A DNA stretch of 64,000 nucleotides, taken from contig NZ_CM001555.1 in assembly GCF_000275865.1 (NCBI RefSeq), forward strand, positions 951,706 to 1,015,705, read 5' to 3'. This DNA comes from Methanofollis liminatans DSM 4140 (GTDB lineage Archaea; Halobacteriota; Methanomicrobia; Methanomicrobiales; Methanofollaceae). This document shows positions 1-64,000 of the stretch, in pieces. The stretch's first letter is position 1. Each line of letters opens with the position of its first letter. The translations under genes were made by a program, and so were the position numbers. The notes below the pieces were generated by a model. It did not search any database. It was given only the letters and a program-made list of their open reading frames with translations, and was not told where the DNA came from.

Positions 1-463
1 ACAGGGAGAGGAAGAAGACGATCAGGTCGATGATGAGCATCGGCACCTGCGAGGCGAGCCCGGTCACCCAGTCCCCGAAGGAGGCGATCTGCTCGTCTGT
101 CCAGGCGGCGATATCGGTGGAGGCGATCCCGGCCGCGGCTCCGCCTGTCTCGGCAGAGGCGATCCATGCGAGGATCCCCTGCACGATCTGAGTCAGATAA
201 TCGCCGTTCTGGGCGAGCACGGCAATCGTAAAGCCTACCGAAAATATGGTGGCGAAAAAGACTGCCGCCGTGGTGAGCAGGGCCGCCGTGCCCTCCCGCA
301 TCGACCGGCCAAGATAGTGCTTCACCGGCATGATCACGATCGCCAGGGAGGCCGAGAGGACGACGACCCAGAGCAGGTTCCAGAAGGCGATCGCAGCGGC
401 TGCAAGGATGCCGAGGACCAGCAGGACGGTAAGGCGGTCCGGGAGGGAAAGATTGTGCGCCAT
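1..463 (-). CDS. AI-2E family (PerM-type) transporter, N-terminal part, cut by window edge
   Basis: Read on the minus strand from ATG at 463, the frame stays open to the window edge (154 residues visible). It begins MAHNLSLPDRLTVLLVLG. It has a long hydrophobic pair at about residues 10-45, another helix near 58-85, and a further one starting at the cut end. A short charged stretch (KHYLGRSMREG) follows the second helix. This start and layout match AI-2E/PerM membrane exporters, which are usually about 350 residues, so over half lies outside the window. Substrate unknown. A TATA-like AAGTATTTAT lies about 30 bases upstream on the minus strand. Family call likely; exact role not visible. Confidence 0.7.
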   Translation of the reverse strand, partial: MAHNLSLPDRLTVLLVLGILAAAAIAFWNLLWVVVLSASLAIVIMPVKHYLGRSMREGTAALLTTAAVFFATIFSVGFTIAVLAQNGDYLTQIVQGILAWIASAETGGAAAGIASTDIAAWTDEQIASFGDWVTGLASQVPMLIIDLIVFFLSL

Positions 464-700
464 GGACGATAGAAGAGTGCGGGTTCTGCCGGGATAAATA
501 CTTGCGGCCTTCCGGTATCACGGCACGCGGAAAGGGGTGGAAAGGCGATGCCGCCCCAATATCAATTTTCTTATAGGATGGGGAGCAAATACCACGTGCA
601 TAGGCAAAAAGAGATTGAAATAGGTTGATTTGCTGGAATACAAATGTTTATGGTAGGGACAGAGTTAAATGAACCTCATTGAATAACCAGGAGACCGGAG
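464..700. promoter_or_regulatory. Divergent promoter region between transporter gene and eha operon
   Basis: No coding frame is convincing here. On the minus strand AAGTATTTAT (about 492-502) suits the transporter. On the plus strand AATGTTTATGG (about 643-653) lies about 50 bases before the first eha gene, with an AGGAGA ribosome site at about 689-694. An AT-rich stretch around 560-660 contrasts with the GC-rich genes on each side. Transcription starts are inferred, not observed. Confidence 0.45.
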
Positions 701-1186
701 ATGCTTGCTGACTATATTCAGATCCCGATCGCGGCCGCCCTCTGCTGGATCCTCTTCGTCACCGTCGATATCGTCTTCAGGCTCCCGGAGAAAGGCGGGG
801 TAAAAGGGGCGGCGGCGATCGGCCGGAAGATCGGGGAGGACGGTGGCAGCCTTCCCGGCGGCACCATGATGGGGAATATCGTCTCCTCCCCTGACGCCTC
901 TGCCGGCACCCTCCTCGCCGCCTGCGGCGTGTATGTCGCAGGGCTTCCCGGCGGCCTTGCGGCAGCCGCTCTCGTCTTTATCGGCAACCGCATCTGCCAC
1001 GACCCCGGCTATGCCGGGACAAGCGGCGCCGTCCTTGCAAGTATTATGATCACCGGCTTCTCCGTTCTCGGATTCGCCCCTGAAAATTTCATCGCAGGGA
1101 TGGTCATCGCCATCCTGACGATACAGGGGCTCTCTCACCCCTATGCGAGCCGTCTCCTCACCCGCATCTGGGGGTGGCGGAGTTGA
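701..1186 (+). CDS. ehaB: Eha-type energy-converting hydrogenase membrane subunit, EhaB-like
   Basis: First gene of the hydrogenase run, 161 residues. Hydrophobic segments lie near residues 5-25, 66-97 and 105-135, separated by a glycine-rich loop with LPGGTMMGNIVSSPDASAG. The length and position before the short EhaC/D/E-like genes match EhaB of the methanogen Eha complex, a poorly understood integral membrane subunit. No separate EhaA gene is seen upstream. The start ATG has AGGAGA about 6 bases ahead. The family call rests mainly on gene order and size, so the subunit letter is less sure than membership of the complex. Confidence 0.65.
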   Translation: MLADYIQIPIAAALCWILFVTVDIVFRLPEKGGVKGAAAIGRKIGEDGGSLPGGTMMGNIVSSPDASAGTLLAACGVYVAGLPGGLAAAALVFIGNRICHDPGYAGTSGAVLASIMITGFSVLGFAPENFIAGMVIAILTIQGLSHPYASRLLTRIWGWRS

Positions 1187-1425
1187 TCGCCCTGTACGTC
1201 TGCGGTCTCGTCGCCCTCTTCGCCGCCATACGGACGGTGATCGAGCCCCATCCCTACCGGAAACTCCCGTACCTCAACGTGATGAACTTCGCCATCGCCG
1301 GTCTGATCGTCCTCATACTCTCCCATCCCCTTTCGATCCTTGCAGCGGCGGCATATTTTGTCGGCTCCACCCTGGAGGCGAACGCGATCGCCTCGGCACG
1401 CGCGGCGGTGATGGGCGATGATTGA
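1174..1425 (+). CDS. ehaC: Eha hydrogenase small membrane subunit, EhaC-like (DUF2109)
   Basis: Small protein of 83 residues, almost entirely hydrophobic: one helix at residues 3-22 and a long hydrophobic stretch at about 35-68. GTG at 1174 gives the longest form. TTG at 1183, overlapping the previous stop as TTGA and preceded by GGGGGTGG at good spacing, is an equally good start (80 residues). Its place right after EhaB and before EhaD-like fits the eha gene order. It is presumably part of the membrane arm that couples ion flow to ferredoxin reduction; no catalytic residues are expected or seen. Confidence 0.62.
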   Translation: MAELIALYVCGLVALFAAIRTVIEPHPYRKLPYLNVMNFAIAGLIVLILSHPLSILAAAAYFVGSTLEANAIASARAAVMGDD

Positions 1426-1654
1426 GTTTTTGCAGGTGGTGCTCGCCGCCATCGTCATCCTCGGCACCGCGGCGACCGCATGGAGCCGCGACCCCTTCAA
1501 CAAACTGATCTGCCTCGGCGTCCTGATCGGCGGGGTCTTCCCGTTCATCGTCGCCGGCGGCTATCTCGACGTCGCCGTCGCCGTCGCTCTTATCGCTCCT
1601 CTGACCACGATATTTGTGCTTGCAATCACCGGGAGGAACGGCGATGGAGTCTGA
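1418..1654 (+). CDS. ehaD: Eha hydrogenase small membrane subunit, EhaD-like (DUF2108)
   Basis: 78 residues, starting at ATG 1418 and overlapping the previous gene by 8 bases. Hydrophobic segments lie at about residues 3-22 and 30-72, with a SRDPFNK loop between. This resembles the NuoK/MnhC-type tiny antiporter-like subunits found in Eha complexes. It is assigned from size, hydrophobicity and order. The overlaps on both sides suggest translational coupling within one transcript. Confidence 0.62.
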   Translation: MIEFLQVVLAAIVILGTAATAWSRDPFNKLICLGVLIGGVFPFIVAGGYLDVAVAVALIAPLTTIFVLAITGRNGDGV

Positions 1655-1880
1655 ACTCATCCTCGGACTTCTGGTGCTGATCATCGGAGCGCTCGCCGCG
1701 GCGTTCCCGCGGCCAAAGACCTATCTCTCCCGGATCATCAGCCTGGAGATCCCGGCCTGGGGGCTTCTGCTCATCATGCTCGCCTACAACGAGACGCTCG
1801 CCCTGCTTACCTTTATTGCCGTCACCGCCATCTCCACCTTTGTCATGGTGCGGGTGGTCGAGAGGAGGATGGTCCCATGA
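1644..1880 (+). CDS. ehaE: Eha hydrogenase small membrane subunit, EhaE-like (DUF2107)
   Basis: 78 residues from ATG 1644, which has GGGAGG 8 bases upstream. An in-frame start further up exists but lies deep inside the previous gene and lacks a ribosome site. Hydrophobic helices cover residues 5-22, 37-50 and 52-70. It ends with a basic VERRMVP tail and overlaps the next gene by 4 bases (ATGA). Sequence similarity was judged by eye only. Confidence 0.62.
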   Translation: MESELILGLLVLIIGALAAAFPRPKTYLSRIISLEIPAWGLLLIMLAYNETLALLTFIAVTAISTFVMVRVVERRMVP

Positions 1881-2329
1881 TCATCAGCAGGATCTCCCGG
1901 ATCCTTGCCGGCTACGAGAACCTCTCCCTCCTCTATGCGGTGCTCGTCCTCGCCGGCCTCGTCATCGGGATCTTCTCCATCCCGGGCATCGTCTATCACG
2001 GCGACAACCTCTACCCCAAGACCCTCGACCCGTCGAGCGCCCTCGACCCCTACGACCGCGGCGGCGAACCCTTCGGGAACACGAGCGTGGCGGCGCAGTA
2101 CCCGGAGAACTCGCCCTATCTCGGCTACGTGACGGCGTACCTCACGCCCTTCTCGCAGTTCCTCGCCGAGACCACGTCCCACCTGGGCACGACGATCGTC
2201 GCCCATCCCGGCGGGATCATCGACGAGATCCTCTACAACACGCGGGGGCTCGATACCGTCGTCGAGACGAGCATCCTCTTTGTAGCATTTGCGATCGCCT
2301 CGTTCCTCTTCAGGAGGCGTGAAGGATGA
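1877..2329 (+). CDS. ehaF: Eha hydrogenase membrane subunit, EhaF-like (DUF2106)
   Basis: 150 residues. A first helix (residues 16-38) is followed by a long polar loop rich in Asp, Tyr and Pro (about 40-120, with YHGDNLYPKTLDP and DPYDRGGEPFGN) and a last helix at about 128-146. This helix-long loop-helix build is like EhaF and the related MbhE/F-type subunits. ATGA overlaps on both sides place it firmly in the operon. Role inferred from complex membership. Confidence 0.62.
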   Translation: MIISRISRILAGYENLSLLYAVLVLAGLVIGIFSIPGIVYHGDNLYPKTLDPSSALDPYDRGGEPFGNTSVAAQYPENSPYLGYVTAYLTPFSQFLAETTSHLGTTIVAHPGGIIDEILYNTRGLDTVVETSILFVAFAIASFLFRRREG

Positions 2330-2922
2330 GCCCGTACGGGACGGTCCTCGCCGTCGTCCTGGTCGCCATGGCGATCGCCTTCGTGGCCCTGGTGCGCGAA
2401 CGCGACGACCTTCACCGCCTTCTCCTCACCGATCTCGCCGAGATCGTCGCCCTGGCGATCATCGCCCTCGTCGCCACCGACCTTGCCGAGGCGCTCATCC
2501 TTCCCGGCCTGGTCGTCGGGATCTCCGAACTGATGGCGCTTTCAGAGGTCTACCTGGTGAAAGAAGGACTCAGGTCGGTGCCCGAACGCCTGATGCATAT
2601 CGAGGTCATGGACAGCGCCCCGGCGATCCTGGCGGGCGTCCTCGTCGTCTACGGCATCGTGCTCTCGGGCTTCTCCGGGGGCGCCGTGGCAGGGTGCGGC
2701 CTCCTCTTCTGGTTCTTCTGCAAGGGCCACGACGAGGCCTTCGAGATCATCGAGACCGCCTCGGGCTATGCCTGGGCGCTCTGGATCGTCGCCTTCTTCG
2801 TCTTCATGATCGCTCCTGCCTACTGGCTCTTTGCGGTGATGCTCGCCGGCGGGGCGATCCTCCTGAAGGTGATGGCGAAGATGGCCCTGGTCGGGACCAT
2901 GCGAGGTGGTCGCGATGTTTGA
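2326..2922 (+). CDS. ehaG: Eha hydrogenase membrane subunit, EhaG-like (DUF2105)
   Basis: 198 residues with several hydrophobic segments (about 7-22, 38-65, 100-118, 120-135, 150-185). Acidic residues lie inside or next to helices (for example LTDLAEIVALA and VATDLAEALI), as expected for ion-translocating membrane subunits. It starts with ATG overlapping the previous stop and overlaps the next gene by 8 bases. The subunit letter is by order and length. Confidence 0.62.
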   Translation: MSPYGTVLAVVLVAMAIAFVALVRERDDLHRLLLTDLAEIVALAIIALVATDLAEALILPGLVVGISELMALSEVYLVKEGLRSVPERLMHIEVMDSAPAILAGVLVVYGIVLSGFSGGAVAGCGLLFWFFCKGHDEAFEIIETASGYAWALWIVAFFVFMIAPAYWLFAVMLAGGAILLKVMAKMALVGTMRGGRDV

Positions 2923-3571
2923 TCTCCCGATCGAAGGGGCGCAGGTGATGGCCCTTGCATTCGGCGACATCGTAAATTACTTCAGTGTCTATACAGGCAC
3001 GCTCTTTGTCTTTGCCCTGCTCTTCACAGTGCTCGCGATCGTCAGCCTCCCTGAACGGCCGATGGACATCGTCTTTGGCGGCGACGCCTATTACACCAAG
3101 GAGATCCCGCTCGACCTCCTCCGGTTCCAGCGGTTCATGGCGATCGCCTGCGGGCTCGCCACCCTCGGGGCGGTGGTCTCCGGCGACATCTTCAACTTCA
3201 CCCTCTTTGGCTCGATGATCGGGATCACGAACATCGGGATCGTCGCCGCGGTGAAGAACAGGCACGTCCTGGAGGCCGCCTACCAGTACGGGATCGTGGC
3301 GATGGTCGCCACCGTCCCGCTCTTCGGCGGTGCGGCGATCGTCCTCGCATCGGCCGGCACCCTCTCCATCTGGGCGCTCGCCGGTGTAGCGGCGGTCCCC
3401 CTCATCGCCAAGATCTTCCTGGTCCTCGGGGTGATGGGCGAGGGAATGGCGCCGTTCTATATCGGAAAAGCCGAGATCACCCGTGCGCCGGGCGCGCCCT
3501 ACGTGCTGATGATCCATGTGAGTTCTCTCCTCCTCTTCCTCCGTGTGGTGGAGATCGTCCTGACGGTGTGA
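2915..3571 (+). CDS. ehaH: Eha hydrogenase membrane subunit, EhaH-like (short NuoL/M-type)
   Basis: 218 residues from ATG 2915, preceded by GAGGTGG; an in-frame GTG at 2906 is less likely. About five hydrophobic helices, with conserved-looking charged positions in or near them (SLPERPMDIVFGGDAYY; IAKIFLVLGVMGEG; FYIGKAEITRAPGAPY). The protein resembles a shortened proton-antiporter module of the complex I NuoL/M type, as EhaH is. It probably takes part in ion movement across the membrane. Confidence 0.65.
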   Translation: MFDLPIEGAQVMALAFGDIVNYFSVYTGTLFVFALLFTVLAIVSLPERPMDIVFGGDAYYTKEIPLDLLRFQRFMAIACGLATLGAVVSGDIFNFTLFGSMIGITNIGIVAAVKNRHVLEAAYQYGIVAMVATVPLFGGAAIVLASAGTLSIWALAGVAAVPLIAKIFLVLGVMGEGMAPFYIGKAEITRAPGAPYVLMIHVSSLLLFLRVVEIVLTV

Positions 3572-3780
3572 TGACAATGAAAAAACAGACAGCAGGTGCG
3601 GTGACGGTGGCGGCGGGCGTGGTCTGCGTCGCCGCCTCGGCGGCGTGGCGGCTCGGCCTCCTGGAGACATGGCTCGCGATCGTGCTGAACGTCGTCGCCT
3701 TTCCGTTCTTCCTTGTCGCCCTCGGACTGTGGTGGAATGCAGCAGAAAAAGAGGGGGACACCCCGTTCATAGGGTACTGA
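3568..3780 (+). CDS. ehaI: Eha hydrogenase small membrane subunit, EhaI-like
   Basis: 70 residues if started at GTG 3568 (GTGA overlap with the previous stop); ATG 3571 or 3580 are alternatives. Two hydrophobic segments (about 10-30 and 35-55) end in a short acidic tail (AEKEGDTPFIGY). It is too small for confident homology by eye; the call relies on position between EhaH-like and the NuoH-like EhaJ. Confidence 0.55.
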   Translation: MMTMKKQTAGAVTVAAGVVCVAASAAWRLGLLETWLAIVLNVVAFPFFLVALGLWWNAAEKEGDTPFIGY

Positions 3781-3781
3781 C

Positions 3782-4624
3782 ATGATCGAATATCTCATCG
3801 TTGCAGTTTTTGCCGGCCTTCTCCTCCACGGTATCCACCGGAAGGCGATCGCACGGATACAGGGCCGGCCCGGCCCGCCCGTCTGGCAGGAGATCCTCCA
3901 TGTCCTGAAGTTCTCCTTCAAGGAGACCTGGATCCCGTGGACGGCGAGCCGGACCCTCTTCGTCGCCGTCGTGTTCATCGCCATCGGGATCTGGAGCACC
4001 GCCCTTGTGGTGCTCCTCACCGGGCAGAGCCTGCTCCTTCTCTTCGGCGTCTATATGCTCCACAAGATCGTGGAGCACGGTCTCGGCCTCTCCTCGGGCT
4101 CGCCGTACGGGAAGTTCGGCGCCATCAGGTCGGTGATGTCGGCGGCCTCCGAGATCCCGCTCTTCGCCACGATCGCCGCCGTCTATCTGGTCACCAACTC
4201 CCTGATGATCTCCGACATCCTCGCATGGCAGGTGGCGAACGGGCCCCTTCTGCTCGCCGTCCCGCCGGCGGCGGCAGCGCTCTACATCGTGGTCCTTGCA
4301 AAGATGCACTACAGCCCCTTCGCCGTCATCGAGAGCAAGGAGATCGTGAGCGGGAACATGACCGAGCACTTCGGCGTCTGGCGGGCCGGTCTCGACGTCG
4401 CCTTCGGGCTCAAGACCTTCGTCCTCCTCTACGCCTTCATCCTGCTCTTCATCGGGCCGATCTCCCTCCTTGCGACGGCGGTGGTGATGCTCCTCCTCCT
4501 CCTCTCCCTCTCCTTTATCTGCGCCGTCACGCCGATGCTCTCCCCCTTCGACACCGTCACCATCCAGATCGGGGCGGCCGGCCTGATCGTCGCCTATGTC
4601 CTCCTGATGGGGGTGTTCCTGTGA
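3782..4624 (+). CDS. ehaJ: Eha hydrogenase NuoH-like membrane subunit, EhaJ
   Basis: 280 residues, with about eight membrane helices. Near the start RKAIARIQGRPGPPVWQEI matches the NuoH/HycD signature (R.QGRPGP..Q). A later acidic segment, VIESKEIVSGNMTEHFG, corresponds to the NuoH quinone-chamber/loop glutamates. In Eha this protein anchors the hydrogenase module and links its iron-sulfur chain to the ion-moving subunits. It is the best-recognised membrane gene of the group. Start ATG 3782 directly follows the previous stop. Confidence 0.8.
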   Translation: MIEYLIVAVFAGLLLHGIHRKAIARIQGRPGPPVWQEILHVLKFSFKETWIPWTASRTLFVAVVFIAIGIWSTALVVLLTGQSLLLLFGVYMLHKIVEHGLGLSSGSPYGKFGAIRSVMSAASEIPLFATIAAVYLVTNSLMISDILAWQVANGPLLLAVPPAAAALYIVVLAKMHYSPFAVIESKEIVSGNMTEHFGVWRAGLDVAFGLKTFVLLYAFILLFIGPISLLATAVVMLLLLLSLSFICAVTPMLSPFDTVTIQIGAAGLIVAYVLLMGVFL

Positions 4625-4869
4625 GCATGATACGCACTGCAATCGCCGGCGGCGCAGCCGTTTACGGCGCCATCATGGTCGTGCAGGCGCTGCAGCGCCC
4701 GTCCGCGGCTGCGGGAGCGATCGCGGCGGCCCTCCTCCTTGCGGCCGCAGGGATCCTCCTCTGGTCCGGTGATGAGCACCGGCTCAAGAGGGTCGAGATG
4801 GCGCTCCTCTGGTGCTGTGCCGCCCTGTTTCTGGTCTATGGTCTCCTCGCCTCCGGGGGTGTGATATGA
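4621..4869 (+). CDS. Eha hydrogenase small membrane subunit, EhaK- or EhaL-like
   Basis: 82 residues starting at GTG 4621, which overlaps the previous stop as GTGA and has GGGGG 7-8 bases ahead; ATG 4627 is the alternative. Hydrophobic segments lie at about residues 5-22, 26-47 and 55-80, with a charged stretch GDEHRLKR between the last two. Reference Eha clusters carry two small genes here (K and L) and this one has one, so the letter is left open. Confidence 0.55.
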   Translation: MSMIRTAIAGGAAVYGAIMVVQALQRPSAAAGAIAAALLLAAAGILLWSGDEHRLKRVEMALLWCCAALFLVYGLLASGGVI

Positions 4870-5258
4870 ACGACGGCTATCTCTATGAAAAAGACCTGCG
4901 GCCCCTGAAATACAACATCCTCACCGGGTTACGCCAGGACAGGACCGTGCGGGAGATCGCGGCCCGCCTGGGTGTGCGCATCCAGAAACTCCGCCTCCAC
5001 CTCATCGAGCGCCTGGACATGTCTGATATGGAAAACATGCCTGCCCGCTTCGAGGCCGGGATCGCCGCCATGACCGGCGACGACCCGGTCGCCGACGCCC
5101 TCGGGTGCGACCTCTTTGTCAGGTCCATCGGGGTCTTCACCCCCGACGAGATGGCGGCCGCATATGGCCGGGCCCGTACCCTCCTTGAGAAGGGGGCGCC
5201 GCTCGAAGAGGCAATATCAGAAGGAAAAGCAGTTCTGAAGGAGATAGTGGCACCATGA
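4866..5258 (+). CDS. ehaM: Eha hydrogenase soluble subunit EhaM (DUF1959)
   Basis: 130 residues, no membrane segment. A helix-turn-helix-looking region is visible ([20 protein letters not shown]), then an acidic helical part. This soluble protein between the last small membrane gene and the hydrogenase small subunit matches EhaM/DUF1959. Its exact job is unknown. ATGA overlaps on both sides. Confidence 0.7.
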
Positions 5259-5713
5259 CAGGTATGCTCCAGAAAATGAAAAACGCCGTCCGATCGCGCT
5301 CGATCCACGTGGCCTACGTGGACACGGGCTCGTGCAACGGCTGCGACATCGAGGTGCTCGCCTGCCTCTCGCCGCGCTATGATCTCGAACAGTACGGGAT
5401 CTATGTCCACAACAACCCCCGGGAGGCCGATGTCCTGCTGGTGATCGGGTGCTGCACCCCGCAGTGGGAGGACAAACTCAAGAGTATCTGGGAGAAGATC
5501 CCCGAGCCGAAGGTGGCGATCGCCATCGGGAACTGCCCGATCTCAGGGTGCGTATTCAACAGGGAAGGGAGCTATGTCAACCCTCCCGCCTCCAAGCATA
5601 TTCCAATCGCCGCCTCGGTCCCGGGCTGCCCGCCGCGGCCGACCGAGATCATCAGGGCGATCCTCTCGCTTGCGCCGACAGTATTCAAGGACTACGAGGA
5701 GAAAATACGATGA
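5255..5713 (+). CDS. ehaN: Eha [NiFe]-hydrogenase small subunit EhaN
   Basis: 152 residues. Ligands of the proximal [4Fe-4S] cluster are visible: GSCNGCDIE (C27, C30), GNCPISGC and SVPGCPPRP near the C-terminus, as in group 4 hydrogenase small subunits and NuoB. It passes electrons from the NiFe site toward ferredoxin. It lacks the extended C-terminal domain of uptake hydrogenases, as is normal for this group. It overlaps EhaM and EhaO by 4 bases each, so equal synthesis with the large subunit is likely. Confidence 0.85.
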
Positions 5714-6795
5714 AAAAGACGGTCGATGTGGCGGTGCCGATCGGGCCCGTCCACCCCTGCTGGAAAGAGCCGATCAGGATCAAGTGCGCGACGAAAGGAG
5801 AGCAGGTGCTCTCCGCCGAGGTCGAACTCGGCTACATGAAGAAGGGGATCGAGCGGATCATGCAGGGCAGGCCATGGCAGGAGGTGATGTTCCTTGCCGA
5901 ACGGGTATGCGGGATCTGTTCGGTCGTCCACAACATGGTCTTCATCGAGACGATGGAGGCGATCTCAGGGATCGAACCGGCCGAACGGGCGGCCTTTCTG
6001 CGGGTGATCGTCAACGAGCTCGACCGCATGCAGAGCCACCTCATCGCCAACTTCTCGTACTGCTATACGATCGAGCACGAGACCCTCGGCATGTACCTCC
6101 TCAACGAGCGCGAGCACGTGATGGATCTTCTCGAGCGGATCACCGGCAACCGGGTGAACACCGCCTATATGATCCCGGGCGGTGTCCGCTACGACCTCAG
6201 GCCCGATGATGCCGACGCCGTTAAGGCGACGCTCGACCTCCTTGAGAAGAACATCGCCCGCTACATGGGGATCTTCGAGAGCGGGCCGATGATCGCCCTG
6301 CGGAGCCGCGGCGTCGGGGTGCTCACGAAGGAGGACGCCCTGCGGGCACATGCGGTCGGGCCGACAGCGCGGGCGAGCGGCATCTCTGTCGATCTGAGAT
6401 CAAAGCACCCGACCTACCGGAAACTTGGCTTCGAACCGGTCGTCAGGACCGAGTGCGACAACTATGCCAGGATCATGGTCAGGTTCGGAGAACTCTTCCA
6501 GTCCATCGGCCTGATCCGGAGGGCCCTTGCGATGATGCCCGAAGGCCCGGTCAGGGGCGGGGGCATCTGCAAGGGGGGCGAGGTCCGGTACTCGGGCGAG
6601 GCGCCGCGGGGCGAACTCACCTATGTTGTAAAGGCCGACCGCTACGGGAGGGTGGAGGAGATCGCCATCCAGACGCCCTCCATCATGAACATCGACGCAT
6701 GCGCCCACTACATGCTGAAGGGAGCCCTGTCCATCGCCGACGTAACGGCGACCTTCATCAGTTCGGATCCGTGCGTGGCATGCACTGAGAGGTAA
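5710..6795 (+). CDS. ehaO: Eha [NiFe]-hydrogenase large subunit EhaO
   Basis: 361 residues, catalytic subunit. Both cysteine pairs that hold the NiFe centre are present: RVCGIC (C67, C70) and DPCVAC (C355, C358). The protein ends three residues after the last cysteine, at the arginine of DPCxxCxxR. There is therefore no C-terminal extension to be removed by a maturation protease, as in some group 4 hydrogenases. ATG 5710 is chosen because it overlaps the small-subunit stop; longer frames upstream lie inside ehaN. All active-site ligands suggest a working enzyme. Confidence 0.87.
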
Positions 6796-6799
6796 GGAG

Positions 6800-7405
6800 A
6801 TGGGTCTGTCGGTTATCTGGTATCTGAAGGAATTTTGCAGGGGGAAATGGATCAAAACCCTCCTCTTTGCAAAAACCGCCCCGCTCGTCGATCCCCCGTA
6901 CTTCCGGGGGTATCCGACGCTGACCGGTAAGGAGTGCACCCACTGCCTCTCCTGCATGATGATCTGCCCGACGCCGGGGGCGATCGAGGTGCTGCGCGAG
7001 GGCGAGAAGTGGGCGCCGAAGATCTATCCGGGCCACTGCATCAGGTGCGGGCTCTGTGTCGAGGCATGCCCCGAAGACGTCCTGGACGCCGGGCGGGTGC
7101 TGGAGACGCAACACCGGGACAACACCTCCCTCTCGGTCCGCTACCAGGTGACGGTGAACCCGGACACCTGCGTGCGTTGCGGCAACTGCGTGGTCGCCTG
7201 TCCGGTGAACAAGGAGGCCGACCCGCAGCTCGGCGCCTCAGGGACGTCGGCGAACGACGAGGTGATCATGCGCATCGAGCGGGGCAACCTCTGGGTGCTC
7301 CACGACGAGAAGTGCACCGGCTGCAAGACCTGCGAGACCGTCTGCCCGACGGACGCGATCAGGATCGCCCGCGTCGCCGAGGGGCGGCAGGGGGTCGAAG
7401 AATGA
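6800..7405 (+). CDS. Polyferredoxin with four [4Fe-4S] motifs, Eha/Fwd linking protein
   Basis: 201 residues with four ferredoxin motifs in order: CTHCLSCMMICP, CIRCGLCVEACP, CVRCGNCVVACP and CTGCKTCETVCP. The short N-terminal part (YLKEFCRGKWIKTLLF) resembles the membrane-associated start of NuoI-type subunits. AAGGAG lies 5 bases before ATG 6800. It sits between the hydrogenase large subunit and fwdD and overlaps fwdD by 4 bases. It is therefore a good candidate for the wire carrying electrons from Eha to formylmethanofuran dehydrogenase; that role is inference. Confidence 0.8.
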   Translation: MGLSVIWYLKEFCRGKWIKTLLFAKTAPLVDPPYFRGYPTLTGKECTHCLSCMMICPTPGAIEVLREGEKWAPKIYPGHCIRCGLCVEACPEDVLDAGRVLETQHRDNTSLSVRYQVTVNPDTCVRCGNCVVACPVNKEADPQLGASGTSANDEVIMRIERGNLWVLHDEKCTGCKTCETVCPTDAIRIARVAEGRQGVEE

Positions 7406-7800
7406 CGTTCCTGTTCAACACCGGGCGGACGTCGGCGCAGGGTACAGGACTGGAGCACAAAAGCGGTCCTGAATACCGCGAGGCGACCTCTGTCTGCCGG
7501 ATGAACCCGGTGGACCTGATGCAACTGGAGATCGAGGCGGGCGAGCGAATCCGCGCCGCAGGTCCGGGAGGCGTTGTCGTCCTGCGGGTTGCGGCCAGCG
7601 ACGATATCCCGCAGGGAACGGTCTTCGTGCCGCTCGGCCCGTATGCGAATGCGGTCGTCGGCGGGGAGACGCATGGGACCGGGATGCCAGACTACAAATC
7701 GGTCGAGGTCGAGATCGAACCGACCGACGACCCGGTGCCGACGATCGATCAGCTGATGGAGGCGGTCGGCGGCCTCGCATATCTGGAGGAGGAGAGATGA
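7402..7800 (+). CDS. fwdD: Formylmethanofuran dehydrogenase subunit D
   Basis: 132 residues, matching the molybdopterin-dinucleotide-binding subunit D (a beta-barrel domain split off from the catalytic subunit). Typical features include NPVDLMQLEIEAGERI and the conserved FVPLGPYANAVVGGETHGTG, which contacts the cofactor. It works with FwdB in reducing CO2 to formate before transfer to methanofuran. The start overlaps the polyferredoxin stop and the end overlaps fwdB. Tungsten and molybdenum forms cannot be told apart here. Confidence 0.85.
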   Translation: MTFLFNTGRTSAQGTGLEHKSGPEYREATSVCRMNPVDLMQLEIEAGERIRAAGPGGVVVLRVAASDDIPQGTVFVPLGPYANAVVGGETHGTGMPDYKSVEVEIEPTDDPVPTIDQLMEAVGGLAYLEEER

Positions 7801-9092
7801 TCCACCGGGATATGATCTGCCCATTCTGCGGCTGTCTCTGCGACGATCTGGTGATCACGACTGAGGGGAACGAGGTGGTGCAGGTGGACAACGCCTGCAC
7901 CCTTGGCACCCACAAACTCATGGGGGCCTGGAAGAACCGGCTGAAAAATCCGATCATGCGGGACGGCGGCGGGTGGCGGGACGCTTCCTATGAGGAGGCG
8001 ATCGAGTACGCCGCCGGCGTTCTCCTGGACGCCGACCGCCCCCTCCTCTACGGCTGGTCGAGCACGCAGGGCGAGGCGCAGGGGCTCGGTGTCTCGATGG
8101 CCGAGCTCCTCGGCGGCGTGATCGATTCCACCACCTCGGTCTGCCACGGCCCCTCGATCCTGGCCATCCAGGAGGTGGGCCACCCGGGCTGCACCCTCGG
8201 GCAGGTGAAGAACCGCGCCGATCTCGTCATCTACTGGGCATGCAACCCGACCGAGGCCCACCCGCGGCACATGAGCCGTTATACCACCTACGCCGACGGT
8301 TTTTTCCTCGAAAACGCTTTCAGGGACAGGAAACTCATCGTCGTCGACGTCAGGAAGAGCGAGACCACATCGATCGCCGACGAGTTCGTGAAAGTGAAAC
8401 CGGGCGGGGACTATGCGGTCTTCGCCGCCCTGCGGGCGATCGTCAGGGGCCGGGCCGATGTCGTCCCTGACACGGTCGCGGGCGTCACAAAGGAGCAGCT
8501 CGTGCGTATCGGGGAGATGTGCAAAGAGGCAAAGTTCGGTGCGCTCTTCTTCGGCGTCGGGCTCACGATGGCGCCGGGGAAGTACAAAAACATCAGGAAC
8601 GCCATCGAACTCGTGGACGAACTCAACCGCTACACGAAGTGGACCTTAACGCCCCTGCGGGGCCACTACAACGTCTACGGCTCCAACGAAGTCTTCACCT
8701 GGATGACCGGCTACCCGTACGCCGTGGACTTCTCCAGGCAGATCGCCTTCTATAATCCGGGAGAGACGACGGCCGTCGATATCCTTGCCAGAAAAGAGTG
8801 CGACGCCTGCCTGATCGTGGCCTCAGACCCCGGCGCCCACTTCCCGAAGGCCTGTCTGGAGCACCTTACCAAAATCCCGACCGTGCTGATCGACCCGATG
8901 AACACCGTCACGACGCCCCTCTGCCGGTGCCAGATCCCGACCGCGGTCAACGGGATCGATGCGGGGGGCACCGCCTACCGGATGGACGGCGTGCCCATTC
9001 ACGTAAAGAAGTTCATGGACCTCGGCTACCCGAGCGACACCGAGGTCATCGGCCGGATCTTCGAGCGGATACAGGAGGTGAAACACCCATGA
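7797..9092 (+). CDS. fwdB: Formylmethanofuran dehydrogenase subunit B (catalytic, W/Mo)
   Basis: 431 residues. N-terminal MICPFCGCLCDD holds CxxCxxxC for a [4Fe-4S] cluster, completed by DNACTLG. The metal ligand is a cysteine in TSVCHGPS, where some methanogens have selenocysteine. Subunit B binds the tungsto/molybdopterin cofactor and reduces CO2 to formate. ATG 7797 overlaps fwdD; ATG 7812 is a shorter option. Encoded between fwdD and fwdA in a tight run. Confidence 0.9.
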   Translation: MIHRDMICPFCGCLCDDLVITTEGNEVVQVDNACTLGTHKLMGAWKNRLKNPIMRDGGGWRDASYEEAIEYAAGVLLDADRPLLYGWSSTQGEAQGLGVSMAELLGGVIDSTTSVCHGPSILAIQEVGHPGCTLGQVKNRADLVIYWACNPTEAHPRHMSRYTTYADGFFLENAFRDRKLIVVDVRKSETTSIADEFVKVKPGGDYAVFAALRAIVRGRADVVPDTVAGVTKEQLVRIGEMCKEAKFGALFFGVGLTMAPGKYKNIRNAIELVDELNRYTKWTLTPLRGHYNVYGSNEVFTWMTGYPYAVDFSRQIAFYNPGETTAVDILARKECDACLIVASDPGAHFPKACLEHLTKIPTVLIDPMNTVTTPLCRCQIPTAVNGIDAGGTAYRMDGVPIHVKKFMDLGYPSDTEVIGRIFERIQEVKHP

Positions 9093-10789
9093 GCGACCTT
9101 TTGATCAAAAACGCCTTCGTCATCGATCCGATCAACCGGATCAACGGCGAAATCATGGACATCGCCGTCCGGGACGGGCGGATCGTCGAGGACGTCGGGC
9201 AGGGGGCCGAGGTGATCGATGCCGGCGGCCATCTTACCCTTCCCGGCGGCGTCGACTCCCACACCCATATCTGCGGCACCAAGGTGAATTTCGGGCGTTA
9301 TATGAGCCCTGAGGACATGCGGGCCGGCAGGGAGGCGCGCCGGGGCGTGAAGCATTCCATCTCAGGCTACTCGGTGCCGACGACCTATGCAAACTCCTAT
9401 CGCTACGCCATCATGGGCTACACCACCCTGCTCGAAGGGGCGATGGCCCCCCTCGAAGCCAGGCACACCCACGAGGAGTTCTCGGCCACGCCCCTGCAGG
9501 ACGTGATGGCAAACACCCTCTTCGACGGGAACTGGGGGGTGATGGAGGCGATCCGCGACGGCGACATCGAGCGTGCGGCGGCGATCGTGGGGTGGACGCT
9601 CTCGGCGGTGAAGGGGTTCGGGATCAAGCTCACCAACCCCGGCGGCACCGAGGCGTGGGGCTACGGGAAGGACGTGACCTGCATCAGGGACAAGGTCCCC
9701 CATTTCGAGGTCTCCCCGGCCGAGATCGTCGAGGGGATGATCCGGGTCTGCGAACTCCTCCGTCTCCCGCATTCGGTCCACCTCCACTGCAACAACCTGG
9801 GCAAACCGGGCAACTACGCCTGCACCGTCGGGACGCTCAATCTCGCCCCTGACCTCAACGAGAAGCGGCAGACCCTCTATGCCACTCATGTCCAGTTCCA
9901 CAGTTACGGCGGTTCGGACTGGAAGACCTTCTGCTCGAAGGCCGAACCGGTGGCCTACACCGTGAACAACCGTCCCCAGATCGTCATCGACATGGGGCAG
10001 GTGATGTTCGGGAAGACGACGACGATGACCGCCGACGGCCCGATGGAGTTCAATCTCTATCGTCTCCACCATGACAAGTGGAGCAACCACGACGTAGAAC
10101 TCGAGACCGGGTCAGGGATCATCCCGGTGCTCTACCGGCGCAAGAATCTGGTCAATTCGATCATGTGGTCGATCGGGCTCGAACTTGCCCTGCTGGTCAA
10201 GAACCCCTGGCAGTGCATGCTCACGACCGACAACCCGAACGGTGCGCCGTTCGTGAAGTACCCCGAGATCATCGCCCTCCTGATGAGCAAAAAATACCGG
10301 GACGCCGAGTTTGCGACGGTCCATCCAGATACGGGATCGAAGGTCGTCCTCCCGGCACTCGAGCGCGAACTCGACTGGAACGAGATCGCCGTCATGACCC
10401 GCGCCGGGCAGGCGAAGGCCCTCGGCATCACCGGGATCGGGAAGGGGCACCTCGGGATCGGCGCCGAGGCCGATATCGCCGTCTATCCCCTGAAAGTTGA
10501 CGAGATCGATCCCTCGACCGAGTACCGGCGGGTGATCGACGGGTTTGCAAAGACGAAGTGGACGGTGAAGCGGGGGAGACCGGTATCGCGGGACGGCGAG
10601 ATCCTGGTCCACGGGGAGAACACGACCATCTGGGTGGACCCGAAGATCAGGCCAGAGCGCGATATCTCCAGAGACCCGCGGTTTGTCGAGATGTTCAACC
10701 ACTGGTACTCGGTGCGGATGAGCAACTATCCGGTTCAGGACGAGTATTTGAGGAGAAACCTGAGGATGGAGACCGAGGCGGCGATATGA
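9089..10789 (+). CDS. fwdA: Formylmethanofuran dehydrogenase subunit A (amidohydrolase fold)
   Basis: 566 residues from ATG 9089, overlapping fwdB. Metal-site residues of the amidohydrolase fold are visible: VDSHTHICGTK (HxH), the carboxylated-lysine context GFGIKLTNPGG, HLHCNN, and the aspartate in TTDNPNGAPF. FwdA takes formate made by FwdB through an internal tunnel and attaches it to methanofuran. Length is normal for the family. A longer frame upstream lies inside fwdB and is not used. Confidence 0.92.
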   Translation: MSDLLIKNAFVIDPINRINGEIMDIAVRDGRIVEDVGQGAEVIDAGGHLTLPGGVDSHTHICGTKVNFGRYMSPEDMRAGREARRGVKHSISGYSVPTTYANSYRYAIMGYTTLLEGAMAPLEARHTHEEFSATPLQDVMANTLFDGNWGVMEAIRDGDIERAAAIVGWTLSAVKGFGIKLTNPGGTEAWGYGKDVTCIRDKVPHFEVSPAEIVEGMIRVCELLRLPHSVHLHCNNLGKPGNYACTVGTLNLAPDLNEKRQTLYATHVQFHSYGGSDWKTFCSKAEPVAYTVNNRPQIVIDMGQVMFGKTTTMTADGPMEFNLYRLHHDKWSNHDVELETGSGIIPVLYRRKNLVNSIMWSIGLELALLVKNPWQCMLTTDNPNGAPFVKYPEIIALLMSKKYRDAEFATVHPDTGSKVVLPALERELDWNEIAVMTRAGQAKALGITGIGKGHLGIGAEADIAVYPLKVDEIDPSTEYRRVIDGFAKTKWTVKRGRPVSRDGEILVHGENTTIWVDPKIRPERDISRDPRFVEMFNHWYSVRMSNYPVQDEYLRRNLRMETEAAI

Positions 10790-11556
10790 GGATCATACTG
10801 ACGATGCGCCCCAGGAAAAATCCCTTCATCCCGATCGAGGCCGAAGGGATCGTCCCGTCTATCCTGATGACCGGGGCTGAGATCACGGTCTGGGAAGGAA
10901 ACCGGGAGCGGCGTCTCGACGAGGTCTTCGAGGTCTCCGTCGAGGGCGAGGCGGCGACGGTCGAGGAGGTGGAGGTCGTGCTCCGCGGCGACACCTCGCG
11001 CCTCAAACGGGTCGGGGAGTACATGGACGGCGGACGGATCACCGTGGAAGGCGATATCGGGATGCACTGCGGGAACTTCATGAAGGCCGGGACCATCGAG
11101 GTGATGGGCAATGCCGACGGGTGGTTCGCCCGCGAACTCTGCGGCGGCACGGTCATCTGCCGCGGCGATGCCGGTCATTACTGCGCCTCGGGATACCGGG
11201 GCGAAAAAAAGGGGATGACCGGGGGCAGGGTCGAGGTCTTCGGGAACGCCGGCGACTTCGCGGCCGAGCACCTTGCAGGCGGCGAGGTGGTCATCCACGG
11301 AAACTGCGGCGATATGGCCGGGGTCGAGATGCACGGTGGGACGCTCTCCATCGGCGGGGACTGCTCCCGTCCCTGCGGGAACATGACCGGGGGAACCTGC
11401 ACCGTTCTCGGGTGCGCCTATGGGATGATACCGACGTTCCAGGCAAAAGGTGAGACAAACGGCCCGGACGGGAAAAATATCAGTGCATTCACCGGGGATA
11501 TTGCAAACAGAGGAAAGGGAAGTCTTTTAGTCAGGCGCTATCAATACCTGAAATAG
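10786..11556 (+). CDS. fwdC: Formylmethanofuran dehydrogenase subunit C
   Basis: 256 residues. The middle and C-terminal part carries GxxGxxxG-type repeats of the GltB/FwdC right-handed helix (for example GDIGMHCGNFMKAG, GDAGHYCASGYRG, GNAGDFAAEHLAGG, GNCGDMAGVEMHGG). It is a structural subunit that holds A, B and D together. It overlaps fwdA by 4 bases. No fwdF or fwdG ferredoxin gene follows, so those subunits, if used, are encoded elsewhere or replaced by the polyferredoxin upstream. Confidence 0.9.
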   Translation: MRIILTMRPRKNPFIPIEAEGIVPSILMTGAEITVWEGNRERRLDEVFEVSVEGEAATVEEVEVVLRGDTSRLKRVGEYMDGGRITVEGDIGMHCGNFMKAGTIEVMGNADGWFARELCGGTVICRGDAGHYCASGYRGEKKGMTGGRVEVFGNAGDFAAEHLAGGEVVIHGNCGDMAGVEMHGGTLSIGGDCSRPCGNMTGGTCTVLGCAYGMIPTFQAKGETNGPDGKNISAFTGDIANRGKGSLLVRRYQYLK

Positions 11557-11706
11557 ATGATCAGGCATGAGTGCGGCTACGAGGAGCCGGCCTACTGTAA
11601 AAAATGCGGCAGACCCCTTGAATATACCGAACGCCGCGGGATTTACTGCCCCAACTGCGGGCATCGGGTCACGATCCTCTGCCCGCACTGCGGCAAGCGC
11701 TGGTAG
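11557..11706 (+). CDS. Small double zinc-ribbon protein downstream of fwdC
   Basis: 49-residue protein starting with ATG directly after the fwdC stop. Four cysteine pairs or near-pairs are visible: C6 with YCKKC, then YCPNCGHR and LCPHCGKRW. This would form two zinc ribbons (or a small Fe-S fold). Position suggests co-transcription with fwd genes; an accessory role in Fwd assembly or expression is only a guess. It could also act in RNA binding, like other archaeal mini zinc ribbons. Confidence 0.6.
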   Translation: MIRHECGYEEPAYCKKCGRPLEYTERRGIYCPNCGHRVTILCPHCGKRW

Positions 11707-11710
11707 GAGA

Positions 11711-11980
11711 TCAGGTCATCCGGCTTCTGACCCATCGAGTATATTCTGAGCGGAGTTTACTTTTTTCATCCTCGTCCAGGTCTTCCCGCCCAACATCGTT
11801 CAAAAAAGATTCGAGCCTGCATATGAGGTCGTCCGCGTCCCTGTGGTTCAGCACCTCGAGATAGACCGGGGCGCGGCTTGCATCGATCACCTCGCCGCAG
11901 ATATGGCAGAGTTTCCAGTGCTGGTAGGGATCGACATAAGTGAAGGTCTGGCACCCGGGACAGCGGATGACGCGGTACAT
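11711..11980 (-). CDS. Zinc-ribbon protein, DUF1922-like
   Basis: 89 residues from ATG 11980 (MYRVIRCPGCQTFTYVD). A CxxC...CxxC ribbon, CPGC and CHIC about 20 residues apart, is followed by an alpha-helical charged tail (EDLDEDEKSKLRSEYTRW). The N-terminal part resembles the DUF1922 ribbon of methanogens. It runs convergent to the fwd operon with only 4 bases between stops. A longer frame upstream overlaps the NifX-like gene and is not favoured. Function unknown; nucleic-acid binding is plausible. Confidence 0.65.
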   Translation of the reverse strand: MYRVIRCPGCQTFTYVDPYQHWKLCHICGEVIDASRAPVYLEVLNHRDADDLICRLESFLNDVGREDLDEDEKSKLRSEYTRWVRSRMT

Positions 11981-12044
11981 TATGCGGAGATGCGCGCTGC
12001 TCTCTGAAAAAGATTGCTCTTCTCTCCCGGAAAGAAAAAAAGAT

Positions 12045-12401
12045 TTAGTGCTCGTGGTCGCAGTCATGGCCGTCGTGGCTGCAGACATTGCCGCCGCTGA
12101 CGAGTGCGCCCTCGAGGTAGGCCTCTACGGCGCCCTCGATGCTCCCGCTGACCCCGAGATAGACCTGGATATCGCGTGCACAGAAGAGATCCACTGCTTT
12201 TGGGCCCATGCCGCCTGCGATGACGACGCTTGCTCCCTGTTCGGCAAGCAGGGCCGGGAGCGCGCCCGGCGTGTGGCCCGGGCTTACGATGTCTTTTCGG
12301 CCGACAATCTTCCCGTCTGCAATCTCGAAGATCGCGTAGCCTTCGCACTGGCCGAAGTGCTGTGATACCTGATTACCATCTTTTGCAACGCCAATTTTCA
12401 T
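12045..12401 (-). CDS. NifX/NafY-like dinitrogenase iron-molybdenum cofactor family protein
   Basis: 118 residues: MKIGVAKDGNQVSQHFGQC at the start and IVIAGGMGPKAVDLF-type glycine-rich core identify the NifX/NifB C-terminal-domain fold (Nitro_FeMo-Co). It has a cysteine- and histidine-rich tail (CSHDGHDCDHEH) that probably binds metal. Such small proteins in methanogens occur near DUF5320 and MRP/ApbC-type genes and are thought to handle iron-sulfur or metal clusters. No nitrogenase genes are in view. The DUF5320 gene upstream on the same strand supports a shared metal-handling role. Confidence 0.8.
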   Translation of the reverse strand: MKIGVAKDGNQVSQHFGQCEGYAIFEIADGKIVGRKDIVSPGHTPGALPALLAEQGASVVIAGGMGPKAVDLFCARDIQVYLGVSGSIEGAVEAYLEGALVSGGNVCSHDGHDCDHEH

Positions 12402-12471
12402 GGAAATGCCTCTCTGTTAATCTCTGCAGGAATCCCTGATTAGTCTTTAGATAGGTGCACAAAAAATGGGG

Positions 12472-12717
12472 TCACCAGCATCGGCGCCGGCGTCCGCCGC
12501 AGAAACCCATTCCGCATCCTCTGGGGATACCGCCCCGCCCGACACCGTAGACGATGTTCTGCTGGACAGGGATCTCCTGCTGGACCGGTGCGGTACCGGT
12601 GGTTTCTGCGTTCTGCTGTGCTTCTGTCCGGGGGGCCGGCCTGCACCGCCCAAAGCCCCTTCCTGTCATCGGGCCAGCGCCTCTGGGCCCGGTAGCGTCA
12701 AATCCTGGCATTGTCAA
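12472..12717 (-). CDS. DUF5320 family protein
   Basis: 81 residues: MPGFDATGPRGAGPMTGRG near the start is the family hallmark, with a Gln-rich middle and a Gly/Arg/Cys-rich end (CGMGFCGGRRRRCW). ATG at 12717 or 12711 can start it. Function unknown; the family is often next to NifX-like proteins in anaerobes. A hairpin with 8-base arms sits just upstream (12729-12747). Confidence 0.75.
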   Translation of the reverse strand: MTMPGFDATGPRGAGPMTGRGFGRCRPAPRTEAQQNAETTGTAPVQQEIPVQQNIVYGVGRGGIPRGCGMGFCGGRRRRCW

Positions 12718-12728
12718 TCACATCCAAG

Positions 12729-12747
12729 AGGTGGAGGTTCTCCACCT
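12729..12747. promoter_or_regulatory. Inverted repeat in front of the DUF5320 gene
   Basis: AGGTGGAG and CTCCACCT are perfect 8-base arms around GTT, 12-30 bases upstream of the DUF5320 start. The minus-strand promoter-like TGTATTAATGCG lies a little further up. It could be an operator or a 5' leader hairpin that covers the ribosome site. Confidence 0.4.
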
Positions 12748-12955
12748 GCAATTATTACTCATATGCGCATTAATACATAAACTCTGCCTATCGGGCAAAG
12801 ATGAGTGGCAGTGCTTTCCCGGCACCTGGTCTTCGAATCGGTCCGGAAAAGGTGAAAAAGTGAGAGCGCGAACGGGGGTGTTTTTCTCTCCCCGCACCGC
12901 CAGAATCAGATGCATTCTCCAGGGCCGTTCGATCCCGCCCGCTCGCTGGTTTTTC

Positions 12956-13132
12956 TCACCAGTGCCAGTGCCAGCGACCGCGCTTCTCCGGACATGGAGC
13001 CCGGACAACGACCATCATCTCTGAGGACGGTTCGCGAATTTCGATTTTCTGTACCCCTCCGGCAACGCAGGGGCCGTACTTTCTTCCGGCAAGCTCCTCT
13101 TTACCCCGTGAACCGATGCTATACCATGTCAT
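12956..13132 (-). CDS. Small conserved-looking protein of 58 residues, unknown function
   Basis: ATG at 13132 has GGAGGG 7 bases upstream, a strong start signal, and a TATA-like element (TTATATATATTG) lies about 55-65 bases upstream. The product begins MTWYSIGSRGKEELAGRKYG, has two cysteines (GPCVAGG and APCPEK) and ends in RGRWHWHW, rich in Trp and His and possibly metal-binding. It lies in line with the DUF5320 and NifX-like genes on the same strand. No family recognised. A longer frame upstream covers the promoter and is rejected. Confidence 0.5.
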   Translation of the reverse strand: MTWYSIGSRGKEELAGRKYGPCVAGGVQKIEIREPSSEMMVVVRAPCPEKRGRWHWHW

Positions 13133-13179
13133 TATCGTCCCTCCTGGACGGCGTCGCCGCCCGCACGAGTCTGTGGTAT

Positions 13180-13205
13180 ACTGAACAATATATATAATGT
13201 CCCCC
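13180..13205. promoter_or_regulatory. TATA-like region between the 58-residue gene and cofE
   Basis: CAATATATATAATG at about 13187-13200 is nearly symmetric. It can serve as a TATA box for the minus-strand small gene (start 13132) or, with a leader of about 30 bases, for cofE (start 13253). Confidence 0.4.
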
Positions 13206-13252
13206 ATGAACAGACCGATGGCTATTAGTCGGTGCCACGCCGATCATTCTCC

Positions 13253-13993
13253 ATGCATATCCAGGTAATCCCGGTTGAGGGGCTGCCGATCATCCATCCG
13301 GGTGATCTTCTGACGGAGATGATCTGCGAGCGGGTCACCTTCGATGACGGGGACATCCTCTGTCTTGCCTCATCGGTCTACTCCAAGGCGAGGGGATTTA
13401 TCAGAAAACAGGACGAGATCGTAGCCTCTGCAGAGGCCGTCCGCATCGCACAGAAAACCCATGAAGACCCCAGGTTTGTGCAGGCCATTCTCGACGAGAC
13501 CACCGACGTGATCCTCGAGGACCCCTTCATCCTCTCGGAGACGGTCACCGGCCATGTGGGGGTGCGGGCGGGCGTCGACCACTCCAATATCGAGGACGGC
13601 ATGATCATCCTCCTCCCGCCCGATCCGATGGGGGCCGCCGCCGGTCTCCGGGACGAGATTGCACGGATTACCGGCAAAGAGGTCCGCGTGATCATCACCG
13701 ACACCTGCGGGCGCTCCTTCAGGCGGGGCCAGACCGGCGTCGCCATCGGATGGAGCGGGATGACGGCGATCCGTGACTTCAGGGGCGATCACGACCTCTT
13801 CGGCCATGTCCTCGAGATCACCGAGGAGGCGGTCGTCGATGAGGTCGCCGGTTTTGCCAACTTCATTATGGGCGAGAGCAACAACGGCGTTCCGGCCGTC
13901 GTGTTCAGAAACTGCGCCCGGTGGACCGGCCACGACAACCTGCACTTCAGCAGAGACGAAGACATCATCAGAAAGGCGCTCTGCAAAAAATAA
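13253..13993 (+). CDS. cofE: Coenzyme F420-0:L-glutamate ligase
   Basis: 246 residues from ATG 13253 (MHIQVIPVEGLPIIHPGDL). Family landmarks: ICLASSVYSKARG-like segment (here LCLASSVYSKARG), SNIEDGMIILLPPDP, ITDTCGRSFRRGQTGVAIG and GESNNGVPAVV. CofE adds glutamates to F420-0 using GTP, making the F420 that carries hydride in methanogenesis. Full length. GTG 13232 would add seven residues but is less likely. A T-run follows the stop. Confidence 0.92.
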   Translation: MHIQVIPVEGLPIIHPGDLLTEMICERVTFDDGDILCLASSVYSKARGFIRKQDEIVASAEAVRIAQKTHEDPRFVQAILDETTDVILEDPFILSETVTGHVGVRAGVDHSNIEDGMIILLPPDPMGAAAGLRDEIARITGKEVRVIITDTCGRSFRRGQTGVAIGWSGMTAIRDFRGDHDLFGHVLEITEEAVVDEVAGFANFIMGESNNGVPAVVFRNCARWTGHDNLHFSRDEDIIRKALCKK

Positions 13994-13996
13994 TCC

Positions 13997-14002
13997 TTTT
14001 TT
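13997..14002 (+). terminator. T-run after cofE
   Basis: Six T residues 3 bases after the cofE stop, as expected for archaeal intrinsic or aCPSF1-aided termination. Confidence 0.5.
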
Positions 14003-14018
14003 AGGTTCTTTGCCCTTT

Positions 14019-14391
14019 CCCGTGGGTAGCGCCTTCGCACCGACCTGGCGATCGATCGCCTTCTCCGCATGCTCTGCCGGGGTTGCACCCGCCTGACCCT
14101 GCACACGATTGCCCCGCAGAACGGTTATAGGGGAAGGCAGGAGCGATTGTCCATCTCCGCACCCATCGCAGTTCTGCGGGGCGGCAGGCCCCCACGGCAC
14201 CGGCATATGGATGGACCGATGATCGTCCCCAAACACTCGCTCCATCTCAAGTGCAGCCCATCGTCCCGGATCGCCTGAGTGGTGTTTGATAAAGGTGTCA
14301 ATGGCTACCCACGCACGGGAGCGAAGCGCCCTTTTTCACATCACCCAGGAGACCGGCATAGCCCCGAAGGCGTGCCCTTGTCCCCTCCTGG
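14019..14391. ncRNA. Candidate structured RNA in convergent gap between cofE and secG
   Basis: The 418-base gap between two convergent genes has no believable protein but strong pairing potential. CGTGGGTAGC (14021-14030) pairs with GCTACCCACG (14304-14313). GCCCCGCAGAAC (14111-14122) pairs with GTTCTGCGGGGC (14171-14182). CCAGGAG (14345-14351) pairs with CTCCTGG (14385-14391), with an inner stem GGCA..GCC / GGC.TGCC. The strand cannot be decided. Signature segments of RNase P RNA and SRP RNA were looked for on both strands and not found, so it would be an unassigned RNA. Confidence 0.4.
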
Positions 14392-14399
14392 CCGACGAT

Positions 14400-14407
14400 A
14401 AAAAAAA
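14400..14407 (-). terminator. T-run after secG (minus strand)
   Basis: Eight A residues on the plus strand give a T-run on the minus strand, 4 bases after the secG stop. Confidence 0.5.
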
Positions 14408-14411
14408 GATT

Positions 14412-14570
14412 TCAGTAGAAGGAATTCAGCAGAAAAATGACCACGCCAATCGCGACTGAAATGGCGATCACATGCACGGGGTTGATGTGGACAGCCCTGC
14501 GGTCCTCACTGTCATAATAATTCACGAGACCCGCGGACGAAACGAGTCGCCCGCCACTCTTCTTCGCCAT
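14412..14570 (-). CDS. secG: Preprotein translocase subunit SecG (archaeal Sec61-beta)
   Basis: 52 residues, short and easily missed. Translation from ATG 14570 begins MAKKSGGRLVSSAGLVNYYD. It continues through SEDRRAVHINPVHVIAISVA and ends with a single hydrophobic helix to the C-terminus. This matches archaeal Sec61-beta: basic start, SSAGL.R/N Y motif, INP, then one tail-anchored helix. It is the small third subunit of the SecYEG channel. A TATA box about 23-32 bases upstream (14593-14602) predicts a leaderless or nearly leaderless message; ATG 14576 (two residues longer) is the alternative start. Confidence 0.85.
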   Translation of the reverse strand: MAKKSGGRLVSSAGLVNYYDSEDRRAVHINPVHVIAISVAIGVVIFLLNSFY

Positions 14571-14589
14571 ATCCATAAACTTTCGCATT

Positions 14590-14605
14590 CACTATATATA
14601 AAATC
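14590..14605. promoter_or_regulatory. Shared symmetric TATA box between secG and amidohydrolase gene
   Basis: ACTATATATAAAATC is read as TTTATATATAGT on the other strand. The two start codons (14570 minus and 14623 plus) are each about 20-30 bases away, so one AT element may serve both directions with very short leaders. Confidence 0.5.
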
Positions 14606-14622
14606 GGCGTCAACGGGTGGAT

Positions 14623-15654
14623 ATGCCAGAGCAGGTGTACCGGGGAGCAGTCCTCGCCGGCGACGACTTCGAGCCGGTCAGGGCGGCGGTGATCGTCGAG
14701 GACGGCGTGATCACGGCGATCGAAGAGGATTCGTCGGCCCCTGACCTCTGGATCTGCCCGGCATTTTTTAATGCCCATACCCACCTCGGCGACACCGTCG
14801 CCATGGACTTCGCCACCTGCGGAGACCTGGAGGCCCTGGTCACCCCTCCCCACGGGCTCAAACACCGCATCCTGGGGTCAACGCCGCGCCCCCGCCTGAT
14901 CGAGGGGATGCGCGCCAGCATCAGGGGTATGCAGGCCACCGGAACGGCAGGTTTTGCCGACTTCAGGGAGGGGGGGGCTGACGGCGTCACGGCACTCCGC
15001 GAAGCGGTCCAGGGTGAACCGATTCTCCCGCTGATCTTCGGCAGGGAAGGGGGTGAGACGATCGCCGACGGGATCGGCATCAGCAGTGCACGGGACATCC
15101 CTGACACCGAGGAGCAGGTCAGACGGGCCAGGGCCGCCGGCAGGCTGGTGGCATTCCATGCCGGCGAGAAGGACCTGGACGACATCGACGCCGCCCTCTG
15201 CTATGACCCCGACCTCCTCGTCCACTGCACCCACGCCACCAGAGGGCAACTCAGGGCGATTGCCGATGCCGGCGTGCCCGTCGCCGTCTGTATCCGATCC
15301 AACTGGACCCTCGGCGTCACCTGCGACGCCGGGAGGCCGCCGGTCAGAGAGATGGCAGCGTGCGGCTGCACCTGGTACATCGGCACCGACAACGTGATGT
15401 TTGTCCAGCCCGATATGCTCAGAGAGATGTCGTTCTGCGAAACCGTCACTCGAATGCCTCCCGAAGAGATCCTGCGCGCTGCTGTCGGGGGTGCTGCGCT
15501 CGCAGGCAGGTCTTTCCCGATAAAAAAAGGCAACCGGGCGAATTTTATCATAATAGACCCTGATAGGGCGGGTCTTGGGTTCAGCCCGGATCCAATCGCC
15601 TCCATGGTAAAACGAGTCGGAGAGCGATCCATACTGCAAACTGTTATAAATTGA
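14623..15654 (+). CDS. Amidohydrolase family protein (metal-dependent deaminase/hydrolase)
   Basis: 343 residues from ATG 14623, with GGGTGG just before it. Amidohydrolase-superfamily metal ligands: FFNAHTHLGD (HxH), LVAFHAGE (His), LVHCTHAT (His) and YIGTDNVMF (Asp). This resembles the chlorohydrolase/guanine-deaminase-like group seen in methanogens, about 340-430 residues, slightly short. The substrate cannot be told; deamination of a nucleobase-like compound is possible. Confidence 0.78.
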   Translation: MPEQVYRGAVLAGDDFEPVRAAVIVEDGVITAIEEDSSAPDLWICPAFFNAHTHLGDTVAMDFATCGDLEALVTPPHGLKHRILGSTPRPRLIEGMRASIRGMQATGTAGFADFREGGADGVTALREAVQGEPILPLIFGREGGETIADGIGISSARDIPDTEEQVRRARAAGRLVAFHAGEKDLDDIDAALCYDPDLLVHCTHATRGQLRAIADAGVPVAVCIRSNWTLGVTCDAGRPPVREMAACGCTWYIGTDNVMFVQPDMLREMSFCETVTRMPPEEILRAAVGGAALAGRSFPIKKGNRANFIIIDPDRAGLGFSPDPIASMVKRVGERSILQTVIN

Positions 15655-15698
15655 TAGATTGAATAAAATAGCAGATTCCGGTTTTGTGAGGTGTAGCC

Positions 15699-16124
15699 AT
15701 GTTTAAAAAAATCGTCGTCGCTATCGACGGGTCAGATATCAGCCTGAAGGCGCTCGAGGTTGCTCTGTCTGAGGCCCGGATCTGGAATGCCGAACTCCAT
15801 GTGATCTACGTCGTCGAAACCAGCATGTTCTCCTCCATCCCCATGGACAACACCTGGGAAATTATCTACTCGCTCCTTGAAAGCGAAGGAAAAGAGGTCT
15901 TCCAGAAGAGCAAGGAACGTGCCGCACAGGACGGAGTCTCGCTCATCACGCACCTCAAGGACGGACATGCCGGCAACGAGATCGTCTCCCTTACCGAAGA
16001 GCTGCACGCCGACCTGATCGTGATCGGTTCGCGTGGGAAGACCAATATCGATCGCCTCCTTCTTGGCAGCGTTTCGGAGCATGTTGTTCGGAACAGCAGC
16101 TGCACGACGATGGTGGTGAGATAA
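15699..16124 (+). CDS. Universal stress protein (UspA family)
   Basis: 141 residues. KIVVAIDGSDISLKALEVAL at the start and LIVIGSRGKTNIDRLLLGS with VVRNSSCTTMVVR at the end are the UspA fold with the ATP-binding G-2x-G-9x-G(S/T) motif. Ribosome site GAGGTG before ATG. Probably a nucleotide-binding regulator; partners unknown. The CBS-domain gene follows 20 bases later on the same strand, another adenylate-sensing type, so they may be co-transcribed. Confidence 0.88.
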   Translation: MFKKIVVAIDGSDISLKALEVALSEARIWNAELHVIYVVETSMFSSIPMDNTWEIIYSLLESEGKEVFQKSKERAAQDGVSLITHLKDGHAGNEIVSLTEELHADLIVIGSRGKTNIDRLLLGSVSEHVVRNSSCTTMVVR

Positions 16125-16144
16125 TTCCAGTTGACATAACCGAG

Positions 16145-16996
16145 ATGTTCGTCCAGGACTACATGACAAAGGATGTGGTCTCTGTTGAGATCCCGAGCAA
16201 CCGCGATGATATCCTCAAGATACTGAAAAGGACCGGTATCTCGGGTATCCCGGTACGAGAACGGGGCAAGGTCGTCGGCGTGGTCACCAGAAAAGATCTC
16301 CTCCGCAAGTCCGAGGAGACGCAGGTGGCGCTCCTGATGTCCCCGAAACCCGTTGTGGTAACGCCTGATACCCCGCTCTCCGATGCAGCGGCGGTGATGG
16401 TCAGGCATAACTACCGGAGACTGCCGGTCGTCGACGACAACGGCAGCCTTGTCGGGCTGCTCAGCGTGGCCGACCTCATTGCGGCGATCGCCCAGCTGCG
16501 GATCAAGGACGAGATCAGGGACTACTACCTCAGCAGCACCTTCGCCCTCTGGGAGGAAACGCCGCTCCCCCTTGTCGGCCGGATCATGGAGATCTCCGAT
16601 GTCGAAGCCGTTCCGATCATGGACGAGCGTGGCGTGGTATCAGGGATCATCTCAGAGCGCGACCTGATCAGAAACTCCCACATTGAGGACTCGGTCGAGG
16701 TCTCGGATTTCTCCAACGGGACCGACGACGACGAATGGAGCTGGGAGAGTATCAGGGACATGCACACGGTCAGCTACGGGGTCTCCAAGGTCCAGCTCCC
16801 TGAAAGGCCGGTCAGGACGGCGATGGTGAAGAATGTTGTCACCGTCCCGAAAAACGCCGGCGTTTCTGAGTGTGCCCTTCTCATGAAGCGTTCCCGCGTC
16901 GACCAGCTGCCGGTGGTCAACGGGGACAAAAGACTCATCGCCATGCTCTTTGACCGCGAGTTGATCCGGGTGCTCTGCAAGGGCCAGGATCAATAA
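16145..16996 (+). CDS. Protein with four CBS domains
   Basis: 283 residues made of four CBS motifs, forming two Bateman modules: residues about 1-60, 65-125, 135-190 and 220-280. Each contains the typical GIPV.../V(V/G)..R.DL(L/I) pattern (for example [20 protein letters not shown] and [19 protein letters not shown]). No extra catalytic domain. It likely binds adenine nucleotides or S-adenosylmethionine and regulates other proteins. An acidic insert ([13 protein letters not shown]) separates modules. Confidence 0.85.
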
Positions 16997-17030
16997 CCTT
17001 TAAATTTATTGATATCTTTAATACAGATAA
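16997..17030 (+). promoter_or_regulatory. Promoter of the proteasome beta gene
   Basis: CCTTTAAATTTATTG (about 16998-17012) looks like a BRE/TATA pair in the AT-rich gap before psmB. A second TATA-like CTTTTACAAAATTTTTAG lies closer to the start. Confidence 0.45.
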
Positions 17031-17076
17031 CGCTTTTACAAAATTTTTAGCGTGTAATTTTCATGGGGGTATTTCA

Positions 17077-17715
17077 ATGCCTGAGATTAATCAGGAGATT
17101 ATGAAAGGCACCACGACAGTGGGGCTTGTATTCGATGAGGGTATCGTTCTCGCAACTGAAAAACGTGCGACGATGGGGACTCTTATCGCCAGCAAAACTG
17201 CAAAAAAAGTGTACCAGATAGCGGACCGCATCGGTATGACAACTGCCGGCGGCGTTGGCGATGCTCAGTCGCTCGCCCGCCTCATGCAGGTGGAGTGCAG
17301 CCTGTACAAAGTCCGCCACGGCAAACCGATCTCCGTCGGTGCTGCGGCGACCCTGCTCTCCAACTATCTGCAGCAGAACCGCTATTACCCGTATTACGTC
17401 CAGCTCCTTGTCGGCGGCGTGGACCGGAATGGACCGAGCGTTTACTCGGTCGATGCGATGGGCGGCGCCTCGAAGGAGACCGACATCGTCTCGACCGGCT
17501 CGGGCTCTCCGATGGCCTACGGCGTGCTTGAGGACCGGTACCACGCTGATATGAACGAACCTGAGGCGGTCGACCTTGCCACCCGTTCCCTCAAGGCCGC
17601 GATGCGCCGTGACTCCGCATCTGGCGAGAATATCAGTATTGTTGTGATCACCAGGGATAAATACGAGGAAAAGGCCGTTCAGGTCACCCAGATGAAACCA
17701 GAACTTACCAGCTAA
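17077..17715 (+). CDS. psmB: 20S proteasome beta subunit
   Basis: 212 residues. A short propeptide ([11 protein letters not shown]) is followed by [20 protein letters not shown]: cleavage after Gly10/11 exposes the catalytic Thr. Lys of EKRATMG and the SGS-type SASGENIS segment near the end complete the active site. It forms the inner rings of the archaeal 20S protease. Full length. A T-run 4 bases after the stop separates it from aCPSF1. Confidence 0.95.
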
Positions 17716-17718
17716 CTC

Positions 17719-17724
17719 TTTTTT
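17719..17724 (+). terminator. T-run after psmB
   Basis: Six T residues just after the psmB stop and 12 bases before the next start; a plausible U-tract terminator. Confidence 0.5.
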
Positions 17725-17736
17725 AGGACGATATTA

Positions 17737-19626
17737 ATGTTGATTGAGGACAGACTCAAGGAACTCAGGGATAAGATCAATACCAAGGTCCCGGCCGGGA
17801 TCACCATCTCTGATGTTGAATTTGAAGGCCCAGAACTGGTCATCTACACCGATGATCCCAAAAAGTTCGCCGACCAGGAGGATCTGATCAGGGTTCTCGC
17901 ACGGGAACTGCGCAAACGCATCGTCGTACGGCCGAACATCCTCGAAGACCCCGAGACGGCCGCGACGAAGATCAAATCGGTCGTCCCTGACAACGCCGGC
18001 ATTTCCGATATCTTTTTTGACCCTGACACCGGCGAGGTGCTGATCGAAGCGGAAAAGCCCGGCATTGTCATCGGAAAAAACGGGGCGACGCTGCGCGACA
18101 TCACCAAGAGCACCTGCTGGACCCCCAAAGTGGTCCGCACCCCGCCGATCGAGAGCTCGACCGTCAAACAGGTCCGTCAGTACCTCAGGTCGGTCAAGGA
18201 CGAGCGCAAGACGTTCCTGCGCACGATCGGCCGGCGGATCCACCGTGACGTGATCGCAAAGGACCAGTGGGTGCGGGTCACGACCCTCGGCTGCTGCCGA
18301 GAGGTCGGACGGGCGGCGTTCCTGCTGACGACACCCGAGAGTCGGGTCCTCATCGACTGCGGCGAAAAGCCCGGGAGCACGACGAGCACCCCGTACCTCT
18401 ACGTCCCCGAGATCTCGCCCCTCTCCTCGCTCGACGCCGTCGTCCTCACCCATGCCCACCTTGACCACTGCGCACTCGTCCCTCTTCTCTTTAAATATGG
18501 TTATGACGGCCCGGTGTACTCGACCCCCCCGACACGCGACCTGGCCGCCATGCTCCAGCTCGACTACCTCGACGTCGTCAAAAAGGAGAGCGGGAGACAG
18601 CCGTACACCTCAAACGAGGTGAAAGAGTATATCAAGCACTCGATCACTCTCAACTATGGTTCGGTCACCGACATTGCGCCTGATATCAAACTCACCTTCC
18701 ATAATGCCGGTCATATCCTCGGTTCGGCGATCGCCCACTTCCACCTTGGCGACGGCCTCTACAACATCGCCTTCACCGGGGACTTCAACTACCAGAAGAC
18801 CCGTCTCTTCTCCCCGGCGGTCTCGACCTTCCCCCGCCTCGAAGCCCTGTTCATGGAGAGCACCTACGGCGGGGCAAATGCCCTCCAGCCGGCCCGCGAG
18901 GACGCGGAGGCAAAGCTCTACGATATCGTGACACGGACGATCGAGCGGGGCGGCAAGGTGATCATCCCTGCCTTCGCCGTCGGTCGGTCCCAGGAGGTCA
19001 TGCTCGCCCTCGAAGAGGGGATGAGAAAGGAGAAGATCCCGCGGGTGAAGGTCTATCTCGACGGCATGATCAAGGAGGCGACGGCGATCCACACCACCTA
19101 CCCGGAGTATCTCAATGCGGACCTCCGCAACCAGATCTTCAGGGACGGCATGAACCCCTTCCTTGCGGAATGCTTTGTGCAGGTCGACTCGTCTGATCTG
19201 CGCGAGAAGGTGATCGGCGGCGACCCCTGTGTCATCGTCACCACCAGCGGCATGCTCAGCGGCGGTCCGGTTATGGAGTACCTCTACGCCCTCGCCCCTG
19301 ACGAGCGCAACACGCTCGTCTTCGTCGGCTACCAGGCTGAAGGGACCTTCGGCCGCCGCCTCCAGAAAGGCTGGCGCGAGATCCCGGTCGGCAACCGGGA
19401 GACGATGGTCGTGAAACTGGACATCGATACCGTCGACGGTTTCTCCGGTCACTCAGACCGGAAACAGTTGATGGGCTTTATCCAGCATATCCAGCCGAGG
19501 CCAGAGAAGATCTTCACGATCCACGGCGACGAGAACAGCACGATCGACCTTGCCAGTTCGATCTACAAGCGCTTCCACATCGAGACGCGCTCGCCCCTGA
19601 ACCTCGAGACCTACCGTATGGTATAA
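17737..19626 (+). CDS. aCPSF1 (FttA), beta-CASP ribonuclease and transcription terminator
   Basis: 629 residues. Two N-terminal KH-type RNA-binding domains (residues about 1-70 and 70-145, the second with [14 protein letters not shown]) precede a metallo-beta-lactamase core. The core shows [13 protein letters not shown] (HxHxDH), [10 protein letters not shown], and the beta-CASP signatures [13 protein letters not shown] and [10 protein letters not shown]. This is the universal archaeal aCPSF1, a 5'-3' exo/endoribonuclease that cuts nascent RNA at U-rich ends to release RNA polymerase. Full length; all expected metal ligands seen. Confidence 0.95.
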
Positions 19627-19631
19627 TTCAG

Positions 19632-20696
19632 ATGAAGCAGCGCCTCCCCCTCCTGCTCGGTGTCTTTGCCGTCATGGCGCTCTCAAACGCCGTGGTGCCG
19701 GTCCTGCCCTCGCTTGCTGAGGGCACCGCCCTGCAGGGCGCCATTTATTCGGCGTATTTTTTTGGGGCGATGCTGACGGTCATTCCGGCCGGAATCCTCT
19801 CTGATCGTATCGGGAGGGTGCCGCTGCTCCGGGCCGGGCTTGTGCTCACCCTCGTGAGCGGGGCCCTGATCCTGGTCATATCAGATCCCGTCGCCCTGCT
19901 CGCCATCCGTGCGGTGGAGGGGGTCGCCGCCGGCCTCTTCGTGCCTGCGGCGATGTCCTGGATCAATCTCCAGCCCGACCACGAGGGGATGAGCGGCAAC
20001 TTCATCGCCGCCCTGAACCTCGGGCTGGTCTCCGGTCTTGTCCTGGCCGGCTGGCTCACCGTGCCTGCGGGTGTGCTTGGCGGGGTCATCGTCTTCACCG
20101 CCTTCACGGCAGTTCCTCTGCTGATGACGGTCTTTGTGGGGGAGACGGTCGGGCCGGGGCGGGGGCGTGCCGACCTGCTCGGCGTCGGCAGAGATAATTT
20201 CTGGCTCTACATCTCGGCGATCGTGCTGATCGGGGCGACCGGGGTGGTGACCGCCCTCTACCCCGACTTCACCGGCGAGTCCGCGGCGAACCTGGGAGTG
20301 CAACTCGGGCTGATGAACGTGGCGACGATCGTCGCCTCCCTTGCAGCGTCAAGGGTTCACCTTGCCCCGATCCCGACGATCAGGGTCTCTGCCGTTTTGA
20401 TGGCGGCGGGGGTGGCGCTCTCGTTCTTTACGCCGGCGGCGTTCGTGTTCATCGGGGGGATCGCCGGTGTGGTGATGATCGCCCAGATCAACTATCTTGC
20501 GGCGAATCCCGGACAGCAGGGAGCGATCATGGGGCTCTTCAACGCTTCCAGCTATGCCGGGATGACGCTCTTACCGTTCGTTGCCGGCGTAGTCGCCGAA
20601 GTGGAGAGTTTTTCTGCGGCATTCGCCGTTACTGCGATCCTCGCCGCCCTGATGGCCGTGACGATCGGGCGGTGCCGGTGCTATCTGGAATCATAA
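19632..20696 (+). CDS. Major facilitator superfamily transporter
   Basis: 354 residues, about 11-12 hydrophobic helices. The loop after helix 2 has ILSDRIGRVPLLRAG, the classical MFS motif A (G..SDR.GRR..L). Only 5 bases after aCPSF1, so possibly co-transcribed. Substrate unknown; shorter than most MFS drug exporters (about 400). No fused domains. Confidence 0.8.
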   Translation: MKQRLPLLLGVFAVMALSNAVVPVLPSLAEGTALQGAIYSAYFFGAMLTVIPAGILSDRIGRVPLLRAGLVLTLVSGALILVISDPVALLAIRAVEGVAAGLFVPAAMSWINLQPDHEGMSGNFIAALNLGLVSGLVLAGWLTVPAGVLGGVIVFTAFTAVPLLMTVFVGETVGPGRGRADLLGVGRDNFWLYISAIVLIGATGVVTALYPDFTGESAANLGVQLGLMNVATIVASLAASRVHLAPIPTIRVSAVLMAAGVALSFFTPAAFVFIGGIAGVVMIAQINYLAANPGQQGAIMGLFNASSYAGMTLLPFVAGVVAEVESFSAAFAVTAILAALMAVTIGRCRCYLES

Positions 20697-20708
20697 TGTG
20701 GAGAGATT

Positions 20709-21131
20709 ATGTCAGAGAAATGTGCATTTCATGACCTGAACGGCGCGACCGTCCAGGAGAAGTTTGCCGCCCTCGGCATCGAGCCCGGGGCGAGAATCGA
20801 TATCCTCGAACTCCAGCGGCTCTCGAACTGCTACACAGTGCGTTCTATCATCTACTTCGAGGAGGAGATGGCGCGAAAAGGAGACCTTGAGGGCGATGAG
20901 AAGGCGTATGCGGGTGTGCCCGAGTCGGACCGTCCCTTTGTTTCCGTCGAGGCGTTTCTGAAGTTTGCCCGGGAGTACGACCCGTATGCCTTTGATATCA
21001 GGCTCAAGGACCTCCCGATCATGATCGAGATCGTCATGGTGGGCGAGATCGAGGGGACACCCTATCTCACCGGGCTGATGCCTTTCCTTGACGAGCTCCA
21101 GGACTTTGAAGAGCCCGACGTCCTCGGGTGA
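20709..21131 (+). CDS. Conserved-looking hypothetical protein
   Basis: 140 residues, soluble and acidic (FVSVEAFLKFAREYDPYAFD; DEKAYAGVPESDR). One cysteine-histidine pair (KCAFHDL) at the start and CYTVRSIIYF in the middle. No family recognised. Starts 12 bases after the MFS stop and ends 5 bases before the convergent RNase III gene. Confidence 0.6.
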   Translation: MSEKCAFHDLNGATVQEKFAALGIEPGARIDILELQRLSNCYTVRSIIYFEEEMARKGDLEGDEKAYAGVPESDRPFVSVEAFLKFAREYDPYAFDIRLKDLPIMIEIVMVGEIEGTPYLTGLMPFLDELQDFEEPDVLG

Positions 21132-21136
21132 ACCGC

Positions 21137-21844
21137 TCACGAGGGTGTTTCGAGCACCTCGAGGGCGACCCGTGCAGCCTCTTTTTTTGCGCCGGCCTTG
21201 CTCCCACCGCTGCCGAAGGCGGAGAAGTGCCCGGCGACGGTGACGGCGCTGACAAATGTCGGGTCGTGGTCAGGGCCGTCCCTGGAGACGATCAGGTACT
21301 CAGGGAGGCCGAGGCGCTCCTGCTGGAGACGTTCCTGAAGGCGGCCGATCGTGTTTCCGCTCGGGTCGAAGTGGAGGATATCGTCGGCGACAAGCCCGAG
21401 GACGATCGACCGTGTCCTGTCCAGGCCGAGATGGAGGTAGAGGGCGCAGATGAACGCCTCGAAGACGTCGGCGATGATCGAGGGGATGAGGGGCTGACCG
21501 ACGCCGAGGAGGATGAGGTTTTCGAGCCCGATGCCGGTGCCCGGGACGATTGTACCGAGGTGTTCGTTCTTTGTCGCCTCCATCCTCTTTGAAAGCGCTC
21601 CTTCGGAGCACTGGAAGGTGCAGAGGAGGTACTCGGCGACGATAAAATTGAGGATGCGGTCCCCCAGGAATTCGAGGCGCTCGTAGTCCGGGCAGGGGAG
21701 GAGGCCGAAGGGGTTTTCGTGGGCATAGGAGCGATGGGTGAACGCCCGGTTATAGCGTTCGAGCACGTCGTCCGGGATATCGGTGACGCCGATCTGCGGT
21801 TGCGCGAGAAATGTTTGGAGTGTTGTCTTTCGTTTCCAGTCCAT
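21137..21844 (-). CDS. rnc: Ribonuclease III (bacterial type) with dsRNA-binding domain
   Basis: 235 residues. RNase III signature ERLEFLGD gives E55, E58 and D62. ADVFEAFICALYLH gives D126 and E129, which match the catalytic acidic residues of bacterial RNase III. A C-terminal double-stranded-RNA-binding domain follows (about residues 165-232, with FGSGGSKAGAKKEAARVALE). RNase III is sporadic in archaea, so this is probably a transferred gene, still intact. It would cut double-stranded RNA, for example rRNA precursors or antisense pairs. Confidence 0.88.
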   Translation of the reverse strand: MDWKRKTTLQTFLAQPQIGVTDIPDDVLERYNRAFTHRSYAHENPFGLLPCPDYERLEFLGDRILNFIVAEYLLCTFQCSEGALSKRMEATKNEHLGTIVPGTGIGLENLILLGVGQPLIPSIIADVFEAFICALYLHLGLDRTRSIVLGLVADDILHFDPSGNTIGRLQERLQQERLGLPEYLIVSRDGPDHDPTFVSAVTVAGHFSAFGSGGSKAGAKKEAARVALEVLETPS

Positions 21845-21924
21845 CCGGATGCTCCGTGGATGATCGGTTCATGGGACGCCGATCGTGGGAAAAGTCTATT
21901 TCTCTTAAAAGATAGGTTTTTTCC

Positions 21925-23340
21925 ATGATGAAGATGCTGATCGGGGGTGCATGGACTGACGCCTCGTCAGGGCGGACGATGGGCGTCGTCAACCCGGCCA
22001 CCTGGGCTGAGATCGGGAGCGTCCCGCTGGGCGGGCCCGAAGACGCCGGGGCGGCGGTCGAGGCGGCTGAGGGCGCTCTCGCCGGGTGGTCTGAAGTGCC
22101 GGCGCTGGAGCGCGGCAGGGTGCTCGCCCGGACCGCCGCCCTGGTGCGGGAGGAGGTCGGACGACTGGCGGCCCTCCTTGTCGCCGAGCAGGGCAAACCC
22201 CTCAGGGAGGCGACCGACGAGGTGAGGGGGTTCGCGCATATCCTGGAGTACTATGCCGGGCTCTCCTCGTCGCTCCACGGCGAGACGATGGCGACGAAGG
22301 CCTATGGTCGGATCGTCATCGAGAAGCGGCCCCTGGGCGTCTGCGTCGGGATCGTGCCCTGGAACATGCCGGTGATCATCGCCGGGTGGAAGATCGGGCC
22401 GGCGCTCCTGGCCGGAAACACCATGGTGCTCAAACCCGCGAGCACGACGCCACTCACCACCCTCGAGATCGGCGAACTCTTCGTCAGGGCCGGGCTGCCG
22501 CCAGGCGTGCTCAACATCGTCACCGGGCCCGGGGAGAGCCTCGGGGAGGCGCTGGTCACCCACCCGGCGGTCAGGAAGGTTTCGTTCACCGGGGAGGTCG
22601 GGACCGGGCGGCATGTCGCCGAGGCGGCGGCGCCCACGATGAAGCACCTGACCCTGGAGCTCGGCGGGAGCGACCCCGCGATCGTCTGCGACGACGCCGA
22701 TCTCGAAGAGGCCGCTGCCGGTGTGGTCCGGGGCCGGTTCTACAACTGCGGACAGGTCTGCACCGCCGTCAAACGGGTGTACGTCTTTTCCAGCGTTGCC
22801 GACCGGTTCAGGGCACTGGTGAAGGAGAAGACGGAGCGGATCGTCGTCGGCGACGGCATGGGGGCCGGTGTCGGGATGGGCCCGCTGAACAATGCCGCGG
22901 GCTACGAGAGGATGCAGCAGATCGCAGACGATCTCTCCGGCGAGGCGCGGTTCCTTACCGGCGGGGCGGCGACCGGTACAAAGGGCTGGTTTTTTACGCC
23001 GACGGTCGTCACCGACCTGCCCGCGGGCGCCCTGCCCCTGCGCGAGGAGGTCTTCGGCCCGATCCTGCCGGTGATCGAGGTGCACGATCTCGATGAGGCG
23101 ATCGAAGGGGCGAACTCGACGAATTACGGCCTTGGCGCCTCGATCTGGACGAAAAGCCTGGAGCGGGCAGAACGCGGCTGCCGGGACCTTGAGGCCGGGA
23201 TCGTCTGGGTGAACCAGCACCTGAAAATCCCGCCGGAAGCGCCGTTTGGCGGGACGAAGGGGAGCGGCATCGGGAGAGAGAACGGGCCGCGGTCGCTCGA
23301 CCGCTATACCGAGGAGCGGTCGATCCTGATCCGGTTATGA
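21925..23340 (+). CDS. Aldehyde dehydrogenase family protein (possible lactaldehyde or succinate-semialdehyde dehydrogenase)
   Basis: 471 residues, full length. Landmarks: VPWNMPVIIAGWKIGPAL (cofactor site), SFTGEVGTGRHVAE, catalytic Glu in LELGGSDPAIV, catalytic Cys in NCGQVCTAVKRV, and GPLNNA. It oxidises an aldehyde with NAD(P)+. In methanogens a related enzyme (CofA) makes lactate for F420, but sequence alone does not settle which aldehyde is used here. ATG 21925 is directly followed by another ATG. Confidence 0.85.
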   Translation: MMKMLIGGAWTDASSGRTMGVVNPATWAEIGSVPLGGPEDAGAAVEAAEGALAGWSEVPALERGRVLARTAALVREEVGRLAALLVAEQGKPLREATDEVRGFAHILEYYAGLSSSLHGETMATKAYGRIVIEKRPLGVCVGIVPWNMPVIIAGWKIGPALLAGNTMVLKPASTTPLTTLEIGELFVRAGLPPGVLNIVTGPGESLGEALVTHPAVRKVSFTGEVGTGRHVAEAAAPTMKHLTLELGGSDPAIVCDDADLEEAAAGVVRGRFYNCGQVCTAVKRVYVFSSVADRFRALVKEKTERIVVGDGMGAGVGMGPLNNAAGYERMQQIADDLSGEARFLTGGAATGTKGWFFTPTVVTDLPAGALPLREEVFGPILPVIEVHDLDEAIEGANSTNYGLGASIWTKSLERAERGCRDLEAGIVWVNQHLKIPPEAPFGGTKGSGIGRENGPRSLDRYTEERSILIRL

Positions 23341-23475
23341 CCGTCGCCGTCTCTCGCGTGAGGTCGGTCTGCTTCTCCGGAGATCCTCACGCAAAAAGAC
23401 GCCCTGCCTGACCGGCGGCGGTGTGAGAAACAGGCCCGAACGGGCAAAGAACAAGAAAGGGAAGGGGTGTGATCT
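23341..23475. other. Short intergenic gap between convergent genes
   Basis: The aldehyde dehydrogenase and SpeD-like genes converge here. No gene or strong hairpin seen. Confidence 0.5.
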
Positions 23476-23937
23476 TCAGTCTCTGAAGAGCACGTGGGTG
23501 GTCATCGAGCTGGCGCCAAAGAACTTCTTGCAGAACTCGGCCATCTGCTTGGGGCCGTAGGCCTTGCAGGAGAAGATGTCGAGGTAGGCAGCGTTGGTGT
23601 CGTTGGCGAAGTGACCGGAGATCAGGGAGGTCTCGATGAGCTGGGTCATGGAGTAGCCGGCAACCTTGGCGCACGGGCCGAAGTGGACGACGGTCGGCTC
23701 GCCGAAGCGCTTCATGTCGATGAGGTCGCAGAGCTCGACGATGAACCGCTTGATGAGGTCGGCGTCTCTGATCGCTGCCGGGTCGCAGTCCTTGAGATCG
23801 ACACTGGTGTAAAGCCCCCAGGAACCCTGCTCATTGTATTTCTTGATGATCTCATCGTCAGAGAGAGAGTCCCAGTAGTTCACGGTCTCGTTCACGTTAA
23901 GCATGTCAGCCTGATTGCGGATATCGGTCTCAGTCAT
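23476..23937 (-). CDS. S-adenosylmethionine decarboxylase-family protein (SpeD-like)
   Basis: 153 residues from ATG 23937, with GGAGGGGG upstream. The C-terminal half aligns with class 1 SpeD by fixed spacing: Ser96, Ser104 (future pyruvoyl group), His109 and Cys124 sit at -8, 0, +5 and +20. These are exactly as Ser55, Ser63, His68 and Cys83 in the Thermotoga enzyme (recalled positions). DIFSCKAYG matches the D.FtCg block. However, the usual His after the cleaved Ser is Leu (TSLISGH), and an N-terminal extension of about 75 residues is longer than in SpeD. It may make decarboxylated AdoMet for polyamines or have changed substrate. Confidence 0.7.
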   Translation of the reverse strand: MTETDIRNQADMLNVNETVNYWDSLSDDEIIKKYNEQGSWGLYTSVDLKDCDPAAIRDADLIKRFIVELCDLIDMKRFGEPTVVHFGPCAKVAGYSMTQLIETSLISGHFANDTNAAYLDIFSCKAYGPKQMAEFCKKFFGASSMTTHVLFRD

Positions 23938-24443
23938 TTTTATCACAACCCCCTCCGGAGAGAACTCTGGAGGCATTGATGTAATTACAACACATATTCA
24001 GGATTTAAAAATTTCCATCAAGACACCTCTCCTCGATCATGATAAAAACCCCAAATTTTGTTCTGAATTGATTTATGATGTCAATTAATCGCCTAATTTA
24101 TACAATTTCTTTGAAATTCCGTCCAAATCCAACGAAGCCCGATTTAAACCGATTTTAATACCCACAACCGCAGTACGCCTCTCTTATGCCCTCGATTGGT
24201 TCTGCGCTCTATAATTGGTCAGATTTCAATTTGAATTGATTAAACGCGCAAGAAAAAGGAAAGAGAGGGTTTAATTTGGCCAAAATTGGCATATTCTGTT
24301 TTAATTGGGCAAAAAGGGATTCGTGAATCAATTTTTAGGGATAATACGTTTGTTCCTGTCATGTTCTGTTTAAATTGAAATCGGCCGCGACAACATTGAA
24401 TTGCGTATGAAAAATATAATAAAAAATATGTGTGCCTCAAAGA
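23938..24443. promoter_or_regulatory. AT-rich noncoding region with repeated CAATT/AATTG words
   Basis: About 500 bases without a convincing gene, strikingly AT-rich beside GC-rich genes. AATTG or CAATT occurs about ten times (for example GAATTGATTTATG, TCAATTTGAATTGATTAA, GGCCAAAATTGGC, TTTAAATTGAAATC). GGCCAAAATTGGC contains a near-perfect inverted repeat. It includes the SpeD promoter on the minus strand. It could be a regulatory or replication-related region. Confidence 0.4.
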
Positions 24444-27299
24444 TCATATGTGTTCATTTGTGGTGTCCCCCACTGGCCCGGGGTGCGGCAGGTCGGCGAG
24501 TTCGGGGGCCGGGCCAAAGGATCTGATATACGCCGCCACCGCATGCGGTGCCCCATGGAGGAGGCGCCGCGCCGTGTTGTACACGCTCGGCTGTTCCTGC
24601 GGGTCTGCGGCCCGCATGATCCGGAGGAGGACGGCGACGAGGGGGGCCTGATCGTCCTCGCCCATCTGATCGAGGGCGCCGAAGACCTCCAGCGCCCCGA
24701 CGGTATTGTACTCGTTGATCACGGCCAGCCCCGAGAGCACCTCGCCCAGGTACTCCCTCCCCTCCCCGGTCTCAAGGGAGAGCGGCCGGTTGCGGGCAAA
24801 CCGTCCAAAAAGGGCACGCTGATCGTTGGACTGTTCGATCCTGAAGGATGAGGATTCCGCTGCTTTCTGTATCCGGGAAAGGGCGTCGGGTGCTCTGATG
24901 CCGGCGACGGCGGCAAGGAAGGTCTCCCATGAGACCAGGTCGCCCTCAGACCGTACCCTGAAGAGGTCGAAGACCTCATCCCTGTCAGGTGCCGAAGAGT
25001 CCATATAGGCCGAGAACGCCGCGAGGCGATCGGTGGCATTCGCCGCCGTCTCGAACTGCTCCCTGATCAGGGCGTGGACCGGCGGTGTGTCGAGGGGCGC
25101 AAGTGTCTGGAGGAGCAGGTTCTTCACCTGCCGCTCCTTTATCGCCGCAGGGCTCCGTCCTGCCGGCGCGGCGGCGTACCTGCGGTAGAGGTCCACCAGC
25201 CCGTCCTGGTGCCGCCCGGCGATCCCCTGCAGGAGGCGCCGACGCGCCGTGTGGAGGAGCGTGTAGCGGTGGGCAAAACGCGGCTCTTCCACCGACTCGA
25301 AGACCGTCAGGAACTGCCCGCCGGCGGCTGACATCAGGGACCGGTCGGCGATCAGGTCATAGTAGAGGTCGCAGAACGCCGGGGACGGCACCGCACCGGG
25401 ATCCTCGAGGAGCCTGAGCATCTCGGCCCCGGCAAGCGACTGGAAAGCGCAGAACCTCCCGATGAGATCGGCATCATGCCGGGCCCGGAGGTGCCGCTCC
25501 TCAGGGGTTGCGTCGTCGACCACCCGACCGTAGAACGAGTAGCCCCGGTTTGCCGCGACAAAGGCCGGTGCGTCGACGTCCTCAAAGAGGATCTCCTCAT
25601 GCCGCCCGGTGACAAGGTGCGTCGTTTCGGCACGGTCGCGCCCCTTTCTGTCCACCAGTGCCACGACAAACGGGAACGTCCAGGGTTCGGCGCCTGCGGG
25701 CGTTTCCTGCTCGAGGGCGATCCTGCAGGTCCGGGCGTCAGGGTCATACCGGTGCGTCATCCTGACGATGGGAAAGCCGGTCTGCTTCAGCCAGACCCGG
25801 GCCATATCGTCGAAACGCCGGCCTGCGACCTCCCCGATCGCATCGAGCCAGTCCTGCCGCGAGGCATTGGCGTGGGCGAAGCGTCGGTGGTAGCGATCGA
25901 GCGAGCGCGCGAAGGCCTCTTTTCCCATCAGGGTCTCGATCATCCTGACGAATTCCGGGGCCTTCACATAGGTGACGCCGGTGATCAGTTCGTTCGGGTC
26001 ATTGAAGCCGTCGGGCTCGATCGGCATGGCGGCGGCCCCTGCGTCGAGGGCGAAGGTTCCGCCCTCAGGCGAGATCAGGTCGATCACCGTCTGGATGCGG
26101 GCATAGTCATCCCCGAAGAGGAAGCCGAAGTGGGCGTTCTCGATGTGCACGGTCACCGCCTCGTTGAGCCAGAGCTCGAACGGGCTCTTTCCGGTCACCT
26201 CAGAGCCGTTGAGGTTGTGGTAATACTCGTGGACCTTCACCCGCACCATATACTCGTAGGCATGGTCGGTCATCGCCGGGAAGGGCATGATCCGGTTGGT
26301 GGTGATCGTGGTGTTGCCGACGTTCTCCATCCCGCCGTAGTCCGAGTTCTGCATCCCGATCTCGCGGTAGACCGTCCCGGTGTAGGCATAACCCGGCACG
26401 ATCGCCTGCACGCCCTCCGCGAGCGCGGCCCTCAGGGCGGCGAGGCGCTCTACATCCCCGGCGTCTCTTGCCCGATCGCGCTCATGGCAGAGGTCCCAGA
26501 GTTTCTGGCGCAGGGGGATGCCCTGGTAGCGTTCAGGCCCGGTGAAGAGGTACACCCAGAGGACGCCGTCTGCCAGCACCTCCAGCGCCTGCCGTGCGAT
26601 CTCTTCGTCTGATCCCGGCGGCACGAGGAGTTCGAGGGTGAAGGTGCGGCCGTCCGGGTACTCGAAGGGTCTGGAGAATGTTGCATAGGTGCCCACGCCC
26701 AGGAAAAAGAGGTACGGGGCCATCGGGGTCGTGGTGTTGTCGTAGGTGATGGCGACCCGCCCGTTCCCGCACGGTTTTCTCCTGGAGAGGGCGTCGCCGT
26801 TTGAAATGATATTCGTATAGCGCCCGTCGGCGATGATCGTCGTCGTGTAGGTGCACTTTGCCGTCATGTCGTCGAAACACGGGACGATCCGCTGGAACCC
26901 CCACTGCTGGCACTGGGTGATCTGGGTCGGCGGCGCACCGCCCGGGGTCTCGTCATAGTAGAGTCCTTCGAGGATATGGCTGGACGGGCGGCAGCGGGTG
27001 CGGGCGGCGAGGTGGAGTTCGGTGCCCGGGAGGAGGGGTGCGTCGAAGATAAAGGAGAGACGGTGGTTTTTCCGGTCATATCTGATCGCCGCCGGGTACT
27101 CTTCGCACTGTGCGGCAAGCACCTCGAGGCTCCGGGCATTGAGGTCGAGGGAGGAAACCGGTGCGTCCTTCACCCGCACCTGCATCCGCGAGGCGACCTC
27201 GGTGTGGTCGTCCCGGACCGAGAAGGTGAGGTCCATATGGATGACGTCGACCGGCAGCTCTCCAAAATCTTCAGGATAATATGTGAAAAGGCGTGTCAT
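24444..27299 (-). CDS. M1 family aminopeptidase
   Basis: 951 residues from ATG 27299 (MTRLFTYYPEDFGELPV). The exopeptidase motif appears as GGMENVGN (GAMEN variant). The zinc site is VKVHEYYHNLNG (HExxH) with the third ligand Glu in LWLNEAVTVH 18-19 residues on. A long helical C-terminal region (about residues 560-950) resembles the aminopeptidase N ERAP1-like domain. It cleaves N-terminal residues from peptides. Lone gene. TTG nine bases upstream could extend it by three residues. Confidence 0.9.
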   Translation of the reverse strand: MTRLFTYYPEDFGELPVDVIHMDLTFSVRDDHTEVASRMQVRVKDAPVSSLDLNARSLEVLAAQCEEYPAAIRYDRKNHRLSFIFDAPLLPGTELHLAARTRCRPSSHILEGLYYDETPGGAPPTQITQCQQWGFQRIVPCFDDMTAKCTYTTTIIADGRYTNIISNGDALSRRKPCGNGRVAITYDNTTTPMAPYLFFLGVGTYATFSRPFEYPDGRTFTLELLVPPGSDEEIARQALEVLADGVLWVYLFTGPERYQGIPLRQKLWDLCHERDRARDAGDVERLAALRAALAEGVQAIVPGYAYTGTVYREIGMQNSDYGGMENVGNTTITTNRIMPFPAMTDHAYEYMVRVKVHEYYHNLNGSEVTGKSPFELWLNEAVTVHIENAHFGFLFGDDYARIQTVIDLISPEGGTFALDAGAAAMPIEPDGFNDPNELITGVTYVKAPEFVRMIETLMGKEAFARSLDRYHRRFAHANASRQDWLDAIGEVAGRRFDDMARVWLKQTGFPIVRMTHRYDPDARTCRIALEQETPAGAEPWTFPFVVALVDRKGRDRAETTHLVTGRHEEILFEDVDAPAFVAANRGYSFYGRVVDDATPEERHLRARHDADLIGRFCAFQSLAGAEMLRLLEDPGAVPSPAFCDLYYDLIADRSLMSAAGGQFLTVFESVEEPRFAHRYTLLHTARRRLLQGIAGRHQDGLVDLYRRYAAAPAGRSPAAIKERQVKNLLLQTLAPLDTPPVHALIREQFETAANATDRLAAFSAYMDSSAPDRDEVFDLFRVRSEGDLVSWETFLAAVAGIRAPDALSRIQKAAESSSFRIEQSNDQRALFGRFARNRPLSLETGEGREYLGEVLSGLAVINEYNTVGALEVFGALDQMGEDDQAPLVAVLLRIMRAADPQEQPSVYNTARRLLHGAPHAVAAYIRSFGPAPELADLPHPGPVGDTTNEHI

Positions 27300-27332
27300 C
27301 GGGTTCAAGTCAGAATAGGCCCCGATACCGGA

Positions 27333-28040
27333 TTATCTTTCCGGCATGATGGCGGCGAGCATCGACCTGACCCGGCCGATCGGGATGCCTCCCTCGGCAA
27401 GGACGCAGACCGCCCCTTCCTCAGTCGGGGCGGCGATAAGTACTCCATCTGGTGTTTCGAGAATCACGCCGGAGAACGCCCCGGCGTGTACGGCCCCGGC
27501 AAGGGTCCGGGCTGATTCGATCGCTGCGAGAACCCTGCTGCAGGCAAGGCCTGCAGGGCGGGAGCCCGAGATGACGTGGAGATCTGTGCCCCGGCACTCC
27601 GCCACCATCAAAACGCCTGCTTCAGGCCCGGGAGCGGGCCGGGACGAGACCGGGGGCGAGATTGGGGGCGTGGCAGGAGGGGCACTGGAGGGGGGTAACG
27701 ATGCCTCCTGAACCGCTCTGCCCTGATCGTGGACCGGGACGCCGTGGTCGCGGCACCATGCCGCCGCCCGGTCGAATTCCTCCTCGGTGTATTTGCAGAG
27801 CGAAAATTTGACCGCGTCCTGCGAGAGCAGGTACTCCTTTGCCGCGTTGCCGCGAAGGGTGATGCTCCCGTGCCTGAAACAGTACGCCAGCGCCTCGCCC
27901 CGCCTGATCAGCATGAACCCCTCGCCTTCCTGGACGAAAATCCGCACTTTTCCGAGAAACCGTGCGGTATGCGAGTATACCCAGGAGAGCGGGGCCTCCA
28001 TCATGCCAAGGCTGGTCCCTTCGGGGAGTGTGGTTGTCAT
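27333..28040 (-). CDS. Two-domain protein with C-terminal roadblock/LC7-like domain
   Basis: 235 residues. The N-terminal part (about 1-110) has a beta-rich segment (VYSHTARFLGKVRIFVQEG ... GFMLIRRGEALAYCFRHG) resembling DUF4388/PATAN-like modules. A Pro/Ser-rich linker (SLPPSSAPPATPPISPPVSS) leads to a small alpha/beta domain like roadblock/LC7 (about 145-235). Last gene of the operon 29038-27333, overlapping the LC7 gene before it by 4 bases. Likely signalling or GTPase-regulation; partner unknown. Confidence 0.55.
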   Translation of the reverse strand: MTTTLPEGTSLGMMEAPLSWVYSHTARFLGKVRIFVQEGEGFMLIRRGEALAYCFRHGSITLRGNAAKEYLLSQDAVKFSLCKYTEEEFDRAAAWCRDHGVPVHDQGRAVQEASLPPSSAPPATPPISPPVSSRPAPGPEAGVLMVAECRGTDLHVISGSRPAGLACSRVLAAIESARTLAGAVHAGAFSGVILETPDGVLIAAPTEEGAVCVLAEGGIPIGRVRSMLAAIMPER

Positions 28041-28375
28041 ATCACCGATGCGATAAGGTCGAGGTTCTTCTTCATCTCGTAGCGGACGCGCCCGGGATTG
28101 GCGCCGGGTTCGAGGAGGACGGCGAGGACGTCGCCGCCAGGGAGGGGCATCATGAGCAGGACGCCGCCGCCCGCTTCGATGAGGACGCCGGCGAATCCAT
28201 CCGCCCCGAGGTCTCCTGCAAGGCTGTTCCAGGATACCGCAGCCGCCGGGATGAGGGGGGCCGCCGCCTCCCAGTCGGCGGCGCCCGCCTCCCCGCGCAC
28301 CCGGCCGTCGGGTCCAGCGACGCAGGCGCCGATTGCCCCTGCAATCAGGAGTTTGCCAAGTGCGAACGTGAGCAT
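28037..28375 (-). CDS. Roadblock/LC7-like small protein
   Basis: 112 residues with the LC7/roadblock pattern: GAIGACVAGPDGRVRGEAG at the start, then GGGVLLMMPLPGGDVLAVLLE and a C-terminal helix. Such proteins bind or regulate Ras-like small GTPases (MglA type) in bacteria and archaea. No GTPase gene is nearby. Overlaps the following two-domain gene by 4 bases. Confidence 0.6.
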   Translation of the reverse strand: MLTFALGKLLIAGAIGACVAGPDGRVRGEAGAADWEAAAPLIPAAAVSWNSLAGDLGADGFAGVLIEAGGGVLLMMPLPGGDVLAVLLEPGANPGRVRYEMKKNLDLIASVI

Positions 28376-28385
28376 ACCAACCGTC

Positions 28386-28613
28386 CTATGCCTTCAGGGC
28401 GAGGATATCCTGCCTGATCCGTGCGGCGACGTTCTCACCGAGTGCCGGTCCGACCGCCCGGTGGCATGCCTCCGCAAGCGCCGGCAGATCGGCCGGGGTG
28501 AGGTCTGCAGGGCTTTTGCCCAGAGACTTCTTCGTGCACTTTAAGAGCACGATCCCGGCCGAAGGGCCGAGGTCTTCCCTGAGGACCGCAGTCAAACGCT
28601 CGTTCAGCGCCAT
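28386..28613 (-). CDS. Small hypothetical protein
   Basis: 75 residues from ATG 28613, preceded by GAGGAG. Helical, with LREDLGPSAGIVLLKCTKKS and ARIRQDILALK. It lies 10 bases before the LC7 gene and 11 bases after the HAMP gene stop, in the same operon. Family not recognised. Confidence 0.6.
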   Translation of the reverse strand: MALNERLTAVLREDLGPSAGIVLLKCTKKSLGKSPADLTPADLPALAEACHRAVGPALGENVAARIRQDILALKA

Positions 28614-28624
28614 GGCGTCTCCTC

Positions 28625-29047
28625 TCACTCACCCTCTTCCCGCGAGAGCGCATCCAGGATCTTGTAGGAGTTGATCATCCTGTTGAACGAGGAGGCGAGG
28701 TCCCCGATCTCATCGTTGGTCATCACGTGCACCTCGGAGTTCTTCAGGTCGCCCATGGAGACCGAGCGTGCGACCTCTGAGAGCTGGGTGATGGGGCTTG
28801 TGATGCTGCTTGCAAGGAAGAAGCTCCACATCACCACGATGGAGAGCGTCACGAGCGTCAGGAGGAAGATCGTCGCCGGCAGACCGATGCTTGACACGAT
28901 GCCGCCCGTGTCGCCGGCCGCCATGAGACCGATCAGGGCGATCGGGATCACCGCTACAAAGAGCATGCTCACGAAGAGCTTGTAGAATATGGGGATCTGG
29001 AGTGTCAGACTCCTCTCCGCCGTACCTGTCCGGGCCATTCCATCCAT
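28625..29047 (-). CDS. Membrane-anchored HAMP-domain protein
   Basis: 140 residues: two hydrophobic helices (about residues 22-45 and 55-80) separated by a short loop, then a HAMP domain (SSITSPITQLSEVARSVSMG, ... MTNDEIGDLASSFNRM). It stops soon after the HAMP, so it has no kinase or methyl-accepting output of its own. The start may be ATG 29047 or 29038. As first gene of an operon with two LC7-like proteins, it may pass a membrane signal to the LC7 components. Confidence 0.75.
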   Translation of the reverse strand: MDGMARTGTAERSLTLQIPIFYKLFVSMLFVAVIPIALIGLMAAGDTGGIVSSIGLPATIFLLTLVTLSIVVMWSFFLASSITSPITQLSEVARSVSMGDLKNSEVHVMTNDEIGDLASSFNRMINSYKILDALSREEGE

Positions 29048-29364
29048 GCAGGGTTATTATCAGAATCACAATTTAAATATTCTCTTTTTGATTTGTAAGG
29101 TATGGTCAATTCAAAGTTAAATTAAAAATAATTTTTGGCGATCTGCCCGTCGTCGCCGGGCATCATCAGGGAAATTGTGCGGCGGGTGAATACGGAAATG
29201 CAGGATCACGGAAAAAATGGCTCCTCTGGCAGGATGGGGGTGAAGCGGGTAAAAATGGCTGATCAGGGGTGGTGGACGCATCTCCTGCAGGAGCGGCAGA
29301 GCCGGGAATCACAGGTATCAAATATTCCGGGCTGTCTGCTCCTTGCGTGCCCGCATGCTGATCT
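29048..29364. other. Noncoding gap upstream of the HAMP operon
   Basis: About 317 bases. AT-rich near 29060-29140 (promoter of the HAMP gene, minus strand: AAATTAAAAATAATTTTTGG region); the rest shows no convincing gene. Confidence 0.4.
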
Positions 29365-30189
29365 TTATCTCTGGAAATCTTCCAGCAGGTTCTTCTGGTC
29401 CCGCACCTGCAGGTTTGCTGCAAAGGTGCGGGCGAGCAGCGGATTTACCGCCTGTGGGGGCAGGTTGAGAGAAGCGGCAGTTTTTCTGGTGAGTTCCGTC
29501 AGGTCGGTGGGACCTTCACCGCTGCCTGCACGTACGGCTGTGTGGATCCTCTGGAGATATGCAAGCGCCCGGTCCATCTGAAGATATGCCTCCCGCCCCC
29601 TCCTCGGTTTATCCCATGCCGAGAGAACCACGCGAATGCCGGCAAGCCCCCGGAGCCGTTTTATGGACTGTACCGACGCAATGGCGTCGTCATAGACCGG
29701 GAGTTCTCCCGCCACCGGTAGTGCGTCGCCGGAGAAGAGCGCCCCCTCGCTCTGCATAAAGAGCGAGATGGATCCCGGGGAATGGCCCGGCGTATGGAGC
29801 ACGTTGAGGTTCATGTCCCGAGTTTTATCGGGCGCTATGATCTCTCCGTCGGCGAGTTCGCGATCGACCTGCACCGGTCCGCCGACCAGTGAGGCAAACC
29901 CCGGCACCGGACGCTCGCGGTTCTGAAGATCCACGTCCTCGATCCATCCCCGTTCGGCCGGGTGTGCAGCGATCGTGCAGCCGGTCGCCCTCTGGATCGC
30001 CCGTGCTGCTCCGATATGATCGGGATGCGCGTGGGTCAGGATGATCGATGCAATCTCTGAGGGGTCTCGGCCGGCGGACCTGATGGCATCGAAGATCTGC
30101 GTCTCGCATCCGGCCACCCCGGTGTCGATAAGGGTAATCGTCTCACCGTAGACGAGGTAACAGTACACGAACCGGTCGAGTGCCATTCC
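29365..30189 (-). CDS. Metallo-beta-lactamase fold hydrolase (glyoxalase II-like)
   Basis: 274 residues from ATG 30189 (MALDRFVYCYLVYGE). HxHxDH is seen in ILTHAHPDHIGAA, with further ligands in LHTPGHSPGSISLF and FSGDALP. C-terminal helical part of about 90 residues. TTTAAAAT about 20 bases upstream fits a leaderless start here; ATG 30252 would add 21 residues. Substrate unknown; the family includes thioester hydrolases. Confidence 0.75.
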   Translation of the reverse strand, partial: GMALDRFVYCYLVYGETITLIDTGVAGCETQIFDAIRSAGRDPSEIASIILTHAHPDHIGAARAIQRATGCTIAAHPAERGWIEDVDLQNRERPVPGFASLVGGPVQVDRELADGEIIAPDKTRDMNLNVLHTPGHSPGSISLFMQSEGALFSGDALPVAGELPVYDDAIASVQSIKRLRGLAGIRVVLSAWDKPRRGREAYLQMDRALAYLQRIHTAVRAGSGEGPTDLTELTRKTAASLNLPPQAVNPLLARTFAANLQVRDQKNLLEDFQR

Positions 30190-30588
30190 CGGCGCTATAA
30201 CAATTTTAAACGAAATTTTGAGTGCGTGGATGAAAGGCGCTATCCGCATTCGATCGTCTCTGCGCACATCCTCATCATCGTCCCTGAGTACTGCCGTCAC
30301 GTCCTCACCTCTGGTCAATCGTCATGCATGTCCTCTCAGCCTGATCCCGGACATCTGTTGGGGTGCCCATCGAGGATAATGGTGCTGCCCCCCCGGTGTT
30401 CACGGTTCCGATCAGATGATCGGGACCGCGCCGGTCCTGGCAGATGCACGCCTCCCTGAGAACAGTCAGGATGAAGTATTTTGGCGATAGGGAAAGGGAT
30501 TTTCTTGCCGGGGAACGATCAGGTGATGAAGAGAGATCGCCGTCTTTTGAAAAACCGGTGCCCTGCCGGGTGAGAGATGTGATAAAAG
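30190..30588. other. Noncoding chromosomal flank left of the element
   Basis: Between the MBL gene promoter and the tRNA 3' half. No convincing gene, repeat or terminator seen. Confidence 0.4.
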
Positions 30589-30639
30589 TGCGAGGAGCCG
30601 GATTCGAACCGGCGAACGCCTGCGCGAATAGGCCCTGAA
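30589..30639 (-). pseudogene. 3' half of tRNA-Leu(CAG), split by element insertion
   Basis: The minus strand reads, from anticodon loop to 3' end, loop TTCAGGG, stem CCTAT, variable arm with CGC/GCG stem, T-arm GCCGG TTCGAAT CCGGC, and acceptor strand TCCTCGC followed by A. The pairing partners (5' half) are missing here but are found at 40311-40354. After CCCTGAA (plus strand, end 30639) homology stops. This is the chromosomal left junction (attL). Confidence 0.9.
30630..30639. repeat. attL core, AGGCCCTGAA
   Basis: Ten-base direct repeat shared exactly with 40311-40320. It covers the tRNA anticodon loop and adjoining stem bases. A third copy lies inside the element's intact tRNA (40224-40233). 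Confidence 0.85.
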
Positions 30640-30693
30640 TCAAATACGTATTGTTGGCGATAGGTTTATCATTTTCAGGGGCCATTATCCCGT

Positions 30694-31878
30694 ATGCAGG
30701 AGAGGTACGACCGGACGAAGATCCCACAACTGACCCCCGCGGAGAACACCGGAATATTAACACAATATGTCCGGCACTGTGAACTTGCCCGGGCAACACC
30801 GGCGACGATCACGAACAAGGTTGCACGCATGGCCCCGTTCCTGAAGTGGGCCGGGGTCAAGGCTGATGAAGTCACGCCGACGATGGTTGAAGATTATTTT
30901 TTGGATCGGATGGATCGGTTATCCCTTCACACCATCGACGGCGACGTTATCGAGTTCCGAGTGTTCTTCAAATGGCTTTTAGGTGAAGAGAAGGCGAAAG
31001 CGCTTCTTAAAAACATCAAAAAGTCGCATAAGAAACGTGAGTTGCCGGTTGAACAACTCCTGACCCGCGAAGATGTGCAAAGCCTGATCGGTGTCTGTGA
31101 ACGGCAACGCGACCGCGCCCTTATTGCGCTCCTGTGGGATTCCGGCGCCCGGATAACCGAAGTCCTGAATATCGACGTGGGCGATCTCGCCTTCGATCGA
31201 TACGGCGCGACGGTGATCGTGGACGGCAAGACCGGACGCCGAAAGCTCCGGCTTGTTTCCAGCGTGCCGGACCTCCAGGCGTGGCTTGAGCAGCACCCGT
31301 ATGGCACCGATCCCCGGTCCCCGTTGTTTGTGACCAGCCGATCCTTCACCGAAAAGAAGCCGCGCAGACTTGCAGGCCGGACGGTTAACACGCTCTTGCT
31401 GCGGATCGGCCCCCAGGCCGGTGTATATCGCCCGTGCAACCCTCACGCTATCCGGCACGCCAGGCTTACTGACTTGACAAAGGAAGGACTCTCGGAAATG
31501 GAATTGAGGATCGTCGCGGGGTGGTCCACGTCATCGGGAATGCCCGATGTGTACGTCCACATGTCCGGTGGCGACGTCGAAAAGAAGATCCTTCGAAATG
31601 CCGGACTACTCGAAGAGGAGGAAAACGATAAAGAGGCGGCGATGGAGCCGATCAAGTGCCCGAGGTGCAAACGCCTGAATGCCCCGGGGTCACGGTTCTG
31701 TGCCGGGTGTTCGGCGGCTCTTTCGACAACGGTTGCTATGGAGGTAGAGAACGCGGCGCAGAGCATAGAGAGCACCGCTGAGTATCTGGACATCGTTAAC
31801 AGCGCTGAATATCAGGCACTTCTTGGGGCCATACAGGATAAGATGATGCGGGCGAAGGGCGGGCATCCCCGGACATAA
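30694..31878 (+). CDS. int: Tyrosine recombinase (integrase) with C-terminal zinc ribbon
   Basis: 394 residues. N-terminal SAM-like DNA-binding domain (about 15-110). The catalytic domain has R153 (DSGARITEVL), K179 (VDGKTG), H251 and R254 (NPHAIRHARL), W277 in place of the second His (AGWSTSSG), and Y287 (PDVYVH). All catalytic residues are present. A zinc ribbon follows (C322, C325, C336, C339). It lies 55 bases inside attL, so it sits next to attP in the circular form. It would cut and rejoin DNA at the tRNA anticodon loop. Confidence 0.92.
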   Translation: MQERYDRTKIPQLTPAENTGILTQYVRHCELARATPATITNKVARMAPFLKWAGVKADEVTPTMVEDYFLDRMDRLSLHTIDGDVIEFRVFFKWLLGEEKAKALLKNIKKSHKKRELPVEQLLTREDVQSLIGVCERQRDRALIALLWDSGARITEVLNIDVGDLAFDRYGATVIVDGKTGRRKLRLVSSVPDLQAWLEQHPYGTDPRSPLFVTSRSFTEKKPRRLAGRTVNTLLLRIGPQAGVYRPCNPHAIRHARLTDLTKEGLSEMELRIVAGWSTSSGMPDVYVHMSGGDVEKKILRNAGLLEEEENDKEAAMEPIKCPRCKRLNAPGSRFCAGCSAALSTTVAMEVENAAQSIESTAEYLDIVNSAEYQALLGAIQDKMMRAKGGHPRT

Positions 31879-31906
31879 CCCGCCATGATCGGCGGGGCAA
31901 ACACAA

Positions 31907-32422
31907 TCAAACCATTTTTTCAAGTTTTTCGAGATCGACCACGACATCAAACACCCACACGAAACCCGGGCGGGGACCGATCCCGCGCTTGCATTTTTGC
32001 TTCTTCCGAACCTCGGCCGGCAACGACCCGCGGAAAAAGTCGAAGTTTTTCAGGATGAAAGTTATCATTTGCGCCGCGTTCAGGGGCATCCCGAAATGCT
32101 TGCACACATCGGATGAAGTAAGCCGCATCGACGGGCAACCGTGATCCGCGACGTACAGCGCGACGGCCCGCGGTGCAAGGGACCGGATACCGCGCAACCG
32201 TGTTCCCCGCGTCGGGCGGGTTATCGCATATTCAATATCCTCACCGAGTTCTTTTTTCATCGCATCCAGATTAACAGACAAATCACTCTCAATCATATAT
32301 TCAACCCATTTGTATTCTATTGGCGCATATATTTTGCGGGTATGGCCTCTCAAAAAATATGCATAATGCGGGCGATTTATATCAATTTTGAGAGGGGCAT
32401 ATTCATGGGTAATGTTCTTCAT
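31907..32422 (-). CDS. Hypothetical element protein, possibly winged-helix
   Basis: 171 residues from ATG 32422. N-terminal part Tyr-rich (RPHYAYFLRGHTRKIYAPIEY); middle acidic helix; C-terminal half with MRLTSSDVCKHFGMPLNAAQ, which resembles a helix-turn-helix, and a beta-wing-like FVWVFDVVVDLEKL. Only minus-strand gene in the element, convergent with the integrase (28 bases apart). It could be the element's regulator. Family not recognised. Confidence 0.6.
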   Translation of the reverse strand: MKNITHEYAPLKIDINRPHYAYFLRGHTRKIYAPIEYKWVEYMIESDLSVNLDAMKKELGEDIEYAITRPTRGTRLRGIRSLAPRAVALYVADHGCPSMRLTSSDVCKHFGMPLNAAQMITFILKNFDFFRGSLPAEVRKKQKCKRGIGPRPGFVWVFDVVVDLEKLEKMV

Positions 32423-33028
32423 CAACTCGACGATAAAAACCCATTACTTTCAAGGGGTGTGGCGCTGTTTTCACCCGGGCGATCATAACCGGGTGTATAT
32501 CCCCGCGTCGTTCAAACAGGAAGGGGGAATTGACGTTATAGCCAAAACGACAACAAAACAGGGCGCCGGGGGATCTCCAGGGCCACATCTGACCGCATGA
32601 TCTGACCATAGCGGGCTTCGATGGAAAACGACAACTTCCGTTCTATCATAAGACGACAACCGAAGGCGTTTCGCATCTGCATGTGCAGATCGGAAGCAGT
32701 AGAGGCAAGAGATACTTTCACGGCTGTTGCGTCTATCATTAGACCTTTTGTTGCAGACGCAATAGCGATAATGAAGGCATTGTGGGCTTTGATTTTGAAT
32801 CTGCCCCGGGAGACGTGAAATATTTAAACATCTAACGCGCACCACTGTCTGTCGGGCGGTATAACCAGGACCCGGGGCGTTTAGATCGCCCCGAATCCTA
32901 AAAAAACGATCCCCCAGCGCGTGTAGCCCCCTCAGGCATACAAACATACTGCACTGCGTTACGGTTACGTGTGCAGCGTCGGTATAAAAACGCGTCGGTT
33001 TCGTCGGGGTGCCGCTCGGGAGGCAGAA
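32423..33028. promoter_or_regulatory. 606-base noncoding region with a palindrome copy
   Basis: No gene convinces here. It holds palindrome copy 1 (32675-32690) and start signals for the plus-strand operon. Small frames exist on both strands but lack ribosome sites or run through the palindrome. Confidence 0.45.
32675..32690. repeat. Element palindrome, copy 1
   Basis: ATCTGCA-TG-TGCAGAT, perfect 7-base arms with 2-base spacer, followed by CGGAA. One of five related sites (also 34909-34934, 38468-38481, 39291-39306 and, imperfect, about 39891-39903). Confidence 0.85.
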
Positions 33029-33325
33029 ATGAGCCGAATCGACAAATCCCCCTCAAAAATCCAGGATAACCCGGACGGAACGAACGAGCGAATTTTGGAT
33101 CTGATCGCCCGCGCGGGCGGGGCGACCAGCGGCACGATATATCGCGCCGGCGTCTGCGGCCTGTCGCAGCAGGCGATCGACAACCGCCTGGAACGCCTGA
33201 CCCGACGCGGCGCGATCTACTGCGATCGAGCGTACGGGGTGAAAATATTCCGGTTGGCGCACGAAACGGCCACGGAATCCGAATCCAGACGTACAGCGCT
33301 GGCAGGGGGCGATCAACACGACTGA
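33029..33325 (+). CDS. Winged-helix DNA-binding protein
   Basis: 98 residues from ATG 33029, with GGAGGC upstream. Residues about 18-78 look like a winged helix: NERILDLIARAGGATSGTIY, GLSQQAIDNRLERLTRRGAI, then the wing YGVKIFRLA. Probably a transcription regulator of the element, perhaps binding the palindromes. A longer frame (from 32969) includes untranslated leader and is not favoured. Confidence 0.7.
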   Translation: MSRIDKSPSKIQDNPDGTNERILDLIARAGGATSGTIYRAGVCGLSQQAIDNRLERLTRRGAIYCDRAYGVKIFRLAHETATESESRRTALAGGDQHD

Positions 33326-33500
33326 CGCCCCTGTTAAAATTGAACGTGAAATCTACGAACATCTGTCCGTTCTGCACCGGGCAGCCGTTGATATTCTGGT
33401 AGCACGTGGAAAATGGATAATTGCGGAATCGGGGGCGCATAGCGCCCCGGACGATAGGGATCGGCACACGGCGAACCGGGGTCAGGCGGTGTTGTCGTGA
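33312..33500 (+). CDS. Open frame lacking a usual start codon, between wHTH gene and next gene
   Basis: The frame beginning ATC AAC ACG ACT at 33312 encodes a protein-like sequence (VKIEREIYEHLSVLHRAAVD and ILVARGKWIIAESG). Its TGA (33498-33500) overlaps the next GTG as GTGA, just as true gene pairs here do. But there is no ATG, GTG or TTG at its head. GGGGG lies 5-6 bases before ATC. It may use a rare start, be reached by a +1 frameshift from the wHTH gene, or be decayed. Confidence 0.35.
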   Translation: MNTTDAPVKIEREIYEHLSVLHRAAVDILVARGKWIIAESGAHSAPDDRDRHTANRGQAVLS

Positions 33501-33697
33501 CAGAAACAACAACGATCCCGCAGTATTTATACGTGACGATCCCCCCCCATACGGCGGGCGGGAAAATCGTTATCGTGGCCCTGCCGGGCATCGGGCGCTA
33601 TTTTGCGCCAATAGGCGAATTTAGGCGATTAATTGCGGGCGAACGGGATGATCTGACCCTCCACCCGCTGCCGGGGGGATCGGCGTGCCGCCGGTAA
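33497..33697 (+). CDS. Small hypothetical element protein
   Basis: 66 residues from GTG 33497. N-terminal beta-like VTIPPHTAGGKIVIVALPG, then FRRLIAGERDDLTL. Overlaps the frame before (4 bases) and the next gene (13 bases). Family not recognised. Confidence 0.5.
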   Translation: MTETTTIPQYLYVTIPPHTAGGKIVIVALPGIGRYFAPIGEFRRLIAGERDDLTLHPLPGGSACRR

Positions 33698-34605
33698 ACC
33701 CCCGGGCGCCGGCCCGGACCAGCACCGGGCCGCTCCCGCTGATCGAGGGGCTGAACGTCGAGATAACGTCCACCAACCAGGGCTGGATCTCGATCGTCAC
33801 CCGGGACGGGGCGGCGATCGTGCGCGACGGCCCGACCCCCGCGGCGCCGTGGATCGACCGCCGCGCACCCGGACGGATCGCCGCAGCGGTTCACGCAGCG
33901 GTACCGGCGATCGTCCGGCGGGCGATCCGGGGCGCACTCGACCAGATTTTTGCGGCGATCCGGTCCTCGCCTGACGGTAGCGGGATCGTCTCGCCGGCGG
34001 TGGCGCGGGCGATCGGCGCCACAGTTCGGGTGCAGATCGAAACCTGCGATCCGCCCACGTACCTGGTCGATCTGGACGGCGGGCGATCGCTGCTGTTCGG
34101 ATCGCGCGATATCGCGGCCCGGCGGCCGATCGTGCTCAACGAGCGCTGGCTGGCGGTGCACCCGCGGGAACCCCTGAACGCGTCTGGCAACGATTTCGGG
34201 GCGATTATCGATTATTGGCTGTCGATCGCCGAGGAAATTGATCCGACCGGGGACGCGTCACCCTGGGAGGGCGCCGCCGAGGGTCTACAGATCGCACTCG
34301 CGGCGCTGACCGTGTACCCCACACGCGACGGGCTGGCCCGATCGGGCCTCTGGCAGGAACCAAACGGCCCGCTGTGGGTGGCCGGGCGGTTGGTCCGGGC
34401 CGCGTTACGGGACGCCGGACGGGGGGAGGACGACGCTAATTTTTCAAAATACCTGCGGGAACGCGGCCTGATCGTGCACGCGTCCACCCCGCACCGGGTG
34501 GGCGGGGCGCTGATCAGGGCATGGGGGTTCGATCCCGATATACGCCCCGAGGACGCCCGGATCGCCGAATGCGCCGCCCTGGACGACGAGGGGGCGACAC
34601 CGTGA
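33685..34605 (+). CDS. Large hypothetical element protein, maybe replication-related
   Basis: 306 residues from GTG 33685. The N-terminal two thirds is Arg/Ala-rich with beta patterns (GWISIVTRDGAAIVRDG; TYLVDLDGGRSLLFGSRD). The C-terminal stretch (about 225-290; NGPLWVAGRLVRAALRDAG, KYLRERGLIVHAS) looks like the winged helix found at the ends of phage primase-helicases. No catalytic motif recognised. It lies directly upstream of the repeat cluster and helicase-primase pair, so a role in replication initiation is possible. Confidence 0.5.
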   Translation: MPPVNPRAPARTSTGPLPLIEGLNVEITSTNQGWISIVTRDGAAIVRDGPTPAAPWIDRRAPGRIAAAVHAAVPAIVRRAIRGALDQIFAAIRSSPDGSGIVSPAVARAIGATVRVQIETCDPPTYLVDLDGGRSLLFGSRDIAARRPIVLNERWLAVHPREPLNASGNDFGAIIDYWLSIAEEIDPTGDASPWEGAAEGLQIALAALTVYPTRDGLARSGLWQEPNGPLWVAGRLVRAALRDAGRGEDDANFSKYLRERGLIVHASTPHRVGGALIRAWGFDPDIRPEDARIAECAALDDEGATP

Positions 34606-34958
34606 CGGACGACACCCGGACCGGCACTGTTACAGGTGCCCCCCTAGTACGCGCCCGCGGGACCGTCGCGCACATTTTTTCAGGAGGGGCGAAAAACAGG
34701 CGTATCACCCGTAACGCCGTAACACCGGAAAATCGGGGGAATTATATGTCCCTATTTTCCATTCGCACCTCATATTGGTGTTACAGGTTCTATCATCCCA
34801 CCCGTAACACCCGTAACAGGGTGAAATTGAGTTTCTATAACGCCCGCGACCCGTCAACGAGCACGAAAACTAAAAATCGATCTCTCCCGCGTGGGATATA
34901 TGGGATCATTCCGATCTGCACATGCAGATCGGAACCTATCAGGAGGGGATCGGCATGA
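34602..34958 (+). CDS. Doubtful frame spanning repeat region
   Basis: 118 residues from GTG 34602 (GTGA overlap) to a TGA that overlaps the helicase ATG. The product is Arg/Thr/Asn-rich and low in hydrophobic core (RGTVAHIFSGGAKNRRITRN). The frame runs through the GTAAC repeats and the longest palindrome. Either a small basic protein or a regulatory region that happens to stay open; the latter is slightly favoured. Confidence 0.3.
   Translation: MTDDTRTGTVTGAPLVRARGTVAHIFSGGAKNRRITRNAVTPENRGNYMSLFSIRTSYWCYRFYHPTRNTRNRVKLSFYNARDPSTSTKTKNRSLPRGIYGIIPICTCRSEPIRRGSA
34629..34823. repeat. GTAAC/GTTAC repeat cluster, possible origin
   Basis: Six half-sites in about 195 bases: TGTTACAGGTG (34629), CACCCGTAAC (34706), GTAACACCGG (34719), GGTGTTACAGG (34777), and ACCCGTAACACCCGTAACAG (34800, two copies). 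Both orientations occur. The segment is more AT-rich than its flanks and lies just ahead of the helicase and primase genes, a usual place for iterons or initiator sites. Confidence 0.55.
34909..34934. repeat. Element palindrome, copy 2 (longest)
   Basis: Arms TTCCGATCTGCA and TGCAGATCGGAA are perfect over 12 bases around CA, 21 bases before the helicase ATG. Strong candidate operator for the replication operon. Confidence 0.9.
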
Positions 34959-36682
34959 CTCCCGCCCCGGTGATCAGGTGGAGGGGCGGCCCGGGTGCCG
35001 GCAAAAGTTCGGCTCTGATCGATTACGTCCGGGCCGAGGCAGGGACAGGGGCGACGATCGGCGATATTGTAGCGCTCACGTTCTCCCGCTCTCAGGCTGC
35101 CGATCTCGCCCGGCGCCTCCACGCGGCGGTATTCCCTGCCGCGAACGTTCCCGCTGTCCGGGGGCTGTGCACGACGATCCACGCCTGTGCCCTGCGTCAG
35201 TGCCTGGCCGCCGGCCTGATAGAGAACCCGCGGGTGCAGGTGATCCAGCCCGGCGACCGCCGCGCGGCGCCGATCTATCAGGATTTTATGGGCCGGCACG
35301 GTTTGGCCTTCGACCCGGCGATCGGTTTCGAGGGGGACGACGACGACCAGACCCGATCCGACCTGCCGATCGGCAACCAGGTGATCGCCCTCGCCGCGTA
35401 CCTGACAGCGACCCGGCGCCCCCCGGCAGCCTGGCGGGAAGCAGCGGCCGCCCTGGGTCTGTCGGTCCCGGGGCATGCATGGCCGATCGAGGATCTCCTG
35501 TGCGCCTGGGCAACGTACAAACGCGATCGCGCGTTTTACGAACATGAGGATTACGTACGCCTGGCCCTCGATCACGATCTGCCGCCCCCGGCCCCGATCC
35601 TGTTTATCGACGAATACCAGGACGTTTCCCCAGCACAGGACGCCCTGATCCGACAGTGGATCAGCCACCCTGACACCCGCCGCGTATACGTGGCCGGGGA
35701 CGCGGATCAGTCGATATACGGTTTCCGCGGGTGCGATCCGGCCCTGTTCCTCGACCTGGCCGCCGAGGATCGGGGGGCAACCGGCCCGGAATCCCGCCCG
35801 GTATCCCACCGGTGCCCGGTCGAGATCATGGCGATCGCTGAAACGATCCTCAGCCGCCCGGCGACCGTCTCCCCCTGCGATCGCCCCGGACAGGTACACC
35901 ACGTCCGGCCGACGACCGCCGCGGGCCTCGCCGCACAGGTCGAGGAGACGATCCGGTACGCCCGGACCCTCCCGGGCAACCGGCAACCGGTGTTTATCCT
36001 CAGCCGCTACCGGCGGGCCGCCGGCAACCTCGCCCACGCCCTCGCCGCCGCGGGTATCCCGTGCACCTCGATCAAACCCTCCCGGGTGCGTTTCTGGACG
36101 GCAACCCGGATCGGCCGGGACCGGGGACACCTCGAACCGACGACGATCAGCCCGTGGACCCTGAAACGAGCGATCGCCCACGCCCTCGCCGGGTCCGACA
36201 TCGACCAGATCCCGACGACCGAGGCCGAGGCCGTGATCCTCTCGACCCTCACCGACCAGCGGCGGGCCGCCGCCCTCACCGACCTACGGATCAGGGCAAA
36301 ACGAGGGCCGATCCGTCTGGGCGACGTGTACGCGTTGGTGGGCGCCCGGGGCGATCAGATATTCGACGCCCTGAACCTGCGCCCCTGGATCGTCGCACAG
36401 ATCCGCGCCTGTCTCGCCCGGGAACGACAGCGGGGATACGAGATCACGCCCGATATGGTGAAGATCGACACAATCCACGCTTCTAAAGGACTTGAATCCT
36501 CGATCGTGCTCCTGCACACCGGATATTTGCGGGGCCGCCTCCCCGCGCTCGCCGACCCTGATCGCCTGGCCGAGGAGCGCCGCGTGTATTTTGTGGGAGC
36601 GACCCGGGCCGCCGATGCCCTCCTCCTCCTCGATTACGGCGACGGCCCGACCTGTCCGATCCTGGCAGGGGTGGTAGCGTGA
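34955..36682 (+). CDS. Superfamily 1 (UvrD/PcrA-type) DNA helicase
   Basis: 575 residues from ATG 34955, with AGGAGGGG upstream. SF1A motifs in order: Walker A GGPGAGKS (11-18), motif II FIDEYQDVSPAQ, motif III YVAGDADQSIYGFRG, motif V DTIHASKGLESS, and motif VI YFVGATRAADALLLL. It unwinds DNA with ATP, probably for element replication. ATGA overlap with the frame before; GTGA overlap with the primase after. Confidence 0.92.
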   Translation: MTPAPVIRWRGGPGAGKSSALIDYVRAEAGTGATIGDIVALTFSRSQAADLARRLHAAVFPAANVPAVRGLCTTIHACALRQCLAAGLIENPRVQVIQPGDRRAAPIYQDFMGRHGLAFDPAIGFEGDDDDQTRSDLPIGNQVIALAAYLTATRRPPAAWREAAAALGLSVPGHAWPIEDLLCAWATYKRDRAFYEHEDYVRLALDHDLPPPAPILFIDEYQDVSPAQDALIRQWISHPDTRRVYVAGDADQSIYGFRGCDPALFLDLAAEDRGATGPESRPVSHRCPVEIMAIAETILSRPATVSPCDRPGQVHHVRPTTAAGLAAQVEETIRYARTLPGNRQPVFILSRYRRAAGNLAHALAAAGIPCTSIKPSRVRFWTATRIGRDRGHLEPTTISPWTLKRAIAHALAGSDIDQIPTTEAEAVILSTLTDQRRAAALTDLRIRAKRGPIRLGDVYALVGARGDQIFDALNLRPWIVAQIRACLARERQRGYEITPDMVKIDTIHASKGLESSIVLLHTGYLRGRLPALADPDRLAEERRVYFVGATRAADALLLLDYGDGPTCPILAGVVA

Positions 36683-37881
36683 CCGAACGGATCGCCCTCC
36701 TGGACGCGGCGTGCCGGTTCTACGAGCGGCACCTGACCGACGATCACCGGGAATTTCTCCTCGCCCGGTACGGGTTCCGGCCCGATTTTGTAGAGGCCGC
36801 CCGGATCGGCTACGCCCCGGCAGACGGTACGGCCCTCCTCCTGCACCTGATGGACCGGGGATATAGCGGCGATGAGATCATCGCGTCCGGCCTGGTGCAG
36901 CGGTGGACGAAGGACGGCAACACAGGTGTTACCGATCACTTCCGGGGCCGCATCGTCTTTCCATACCTGGACGGTGCCGGGGCGCCTGCGTACTTCATCG
37001 CCCGGGCAACCGATGAGACCCCGGCGCACGGCGACGCGGTCCCGGCGAAATACGTAAAAGGGATCGTCAACCCCATCGGGCCGCGGGAACCGATCTTCGG
37101 TGCCTGGTCGGTGATCGACGGCGAACCGCTGATCGTCACCGAGGGGATCGCCGATGCCCTGGCAGCCCTCCAGGACTGCCGGCCGTGCATCTCCCCGGTG
37201 ACAACGAGCTTCAAACGCGAGAGGATCGACGAGGCCGCCGCGTACTGCCGCCGGGCCGGGGCGACGTACATAATCAACGATAACGAGGCGAGCGGGGCCG
37301 GGCTGACGGGTGCGACCCGAACCGCCCACGCTCTCCTCACGCACGGGATCGATCGGGTGTATATCGGCACCCTCCCGCGGCCCGATGGGGTTGATAAAAT
37401 CGATTTAAACGACTATCTCAGGGACGGCGGCGACCTCGCCCCGATCCTCGCCGGGGCGGTCCCGGCCGCCGAGCACCCCGCCGTGCAGGAGGAACGCCGG
37501 CAGGAGATCCTTGCAGGGGTGGCCGCCCTCCGATCCGGCATCTCCCGGCAGCGGTACGAGGCGAGCGGGAAGAAAAACCACCGTACGAATGGCATCGACG
37601 ACCTGAAACGCCGCATGCCCTCCCTCAGCGCCTACACCGGGATCGCTCCCGGGAAGCGGGGGCCGCACCCCGTGTACGGATCGACGCACGGCGATAACTT
37701 CGCTGTATCGAGAGACGGCGAGACCTGGACCTCGTTCCACGGCGGGAACGAGGCTGGAAAATCAGGGAACCTGTTCAAACTGATCGCCCTGGAGCAGGGT
37801 TTTCTCACCGACGAGGATCGGCCCCTCCGGGGGGAGGCGTTCAAACAGACGATCGAGTACTGCCGGGGGCGGTGGGGATGA
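36679..37881 (+). CDS. DnaG-like primase with permuted domain order
   Basis: 400 residues from GTG 36679. The N-terminal part (about 10-115) matches the DnaG catalytic-core N domain (YERHLTDDHREFLLARYGF, ARIGYAP, DHFRGRIVFPYLD). A TOPRIM domain follows with EGIADAL (E155) and IINDNEASGAG (D201). The C-terminal part (about 307-385; DDLKRRMPSLSAYTG, DNFAVSRDGETWTSFHGG, GNLFKLIALEQGF) resembles the DnaG zinc-binding CHC2 domain but lacks its cysteines. It stands at the end instead of the start. It presumably primes element DNA synthesis with the helicase. Confidence 0.8.
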   Translation: MTERIALLDAACRFYERHLTDDHREFLLARYGFRPDFVEAARIGYAPADGTALLLHLMDRGYSGDEIIASGLVQRWTKDGNTGVTDHFRGRIVFPYLDGAGAPAYFIARATDETPAHGDAVPAKYVKGIVNPIGPREPIFGAWSVIDGEPLIVTEGIADALAALQDCRPCISPVTTSFKRERIDEAAAYCRRAGATYIINDNEASGAGLTGATRTAHALLTHGIDRVYIGTLPRPDGVDKIDLNDYLRDGGDLAPILAGAVPAAEHPAVQEERRQEILAGVAALRSGISRQRYEASGKKNHRTNGIDDLKRRMPSLSAYTGIAPGKRGPHPVYGSTHGDNFAVSRDGETWTSFHGGNEAGKSGNLFKLIALEQGFLTDEDRPLRGEAFKQTIEYCRGRWG

Positions 37882-38438
37882 TCCCCGGTGAAAACGAGGT
37901 GTTACCAATCATGAAAATCGAAGTTTGTAGGCTTGATGACCCGGCCTTTACGGTCCGGGACATTGACGGGACCGACGCCCCGCCCCTCTTCACCATCGGC
38001 TACCAGGGCCGGACCCTCGATCAGTTCATCGAGATCCTGAAGGAGAACCGGATCGAGAGCGTGATCGACATCCGCTTCTCCACCGTGAGCAGGTTCAAAC
38101 CAGAATTTCGAGACAGCAACCTCACCCGGGAACTTCCCCGGGCGGGTATCCGGTACGTCCACCACAAAGAGTTAGGCGTACCATACGCGTGGCAGAACCC
38201 CTATAAAGCGGGAGCCATCCCGTTTGAGTGCCTGGAAAAGTTCTATCGGTGGAATGTGAAGAAGAACAGCGATTTTAAGGCGTTCATCTCCAGCGTGAAG
38301 GAGAGCAGCCCGGCCGCGCTCATGTGCTTCGAGCGGTACGCAACTCCCACGCGGGGCCAGAAGATCGCCTGCCATCGCTCAATTCTCGCGGCTATGTTGC
38401 TGGAGTCCGGGGAGTTTGAGCGGGTCATACACCTGTGA
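37878..38438 (+). CDS. DUF488 family protein
   Basis: 186 residues from ATG 37878 (overlapping the primase stop); ATG 37911 gives a shorter form. Family marks: FTIGYQGRTLDQFIEILKEN, VIDIRFSTVSRFKPEF, HHKELGVPY, and a C-terminal ALMCFERYATPTRGQKIACH with a Cys-His pair. DUF488 proteins are widespread with unknown function, often near DNA-modification or mobile genes. Confidence 0.8.
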   Translation: MIPGENEVLPIMKIEVCRLDDPAFTVRDIDGTDAPPLFTIGYQGRTLDQFIEILKENRIESVIDIRFSTVSRFKPEFRDSNLTRELPRAGIRYVHHKELGVPYAWQNPYKAGAIPFECLEKFYRWNVKKNSDFKAFISSVKESSPAALMCFERYATPTRGQKIACHRSILAAMLLESGEFERVIHL

Positions 38439-38467
38439 CGGGAGCGGGGAACACGATCCCCTTCCCG

Positions 38468-38481
38468 TCTGCACATGCAGA
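38468..38481. repeat. Element palindrome, copy 3
   Basis: TCTGCA-CA-TGCAGA followed by TCCGAACC, between the DUF488 gene and the zinc-finger gene, just before an AT-rich promoter (CCTATTATATCTC at about 38523-38536). Confidence 0.85.
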
Positions 38482-38574
38482 TCCGAACCTCTCCCATGTC
38501 CATATGGATTTCATAACGTTTAACCTATTATATCTCTGGTATGCATAATCAGTAGAAAAGCATATGAATAAGAT

Positions 38575-38916
38575 ATGATTATCAGTAATATCATGGATGA
38601 GACTTCTGATCGATTCATCTGCAAGTATTGCGGGCGGTCCTTCACTTCGATGAAGGGGTTAGTTTCGCACCTCAAAGGGTGCGAGAAGCGCCGGTTTGAA
38701 ACGCTTTTCAAGGTGGGCGGCTTCATTTTCACCGTGTTTTGGAACCCAACCCGGCGGGTGCAGCATGGCCTCAAACGCCTGGAGGCTGGCGACGATCCAA
38801 AGGCGTTCATCTCCGTCCTTCGCTTTCTCCGCGATATTGAGGTGATCGTGGACTACACGATCGATCGGGACGGGGCCGCGGCGCCCGGAACCCCTCAACC
38901 CGGGGCGGCATCATGA
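38575..38916 (+). CDS. C2H2-type zinc-finger protein
   Basis: 113 residues from ATG 38575 (or 38593). A single finger ICKYCGRSFTSMKGLVSHLK with final GC in place of the last His (C2HC). Then a hydrophobic-basic region (FKVGGFIFTVFWNPTRRVQH) and a helical part. Such small finger proteins are common regulators in archaeal viruses and plasmids. Overlaps the next gene by 4 bases. Confidence 0.75.
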   Translation: MIISNIMDETSDRFICKYCGRSFTSMKGLVSHLKGCEKRRFETLFKVGGFIFTVFWNPTRRVQHGLKRLEAGDDPKAFISVLRFLRDIEVIVDYTIDRDGAAAPGTPQPGAAS

Positions 38917-39215
38917 ACGGGATCATAACCCTCAAGGCAAAAGGTGTTTCCAGCCCGAACGGGCCGATCGATCTAACGGTCGCGGGGAACATCGACGACG
39001 CCGAACGGTTATACAACGTCCTTCAGGACACCCGGGATCAGATCCTTGCATATTCCTGTGATCGCGCCTGGTACACCGCGGTAGAACCCGACCCGGCACC
39101 GACCAAAGCCGCCCGCCGCCGTCGAAAGACCGCCGACTTCCCGATCCCCCACCGCGATCGTCATCCCCCCGTGCCGTCGATCTTCAGGCACGCGCGCGCC
39201 TCTCTCTCCCCCTGA
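38913..39215 (+). CDS. Small hypothetical element protein
   Basis: 100 residues from ATG 38913. N-terminal beta-rich (GIITLKAKGVSSPNGPIDL) then a helix; the C-terminal third is basic and Pro-rich (TKAARRRRKTADF). Possibly binds nucleic acid. Family not recognised. Confidence 0.5.
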   Translation: MNGIITLKAKGVSSPNGPIDLTVAGNIDDAERLYNVLQDTRDQILAYSCDRAWYTAVEPDPAPTKAARRRRKTADFPIPHRDRHPPVPSIFRHARASLSP

Positions 39216-39427
39216 TCCGATCCCCCAAAAAACCCTATATCCCTTTTGTTCATGCCAAAGCGGGGTATATCTTCGTATTTTGGTATTCGCATCTGCATAT
39301 GCAGATCGATGGTCTAAGCGATCGCCCCGCGGAAACCCTCATTTTTCACATAATATCATAATATTATTATCAAAAACACATATATAGTATGATCATTTAT
39401 CCTCTATTGTGAAGGAGGTGTATGCGA
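39216..39427. promoter_or_regulatory. Promoter region of the two-helix membrane protein gene
   Basis: Holds palindrome copy 4, an AT-rich run with TAATATTATTATC (39357-39371), a TATA-like ACATATATAGTATG (39378-39391), and GGAGGTG (39414-39420), a near-perfect ribosome site 7 bases before ATG 39428. The strong signals predict high expression. Confidence 0.6.
39291..39306. repeat. Element palindrome, copy 4
   Basis: ATCTGCA-TA-TGCAGAT, perfect palindrome of 16 bases followed by CGAT, about 120 bases upstream of the membrane protein gene. Confidence 0.85.
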
Positions 39428-39724
39428 ATGGCGAATGACCAGGGCGGTGTTGCATCGGCAACGGGCCTCATGGGTATCCTTGTGGGTTTCCTTGTGGTTG
39501 GTGTGATCGGCGTCTATATCGGTGATCAGATGCTCACTTCGGCGTCTCTCAACGAGTCCGACGCGCTGTACACCTCGCAGCAGGCCGTTGTTGAAACGTT
39601 CACGCTTGGCGTGACTCTCGCGAAGGTGATTATCATCGTCTCGATCGCCGCGATCATCTTTGTGATGCTTCAGAACACCGGCCTTGTGCCGTCCTTCAAG
39701 CAGGGCGGCGGCGGCGAGTACTGA
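39428..39724 (+). CDS. Two-helix membrane protein, candidate spindle-virus-type major capsid protein
   Basis: 98 residues from ATG 39428, chosen because GGAGGTG stands 7 bases ahead (ATG 39422 is too close to it). Helix 1 is about residues 13-33 (GLMGILVGFLVVGVIGVYIG), then a polar middle (SASLNESDALYTSQQ), helix 2 at about 60-84 (LAKVIIIVSIAAIIFVML), then a Gly-rich end (KQGGGGEY). Fusellovirus-like capsid proteins share this layout: small, two hydrophobic helices, a short polar link, high expression. It could also be an unrelated membrane protein or holin-like protein. Confidence 0.5.
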   Translation: MANDQGGVASATGLMGILVGFLVVGVIGVYIGDQMLTSASLNESDALYTSQQAVVETFTLGVTLAKVIIIVSIAAIIFVMLQNTGLVPSFKQGGGGEY

Positions 39725-39888
39725 TCGCATACACCTCCCCCCCCGCTCCAGTCCCCCATCTGCGCTATGCCCCCGGCGGTATTACACCTCTGCCGCCGAT
39801 CCCTCCCGGGAAGAGGGATATAGGGGCATTTTCCCATTTTTGAGGTAAAAACCGAATAATAATATTATCATCTGTCACCCCTTCAGAC

Positions 39889-39908
39889 TCGCACATGCAG
39901 ATCCGAAC
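39889..39908. repeat. Element palindrome, copy 5 (degenerate left arm)
   Basis: TCGCACATGCAGATCCGAAC keeps the centre and right arm of copy 3 (CATGCAGATCCGAAC) but the left arm is changed. Confidence 0.6.
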
Positions 39909-39983
39909 CACACCGGGCGAAGGGCGCCCGGGTGGGTGCCGTGCCCCTTCTCAAAACTCACATATCCGGGCGATAGCGATATG

Positions 39984-40104
39984 TTTCTTTGACGGTGGAT
40001 CATGGGCATGGAGGAGCGCACATATGGGCGGTGCGTGCCCCGATAGAAGCGATCTGTAGTGTTTGGAAATTGTTTCTTTTTTGACCAGGGGATCATGGGC
40101 CTGG
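39984..40104. repeat. Imperfect direct repeat near attR, possible integrase arm sites
   Basis: TTTCTTTGAC-GGTGGATCATGGGC (39984-40007) and TTTCTTTTTTGACCAGGGGATCATGGGC (40073-40100, written here as one site) share the T-run, GAC and GGATCATGGGC core about 90 bases apart. They lie 200-330 bases from the crossover core, as phage-type arm sites often do. Confidence 0.35.
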
Positions 40105-40182
40105 TGCAGAGCACCGCGCAGCGTGTGGTGATGCTGTTAGAAATGTGCGAAATGCTTTATAATGGGTTCTTTTTAGAAAGAG

Positions 40183-40267
40183 TGCGAGGGGAGCGATTCG
40201 AACGCTCGAACGTCTGCACGACCAGGCCCTGAACCTGGCTCCTTTGACCTGGCTCGGAAACCCTCGC
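40183..40267 (-). tRNA. tRNA-Leu(CAG), complete, carried by the element
   Basis: 85-base class II tRNA. Acceptor GCGAGGG/CCCTCGC with A at 73, D-stem TCC/GGA, anticodon stem CCAGG/CCTGG with loop TTCAGGG (anticodon CAG), variable arm CGT-GCAG-ACG, T-arm GAGCG TTCGAAT CGCTC. All stems pair. It lies 43 bases inside attR, so it belongs to the element. Compared with the split host tRNA, it has the same anticodon but paired changes in every stem, so it is a diverged relative, not a copy. No CCA is encoded. Confidence 0.93.
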
Positions 40268-40310
40268 AAATTTGATTTTATGGCGCAATCTATGGCGAAC
40301 ATCCATTTCA

Positions 40311-40320
40311 AGGCCCTGAA
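40311..40320. repeat. attR core, AGGCCCTGAA
   Basis: Right copy of the ten-base crossover repeat; its left flank (CATTTCA) is element sequence and its right flank (CCTATCGCC) continues the host tRNA. Confidence 0.85.
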
Positions 40321-40354
40321 CCTATCGCCTTTGACCTGGCTCGGCAATCCTCGC
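40311..40354 (-). pseudogene. 5' half of tRNA-Leu(CAG), split by element insertion
   Basis: The minus strand gives acceptor GCGAGGA, TT, D-stem GCC/GGC with GAGCCAGGTCAAA loop, G26, stem ATAGG and loop TTCAGGG, then breaks off. It pairs perfectly with the 3' half at 30589-30639 (GCGAGGA/TCCTCGC, ATAGG/CCTAT). Confidence 0.9.
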
Positions 40355-40645
40355 CTGTGTGCGTCTTGCGTGTGGAACCCTGTGTTTGGGGCACCCTTGC
40401 GCCTATAACAGTTAGCACTCCTCTGAAATAAAGATATGCCCCGTCCCTGAGCGATCGACGGTCGTCCGCCTGTCATCGGGCACCTGGATCGCCCGCAGCC
40501 CGGGAGGCCCCCTGCGCACGGGTTCGGGATGGTGCTCCCCTCTTCTCATGAAAAGCACCGGGAATACCGGCAATCACGGGTGGATATTCCGCGTCATAAA
40601 GCCTTCCAGTTAGTATTATAGTCCGGCGAGATGCACATATAAATA
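40355..40645. other. Chromosomal gap between attR and tbp
   Basis: About 290 bases. It should hold the host tRNA promoter (minus strand), though no clear TATA is seen at the expected distance, and the tbp promoter (GTATTATAG at 40611-40619). No gene. Confidence 0.4.
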
Positions 40646-41200
40646 ATGGATGATTCAAGGTACGAGTCACTTAAGATCGAAAATATCGTCGCATCGGGTG
40701 TTATTGCCGACTCCATCGACCTTGGTGAGGTTTCCAAAAAGATCCCCAACTGTGAACTGAATACCAAGCGCTTCCCCGGCGCCGTCTACCGGATCGAAAA
40801 GCCCAAGATCGCCTCGCTCATCTTCTCTTCAGGAAAGGTCGTCCTTACCGGGATCAGGAAGAAGGAGGATCTCTACGAGGGCCTCAATATCATCGTCCAG
40901 TCCTTAAAGGAGGCCGGCGTCGATACTTTCGACGAACCGAGGGTCGGCGTCACCAATATCGTCTGCTCGTACGACATCGGCCGCTACATCAACCTGAACA
41001 AGGTGGTCATCACCCTGAATCTGGAGAACATCGAGTACGAGCCCGAGCAGTTCCCGGGCCTCGTCTACCGGATCAAAGACCCGAAGATCGTCGCCCTCCT
41101 CTTCTCGTCCGGGAAGATCATCCTCACCGGCGGGAAAAACCTCGATGACATCAAGCGCGGGCTTGACTTCCTCGAGCAGAAACTCGAAAGCATCATGTGA
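40646..41200 (+). CDS. tbp: TATA-box-binding protein
   Basis: 184 residues made of two repeats of about 90 residues. In each, the landmarks recur: KIENIVASGV / GVTNIVCSYD, FPGAVYRI / FPGLVYRI, and LIFSSGKVVLTG / LLFSSGKIILTG. It bends promoter TATA boxes and recruits TFB and RNA polymerase. Full length. TATA-like ATTATAG 27-35 bases upstream gives a very short leader. Confidence 0.97.
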   Translation: MDDSRYESLKIENIVASGVIADSIDLGEVSKKIPNCELNTKRFPGAVYRIEKPKIASLIFSSGKVVLTGIRKKEDLYEGLNIIVQSLKEAGVDTFDEPRVGVTNIVCSYDIGRYINLNKVVITLNLENIEYEPEQFPGLVYRIKDPKIVALLFSSGKIILTGGKNLDDIKRGLDFLEQKLESIM

Positions 41201-41205
41201 CCCGG

Positions 41206-43878
41206 CTACCAGAAGCGGCGGGTGAGGACATAGTTCCTCTCCGCTTTGAGGATCTCCCGGTAGAACGCATCTCCTTCTTTCGCTTTTGCGCAGATCCGCG
41301 CCGCCGTATCAGGCCCGACGCCTCGCGCCGCAAGGGCGGTCACCGCCGTCTTTCCGTAGGAGAGGACGAGGTTGGCGTTCTTGAGCATGCGGTCCTCGAA
41401 GGCGTGCTCCTCGGCTGTCTTCCCCTTCTTCTTTGCGATCCCGATCTGCTCCTCCTCCCAGGGTTTGAGGGCGGCGACGAGCCGCGCCGAGCAGAGGGGA
41501 CACTGCGGCGGGTCGGGCACCCGCTCCACCTTTGTCCTGCTCTTCCAGTTCTTGCAGTGCATGCAGAAGAGGACCACGCCGTCGCCCGCGAGGCGCCGCT
41601 TCAGGGTCGAGATCACCGCCTGGTCGGCGGTGGGCGGCGGGATCATGTCGCGGGAGGAGGAGAGGCCGTCGGCCCCGAGGACTGAGAGGGGGCCGATATG
41701 GATCGCCACCTCGCCGGCCTGCACCGCCCTGAAGACCTCGCCCGCCGCCTCCACGTCCATGTAGTCTCTGAAGAGTTCGCTGTAGGCCTCGTCCTGCACC
41801 ACTGTCCCGTCAAAGGTCTGAAGGAGGCGGTGGAGGCTGATACGCTCGTAGTCGGCGTCGGCATCGATCGCCCCGAACTTCTTTGCCACCTGCACCAGTT
41901 TCCACTTGAAGAGCGCCGTCCGTCTAAGGGCGAGGCGGAGGATCCCGCCGATGTGGGACGGGTCGGTGGCGAGGAGGAGGTCCCTGATATCCGCCGCCCT
42001 GATCTGCCGCGGCAGGCGGAGCATCGCCCGGTATGCCCCGCTCTCGATCCCGACCGTGGTGCCGTGGCGCGCCGAGATCAGGATGGACAGGACGCGTGCG
42101 ATCGTCTCGTTCGCCCGGTGACCGGCGCAGATGTTGCAGACCACGCCGTCGTCGGCGTTCTCCAGGGTGATCAGGCGGTCGGTCGGGACCGGCGTCCTGT
42201 TCGCGTCCATCTCATGCAGATACCGTTCGGCATACCCCATGGCGTCGGCGTTGTCGGTATAGGCGGCGAGGTCGCGGCTCCGCCGCAATGCCCCCACCTC
42301 CTGCGCCACCGCATACGGCACCGGGATCTGCTCGCCCTCCCATGAGGGCAGTTCCCCCTTCGCCTCCTTTGCCGGTTCGACGGTGAGTCGCCCCTCCTCG
42401 AAGTCGAGCACCCGCCAGAGTTGCCCCTTGGTGACGAAGACCGCCCCGGTCTGGACGAAGCCCAGGACAAAGGACTCGTCCAGGGTGCCGACCGTCCGCC
42501 TGGTGACGATGTCGAAGACCGGCACCTTCCGCTCGTCGTGGATCATCGAGAGGTTTGCCGAGAGATAGGTCCGGGCCCGTCCGGTGGTGACGATCCGCAG
42601 GGCCTCGCCCTCCCCCTCCAGCCTGATCAGGCGGTGCTGGACCATCTGCTCGCAGACGGCCCGCAGGAGGTCTTCGGCCCCTGCAAAGCAGCCGGAGCGC
42701 TGGACAATAGTGAGCGCCCGCGAGAACGGGATCTCGCCGTACTCCACGGCGATGGCGGCGACGGCGTTTGCGAGGACGTCGGCGGCGTTCGTATAGGGCC
42801 GCACCGGCTCGATCTCGTTTGCCCGCGCCCTTCTGATGATCACCAGGGCCTCCAGGAGGTCGTCGAACCCGGTGGCGAGCACGGTCCCCCGCGAGATCGA
42901 GAAGAGGTGGTGACCGGCCCTCCCGACCCGTTGCACGAGACGTGCGACCTCGCGGGGGCTGCCGAACTGGACCACGTGCCCGATATGCCCGATATCGATC
43001 CCGAGCTCCATCGAGGAGGTGCAGATGAGGGCTCGCAACTCGCCGGCCCTGAACCGATCCTCGGCATCGACCCGCACCTCCTTCGAGAGCGAACCGTGGT
43101 GGACCTCGACGTCCCCCCGCTCGATCAGGGCGTGGCCCAGGGCCTCGGCGGTCACCCGCGTGTTCACGAATACCAGGGACGAGTCTTCGGCGTCGATCAT
43201 CTCCTCGACGCAGCGGGTCTGCTTTGAAAACTCGCTCCCGCAGAACCGCACCGCGAGGTCGAGCCCCTTTGCCACCGGCACCTCGACCAGGGTGAAGGGC
43301 CTATCGCCGCAGAGGTACCGGCCGATATCCGCCGGGTTGCCGACCGTCGCCGAGAGCCCGATCCGCTGGAACTCCCCGGCGTGCTCGCGGAGCCGTTCGA
43401 GGGCGACGGCGAGCTGCGCCCCGCGTTTGCTCCCGGCGAGTTCGTGGATCTCGTCGACGACCACGTGGCGCACCCCTTCGAGGTGCTTCCTCAGGCGTTT
43501 GCCCATGAAGAGGGCCTGCACCGTCTCCGGGGTCGTGATCAGGAGGTCGGGCGGGGAGAGCGCCTGTTTGCGCCTGACGTTCTGCGGGGTGTCGCCGTGG
43601 CGCACGCCGACGGTGAGGCCGAGTCTGGCGCACCACCACTCCAGCCGCCCCAGGATGTCGCGGTTGAGGGCACGCAGGGGCGTGATGTAGAGCGCCCGAA
43701 ACCCGGTCCCCCCCTCGGAGAGGAGGGCGTTGAAGACCGGGAACATGGCGCTCTCGGTCTTGCCGGTGCCGGTCGGGGCGATGAGGACGATGTTTTTTCC
43801 GGCGAGGAGCGGCGGGATGGCGCGCTGCTGCGCCTCCGAAAGGTCGGTAAACCCCCGCTCGTCGATGAGCGCCCGCAC
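41206..43878 (-). CDS. Lhr-type superfamily 2 DEAD/DEAH helicase
   Basis: About 890 residues if started at GTG 43878. Motifs: PTGTGKTESAMF (Walker A), VDEIHELAGSKRG (DEIH), LSATVGNPADIG, and motif VI region QRVGRAGHH. The C-terminal part carries the Lhr-type winged helix and a zinc ribbon (FCMHCKNWKSRT ... CPLCSARL). Lhr helicases act in DNA repair with 3'-5' polarity. The true start is uncertain because no good start codon lies before LLDPRVRAL; the upstream frame overlaps the phosphoesterase gene. Third gene of an operon with the RPA-associated and phosphoesterase genes. Confidence 0.85.
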   Translation of the reverse strand: MRALIDERGFTDLSEAQQRAIPPLLAGKNIVLIAPTGTGKTESAMFPVFNALLSEGGTGFRALYITPLRALNRDILGRLEWWCARLGLTVGVRHGDTPQNVRRKQALSPPDLLITTPETVQALFMGKRLRKHLEGVRHVVVDEIHELAGSKRGAQLAVALERLREHAGEFQRIGLSATVGNPADIGRYLCGDRPFTLVEVPVAKGLDLAVRFCGSEFSKQTRCVEEMIDAEDSSLVFVNTRVTAEALGHALIERGDVEVHHGSLSKEVRVDAEDRFRAGELRALICTSSMELGIDIGHIGHVVQFGSPREVARLVQRVGRAGHHLFSISRGTVLATGFDDLLEALVIIRRARANEIEPVRPYTNAADVLANAVAAIAVEYGEIPFSRALTIVQRSGCFAGAEDLLRAVCEQMVQHRLIRLEGEGEALRIVTTGRARTYLSANLSMIHDERKVPVFDIVTRRTVGTLDESFVLGFVQTGAVFVTKGQLWRVLDFEEGRLTVEPAKEAKGELPSWEGEQIPVPYAVAQEVGALRRSRDLAAYTDNADAMGYAERYLHEMDANRTPVPTDRLITLENADDGVVCNICAGHRANETIARVLSILISARHGTTVGIESGAYRAMLRLPRQIRAADIRDLLLATDPSHIGGILRLALRRTALFKWKLVQVAKKFGAIDADADYERISLHRLLQTFDGTVVQDEAYSELFRDYMDVEAAGEVFRAVQAGEVAIHIGPLSVLGADGLSSSRDMIPPPTADQAVISTLKRRLAGDGVVLFCMHCKNWKSRTKVERVPDPPQCPLCSARLVAALKPWEEEQIGIAKKKGKTAEEHAFEDRMLKNANLVLSYGKTAVTALAARGVGPDTAARICAKAKEGDAFYREILKAERNYVLTRRFW

Positions 43879-43894
43879 CCGGGGATCGAGGAGG

Positions 43895-44623
43895 TCACGC
43901 GCAGCGCTGTTCCCTGATCTCGTTGAGCCGTCCGATATAGGTCCCGTCACGAAGCCACACCTCGGCATTCTCTTCGTCGATGCACCGGGAGAGCGGCCCG
44001 AGCCCGCTCCTTCCCAGCTCCAGCACGTCCACCCCGCCGGAAAACTCGCACGCCGCCGGGACGGCGAGGAGCCGCGTCTCTTCACTGCCCAATGCCGGCG
44101 AGTAGAGGTAGGCGGGCTCTGCCCTGAGGGAGCAGCCCACCTCGTCGCAGAGGGAGACGGCCGGGTGGAGGTGGCCGATGACCAGGAGGCGCCCTGCAAG
44201 GTCTTCGGCAGGCCAGGTATGGCCGTGCAGGTAGCCGACGCCGTCGATCACCGTGCCGTTTGCCGGGAGGAGTTCGTCGTCCCGGAGAAACCGCCCGATC
44301 CCGCCGTCGTGGTTGCCGGGCGCTACCTTGAGGGGGGCGAGGGCGCGGATCCGGTCCAGGATGCCGGGGAGTTCGTCGTATTCCTGCCGGCTGGTCAGGG
44401 GCACCGAGTGCTTCACGTCGCCGAGGAGGACGACGAGGTCAGGCGCCGTCTCCCTGATTGCGGCGAGCACCCGCCCCTCCCGCTCCCGGCTCCGGCTCCG
44501 CACGTGCACCCCGGCCCGCGCCAGCCCTGACTCGATCCCGAAGTGGAGGTCGGCGACGACCAGCACCCGGATGGTGTTCTCCATCAGGAGGGCCGGGCAG
44601 TCGGGAAGAAAGGTCGGGCGCAT
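43895..44623 (-). CDS. Calcineurin-like metallophosphoesterase (Rpe-like / SbcD-related)
   Basis: 242 residues from ATG 44623, which overlaps the previous stop (TGATG). Metal motifs: VADLHFGIE, LLGDVKHS, APGNHDGG and IGHLHPAV. This is the archaeal SbcD-related family. In haloarchaea a similar gene (rpe) sits with RPA and RPA-associated genes, and here it follows an RPA-associated-like gene, so a shared role in single-strand DNA repair is likely (inference). Confidence 0.8.
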   Translation of the reverse strand: MRPTFLPDCPALLMENTIRVLVVADLHFGIESGLARAGVHVRSRSREREGRVLAAIRETAPDLVVLLGDVKHSVPLTSRQEYDELPGILDRIRALAPLKVAPGNHDGGIGRFLRDDELLPANGTVIDGVGYLHGHTWPAEDLAGRLLVIGHLHPAVSLCDEVGCSLRAEPAYLYSPALGSEETRLLAVPAACEFSGGVDVLELGRSGLGPLSRCIDEENAEVWLRDGTYIGRLNEIREQRCA

Positions 44624-45372
44624 CAGATCAGTTTCACCTGCCCTGACGAGGGCATATAGCACTCGCCTTCTTCCATCAACGCTGCAAGGGCGGTCCGTGC
44701 CGCCTCCTGGCCGATCCCGCGCTCGGCCACCGCCGCAAGAAGCGTCTCCTCCGCGGCCCGGCGGCCCGGCGCCTCTTCGAGCAGGGCGACCAGCACGGTG
44801 CGGGCGTCGATGGGCGCCGCCGGCAGGCCCGCGTCCTGCACCGTGCGCAGGGCGGCCTGGACCATCAGCGCAAGGCCGGCGAGGGTTTCAGGCGTGGTTT
44901 TATAATGAGCGGTTGCCGCCACTGCCCCGGGACCGGCGGGCGCGTCGATCATCCGCTCGATTCTCGAGAGCGTGAGGTCGGCCGTCCGCAGCACCCAGAG
45001 GTCCCGGACGCTCCGCTCCACCCTGAGGACCGTCTCCGGGACGATCACCGTCTCTCCCCCGGCGGAGGCCAGCGCCCCGCTCACCGCGGCAAAGGCCGGC
45101 GTCTCGATCGCCTGCAGTGCCGACGCCGCGGCGGCCTCGCGCCACCCGGCAAGGACGGTGACGCTGCCGGTCGGGTCGGCGATCCGGGCAAAAACCCTGC
45201 CGCCACCTGACGAGACCGAGGTCAGCGCCCCTGCAAAGAAGACCCGCCGACCCGCGGCGCCGGTCGGTGAGAGAAAGGATCCGCCCCCGATCCTGGTCGT
45301 CTGCCCGATCTCGCCGGCAAACAGGCGGGCGGCGGCGTCAAGCCCGACCAGACCGCCGCTCTGTGTTTCCAT
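44623..45372 (-). CDS. RPA-associated OB-fold protein (COG3390-like)
   Basis: 249 residues from ATG 45372. An N-terminal/central OB-fold region (RRVFFAGALTSVSSGGGRVF, ARIADPTGSVTVLAG, PAFAAVSGAL) is followed by a C-terminal helical winged-helix-like part ending MPSSGQVKLI. This matches the RPAP-type partner of archaeal RPA, found beside the Rpe phosphoesterase. RPA itself is not adjacent. It probably binds single-stranded DNA with RPA. Confidence 0.7.
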   Translation of the reverse strand: METQSGGLVGLDAAARLFAGEIGQTTRIGGGSFLSPTGAAGRRVFFAGALTSVSSGGGRVFARIADPTGSVTVLAGWREAAAASALQAIETPAFAAVSGALASAGGETVIVPETVLRVERSVRDLWVLRTADLTLSRIERMIDAPAGPGAVAATAHYKTTPETLAGLALMVQAALRTVQDAGLPAAPIDARTVLVALLEEAPGRRAAEETLLAAVAERGIGQEAARTALAALMEEGECYMPSSGQVKLI

Positions 45373-45440
45373 GAGATCACATGTACCCCGTCTGCTCTTA
45401 AAGATCGGGATGGGGGTATCGCGGGCGCTCTGGCCCCTCC

Positions 45441-46298
45441 TCACAGGAGCCGCGTGAGGGTGAACACGATCACGAACAGCCCCCAGGTCAGGTACAGCCG
45501 CCGGATCTGGCGCCGTCCCTCTTCTATCGTCGGGCTCGCAACCAGGCGCACGGTGCAGGCGATCATCCAGAGATCGGCCGTGCCGATCAGGAGCAGGTAA
45601 TCGTAGCCGAGCCAGCCGGCCAGAAACGGCACGGGCGTCACCAGAAAAAAGACCGTCAGCCAGAGGGCAGAGATGCGGAGCGCCCGGGCCCGGCCCCATC
45701 GGTGTGCGAGGCTCCGTGAGGACCGCTGCTCGTCGCCTTTTACATCCATGGTATCCGCAGCGATCTCCAGGCCGAGATCGAAGAAAAATGCCAGCGCCGC
45801 AAAGGTCAGGACCACCCCGTTCACCGTCCCGGCCGCTATTGCCCCGAGGACGATGGTCATCCCGATACAGGCCGCCACGACGAGGTTGCCGGCAAACCCC
45901 GCGTCCTTGAGTTTGATGTTGTAGGCCAGGGCGATACACCAGAAGAGAACGACCAGTACCAGCACGAGCGGCCCGAGAAATGCAGCGCCGATCATCCCGG
46001 ACGCAGTGAAGAGAGAAAACAGGATCCAGAGTTCGGTGACGGAAATCCGCCCCGAGGGGAGGGGCCGCGACGGCAGGTTGACCCGGTCGACCTCCCGGTC
46101 GAAATAATCGTTGGAGATGTTTGCCGAGCCTGAAATAAAAAACAAAGTCAAAAATCCCAGAATAACGAGATGGAATGGGGGTAAACCCCCGAATGCAAAA
46201 ATTTCGCCGGCAACGAAGAAGAATCCGGCTCCAAGTGCAAGATCCATCCTGATGAGTTCGGCGGATGCACGGAGTTTCGTGGCGATGGTCGACGTCAT
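45441..46298 (-). CDS. UbiA prenyltransferase family protein (possible DGGGP synthase)
   Basis: 285 residues, about eight hydrophobic helices. The two aspartate-rich motifs are NDYFDREVDRVN and DTMDVKGDEQRSSRS, which bind Mg-diphosphate. Archaeal members attach geranylgeranyl to glycerol phosphate (membrane ether lipids), the most likely role, though other aromatic acceptors are possible. Single gene. Confidence 0.8.
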   Translation of the reverse strand: MTSTIATKLRASAELIRMDLALGAGFFFVAGEIFAFGGLPPFHLVILGFLTLFFISGSANISNDYFDREVDRVNLPSRPLPSGRISVTELWILFSLFTASGMIGAAFLGPLVLVLVVLFWCIALAYNIKLKDAGFAGNLVVAACIGMTIVLGAIAAGTVNGVVLTFAALAFFFDLGLEIAADTMDVKGDEQRSSRSLAHRWGRARALRISALWLTVFFLVTPVPFLAGWLGYDYLLLIGTADLWMIACTVRLVASPTIEEGRRQIRRLYLTWGLFVIVFTLTRLL

Positions 46299-46449
46299 GA
46301 TCCTGAACAGATATCGTCTCTATCCGGATTGTGTGGTGAAATATTCACCGGTGGTTGTCATGAGATGCGTTCCCATGATGGCCGTGCCGGCCTGAACAAA
46401 ATGGTCTGACTGGCGGGCATTCTGTGATGCAGGACAGCATACAAGGGGA

Positions 46450-46971
46450 TCAGACGAACCTGAGTTCGCTCAGGTCCTTTCCCGCGACCTCCTTCTTCTC
46501 CAGGTGCTCGATCTCGTGGGCGATGCCGTATGCCGGGGAGCCCTCGAAGCAGATCTCTTTTCTGTCGAGATCCTCGACCCTGATCTCTCCGGCACGGGGG
46601 TCGATCGTCATCTTCAGGATCCGGTCCGCCCGTGCCCTGACCCTATACGGCCGTTCCACGAGGAGACGGGTGGGCTGATCCCCGCATTTTTCGAGCCTGC
46701 GGACGGTCCCCTCGCTCTCTGTGATTGCCGGGTTCATCAATAGATAGATCTCCTCCAGTGAGGAGCCCAGTTTCGTCTCCTCGTCGTACACCGACGTCTT
46801 CTTCATCACCGAGACGGCCCTGAGATCCTCGAGGGCGTAACTCCAGTCGCCCCCGAACCTGAGTGAGAAGACGAGGGGGAGGAGGGCCTCGGAGGGGAGG
46901 CCGAACCGTTCGGCAAGGTCCTTCTCGGCCTTGAGGAAGGCAAGGTTCCTGAGGAGGTCGGCAGGTTCCAT
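46450..46971 (-). CDS. Peptide deformylase-like protein
   Basis: 173 residues. The second half resembles peptide deformylase: LMNPAITESEGTV (NPeI block), RRLEKCGDQP in place of EEGCLSvP, and AYGIAHEIEHLEKK with HExxH. Archaea do not start proteins with formyl-Met, so it may act on another formylated or acylated peptide, or be a related amidase. The metal-ligand Cys and both His are present. Confidence 0.65.
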   Translation of the reverse strand: MEPADLLRNLAFLKAEKDLAERFGLPSEALLPLVFSLRFGGDWSYALEDLRAVSVMKKTSVYDEETKLGSSLEEIYLLMNPAITESEGTVRRLEKCGDQPTRLLVERPYRVRARADRILKMTIDPRAGEIRVEDLDRKEICFEGSPAYGIAHEIEHLEKKEVAGKDLSELRFV

Positions 46972-47013
46972 CGGTTCAGCCTCTGTCGTAAAAGGGATAA
47001 TATCTTTCCATTA

Positions 47014-47556
47014 TTATATCACGGTCTTTCCCATTTCATACGCAATGGTCATTTCCGGCTTTCCTTCGATATCGCCCCCGTGCTCCACGCCTGTTGCGCA
47101 GATGATCCCTGCTTCCTCCACATTGTTCAGGCATGCAAGAAATCCTCTAAAACCAGCGATCGCTACATCCATCGCCTCTCTTCTCTCATCCCAGCTGGTC
47201 GCTATGAAAAACGCCTTCTTATTGGCTATCTCTGTATATCTGGGACAGGTTCTGTCGATCAAAACCTTCAACTGGGCATCCATGTTGTAGAAATAGATCG
47301 GGGTTGCCATCACCAGAACGTCGGCCCGGATCATTTTCTCCAGGATCTCGGCCATATCATCGTTCTGTACGCAGGCTCCGCCGTTCCCCTGACAGGCAAG
47401 GCACCCCTGACAGAAGGCGATATTCTTCTCCTGCAGACGTATTTTCTCCACCTGATTTCCGGCGTCCTGTGCGCCGGCCATAAACCGGTCGCATAACATA
47501 TCGGAGTTCCCGTTTTTTCTGGGGCTGGCCGATAAAATTAAGACTTTCTGACTCAT
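47014..47556 (-). CDS. NADPH-dependent FMN reductase-type iron-sulfur flavoprotein
   Basis: 180 residues from ATG 47556, with GGAGGA upstream. SASPRKNGNSDMLCDRF is the FMN phosphate loop. The cluster-like FCQGCLACQGNGGACVQNDD (Cys-rich) is typical of methanogen iron-sulfur flavoproteins. MATPIYFYNMDAQLKVLIDR completes the flavodoxin-like fold. Likely oxygen/peroxide-related electron transfer. Its ATG overlaps the stop of the intact cupin frame by 4 bases. Confidence 0.85.
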   Translation of the reverse strand: MSQKVLILSASPRKNGNSDMLCDRFMAGAQDAGNQVEKIRLQEKNIAFCQGCLACQGNGGACVQNDDMAEILEKMIRADVLVMATPIYFYNMDAQLKVLIDRTCPRYTEIANKKAFFIATSWDERREAMDVAIAGFRGFLACLNNVEEAGIICATGVEHGGDIEGKPEMTIAYEMGKTVI

Positions 47557-47995
47557 GTAGGAATCCTCCACCCGATGTCGGGATATTTTATGGTATATTC
47601 TTCCTCCATCACGGGCTCCAGCCATTCGACTTCCCCTCTTTGTACATTCGTCGTGATCGGAGATGGGCAAGCCGGCTGTCAGGTGCAGCACCATGCCAGT
47701 GTTTCACACCCGGCGGGATCTTGACTACATCTCCTTCCCTGATCACCTGTGCCTTCTTTCCTTCTTCCTGGTAATACCCTCTGCTGCCGGTGACAAGCAA
47801 GATCTGGCCTCCGGGATGCCTATGCCAGTTGTTTCGTGCGCCCGGTTCAAACGATACATTATATACGGGGCACTGGAACGTGCTTTCACCGGCAACCAGT
47901 GCCTGAACCCATGCCGTTCCGGCGAAATACTCGTTTGCGGCTCTTTCCCCTTTCGGAAAGATCACGCCTTCACTTAAACTGTCTGATGCATCCAT
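47553..47995 (-). pseudogene. Cupin-domain gene with a single-base frameshift
   Basis: From ATG 47995 the frame gives a cupin (FEPGARNNWHRHPGGQILLV, then GDVVKIPPGVKHWHGAAPDS). After LAHL (about 47662) it goes off course and stops at 47609. In the neighbouring frame, family-like ITTNVQRGEVEWLEPVMEEE follows and runs to a TGA at 47553-47555 that overlaps the next ATG. One missing base near 47657-47662 explains both. It is either a real inactivating change or a sequence error. Metal-binding His residues are intact in the N-terminal part. Confidence 0.75.
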
Positions 47996-48069
47996 GGTTT
48001 ATTCTCCGTCATGATTCTGGCAAATAGGGAAACCCTGCCGTCTGTACGATTTCGTGTACATCGCGACAG

Positions 48070-49269
48070 TTACGTCTTCTTGAACATCTCCCGTGCCATG
48101 GCAACTCTCTCTTCAAAACCCGGCCCTTCCAGTTCTTCCACGACGGATTCGAGCACCGCCGGGATATCGATGTGCTGGGGGCATTTTTCAACGCACTGCC
48201 CGCACTGGACGCACAGGGAGGCATACTCGGGTTCCCCGAGGGCGACGGCGCCGCCCAGCCGTGCCGCATACATGAATTTTTCTCCCTCGGGATTATCGAC
48301 CAGGTACAGGTTGTTGTATTCCTCGAAACAGAGGGGAATGTTCACGCCCACCGGGCAGGGCATGCAGTACTGGCAGCCTGTGCAGCCTACCTTCAGCAGC
48401 TCGCGATACCGGCTCTCCACCCTTTTGACCAGATGCAGTTCCTCAGCAGCCAGCGAATTCGGGTATGCCTGGTCGGCAATCCTGAGGTTCTCCTGGATGT
48501 GCTCCTCCTCGTTCATGCCCGAAAGGACGACCGTGACCTCCGGGTGGTTCCATATCCAGCGGAGCGCCCATTCCGCAGGAGACCTCTTTGTCCGGGCTTC
48601 GTCCCAGATCTCTTTCACGGCCTGAGGCACGGTTTTCGTCAGGTTCCCTCCGCGGAGGGGCTCCATGATGACGACGCCGAGACCTTTTGAGGCGGCGTAT
48701 TCAAGGCCGGCGGTCCCTGCCTGGTTCTTTTCGTCCAGGAAGTTGTACTGGATCTGGCAGAAGTCCCAGTCATAGGCGTCCACGATCCGGTTGAAATCCT
48801 CGCTTGCGCCGTGGAAGGAGAAACCTGCATTCCCGATGCGGCCTTCGGCTTTGGCCCTGTCGAGGAAGTCAGCAATGCCCAGTTTCTCGACCTTGTCCCA
48901 CAGGTCACCAACGAGAGCATGGACGAGATAATAGTCGATGTGGTCTGTTTTGAGTTTCTCCAGCTGAGCGTTCAGGAACGTATCCATATCCTCCCGGCTC
49001 TCGATAAGCCATGAAGGAAGTTTTGTTGCGAGTTTTACCTTCTCGCGGTATCCGTCGGCAAGGGCACGACCCAGGAAAGGTTCGCTCTCTCCCATGTGGT
49101 AGGGCCAGGCCGTATCGACATAGTTCACGCCGTGATCGATTGCGTAGCGTACCTGCTTCGTGGCCCTGTCTTCATCGATCGAGCCGTCCTCTTTCATGGG
49201 AAGACGCATGCATCCGAATCCAAGGATGGAAAGTTCGTCTCCGCTTTTTGGAACTTTTCTGTACAACAT
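48070..49269 (-). CDS. Aldo/keto reductase with C-terminal ferredoxin domain
   Basis: 399 residues from ATG 49269, with AGGTGA upstream. AKR tetrad: Asp in VDTAWPYHMG (with Tyr), Lys in LATKLPSW, His in YYLVHAL. The C-terminal part has CTGCQYCMPCP and CVQCGQCVEKCP, two [4Fe-4S] sites. Such fusions are common in anaerobes and probably take electrons from ferredoxin rather than NADPH. Part of the redox gene group under the HxlR regulator (inference). Confidence 0.87.
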   Translation of the reverse strand: MLYRKVPKSGDELSILGFGCMRLPMKEDGSIDEDRATKQVRYAIDHGVNYVDTAWPYHMGESEPFLGRALADGYREKVKLATKLPSWLIESREDMDTFLNAQLEKLKTDHIDYYLVHALVGDLWDKVEKLGIADFLDRAKAEGRIGNAGFSFHGASEDFNRIVDAYDWDFCQIQYNFLDEKNQAGTAGLEYAASKGLGVVIMEPLRGGNLTKTVPQAVKEIWDEARTKRSPAEWALRWIWNHPEVTVVLSGMNEEEHIQENLRIADQAYPNSLAAEELHLVKRVESRYRELLKVGCTGCQYCMPCPVGVNIPLCFEEYNNLYLVDNPEGEKFMYAARLGGAVALGEPEYASLCVQCGQCVEKCPQHIDIPAVLESVVEELEGPGFEERVAMAREMFKKT

Positions 49270-49341
49270 TTTTCTTTCACCTGGTTTCTTCAGATAATTT
49301 CGATGCACCGCGGTATTTTCCGGGGAGACCGGATCGTGCCT

Positions 49342-49830
49342 TTACTCTGTCATCCCAATGCTACGCAGCCAGTCTGCAACCTGCGTCTGCGCATTTTTTA
49401 CACTGCCGTCCCTGACTGCAAGCCCGTCCAGGACGGTCGCCTGCGGGCACAGTGTCCCGATGTCCGTAACGCTTCGCCCGAGGCCGCCTCCCCCGTGCGT
49501 GCAGAAAGGTGCAATGGTTTTTCCGGAGAGATCGTATTCCGACAGAAACGTTGCAACCGGCCTGGGAATCGTACCCCACCAGTTGGGATACCCGACGAAA
49601 ACAAGATCGTACGAGTCCATGTTCTCGACTTTTGTTTTCAGCCGGGGCCAGTAATCCGCTCCCAATTCCTTGTGCGCCTGTTCCACAACCTCGTTGTAAT
49701 TGCGGGGATACGGATCCATCGGTACGATTTCAAAGATATCGCCGCCGACGCTCTTGTGTATTTGATCTGTAATTACACGTGTGTTGCCGGAATGCGAGAA
49801 ATACGCTGAAAGTGCTGATACGTTTTTCAT
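49342..49830 (-). CDS. Flavodoxin
   Basis: 162 residues from ATG 49830, with GGGAGG 9 bases ahead. AYFSHSGNTRVITDQI is the FMN phosphate loop. VFVGYPNWWGTIPRP and FCTHGGGGLGRSVTDI are the flavin-binding loops. It carries single electrons between redox proteins. First gene of the minus-strand redox group and divergent from hxlR-type gene. Confidence 0.88.
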   Translation of the reverse strand: MKNVSALSAYFSHSGNTRVITDQIHKSVGGDIFEIVPMDPYPRNYNEVVEQAHKELGADYWPRLKTKVENMDSYDLVFVGYPNWWGTIPRPVATFLSEYDLSGKTIAPFCTHGGGGLGRSVTDIGTLCPQATVLDGLAVRDGSVKNAQTQVADWLRSIGMTE

Positions 49831-49881
49831 GGATATCATCCTCCCGGGGGTAACTGCGAGCCCTGAACGATTACGATATAA

Positions 49882-49918
49882 TTTGTGTAGTATGAATAAT
49901 ATATGACATACAAACAAA
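49882..49918. promoter_or_regulatory. Inverted repeat operator between flavodoxin and HxlR genes
   Basis: TTTGTGTAGTATG (49882-49894) and CATACAAACAAA (49907-49918) form imperfect arms around an AT-rich centre. They lie between the two divergent starts. A typical place for HxlR binding to control both sides. Confidence 0.5.
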
Positions 49919-49947
49919 TGTGGTACATACTTACAGGATTGATACAA

Positions 49948-50301
49948 ATGGATGACACGCCGAAAAAATTCAAGTACAACTGGGGAATCGAAGCAACCCT
50001 GGACGTGATCGGGGGCAAATGGAAACCGCTGGTCATGTATCAACTCAAGGAGGGGACGTTGCGTTTCAGCAAGATATTGAGCCTGGTACAGCCCAGGATC
50101 ACCCAGAGGATGCTGACAAAAGAGCTTCGCGAACTTGAGAAAGATGGTCTCGTCAACAGAAAGGTCTACCCGCAGGTTCCGCCGAAAGTGGAGTATTCGC
50201 TCACGGAAAAAGGCCGATCCCTGATGCCGATTCTCGACCAGCTCTGCGACTGGGGGTACGAGCACATGGGGGACGACATCGAGTTCCAGTGTGAGGAATA
50301 A
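49948..50301 (+). CDS. HxlR-family winged-helix transcription regulator
   Basis: 117 residues from ATG 49948 (a longer frame from 49903 overlaps the operator). The HxlR core is clear: [37 protein letters not shown] and [20 protein letters not shown]. HxlR proteins often sense thiol-reactive compounds or redox state; a cysteine lies in QLCDWGYE. Divergent from the flavodoxin gene, probably regulating the redox group. Confidence 0.85.
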
Positions 50302-50475
50302 ATTGCACCTTTAGGGACGTGGTGATACTGTACTGATGTGTTCGGTTCATCGCGCACGTGCAGTTCTAAAAAATATTCCCCTGAAACATCAGACAGAAGA
50401 TCGCCACGCAGAAGAGGCCGGGGCCGATGATCGCGACCACAAAGCACTTGGCGCAGTGTATGCCACCCCTTTTAG

Positions 50476-51582
50476 ATGAATCAGTCTCCTTCCCGGTGCG
50501 GCGAGCAGCACCCCTGTACGCTCGAAGACCTCGGCTGGACTGAAGAACACGACGCGGCATTCTCAAAGTACGCCGGGCCGTACGTGCCGGGCCGGGTGGT
50601 CTGCCGGCAGAAGACCGTATGGGACGTGCTCGTCGACGGCAGATCGCTCACGGCCGGGCTCTCGGGGGCTCTGCGGAAACTCGGCCGCTTTCCTGCTGTC
50701 GGCGATTTCGTCGTGGTGCTCGACCAGCCCGAGGCCGGCACCTCGACGATCGTTGATATCCTCCCGCAGAAGACCCGCTTTGCACGGGCGAGTCCCGGAC
50801 GCGAAGGCGCCGACCAGGTCATTGCGGCGAATATCGATACGGTCTTTATCGTCACGGCCGCCGGTCATGACCTCAACGCCCGCCGGATCGAACGCTACCT
50901 GGCGATCGCCCACGCATCCGGCGCCCGCCCGGTCGTCGTGATCAACAAATCCGATCTGGCTGACGACCCCGCCGCTCTCGCCGCCGGGATCGCCGCGGTC
51001 GCCCCCGGCATACCGGTCATTCCCATCAGCGCCGTGAGCGGGGAAGGTGTCGACCGGCTCGGGCCGTACCTCCTGCCGCGGAGCACGGTCGCCCTCATCG
51101 GTTCGTCGGGCGTCGGCAAGTCCACCCTGATCAACCGGCTCATGGGCGGTCAGGTGCAGGAGACGGCGCATACCCGGGCCTCAGACGGGAGAGGGCGGCA
51201 CACCACGACCGTCCGCCAGCTCTTCGTGCTGGACGGCGGGGCGCTCATGATAGACAACCCGGGCCTGCGGGAGGTCGGCATCGGCATGGCGTCTGCCGGT
51301 ATTGCCGATACCTTCCCCGACATCCTCGAACTGGCGGAGGGCTGCCGGTTCTCGGACTGCCGCCACGAAGGGGAACCGGGGTGTGCGGTGCAGGCGGCCG
51401 TGCGGGAGGGATCCCTCTCTGCAGCGCGGCTGGAGAGTTTCCACCGGCTCGTGCGGGAGCTCGAATTCGAACGGGACAAAGCGGAGATCGGGCTGGCGAG
51501 GCTGGAGAAGAAGCGCTGGAGGGAGATCGGGAAAGATGCCCGGGATATCGGGAAGATGAAAGAGAGGATAAGGCACACCTGA
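50476..51582 (+). CDS. rsgA: RsgA-type ribosome small subunit-dependent GTPase
   Basis: 368 residues. OB-fold N-terminal domain, then the circularly permuted GTPase: NKSD (G4) comes before GSSGVGKST (G1), followed by TRASDGRGRHTTT (G2) and DNPGLRE (G3). Next is the zinc domain CRFSDCRHEGEPGCAV with Cys-Cys-His-Cys. In bacteria it matures the 30S subunit. It is rare in archaea, so likely gained by transfer. All motifs intact. It starts at ATG 50476 without a clear ribosome site. Confidence 0.9.
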   Translation: MNQSPSRCGEQHPCTLEDLGWTEEHDAAFSKYAGPYVPGRVVCRQKTVWDVLVDGRSLTAGLSGALRKLGRFPAVGDFVVVLDQPEAGTSTIVDILPQKTRFARASPGREGADQVIAANIDTVFIVTAAGHDLNARRIERYLAIAHASGARPVVVINKSDLADDPAALAAGIAAVAPGIPVIPISAVSGEGVDRLGPYLLPRSTVALIGSSGVGKSTLINRLMGGQVQETAHTRASDGRGRHTTTVRQLFVLDGGALMIDNPGLREVGIGMASAGIADTFPDILELAEGCRFSDCRHEGEPGCAVQAAVREGSLSAARLESFHRLVRELEFERDKAEIGLARLEKKRWREIGKDARDIGKMKERIRHT

Positions 51583-52023
51583 ATACTCTATTTTCCCTTA
51601 TGCATCATGCGCTCTCTGCTTTTATGCTCCCTGCCCCCTCCTCTCTCTCAGTGCAGCGCCGCCCGTTCCCTCAACCTTCTTTTGAGGCGTAAGCGGCCTG
51701 TACAGGAGAACAGAGGCCATGAGAGAGCTAACTCCGGAGGCCCCCGACCAGATCCCGGACCCGCGCGCGAAGACGGGGAGGGAGATGTGGATCGCGGAAC
51801 GGCCTGAGCGGGAGCAAGGACCGGGCGCTCTGTGATGCAGGGCGGCGTACAGAACAGGAGGGTGCTGGTCTGAAGCGAGCGGAGAGGAACGGAGAGGAGC
51901 GGAGCGAGTGAAGACGAACACCCGTCTTTATTTATGGATAAATAATCCGTTGGTTGTAAAAGGGTAGAGTGCGGGGCGCAGATCCGGAATACCTTTTTCA
52001 TCCGCCGCCTGAAATTTGTCCCT
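51583..52023. other. Noncoding gap with purine-rich repeat
   Basis: About 440 bases. No convincing gene. A purine-rich run with repeated GGAGCGGAGCGAG-like words lies at about 51874-51908. The promoter of the thioesterase gene is near 51930-51960 (TTTATTTATGG). Confidence 0.4.
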
Positions 52024-52434
52024 ATGACACCATCCGATATAGAAGAAAAAGGCCGGGCATTCTTCGCCGCCGATTCATTCGCAAGGGAGAACGGTCTTGA
52101 ACTTGTCGCGGTTTCCACCGGCCGGGCCACGGTCTCGATGCGGGTCGCGGATCGTCACAGGAACAGCCACGGGACGGTCCACGGCGGCGCTCTCTTCACG
52201 CTTGCCGATGTTGCGTTTGCACTTGCATCCAACTCCCACGGGATCGATGCTGCGGCGATAAATGCCCATATCACCTATATGACCGCTGCAAAGGACGGGG
52301 TTCTTACGGCCGAGGCGGAGGAGTTTGCGCTCAACTCGAAACTTGCCTCTTATACCGTCACCATCACCGATGAGGAAGGAAGAAAGATCGCCATCTTCCA
52401 GGGTATGGTCTACCGGAGGACACCCCGGCCTTAA
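52024..52434 (+). CDS. PaaI-type hotdog thioesterase
   Basis: 136 residues. HGTVHGGALFTLADVAFALA is the PaaI signature (HGG...D..), followed by NAHITYMTAAKDG. It hydrolyses acyl-CoA thioesters, often aryl-CoA. Full length. A single-gene unit. Confidence 0.85.
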   Translation: MTPSDIEEKGRAFFAADSFARENGLELVAVSTGRATVSMRVADRHRNSHGTVHGGALFTLADVAFALASNSHGIDAAAINAHITYMTAAKDGVLTAEAEEFALNSKLASYTVTITDEEGRKIAIFQGMVYRRTPRP

Positions 52435-52539
52435 TCCGTTCCTGGTTTACTATTAAAACATTTTAAGGCGGGAGATCATCCGTCATCGGAGTGTCGATAG
52501 ACCCGAAATGTTCCGAATTGAGCAGTCTCAATAGAATAG

Positions 52540-52624
52540 TGCGAGGGGTGGGATTCGAACCCACGGACCCCTTCGGGACTGGATCTTAAGTCCAGCGCCG
52601 TTGGCCTGGCTTGGCTACCCTCGC
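52540..52624 (-). tRNA. tRNA-Leu(TAA)
   Basis: Acceptor GCGAGGG/CCCTCGC with A at 73. Anticodon stem CTGGA/TCCAG with loop CTTAAGA (anticodon TAA). Variable arm of class II with CCC-GAAG-GGG. T-arm GTGGG TTCGAAT CCCAC. 85 bases, no encoded CCA, no intron. Confidence 0.93.
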
Positions 52625-52668
52625 TCTCCTACTACATGGAAGCCTGCAGACAAAAAGATGATGGGCTT

Positions 52669-54141
52669 TCACCGCAGTGCCCGCTCCACCCTCTCCACGA
52701 TCGTCTGCAGGCCCTCCACCCGTGCATACCGCTTGTCGTTCGATGAGATCACCGTCCAGGGTGCGGCCTTCGTATCGGTCCGCTCCAGCATCTCGGCGAC
52801 CAGGGCCGCATAGATATCCCACCGGCTCCGGTTGCGCCAGTCCTCCGGCGTGATCTTCCACTGACGCTCCCGGTCCTCTTCCCGGTCGATAAATCGCCTC
52901 AGCTGCTCCTCCCGGTCGATATGCAGCCAGAACTTCACCAGGACCGCACCCCAGTCGACGACCGCCTCCTCGAACTCGTTGATCTCGCCGTAAGCCCGCC
53001 CCACCTCGGCCGGGGAGGAGAGCCCCTCCACACGCTCGACCAGCACCCGGCCGTACCAGCTCCGGTCGAAGACGGCGACATGCCCCTTCTTCGGGAGGTC
53101 CCGCCAGAACCGCCAGAGGTAATGGTGGCGCGACTCGTCCTCGTTCGGCGGCCCGACCGGCTCGACCTGGCAGATGCGGGGGTTGAGGCGGCGGGTGAGC
53201 CGCATGATCGCACCTCCCTTCCCGGCGGCGTCCCAGCCCTCGTAGACCACGATCAGGGGGAGGCGCTCGCGGTAAAGGGAATACTGCAGTTCGGTGATCC
53301 GCTCGCCGTAGCGTTTGAGCGCCTCCTGGTACTCGTCCTTAGAGAGCGAATGTTTCGAGGGGTCAGGGAGTCGGAGGCGTTTCTCCGACGGCGGCTGCAG
53401 CGGCGCCGGATAGCGCGGCACCACCGTCGTTCGCCGCTCCCGGATCGCATGCTCAAGCGCATGGACGACCGCGCTCATCCCCCTGACCACCGTGAAGTTG
53501 CGGTCGTGCGCCTCGATCACCGTCCACGGTGCATTGGGGGTGTCGGTCTTTGCGATCACCTCCTCGAAGATCGGGAGGTAGAGATCGTAGTGCTCCAGCC
53601 TGACGTCTTCATGGCCGTCGATCAGAAACGCCGCCGCCGGTTGCTTTTTTATCCGCTCGATCCGTCGCGCCTGCTCGTCCCTGCTGATATGAAGAAAGAG
53701 TTTCACGACGACGGCGCCTGCATCGGTGAGGTGCCGCTCGAACCTGACGATCTCGTGCAGTGAGCGCTCAGGTGCGCCGCCGTCCTCCGGGCGCACCTGC
53801 TCCGCCACCATCCGCGAGTACCACGAACGGTCGAAGATCGCCATCCGCCCGGCGGTCGGGGTCCGCAGCCAGAACCGCCAGAGAAAGGGCCGCTCCTCCT
53901 CCTCGCGGTTCGGTGCCGATGCGGCGTGATAGGTATACAGGCGCGGGTCGAGGGCGAGGACGAACTGGTGGAGCATCGTCGAGATGCCTGAGAGGTTCCA
54001 GCCGTCGGCGACGATGATCACCGGGAGGTCGAGGTCTCTGGCCTCACGCTGGAGGCGGCCGAAGCGTTCTGCAAGGTCAGGCAGGATCTGTTTATAGTCC
54101 TCATCGCTCACTTTTCTGGTCAGGTCGTACTGCTCGAACAT
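52669..54141 (-). CDS. Two-domain PPK2 family polyphosphate kinase (polyphosphate:AMP phosphotransferase type)
   Basis: 490 residues with two PPK2 domains. The C-terminal domain (about 250-490) has an intact Walker A (YEGWDAAGKGGAIM) and FDRSWYGRVLVERVEG. The N-terminal domain (about 25-240) has ADGWNLSGISTML, where the GK is lost, but keeps FDRSWYSRMVAEQV. Only the second half is likely catalytic, moving phosphate between polyphosphate and AMP or ADP. The layout matches bacterial class II enzymes. Confidence 0.87.
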   Translation of the reverse strand: MFEQYDLTRKVSDEDYKQILPDLAERFGRLQREARDLDLPVIIVADGWNLSGISTMLHQFVLALDPRLYTYHAASAPNREEEERPFLWRFWLRTPTAGRMAIFDRSWYSRMVAEQVRPEDGGAPERSLHEIVRFERHLTDAGAVVVKLFLHISRDEQARRIERIKKQPAAAFLIDGHEDVRLEHYDLYLPIFEEVIAKTDTPNAPWTVIEAHDRNFTVVRGMSAVVHALEHAIRERRTTVVPRYPAPLQPPSEKRLRLPDPSKHSLSKDEYQEALKRYGERITELQYSLYRERLPLIVVYEGWDAAGKGGAIMRLTRRLNPRICQVEPVGPPNEDESRHHYLWRFWRDLPKKGHVAVFDRSWYGRVLVERVEGLSSPAEVGRAYGEINEFEEAVVDWGAVLVKFWLHIDREEQLRRFIDREEDRERQWKITPEDWRNRSRWDIYAALVAEMLERTDTKAAPWTVISSNDKRYARVEGLQTIVERVERALR

Positions 54142-54240
54142 GGGACAGGGAGATCAAGGGGCAGAGAGAAGAAAAACGATCCGGCAGCCGGGCGAGAGAA
54201 AAAGAAGGAATAGGGGATCAGGCAGAGACGACCGTGCCCC

Positions 54241-55896
54241 CTATACCTCCTCCTCTGGCGTTTCTTCAGGGGTCTCCTCTGGCGTTTCCTCTGGTACCTC
54301 CTCTGGCATTTGAAGGACGCCGTCGATCACGTGGATGACGCCGTTGGTGCATCCGACATCAGAGACGGTCACCCGGGCGTCGTCGATCATCAGGGTCTCG
54401 TTCGCCTCGTCCCACAGGATTGCGACGCTCTTTCCGGAGAGCATCTCCAGCGCCTCCAGCTCTATCAGGTCTGCGGCCAGGTATTCGCCGCCGGCCACAT
54501 GATGGAGGAGGATGTCGTTGAGCGCCGCCGTGTCGTTGAGCAGGGCGTCGAGCGCCCCCTCCGGGAGGGCTGCAAAAGCCTCGTCTGTCGGGGCGAAGAG
54601 CGTGAAGATCTCCGTGCCGTTCAGCGTCTCGTTCAGCCCGGTCATCTCGAGGGCAGCCACCAGCGTTGCAAGACTCTCGTCTGCCGCCGCCGTCTCGAAG
54701 ATACTCATCTCTTCAGGCGCCGCCTCCTCCACGACGATGAAGTCGGGTTTCACCGCGGTGTAGGTCTGGCCTGTATCGTCGGTGACGGTGAGGCTGACCG
54801 TATATGTCCCTGCCTCATGGTAGGTGAAGAGCGGGCTCTCCCGCGTGGACATGAAACCGTTGCCGAAGTCCCAGTACCATGCGGTGATGTTCTCGACGGT
54901 GCCGTTCACCGAAAACTGCACGGTGAGCGGCGATTCGCCCTGTGTCGGTTCGGCCACAACGTCCACCACCTTCTCCTCGGGCGGGACCAGCACCGCATCG
55001 ATCACATGGACAAGACCGTTGCGGCAGAGGATGTCCGCGATCGTGAGTCGTGCATCGTTCACCATCACGCCCTCGTCGGTCTCGCTGATGGTCAGCGTTC
55101 CGCCCTGGAGCGTCCACATCGTGCCCGCATCCACGAGGCCGTTTCTGGTTGTAAAACCGTCGACGACATGGTAGAGCAGGATCTCGTTCAGCGCTGCCGT
55201 GTCGTTGAGCAGGGCGTCGAGCACGCCTTCGGGGAGGTTATTGAATGCCCCGTCGGTCGGGGCGAAGACGGTGTATACCTCAGTCCCGTTCAGCGTCTCG
55301 TTCAGGCCGGTCACATCAAGGGCCGTCACCAGAGTGGCGAAGGTCCCGGTCCTGTTGAGGGTCTGGTAGATCGTGTATTTCGGTGTGCCTGGCGGTTCGA
55401 GGACGGCATCGATGACATGGACCACGCCGTTTGTGCAGGTGATATTGCTCTGGGTGATCAGGGCCTGGTTCACCCTGATCCCCTCTTCGGTCACGGTGAT
55501 CGCCACGTCCATCCCGAGGAGCGTCTGCAGCGTATCCATCTCTTCGAGGTCTGCGGCATAATAGGTGCCGTCGGCGATATGGTAGTTGAGCAGTTGTTTT
55601 AGCAGATCGGGCTGCTTCAGGAGGAGGTTCAGGATATCCGCGGAGTAGGCGTTGATCGCCTCGTCGGTCGGTGCAAAGAATGTGTAAGGCCGCTCTGCGC
55701 TCAGCGTTTCGTTCAGTCCGGTCTGGTTGAGGGCGGTCACCATCAGGGTGAAGGTGCCGTTGTTCAGGAGCGTGTCGTAGATCGTGAGGTTGCCTGCCTC
55801 TTCGTCAGGCGGGAGGGGGTCGTCCTCTCCGGCCGCAATGCCTGTCGATGCCAGAATGACAAGAATACACAGGCCCAGGATTTTTAGTGCGCGCAT
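54241..55896 (-). CDS. Secreted protein with three fasciclin (FAS1) domains and a PKD domain
   Basis: 551 residues with a signal peptide (ILGLCILVILASTGIAAG). FAS1 domains lie at about 37-170, 172-315 and 395-530, each with the TFFAPTDEA / VFAPTDGAF / LFAPTDEAF motif and a VHVIDAVL-type end. A PKD domain (about 318-390; WYWDFGNGFMSTRESP) sits between the second and third. The tail is Pro-Glu-Thr repeats (EETPEETPEETPEE). No membrane anchor at the C-terminus. Probably a cell-surface adhesion or S-layer-associated protein. Confidence 0.87.
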   Translation of the reverse strand: MRALKILGLCILVILASTGIAAGEDDPLPPDEEAGNLTIYDTLLNNGTFTLMVTALNQTGLNETLSAERPYTFFAPTDEAINAYSADILNLLLKQPDLLKQLLNYHIADGTYYAADLEEMDTLQTLLGMDVAITVTEEGIRVNQALITQSNITCTNGVVHVIDAVLEPPGTPKYTIYQTLNRTGTFATLVTALDVTGLNETLNGTEVYTVFAPTDGAFNNLPEGVLDALLNDTAALNEILLYHVVDGFTTRNGLVDAGTMWTLQGGTLTISETDEGVMVNDARLTIADILCRNGLVHVIDAVLVPPEEKVVDVVAEPTQGESPLTVQFSVNGTVENITAWYWDFGNGFMSTRESPLFTYHEAGTYTVSLTVTDDTGQTYTAVKPDFIVVEEAAPEEMSIFETAAADESLATLVAALEMTGLNETLNGTEIFTLFAPTDEAFAALPEGALDALLNDTAALNDILLHHVAGGEYLAADLIELEALEMLSGKSVAILWDEANETLMIDDARVTVSDVGCTNGVIHVIDGVLQMPEEVPEETPEETPEETPEEEV

Positions 55897-56216
55897 TTTT
55901 TCATACCTCTTTTATGATTGGTGCGATCCCCGGACGCGTGCCGTCCGGCATGTCTATCTGTCTCCTCCTCTCCGGGACGTCGGACACACGTTCATGAACG
56001 GATCAGGGACGGACTGCGCAATATGTATTAATATAATTATCTGAATTTTTTAATACCAATGATATTTTTCTTGTGCTTGGTTTTACCGGGCATATTGGCT
56101 TCAATAGTACTCCTTTTCCAGAAAATTGTCCAGAAAGAAGAGGCCCGTGGGCACGGCGCAGGAGTGCGTAACAATCAGACACATTATCAGCGCCGGGCGT
56201 AAACACTCTCTCCACC
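55897..56216. promoter_or_regulatory. Divergent gap between FAS1 gene and HD gene
   Basis: 320 bases, AT-rich at 56020-56070. It contains a TATA-like element close to the FAS1 start on the minus strand (CATAAAAGAGG). No gene seen. Confidence 0.4.
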
Positions 56217-56855
56217 ATGCCGAACACAGAGATAGAGACGATCCTGGCTTATGTCGAGGCCTCGTTCTGGCAGTCGGGTGCCCACGGCCTCGACCACGTC
56301 CTCAGGGTCACCCGCCTCTGCGAGGAGATCGGGCGGGCCGAAGGGGCGGACATGCGCATCCTCATCCCGGCGGCCCTTTTCCACGACATCGCCCGCCCGA
56401 TCGAGGAGGAGACCGGCGTCCCGCACGAGGAGGAGGGGGCGCGGATCGCCGAAGAATACCTCGGGTCGATCGGCTACGACGCCGGACGCATCCCGGCGAT
56501 CGTCCACGCGATCCGCACCCACCGCTACAGCACCGGGGCAAACCCCAAAACCCTGGAGGCGCGGATCCTCTCTGACGCCGACAAACTCGACGCCATGGGG
56601 GCGGTCGGGATCGCCAGGGCGTTTCTGCAGGCAGGCGAACGCGGCGGCGGCATCGAGGACGCCGACCGCCACATCCATGAAAAACTGCTCAACCTCCGGG
56701 GCCTGATCTCCACGGGGGCCGCAGCGGCGATCGCCGACCGGCGGCACGCCCTCCTGCAGGGGTTTGCCGACGCACTCGAGGAGGAGGCCGGCCTCACCTC
56801 CGGGGCAGGACCTCGCGCGCGATCGAGCAGAAATACATCCTCTCCCCGAACGTAA
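56217..56855 (+). CDS. HD-domain phosphohydrolase
   Basis: 212 residues. Metal ligands: HGLDHVLRV (His), LFHDIARP (HD) and LSDADKLDAMGAVG (Asp). Similar to small HD proteins (YpgQ/YedJ type) that cleave nucleotides. The last 20 residues (PRARSSRNTSSPRT) overlap the convergent PAS gene and may be unconserved. Substrate unknown. Confidence 0.85.
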   Translation: MPNTEIETILAYVEASFWQSGAHGLDHVLRVTRLCEEIGRAEGADMRILIPAALFHDIARPIEEETGVPHEEEGARIAEEYLGSIGYDAGRIPAIVHAIRTHRYSTGANPKTLEARILSDADKLDAMGAVGIARAFLQAGERGGGIEDADRHIHEKLLNLRGLISTGAAAAIADRRHALLQGFADALEEEAGLTSGAGPRARSSRNTSSPRT

Positions 56856-58191
56856 CAAAGGTCCTGGAGACCTCGACCTCGATGATCCGCCCGTCCTTTC
56901 TTTTATGCGTCGAGCGCGTCCGCTCCTTTACGCCGGGGGAGGCCCCGGCCTGCATCCGGTCCCACTGCGCCTGTGTGATCGAGGGGTTGATCTCGATGAC
57001 GGAGATCCCCTGGAACTCCTCGGCGGTATAGCCCAGGAGTTCGCCGGCCGTCCTGTTCGCCTTGTATACCCATCCCTCCTCATCGAAGAGGATGATCGAG
57101 TCCGATGCGTTGTCGAAGGCGAACTGGGTGAAGAGCAGTTCCTGTTCGAGTTCTTCCTTCTCCCTGATCACGGTGACCAGCGCCATGTTCGCCTGCTGCA
57201 TCTCCTGCGTCCGCTCCCTGATCAGGGTTTCGAGGTTCTCGTGGTAGCGCTTCAGCCGGTCTTTATCGTTTTTCATCTCGGTGATGTCCTGTCCGAGTGC
57301 GTGGCACTCCAGGAACGATCCGTCTTCACCGAAGATCCCCCGGAAGGTCCAGCGCTCCCAGCAGACCGATCCGTCCTGTCGGACCGTCCTGACGTCCGCC
57401 GTGAAGGCCGGGGCGGTCGGCAAGAGGGATGAGAGGCCGCGCCTGATCTGCTCCCGGTCCTCCGGCGAAAAGAGCGAGAGAAAACGGAAACCGGCCAGCT
57501 GGTCGCGCGCTCTGCCGAGATGAACGCACAATGCTTCGTTGAAGGAGGCGAGCGTCATGTCCGGCCTGATATGGGCGACGAACTCGGTCTGGTCGGCGAT
57601 GAGCGCCCCATAGCGTTTACGGCAGAGGTCCCGTTCTTCCACCGCCTGCCGGCACGCCGTCTCGTCCACCAGCACGAGGGCGCACCCGTCCCTGCCGGTG
57701 TCGAAGACGACCGGGAGGTAGTGGACCGTGAGGTGGAGGCGCTTTCCGCCGACGACCGTCTGCACCTCTGCCCCTGACCGCACACCCTGCGCCGCATCGT
57801 GGCAGCGTGTCCCGACCTCCGGATCCTTGAAGAGGGAGAGGGGGATGTCCTTCACGCCTGCGCCGTAGATCACGTCGAGCGGGCAGGCGAGGAGGGAAAG
57901 GGCCTCTGCGTTCACCATCACTACCTCAGACCTGCTGTCCAGGACGATCGCCGGGTGGAGGCAGAAGTGGAGGAGGGTGGAGACCGGCATCCGGCGGACA
58001 AGGGAGTAGTTTTTCGCCGCCCCGATCTCCTTCCTGTCGATATCGCCCTTCAACTTCAGCATGTCCAGGTACTTCGCGCTGGTGTTGCGGTGAAGGTGCA
58101 GTGCACTGGAGATCTCGGTGATGCTCAGGCCCTTCGGGTATTTCTTCAGCAGTTCCTTTATCGCAACGATGTCCTGAAAATTACCATTCAT
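56794..58191 (-). CDS. HTH plus PAS-domain sensory regulator
   Basis: 465 residues. N-terminal winged HTH (about 1-65; KGLSITEISSALHLHRNTSA), then three PAS domains (about 75-190, 195-315 and 340-460), with a coiled-coil before the last (LETLIRERTQEMQQANMAL). No histidine kinase domain follows, so it may act directly on DNA in response to a ligand or redox. Convergent with the HD gene, overlapping by 62 bases. It is divergent from the acetyl-CoA synthetase gene and shares palindromic sites with it. Confidence 0.83.
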   Translation of the reverse strand: MNGNFQDIVAIKELLKKYPKGLSITEISSALHLHRNTSAKYLDMLKLKGDIDRKEIGAAKNYSLVRRMPVSTLLHFCLHPAIVLDSRSEVVMVNAEALSLLACPLDVIYGAGVKDIPLSLFKDPEVGTRCHDAAQGVRSGAEVQTVVGGKRLHLTVHYLPVVFDTGRDGCALVLVDETACRQAVEERDLCRKRYGALIADQTEFVAHIRPDMTLASFNEALCVHLGRARDQLAGFRFLSLFSPEDREQIRRGLSSLLPTAPAFTADVRTVRQDGSVCWERWTFRGIFGEDGSFLECHALGQDITEMKNDKDRLKRYHENLETLIRERTQEMQQANMALVTVIREKEELEQELLFTQFAFDNASDSIILFDEEGWVYKANRTAGELLGYTAEEFQGISVIEINPSITQAQWDRMQAGASPGVKERTRSTHKRKDGRIIEVEVSRTFVTFGERMYFCSIAREVLPRR

Positions 58192-58214
58192 CCGCCGATC
58201 TCTCCCATGGGATA

Positions 58215-58292
58215 ATGCACTGCATATTTGTTGTGCATACCCAGGATTTATACTATTTCACCGGGATTATCATGGGTAAATGCACGGCATAT
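58215..58292. promoter_or_regulatory. Repeated ATGCA-type palindromes between PAS regulator and acs genes
   Basis: ATGCACTGCATAT (58215-58227) and ATGCACGGCATAT (58280-58292) are 11 of 13 or better alike, and each has inverted arms (ATGCA-C-TGCAT; ATGC-ACG-GCAT). A third GTGCAT lies at about 58233-58238. TATA-like GGATTTATACTAT (58243-58255) is between them. Likely operators for the HTH-PAS protein. Confidence 0.55.
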
Positions 58293-58347
58293 TCTGCGCC
58301 GCCCGGTCAGGTCGGGCTGGCGCCATAGGCCCTGCAGGAGAGGCCCG

Positions 58348-60240
58348 ATGCCAGAAACATTCGACGTAAAACTGGAGAAAAAGACCTACCGGCCAGACCC
58401 GACCTACCTGGAGGGGTCGAGCATGGGGGACTGGGAGACTGCATACGGCCGTTTCATGGACGACCCTGAGGGCTTCTGGGCCGGGATCGCCGGGGAACTG
58501 GAATGGTTCAGGAAATGGGACCGGGTGAAGGAGTGGAAGCACCCGTATGCCCGCTGGTTTACCGGGGCGAAGCTGAACATCACGCACAACTGTCTCGACC
58601 GCCATGCCGCCGGCGACCGCCGGAACAAGGTCGCCCTCATCTGGCGGGGAGAGGAGGAGGGCACCGAGCGGATGTACACCTACCGCCAGCTCCACCGGAT
58701 GGTGATGCGCTTCGCCAACGCCCTCAAGAAGATGGGGATCAAAAAAGGGGACACCGTCTGTATCTACATGCCCCTGGTGCCCGAGCAGATCGTCGCCATC
58801 CTGGCCTGCGCCCGGATCGGCGCCGTCCACAGCATCGTCTACGGGGGGTTCGGGGCGGCCGCCCTCCATACCAGGATCAGGGATGCGAAGGCAAAGATCG
58901 TCATCACTGCCGATGTGGGTTACCGGCGGGGCAAACGCGTGCCCTTAAAGACGATCGTCGACGAAGCGGTGATCAACGCCTCCAGCGTCGAGAAGGTCAT
59001 CGTCCTGCGGCGGGCAAAACCGCTGCTGGAGCTGATCTCAGAGATGGAGGTGGACTTCGATGAGGTGATGGAGGGCATGGCGCCGGTCTGCGAGCCCGAG
59101 GTGATGGACGCCGAGGACCCCCTCTTTATCCTGTACACGAGCGGCACCACCGGGACGCCGAAGGGGATCGTCCATACCTGCGGGGGTTATATGGTGGGAA
59201 CGTACTACACGAGCAAGTATGTCTTCGACTTAAAGGAGAACGATATCTACTGGTGCACGGCGGATCCGGGCTGGATCACCGGGCACAGCTACATCGTCTA
59301 CGGCCCGCTGGCCGCCGGCGCCACCGTGCTGATCACCGAGACGGTGCCCGATTACCCTGATCCCGGCACCTGGTGGCGGATCGTCGAGGAGTTCGGGGTC
59401 ACCATCTTCTACACGGCGCCCACGGCGATCAGGATGTTCATGCGGTTCGGCGAGGAGTGGCCTGGCCGCTACAACCTCAATTCCCTGCGGATCCTGGGTT
59501 CGGTGGGCGAGCCTCTCAACCCCGAGGCTTTCGAGTGGTACTATAGTGTCATCGGGAAATCGGCCTGCCCGATCCTGGACACCTGGTGGCAGACCGAGAC
59601 CGGGATGCACATGATCGCCACCCTGGTGGGCGAGCCGATGAAGCCGGGGTTTGCCGGGCGCCCGATCCCGGGGGTCGTCGTCGACGTGGTGGACCGCGAG
59701 GGCAACCCGGTGCCGCCGGGGATCGGCGGGCTGCTCGTGATCAAGGAGCCGTGGCCCTCGATGATGCGGACGGTCCACGGCAACGACGAGCGCTACCGCA
59801 CCTACTGGAACACCATCGACGCCTGCTACACGGCAGGTGACCTGGCGGTCAGGGACGAGGACGGATATATCATGGTGCTCGGGCGCTCTGACGACATCAT
59901 CATCGTGGCCGGGCACAACCTCGGAACGGCAGAGGTGGAGAGCGCCCTTGTCTCGCACGAGGCGGTGGCCGAGGCCGCCGTCATCGGCAAGCCCGACCCG
60001 GTGAAAGGGCAGGCGGTCAAGGCCTTCGTGATCCTGCGCCTCGGCTTTGAGCCCGGCGAGAAGCTGAAGCAGGACCTGATCTACCATGTCAGGATGGGCC
60101 TCGGGCCGATCGCCATGCCCTCGGAGATCGAGTTCGTCACCTCGCTCCCGAAGACGCGGAGCGGCAAGATCATGCGCCGCGTCCTGAAGGCGAAGGAGAT
60201 GGGGATGGACCCCGGCGACATCTCGACGCTGGAGGACTAA
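58348..60240 (+). CDS. acs: Acetyl-CoA synthetase (AMP-forming)
   Basis: 630 residues from ATG 58348, with CAGGAGAGG upstream. AMP-binding motif YTSGTTGTPKGIVH. YWCTADPGWITGHSY, TWWQTETGMH, GRSDDIIIVAGHNLGTAEVE, and the catalytic Lys in KTRSGKIMRR. It activates acetate to acetyl-CoA for biosynthesis, as hydrogenotrophic methanogens often need external acetate. A longer frame lies in the promoter. Full length. Confidence 0.93.
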   Translation: MPETFDVKLEKKTYRPDPTYLEGSSMGDWETAYGRFMDDPEGFWAGIAGELEWFRKWDRVKEWKHPYARWFTGAKLNITHNCLDRHAAGDRRNKVALIWRGEEEGTERMYTYRQLHRMVMRFANALKKMGIKKGDTVCIYMPLVPEQIVAILACARIGAVHSIVYGGFGAAALHTRIRDAKAKIVITADVGYRRGKRVPLKTIVDEAVINASSVEKVIVLRRAKPLLELISEMEVDFDEVMEGMAPVCEPEVMDAEDPLFILYTSGTTGTPKGIVHTCGGYMVGTYYTSKYVFDLKENDIYWCTADPGWITGHSYIVYGPLAAGATVLITETVPDYPDPGTWWRIVEEFGVTIFYTAPTAIRMFMRFGEEWPGRYNLNSLRILGSVGEPLNPEAFEWYYSVIGKSACPILDTWWQTETGMHMIATLVGEPMKPGFAGRPIPGVVVDVVDREGNPVPPGIGGLLVIKEPWPSMMRTVHGNDERYRTYWNTIDACYTAGDLAVRDEDGYIMVLGRSDDIIIVAGHNLGTAEVESALVSHEAVAEAAVIGKPDPVKGQAVKAFVILRLGFEPGEKLKQDLIYHVRMGLGPIAMPSEIEFVTSLPKTRSGKIMRRVLKAKEMGMDPGDISTLED

Positions 60241-60253
60241 AAGGGGAACGGGC

Positions 60254-61498
60254 ATGGAGGATGTCAGGGTCTTCGGCATGGAGGCCGAACGGGGTCGGTG
60301 GCTGCTGGTGCTCTCAGGCATGCTCATCAACCTCTGCCTGGGGAGCATCTACTCGTGGAGCGTGTTTGTGGCCCCGCTGACCGCATATTTCACGGGAGCG
60401 CTGGGCAGGACGGTGACGGCGGGCGAGGTGCTCATGCCGTTCTCCGTCTTTCTGGCATGTTTTGCGGTGACGATGCCCCTGGCCGGGAGACTGATCGAGG
60501 GATGGGGGCCGAGAAACGCCGCCATCGCCGGGGGTGTGCTGACCGGTCTTGGCTGGCTGCTGGCCTCGACGGCGGCCTCGGTGCAGGTGCTCTACGTCCT
60601 CTACGGCGTTATCGGGGGCGTGGGCGTTGGCATCGCCTACGGTGTGCCGGTGGCGGTCTCGACGCGGTGGTTCCCTGACCGCCGGGGGCTTGCGGTGGGG
60701 CTGACCGTGCTCGGCTTCGGGTTCTCGGCCTTCGTGACCGCGAACCTCGCCGGGATGCTCATCGCCGCCGTCGGGGTGATGGCGACCTTCAGGATCTTCG
60801 GCGTCGTCTTCATCCTGCTGGTCGCCCTCTTCGCCCTCCCGCTCTCGTTTCCGCCCGATGGGTGGCGGCCGGCCGGGATGGCGGCGGGCGGCGGTGCGGC
60901 CGGGCCGGCGTGCGAGTGCAACCGGAGCGCGATGATCAGGACTCCGACCTTCTATGGGCTGTGGATCTGCTACTTTGTCGGCTGCCTGGCTGGTTTGATG
61001 GCGATCTCCATCGCGCAGCCGGTCGGGACTGAGGTGGCCGGGATCTCTCCCGCCGTCGCCACCATGCTGGTCGGATTCTTCGCCGTCTTCAATGGCGGCG
61101 GGCGACCGCTCTTCGGCGCCCTGACCGATCGCCTGGACCCGGGGAGGACGGCGATGATCTCGTTTGCCCTGATCGGGGCGGCCTCCCTCATCATGTGGCA
61201 GGCGCCGTCCGGGGCGACCTACATCGCCGCCTTTGCGGTGCTCTGGGGGTGCCTGGGCGGATGGCTCGCCATCGCCCCGACGGCGACCGCCCGCTACTTC
61301 GGCACCTGCGACTATCCGCGCTGCTACGGGCTGGTCTTTCTCGCATACGGGGCCGGGGCGATCGCCGGGCCGCAGCTGGCCGGCTACATCAGGACGACGA
61401 CCGGGGGCTACCTGGGCGTCTTCCCCTGGGTGCTCGGGCTGGCGGCGATCGGGTTTGTGGTGGCGTTTGCGCTGCTGAGGCCGGGAAAATCTGGCTGA
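60254..61498 (+). CDS. OFA-type MFS transporter (oxalate/formate antiporter-like)
   Basis: 414 residues, twelve hydrophobic helices. The start (LSGMLINLCLGSIYSWSVF) is characteristic of the oxalate:formate antiporter branch. Starts 13 bases after acs, so it probably imports acetate or a related acid for the same pathway (inference). Confidence 0.83.
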   Translation: MEDVRVFGMEAERGRWLLVLSGMLINLCLGSIYSWSVFVAPLTAYFTGALGRTVTAGEVLMPFSVFLACFAVTMPLAGRLIEGWGPRNAAIAGGVLTGLGWLLASTAASVQVLYVLYGVIGGVGVGIAYGVPVAVSTRWFPDRRGLAVGLTVLGFGFSAFVTANLAGMLIAAVGVMATFRIFGVVFILLVALFALPLSFPPDGWRPAGMAAGGGAAGPACECNRSAMIRTPTFYGLWICYFVGCLAGLMAISIAQPVGTEVAGISPAVATMLVGFFAVFNGGGRPLFGALTDRLDPGRTAMISFALIGAASLIMWQAPSGATYIAAFAVLWGCLGGWLAIAPTATARYFGTCDYPRCYGLVFLAYGAGAIAGPQLAGYIRTTTGGYLGVFPWVLGLAAIGFVVAFALLRPGKSG

Positions 61499-61737
61499 AT
61501 ATCGGGGTTTTTCCCGGGCTGTCCATCCCCTCAGGGGGCGGCCCCCTTCTTCCGGGTCGTCTCCACTTCAGGGAGAGGATGTATGTCCTCATGATGGGGC
61601 TGGTTTTCCCCTCAAATCCCGGTGTCACCCCTATATGGCTTTTTTCTGAACGGCGTCCATTTCAGGCATATCAAAGCACGCTTTTTCTAAAATATCGGGC
61701 GATATGGCCTTTTTCTCAGGGAATGGGGGGTCGGGGC
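61499..61737. other. Gap before methyltransferase remnant
   Basis: No gene seen; a Ser/Gly-poor GC-rich segment with no open frame of note. Confidence 0.35.
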
Positions 61738-61993
61738 CTGAGAGATCGCCCGGGTCCTGAAGCCGGGTGGGCGGTTCTGTATCACCGATCTCCGGCGCGA
61801 TCTCTCCCCTGAGATCTTCCGGGCGATGTACGAGTCCTGCGACCCCCCGGAGATCCGGCCCGGTTTTGAGACCTCGGTGCGGGCGGCATATACCCGGGAG
61901 GAGGCGATGGACCTGCTCGGGCGTTCGCGGCTTGGAGGATGGCAGGTGATCGCCCACCCCTATGGGCTGATGATCTGCGGCAGGAAACCGTGA
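61738..61993 (+). pseudogene. C-terminal remnant of a SAM-dependent methyltransferase
   Basis: The frame reads EIARVLKPGGRFCITDLRRD, with the class I methyltransferase post-motif pattern (LKPGG....D). It runs to GWQVIAHPYGLMICGRKP and a TGA at 61991-61993. Just before it comes a TGA and a likely two-base loss (LRE read as CTG AGA GATC). The SAM-binding motif I half is missing, so the gene is broken and truncated. Confidence 0.65.
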
Positions 61994-62045
61994 TGGGGAG
62001 GCGAAGACCGGTCCCTTCATCACCCTCTCTGCCAGATGACCAATC

Positions 62046-62489
62046 ATGGACGTGAACTTCTGCCGGCACTATGCCGGCGACGGGACGCCGCCGTCGAACC
62101 GCTACTGCAGATCCTGTCCCCATGCCGCGGCCGCCTGCGATCGGTTGTGGGGGCGGGTGGTCGCCCTTGCCGGGTCGCATGGCGGCGACCCGGTCCCGCT
62201 CCCCGGGACCCGTGCGTCTCTCTCCCCCAACCCGAAAAACCCGGATATCGTCAGGATGCAGGTGAACTGCCGGTGGGGCCTTCCAAAAGAGGATTTTCTC
62301 TATTATATCGCCACCGGGCATGCGGGGATGGGGCGGAAAGGGCGACGCAGCGACCCGCGTGCGTCCCCGAGCATGACCCGGCAGGAGCCGTACGTGGGGG
62401 CGATCGTCGCCCTCCTCGGCGGGATGGAGATCCCGGAGATCGCGGCCGTACGGCAGGTGCAGCAGGGGCAGGATCCGGCGGTTCCCTGA
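62046..62489 (+). CDS. Cysteine-rich hypothetical protein
   Basis: 147 residues. N-terminal Cys cluster: NFCRHYAG, NRYCRSCPHAAAACD. These could bind zinc or an Fe-S cluster. The rest has RMQVNCRWGLPKEDFLYYIA and a C-terminal helix. Family not recognised; it seems of the small methanogen-specific type. Convergent with the flavodoxin-like gene. Confidence 0.6.
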   Translation: MDVNFCRHYAGDGTPPSNRYCRSCPHAAAACDRLWGRVVALAGSHGGDPVPLPGTRASLSPNPKNPDIVRMQVNCRWGLPKEDFLYYIATGHAGMGRKGRRSDPRASPSMTRQEPYVGAIVALLGGMEIPEIAAVRQVQQGQDPAVP

Positions 62490-62495
62490 TGCCCC

Positions 62496-62996
62496 CTACC
62501 CCTTCCTGCCCGGAAGACCCTTCGCCCAGCGCCTGATCGCGTCCATATCCCGGTAGTCGCCCTCAGGGGTCTTCATCACCTTCAGCATCATGCGCAGGGG
62601 GAAGGAGAGCGCTTTCGCGTCGAGTTTTCCGGCGAAGAGGCCGATGGAGACCGGGGTGACGACCTGCACGACCGGGTCGAGCGCCGCTTTGAGTTTCTGC
62701 CGGTTTTCAGGGGTATCCTCGGCGATGAGGATCCCGACCGCAAAGAGGGCGACCCGGACCCGGCTGAGGGCCTCCCGGTGCCGGGTCACCATCGTGAGGG
62801 CGTCATCAAGCCATTTTCCGGCGTAGACCGGGCTTCCGATGACGACCATCGTGTAGGGCGCCGTATCGGTGACTTCGTCCGCCCGCATGAGATCCACCGC
62901 CGCCCCCTCCTCCCGGAGCGCTGCCGCGATCGCCTCGGCCACCTCGCGGGTGGAGCCGTAACGGGTGGCGTAGGCGACGAGTACCTTCTCTTCCAT
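62496..62996 (-). CDS. Flavodoxin-like protein (HemG-type)
   Basis: 166 residues from ATG 62996. FMN loop VAYATRYGSTREVAEAI, then VIGSPVYAGKWLDDAL. It resembles flavodoxin-domain proteins of the HemG/protoporphyrinogen-oxidase-like group. The electron partner is unknown. Confidence 0.82.
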   Translation of the reverse strand: MEEKVLVAYATRYGSTREVAEAIAAALREEGAAVDLMRADEVTDTAPYTMVVIGSPVYAGKWLDDALTMVTRHREALSRVRVALFAVGILIAEDTPENRQKLKAALDPVVQVVTPVSIGLFAGKLDAKALSFPLRMMLKVMKTPEGDYRDMDAIRRWAKGLPGRKG

Positions 62997-63048
62997 ACCC
63001 TCCGCTCTTCCGGGGGCGCAATAAGCGTTCCGGGGGATCGCCGGTCCG

Positions 63049-64000
63049 TCACTCTTTCTGCCCGACCCTGAGGGTGCGGAGGCGGTTGATCGCCGCCGCC
63101 AGTTCAAAGGGGCGGAAGGCGGCGAGTCCACCCGAGGGATAGGGGACGAGTGCGTCGAGGCCGCGGGACTCTGTTTCGGCGACCACCGCCTCGACCGCCT
63201 CCTGCAGGCTGGTGCGCCCGTCCATCAGGCGTTTTGCCCTGAGGATGGCGTGGGCGATCGCCGCCGTCTGGGCCGGGTCGACGACCTGGGAGACCGCGGA
63301 GAGGTCGATCTCGTGGACGCCGAATCTGATGGCGCGCACGCCGTCTGCCGCCACCCGCGCCTCCCGCCGCCCCTTGCTGGCGTCGATGGACCGGGGATCG
63401 GGGATGCGGCGGCGGAAGGTGCCGAACCTCTCGCCGGTGCGGGCGGGACGCCCTGACGGGTGAGCGACGGCGACCGCCTGCGCCCGTGCGGTGGCGTCCT
63501 CGGGGCGGTAGCGCGCCATGCAGACGACGGTATCGGCGATGTCGAAGTAATCGCCAGAACCGCCGATGACGAGCACCGTCGAGACATCGCAGTCGCAAAA
63601 GAGGGATCGGGCGCGGTCGATGAAGGGCGTGATCGGTTCCAGGTCGTCAGGGACGAGCGCCTGCATTCGCCGGTCGCGGATCATCATGTTCGTGGCGGCG
63701 GTGTCCTCGTCGATGAGCAGCACTCCGGCCCCGACCTCCAGGGCCTCCATGATGTTCGCCGCCTGCGAGGTGCTCCCGCTGGCGTTCTCGGTGGAGAAGG
63801 CGTGGGTCTCGCGCCTGTCAGGGAGACCGGCGATGAAGGGGGAGATGTCCACGCCTTCCGCCCGGCGCCCGTCTTCGGCCCGGATCTTCATCGTCGACGG
63901 GAGACTGGCGACGCGCTCCCGTCCGTCGCCCGGGATATGGGCATAGACGCCGCGCTCGATCGCCCGGAGGAGGGTCGATTTGCCGTGGAACCCGCCGCCG
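63049..64000 (-). CDS. Predicted P-loop ATPase of the ABC class (PF09818 family), C-terminal part, cut by window edge
   Basis: At least 317 residues. Walker A is GGGFHGKSTLL (about 64000-63965), then ERGVYAHIPGDGRER. Later DEDTAATNMMIRDRRM is the Walker B/signature-like region, followed by VLVIGGSGDYFDIADTVV. This matches the PF09818/COG3044 predicted ATPases. The N-terminal part lies beyond the window. Function unknown. Confidence 0.8.
   Translation of the reverse strand, partial: GGGFHGKSTLLRAIERGVYAHIPGDGRERVASLPSTMKIRAEDGRRAEGVDISPFIAGLPDRRETHAFSTENASGSTSQAANIMEALEVGAGVLLIDEDTAATNMMIRDRRMQALVPDDLEPITPFIDRARSLFCDCDVSTVLVIGGSGDYFDIADTVVCMARYRPEDATARAQAVAVAHPSGRPARTGERFGTFRRRIPDPRSIDASKGRREARVAADGVRAIRFGVHEIDLSAVSQVVDPAQTAAIAHAILRAKRLMDGRTSLQEAVEAVVAETESRGLDALVPYPSGGLAAFRPFELAAAINRLRTLRVGQKE

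Follow-up and report, generated by a model that had tools for sequence, protein, structure and literature searches.

The window analysed here, 64,000 nucleotides from the methanogenic archaeon Methanofollis liminatans DSM 4140, contains a 9.7-kb element inserted between two halves of a host tRNA-Leu(CAG) gene. An orphan 3' half (30589..30639) lies on the attL side and includes the left copy of a 10-bp attachment core (30630..30639). The right copy (40311..40320) belongs to the orphan 5' half on the attR side (40311..40354, supported by alignment to the same-genus genome G003), and the host promoter lies upstream of this half. The core, AGGCCCTGAA, common to both halves, reads TTCAGGGCCT in tRNA sense and comprises the anticodon loop plus three bases. 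A complete tRNA-Leu(CAG), hereafter the cargo tRNA, is found at 40182..40267 (ARAGORN; 103 bits with a tRNA-Leu covariance model), separated from attR by a 43-nt spacer (40268..40310). Both halves and the cargo tRNA are on the minus strand. Outside the element, the gene for the host TATA-binding protein (TBP; 40646..41200, plus strand, tblastn) serves as a marker of the site.

The tyrosine integrase gene (30694..31878, plus strand; Pfam PF00589, E 4e-17) starts 54 bp from the core, is uninterrupted and encodes a C-terminal zinc ribbon. Residues R153, K179, H251, R254, W277 and Y287, which we take to be the expected catalytic residues of tyrosine recombinases, are conserved throughout the clade in our alignment. 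The remaining genes, on the plus strand unless noted, encode a 172-aa protein with no family match (31907..32425, minus strand), a small putative transcriptional regulator (32969..33325; PHROG 2440, E 2.5e-5), a 306-aa protein with no family match (33685..34605), a UvrD-like helicase (34922..36682; PF00580, E 2e-17; PHROG 1967, E 1.5e-40), a DnaG-like TOPRIM primase (36679..37881; PF08275, E 1e-9; Toprim_3, E 1e-5; PHROG primases), a DUF488 protein (37872..38438; PF04343, E 3e-16), a C2H2 zinc-finger protein (38575..38916; PF13912, E 7e-5, under the curated cut-off), a 100-aa protein with no family match (38913..39215) and a small hydrophobic, probably membrane, protein with two hydrophobic stretches and no family match (39422..39724). 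The helicase also matches GajB helicases (PADLOC); a Gabija assignment was rejected because GajA was not found among the element's proteins. Searches for capsid, portal and terminase gave no match among these proteins, many of which lack any family match, and a search of viral contigs returned a single weak match to the integrase, with no match to the primase. Sister elements look plasmid- or island-like, with many open reading frames lacking an assigned function, and several of them carry defence-like genes.

The split host gene and its probable replacement

When joined at the core, the two halves give an 85-nt tRNA-Leu(CAG) with all stems paired (ARAGORN). This sequence is identical at 85/85 positions (E 8e-39) to the intact gene of G003, which lacks the element, and the right flank of the window matches G003 with 92% identity along 2,095 bp, in an alignment that starts exactly at 40311. 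At the G003 empty site the intact tRNA adjoins the same TBP gene as in the window, and no second CAG tRNA is present there. TBP also adjoins tRNA-Leu(CAG) in the other same-genus genomes checked by tblastn. Because the joined 85-mer is 100% identical to the G003 gene and the layout recurs in 22 further insertions (see below), the split is not a chance resemblance.

A comparison of the cargo tRNA with the joined host tRNA shows differences at 16/85 positions, all of them within eight stem pairs changed on both sides. Our searches of the genome recovered five complete leucine tRNA genes, one per anticodon, and the sole CAG gene among them is that of the element; the gene disrupted is the host's single tRNA-Leu(CAG) copy. 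The cargo tRNA and the GAG gene escaped the Rfam tRNA model but were both recovered by ARAGORN and by a purpose-made tRNA-Leu model. An earlier sequence-only reading of the locus had recognised the 85-base joined tRNA with matched stems and the separate tRNA of the same anticodon 43 bases inside the right end, had considered the latter a homologue rather than a duplicate, and had suggested that the element breaks the host gene and supplies a whole substitute. All of this is borne out by the comparison with G003 and by the leucine tRNA count.

An element in a second species (G007) has the same architecture, with an integrase 85% identical to that of the window element and a spacer 81% identical. 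Its cargo tRNA is identical to that of the window at 86/86 positions, even though the host tRNA differs between the two genomes. When both elements are circularised, they have one 1,208-bp block of DNA in common, which consists of the tRNA, attP and the integrase gene.

Recurrence across an integrase clade

The swap is seen in at least 23 related insertions, the number (the window's included) with both ends on one contig. They span the host's order, Methanoperedens and another family; many records of the comparison are metagenome-assembled genomes. In each case a related integrase lies beside an orphan 3' half, and a complete tRNA-Leu lies at the other end, 28-112 nt from the orphan 5' half and always between the two cores (9-16 bp long in the clade). 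Four leucine tRNAs are split in these insertions (CAG, TAG, TAA and CAA), and the cargo anticodon is the same as the host's. ARAGORN read 21 of the 23 joined pairs as tRNA-Leu with the anticodon of the cargo. The other two, read by their 5' half, have no clean join: one base is missing from the G062-TAA pair, and in G174 the attL core reads GAG while attR and the cargo read CAG. Wherever upstream DNA was readable, a tRNA-Leu 3' half was found beside the integrase gene (17/17 and then 24/24 loci, the two sets being partly the same records). In eight genomes (G000, G007, G044, G047, G061, G062, G066 and G070) the searches recovered no gene for the anticodon in question other than the cargo tRNA.

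Among the proteins of the window element, the integrase alone has strong matches in eight other elements. Since the other genes are mostly unrelated between elements, the tRNA, attP and integrase gene appear to form a portable integration cassette. For the distant integrases in G037 and G022, intended as canonical controls, the other element ends were not found. Judged from these genomes, the tRNA swap is the normal way in which this whole integrase clade operates, and the clade has switched among at least four leucine isoacceptors. The sequence-only reading was right that the gene is not restored as by usual tRNA-targeting elements; the window element is, however, no lone exception.

The cargo tRNAs tend to differ from the host tRNAs in the anticodon stem. 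Cargo and host are separated by one or more compensated pair changes in this stem in 21/21 testable elements, compared with 374/466 native pairs with the same anticodon, and by two or more such changes in 20/21 elements versus 189 of the 466 native pairs. The rate of T-stem change is 0.12 between cargo and host and 0.33 in native pairs. Because the elements and the native tRNA pairs lack phylogenetic independence, the apparent excess of anticodon-stem divergence over the native rate is indicative only.

Proposed integration by tRNA replacement

The observations as a whole are, very probably, best explained by a 9.7-kb integrative element that uses a tRNA-replacing integration cassette. The tyrosine integrase would bring about recombination between a short core in attP and the anticodon loop of the one tRNA-Leu(CAG) gene that the host possesses. 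As attP and the host gene have no more than about 10 bp in common, neither junction rebuilds a functional tRNA; the complete tRNA-Leu(CAG) carried beside attP would take over from the broken gene. Given the predicted layout of the circle (<-tRNA - attP - int->), integration would leave the cargo tRNA in the same orientation as the orphan host 5' half and 43 nt downstream from it. The likely route of its expression is read-through from the host promoter followed by RNase P trimming, and in elements with a long spacer the tRNA may have a promoter of its own. The cargo keeps the loop and the anticodon. If the anticodon stem is part of the integrase target, its rewriting by compensated changes may hide the cargo tRNA from the element's own integrase and so protect it. 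If the element excised exactly at the 10-bp core, the host gene would be restored at the same time as the replacement is lost.

Phage tRNAs in other systems are thought to serve codon supply or as a means of escaping tRNA-cutting defences; the cargo tRNA might be kept for the same reasons, with the break of the host gene being incidental. Defence-like genes in several sister elements would fit such a role. It is nevertheless an improbable account of the locus, as it leaves unexplained both the constant anticodon match with the gene split at the site and the fixed place beside attP; a role of this kind and the replacement role could coexist. There is very little to be said for a history in which a duplicated or laterally acquired host tRNA was already present and the original had become dispensable before the element landed in it, so that the tRNA would not be element-borne. 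While the position of the cargo tRNA just inside the right end could be read in this way, none of the same-genus genomes searched that lack the element shows a further CAG tRNA at this position, the G007 element contains an identical cargo tRNA, and the same position, always between the two cores, recurs for four anticodons in 23 insertions.

In the usual archaeal rule (PMC8371274, PMC6972569) the host tRNA is rebuilt from a fragment at attP, and the complete tRNA at one element end would then be the rebuilt gene. We rejected this reading as barely credible: the complete tRNA lies apart from both halves, which alone make a whole tRNA identical to that of G003, 8 compensated pairs distinguish it from the joined gene, and two hosts whose native tRNAs differ carry it with an identical sequence. 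The G003 empty site likewise contradicts restoration. Archaea possess split and intron-containing tRNAs and the break is near the canonical intron position, but a truly split tRNA whose parts are transcribed separately and then trans-spliced, with the complete tRNA as an unrelated extra, is hard to credit when both halves contain the 10-bp core, an integrase lies beside one of them, relatives have the gene intact, and the leaders next to the halves show no complementarity beyond that of shuffled sequences (143/500 shuffles as good).

Returning to the replacement of the host tRNA by the cargo, the sequence-only reading had likened it to an addiction, in which the host may depend on the element for decoding CUG and its loss would be costly. 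The swap itself is supported, but the cost is put in doubt because exact excision would rebuild the host gene, and loss by this route should therefore not cost the host. A cost should arise if the element integrates without its cargo tRNA, if the cargo is deleted, or if excision occurs once the orphan halves have decayed. tRNA-Leu(UAG) might partly read CUG through wobble, so that loss of CAG alone may not kill. For Leu(TAG) and Leu(TAA) targets, no other tRNA should read CUA or UUA, and dependence there should thus be strict. One locus, G414, suggests that dependence turns permanent once a junction decays. We lean slightly toward the fullest form of the model, in which a portable cassette (recoded tRNA-Leu, attP, integrase) swaps a single-copy host tRNA for an integrase-proof copy, the host promoter drives the replacement, and decay of the orphan halves makes the takeover permanent.

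Comparison with known systems

Our literature search found no archaeal report of tRNA-replacing integration; the closest system is tRNA-dependent lysogeny of actinobacteriophages (Fionnbharth, LeBron, Gaia and others; Guerrero-Bustamante and Hatfull 2024, PMC10865867). In these temperate phages the disrupted host tRNA is the only copy, and the cargo tRNA is required for viable integration. The window element has in common with them a tyrosine integrase, an attB inside a host tRNA gene and the disruption of a single-copy tRNA. The attP/attB core is short in both (8-17 bp in the phages, 9-16 bp in the archaeal clade), and the host tRNA is rebuilt in neither. The phages, however, are bacterial, whereas the window element is archaeal and has no recognised virion genes. 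Archaeal elements also differ in that the cut falls in the anticodon loop, one integrase clade is bound to tRNA-Leu, the cargo anticodon stem is recoded, and the cargo tRNA is invariably adjacent to attP and oriented like the host gene; in Fionnbharth the tRNA has a promoter of its own and overlaps with a protein-coding gene (PMC10865867). The Lactobacillus johnsonii prophage Lj965, as cited in PMC10865867, likewise carries a cognate tRNA with the target not rebuilt, but is a single case from a bacterial prophage.

Among archaeal elements, the pT26-2 family and other type II (pNOB8-type) integrative plasmids similarly keep the integrase gene intact after integration, often beside att, and in Methanococcales such plasmids target tRNAs with a long variable arm (Ser/Leu). 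Their attP carries the tRNA 3' end and the gene is reported not to be disrupted (PMC6972569, PMC8371274), whereas the host gene in the window is broken and replaced. Elements with SSV-type (suicidal) integrases have attP inside the integrase gene, which is split on integration, unlike the uninterrupted gene here. The disruption of tRNA-Thr in Caldiarchaeum (PMC3293823) also involves an archaeal recombinase element that leaves an orphan tRNA 5' fragment; in that case attP supplies an extra intron to the rebuilt tRNA, and there is no separate replacement tRNA. Breaking a single-copy tRNA while supplying one's own was hitherto known only from bacterial viruses. The archaeal case extends the principle to a second domain of life, in plasmid-like elements, offers a way for organisms to become dependent on tRNAs derived from mobile elements, and provides a natural experiment in target choice, in the replacement of tRNA genes over evolution and in keeping an integrase off its own copy of the target.

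The split leucine tRNA and its empty site

The 9.7-kb element is flanked by the two parts of a host tRNA-Leu(CAG) gene, both on the minus strand, the 5' half at 40311-40354 and the 3' half at 30589-30639. As the sequence-only reading had proposed, the gene is split in the anticodon loop: the halves overlap in the core TTCAGGGCCT, which is the anticodon loop plus three bases, and when joined give a tRNA-Leu(CAG) fold with 24 of 24 stem pairs present under our own tRNA-Leu model. The complete cargo tRNA-Leu(CAG) noticed inside the right end was confirmed at 40182-40267 (minus strand), 43 nt from the host 5' half, as were its paired stem changes, since all 16 differences from the joined host gene (85 positions) fall within eight stem pairs changed on both sides. 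Searches of the 2.475-Mb genome gave five complete Leu tRNA genes, each with a different anticodon, and the only CAG gene is that of the element; in long ORFs elsewhere in the genome, 36% of leucine codons are CUG. Neither this cargo tRNA nor another good tRNA-Leu gene (G000:C1:1605964-1606048) was picked up by the Rfam tRNA family search, which may therefore undercount tRNAs with long variable arms.

In a same-genus genome without the element (G003), the tRNA-Leu(CAG) gene is intact, identical to the joined window halves (85/85) and adjacent to the same TATA-binding protein (TBP) gene, and there is one Leu tRNA per anticodon. Its flank matches the window with 92% identity over 2,095 bp, the alignment beginning exactly at base 40311. 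Wherever TBP was located in another genome of the genus, it also adjoins tRNA-Leu(CAG). A second CAG tRNA, which would speak against a swap, was not seen in any element-free same-genus genome searched. Just outside attL lies an MBL-fold hydrolase gene (29365-30318, minus strand). It is a separate gain beside the element, because in G003 only 137 bp separate the tRNA from the next matching flank, and the hydrolase has close homologues (up to 72%) in other families of the order and none in the genus.

Related elements and their integrases

Relatives of the element's tyrosine integrase were identified by integrase alignment search in Methanofollis, Methanoculleus, Methanoregulaceae, Methanolinea and Methanoperedens. 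Of 232 genomes of the order, 25 carry a clade member, as do 27 of 393 sampled in the phylum, many of them in one other family. A tRNA-Leu 3' half adjoins the integrase at all 17 loci with readable upstream DNA and at 24/24 loci of a further set, whose records partly overlap the 17. In a tree of 20 clade integrases, CAG users form one well-supported group and TAG users another, indicating few target switches. Truncated clade integrases near intact tRNA-Leu(TAA) genes (L082 in G039, L079 in G059, L081 in G054) look like element relics; G039 additionally has a stray 3' half.

Both ends were placed on a single contig for 23 elements of 4.3 to 44.9 kb, a set that leaves out genomes G518 and G504 and contig-end cases. 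All 23 have a complete Leu tRNA 28-112 nt downstream of the orphan 5' half, and no element with both ends resolved lacked a cargo tRNA. Cores are 9-16 bp long, the split genes are CAG (8), TAG (7), TAA (6) and CAA (2), and for 21/23 elements ARAGORN assigned the joined halves to Leu, with an anticodon matching that of the cargo. In G174 (L304-L305) the attL core reads GAG, the 5' half and cargo read CAG, and the DNA upstream is similar to that found at other CAG genes. This looks like recombination of a GAG-type attP with a CAG gene and could be target switching. In a Methanoculleus genome (G062; L160, L164, L203) two Leu tRNAs, TAG and TAA, are split and replaced by two clade elements, the TAG one divided between two contigs. 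The TAA-type element of G530 (L307-L308) holds three extra Leu tRNAs (one CAA, two CAG) with no 5' halves; the region preceding one of the CAG tRNAs is similar to the right end of the G546 element, which points to a composite of nested cassettes. Just inside the cargo tRNA of a 38-kb element (G061, L200:978-1062) lies a degenerate third tRNA-Leu-like sequence (61 bits), perhaps a relic of earlier cargo. In the smallest element found (G183, L314), integrase and cargo tRNA lie about 4.3 kb apart.

In a Methanofollis metagenome-assembled genome (G007), 3' half, integrase, complete tRNA and 5' half follow in the window's order within 6.7 kb. The cargo tRNAs are identical (86/86) and the integrases 85% identical, whereas the split host tRNAs differ (3' half 85%, 5' half 95% identical). 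The two circularised elements share a single DNA block of 1,208 bp, which spans the cargo tRNA, attP and the integrase. Apart from the integrase, proteins of the window element gave a single weak match (helicase, E 3e-5) across eight other elements.

Recoding of the cargo anticodon stem

Compared with its host gene, the cargo tRNA has at least one compensated anticodon-stem pair change in all 21 automatically testable elements and at least two in 20, nearly always at pairs 2 and 3 of six, with the 7-nt anticodon loop the same in 19/21. Cargo and host have the same T stem in 11 elements and the same acceptor stem in 12, and all seven elements in which both are the same differ in the anticodon stem. 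Among native same-anticodon pairs, at least one compensated anticodon-stem change was seen in 374/466 and at least two in 189/466. The native trend, in which the T stem is more variable than the anticodon stem (0.33 versus 0.24), is reversed between cargo and host (0.12 versus 0.35); rows in both sets are related to each other, so these numbers are indicative and carry no formal test. When tyrosine recombinases target tRNA genes, the core usually lies in the anticodon stem and loop (PMC8371274). Because this core is also present in the cargo, some 90 bp from attP, an unrecoded cargo would invite self-recombination. We infer that the recoding reflects selection for integrase immunity.

Expression, dependence and known systems

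In the circle, cargo tRNA and integrase would both be directed away from attP, and integration would leave the cargo downstream of the host gene's promoter and 5' half. Where spacers are 28-50 nt, read-through followed by RNase P cleavage would be the simplest expression route. The G047 and G062-TAA elements likely have their own cargo promoter, judging from a TATA-like TATATAAAAA in the former spacer and the resemblance of the latter to the host promoter region.

In 8/8 element-bearing genomes examined, no gene other than the cargo tRNA was found for the anticodon concerned. Under standard decoding rules CUA is read by UAG only and UUA by UAA only, so dependence on the cargo should be strict in hosts of TAG and TAA elements; for CAG and CAA elements, wobble by the UAG or UAA tRNA could ease loss. 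The earlier suggestion of addiction stands only in part, because exact excision would restore the host gene just when the replacement leaves, and the window halves are still perfect. Loss would be lethal only when inexact or after decay of the halves. The 3' half of the G062-TAA element is one base short, and G414 (L320-L321, G414:C11) keeps the integrase, the 3' half and a cargo tRNA-Leu(TAG) identical to that in G353, with unrelated coding sequence in place of the host 5' half and attR. G414 is likely a permanent replacement, and the two cases suggest that a reversible swap can turn permanent.

Replacement of a broken host tRNA has been reported as tRNA-dependent lysogeny in actinobacteriophages, with Lj965 mentioned and archaea not mentioned (PMC10865867). 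The name "lysogeny" may not fit here, because the search for virion genes gave none and the genes of sister elements include MCM, Cdc6, restriction-modification or NrS-1-like ones. In published work on archaeal integrases the target tRNA is reconstituted or not disrupted (PMC8371274, PMC6972569), whereas in clade elements it is broken and replaced; we found no archaeal case of such replacement in the open-access literature, which is not proof of absence. Judged at the sequence level, clade elements would work like tRNA-dependent lysogeny, sharing with it a short core, no reconstruction of the host tRNA and a carried cognate tRNA (PMC10865867).
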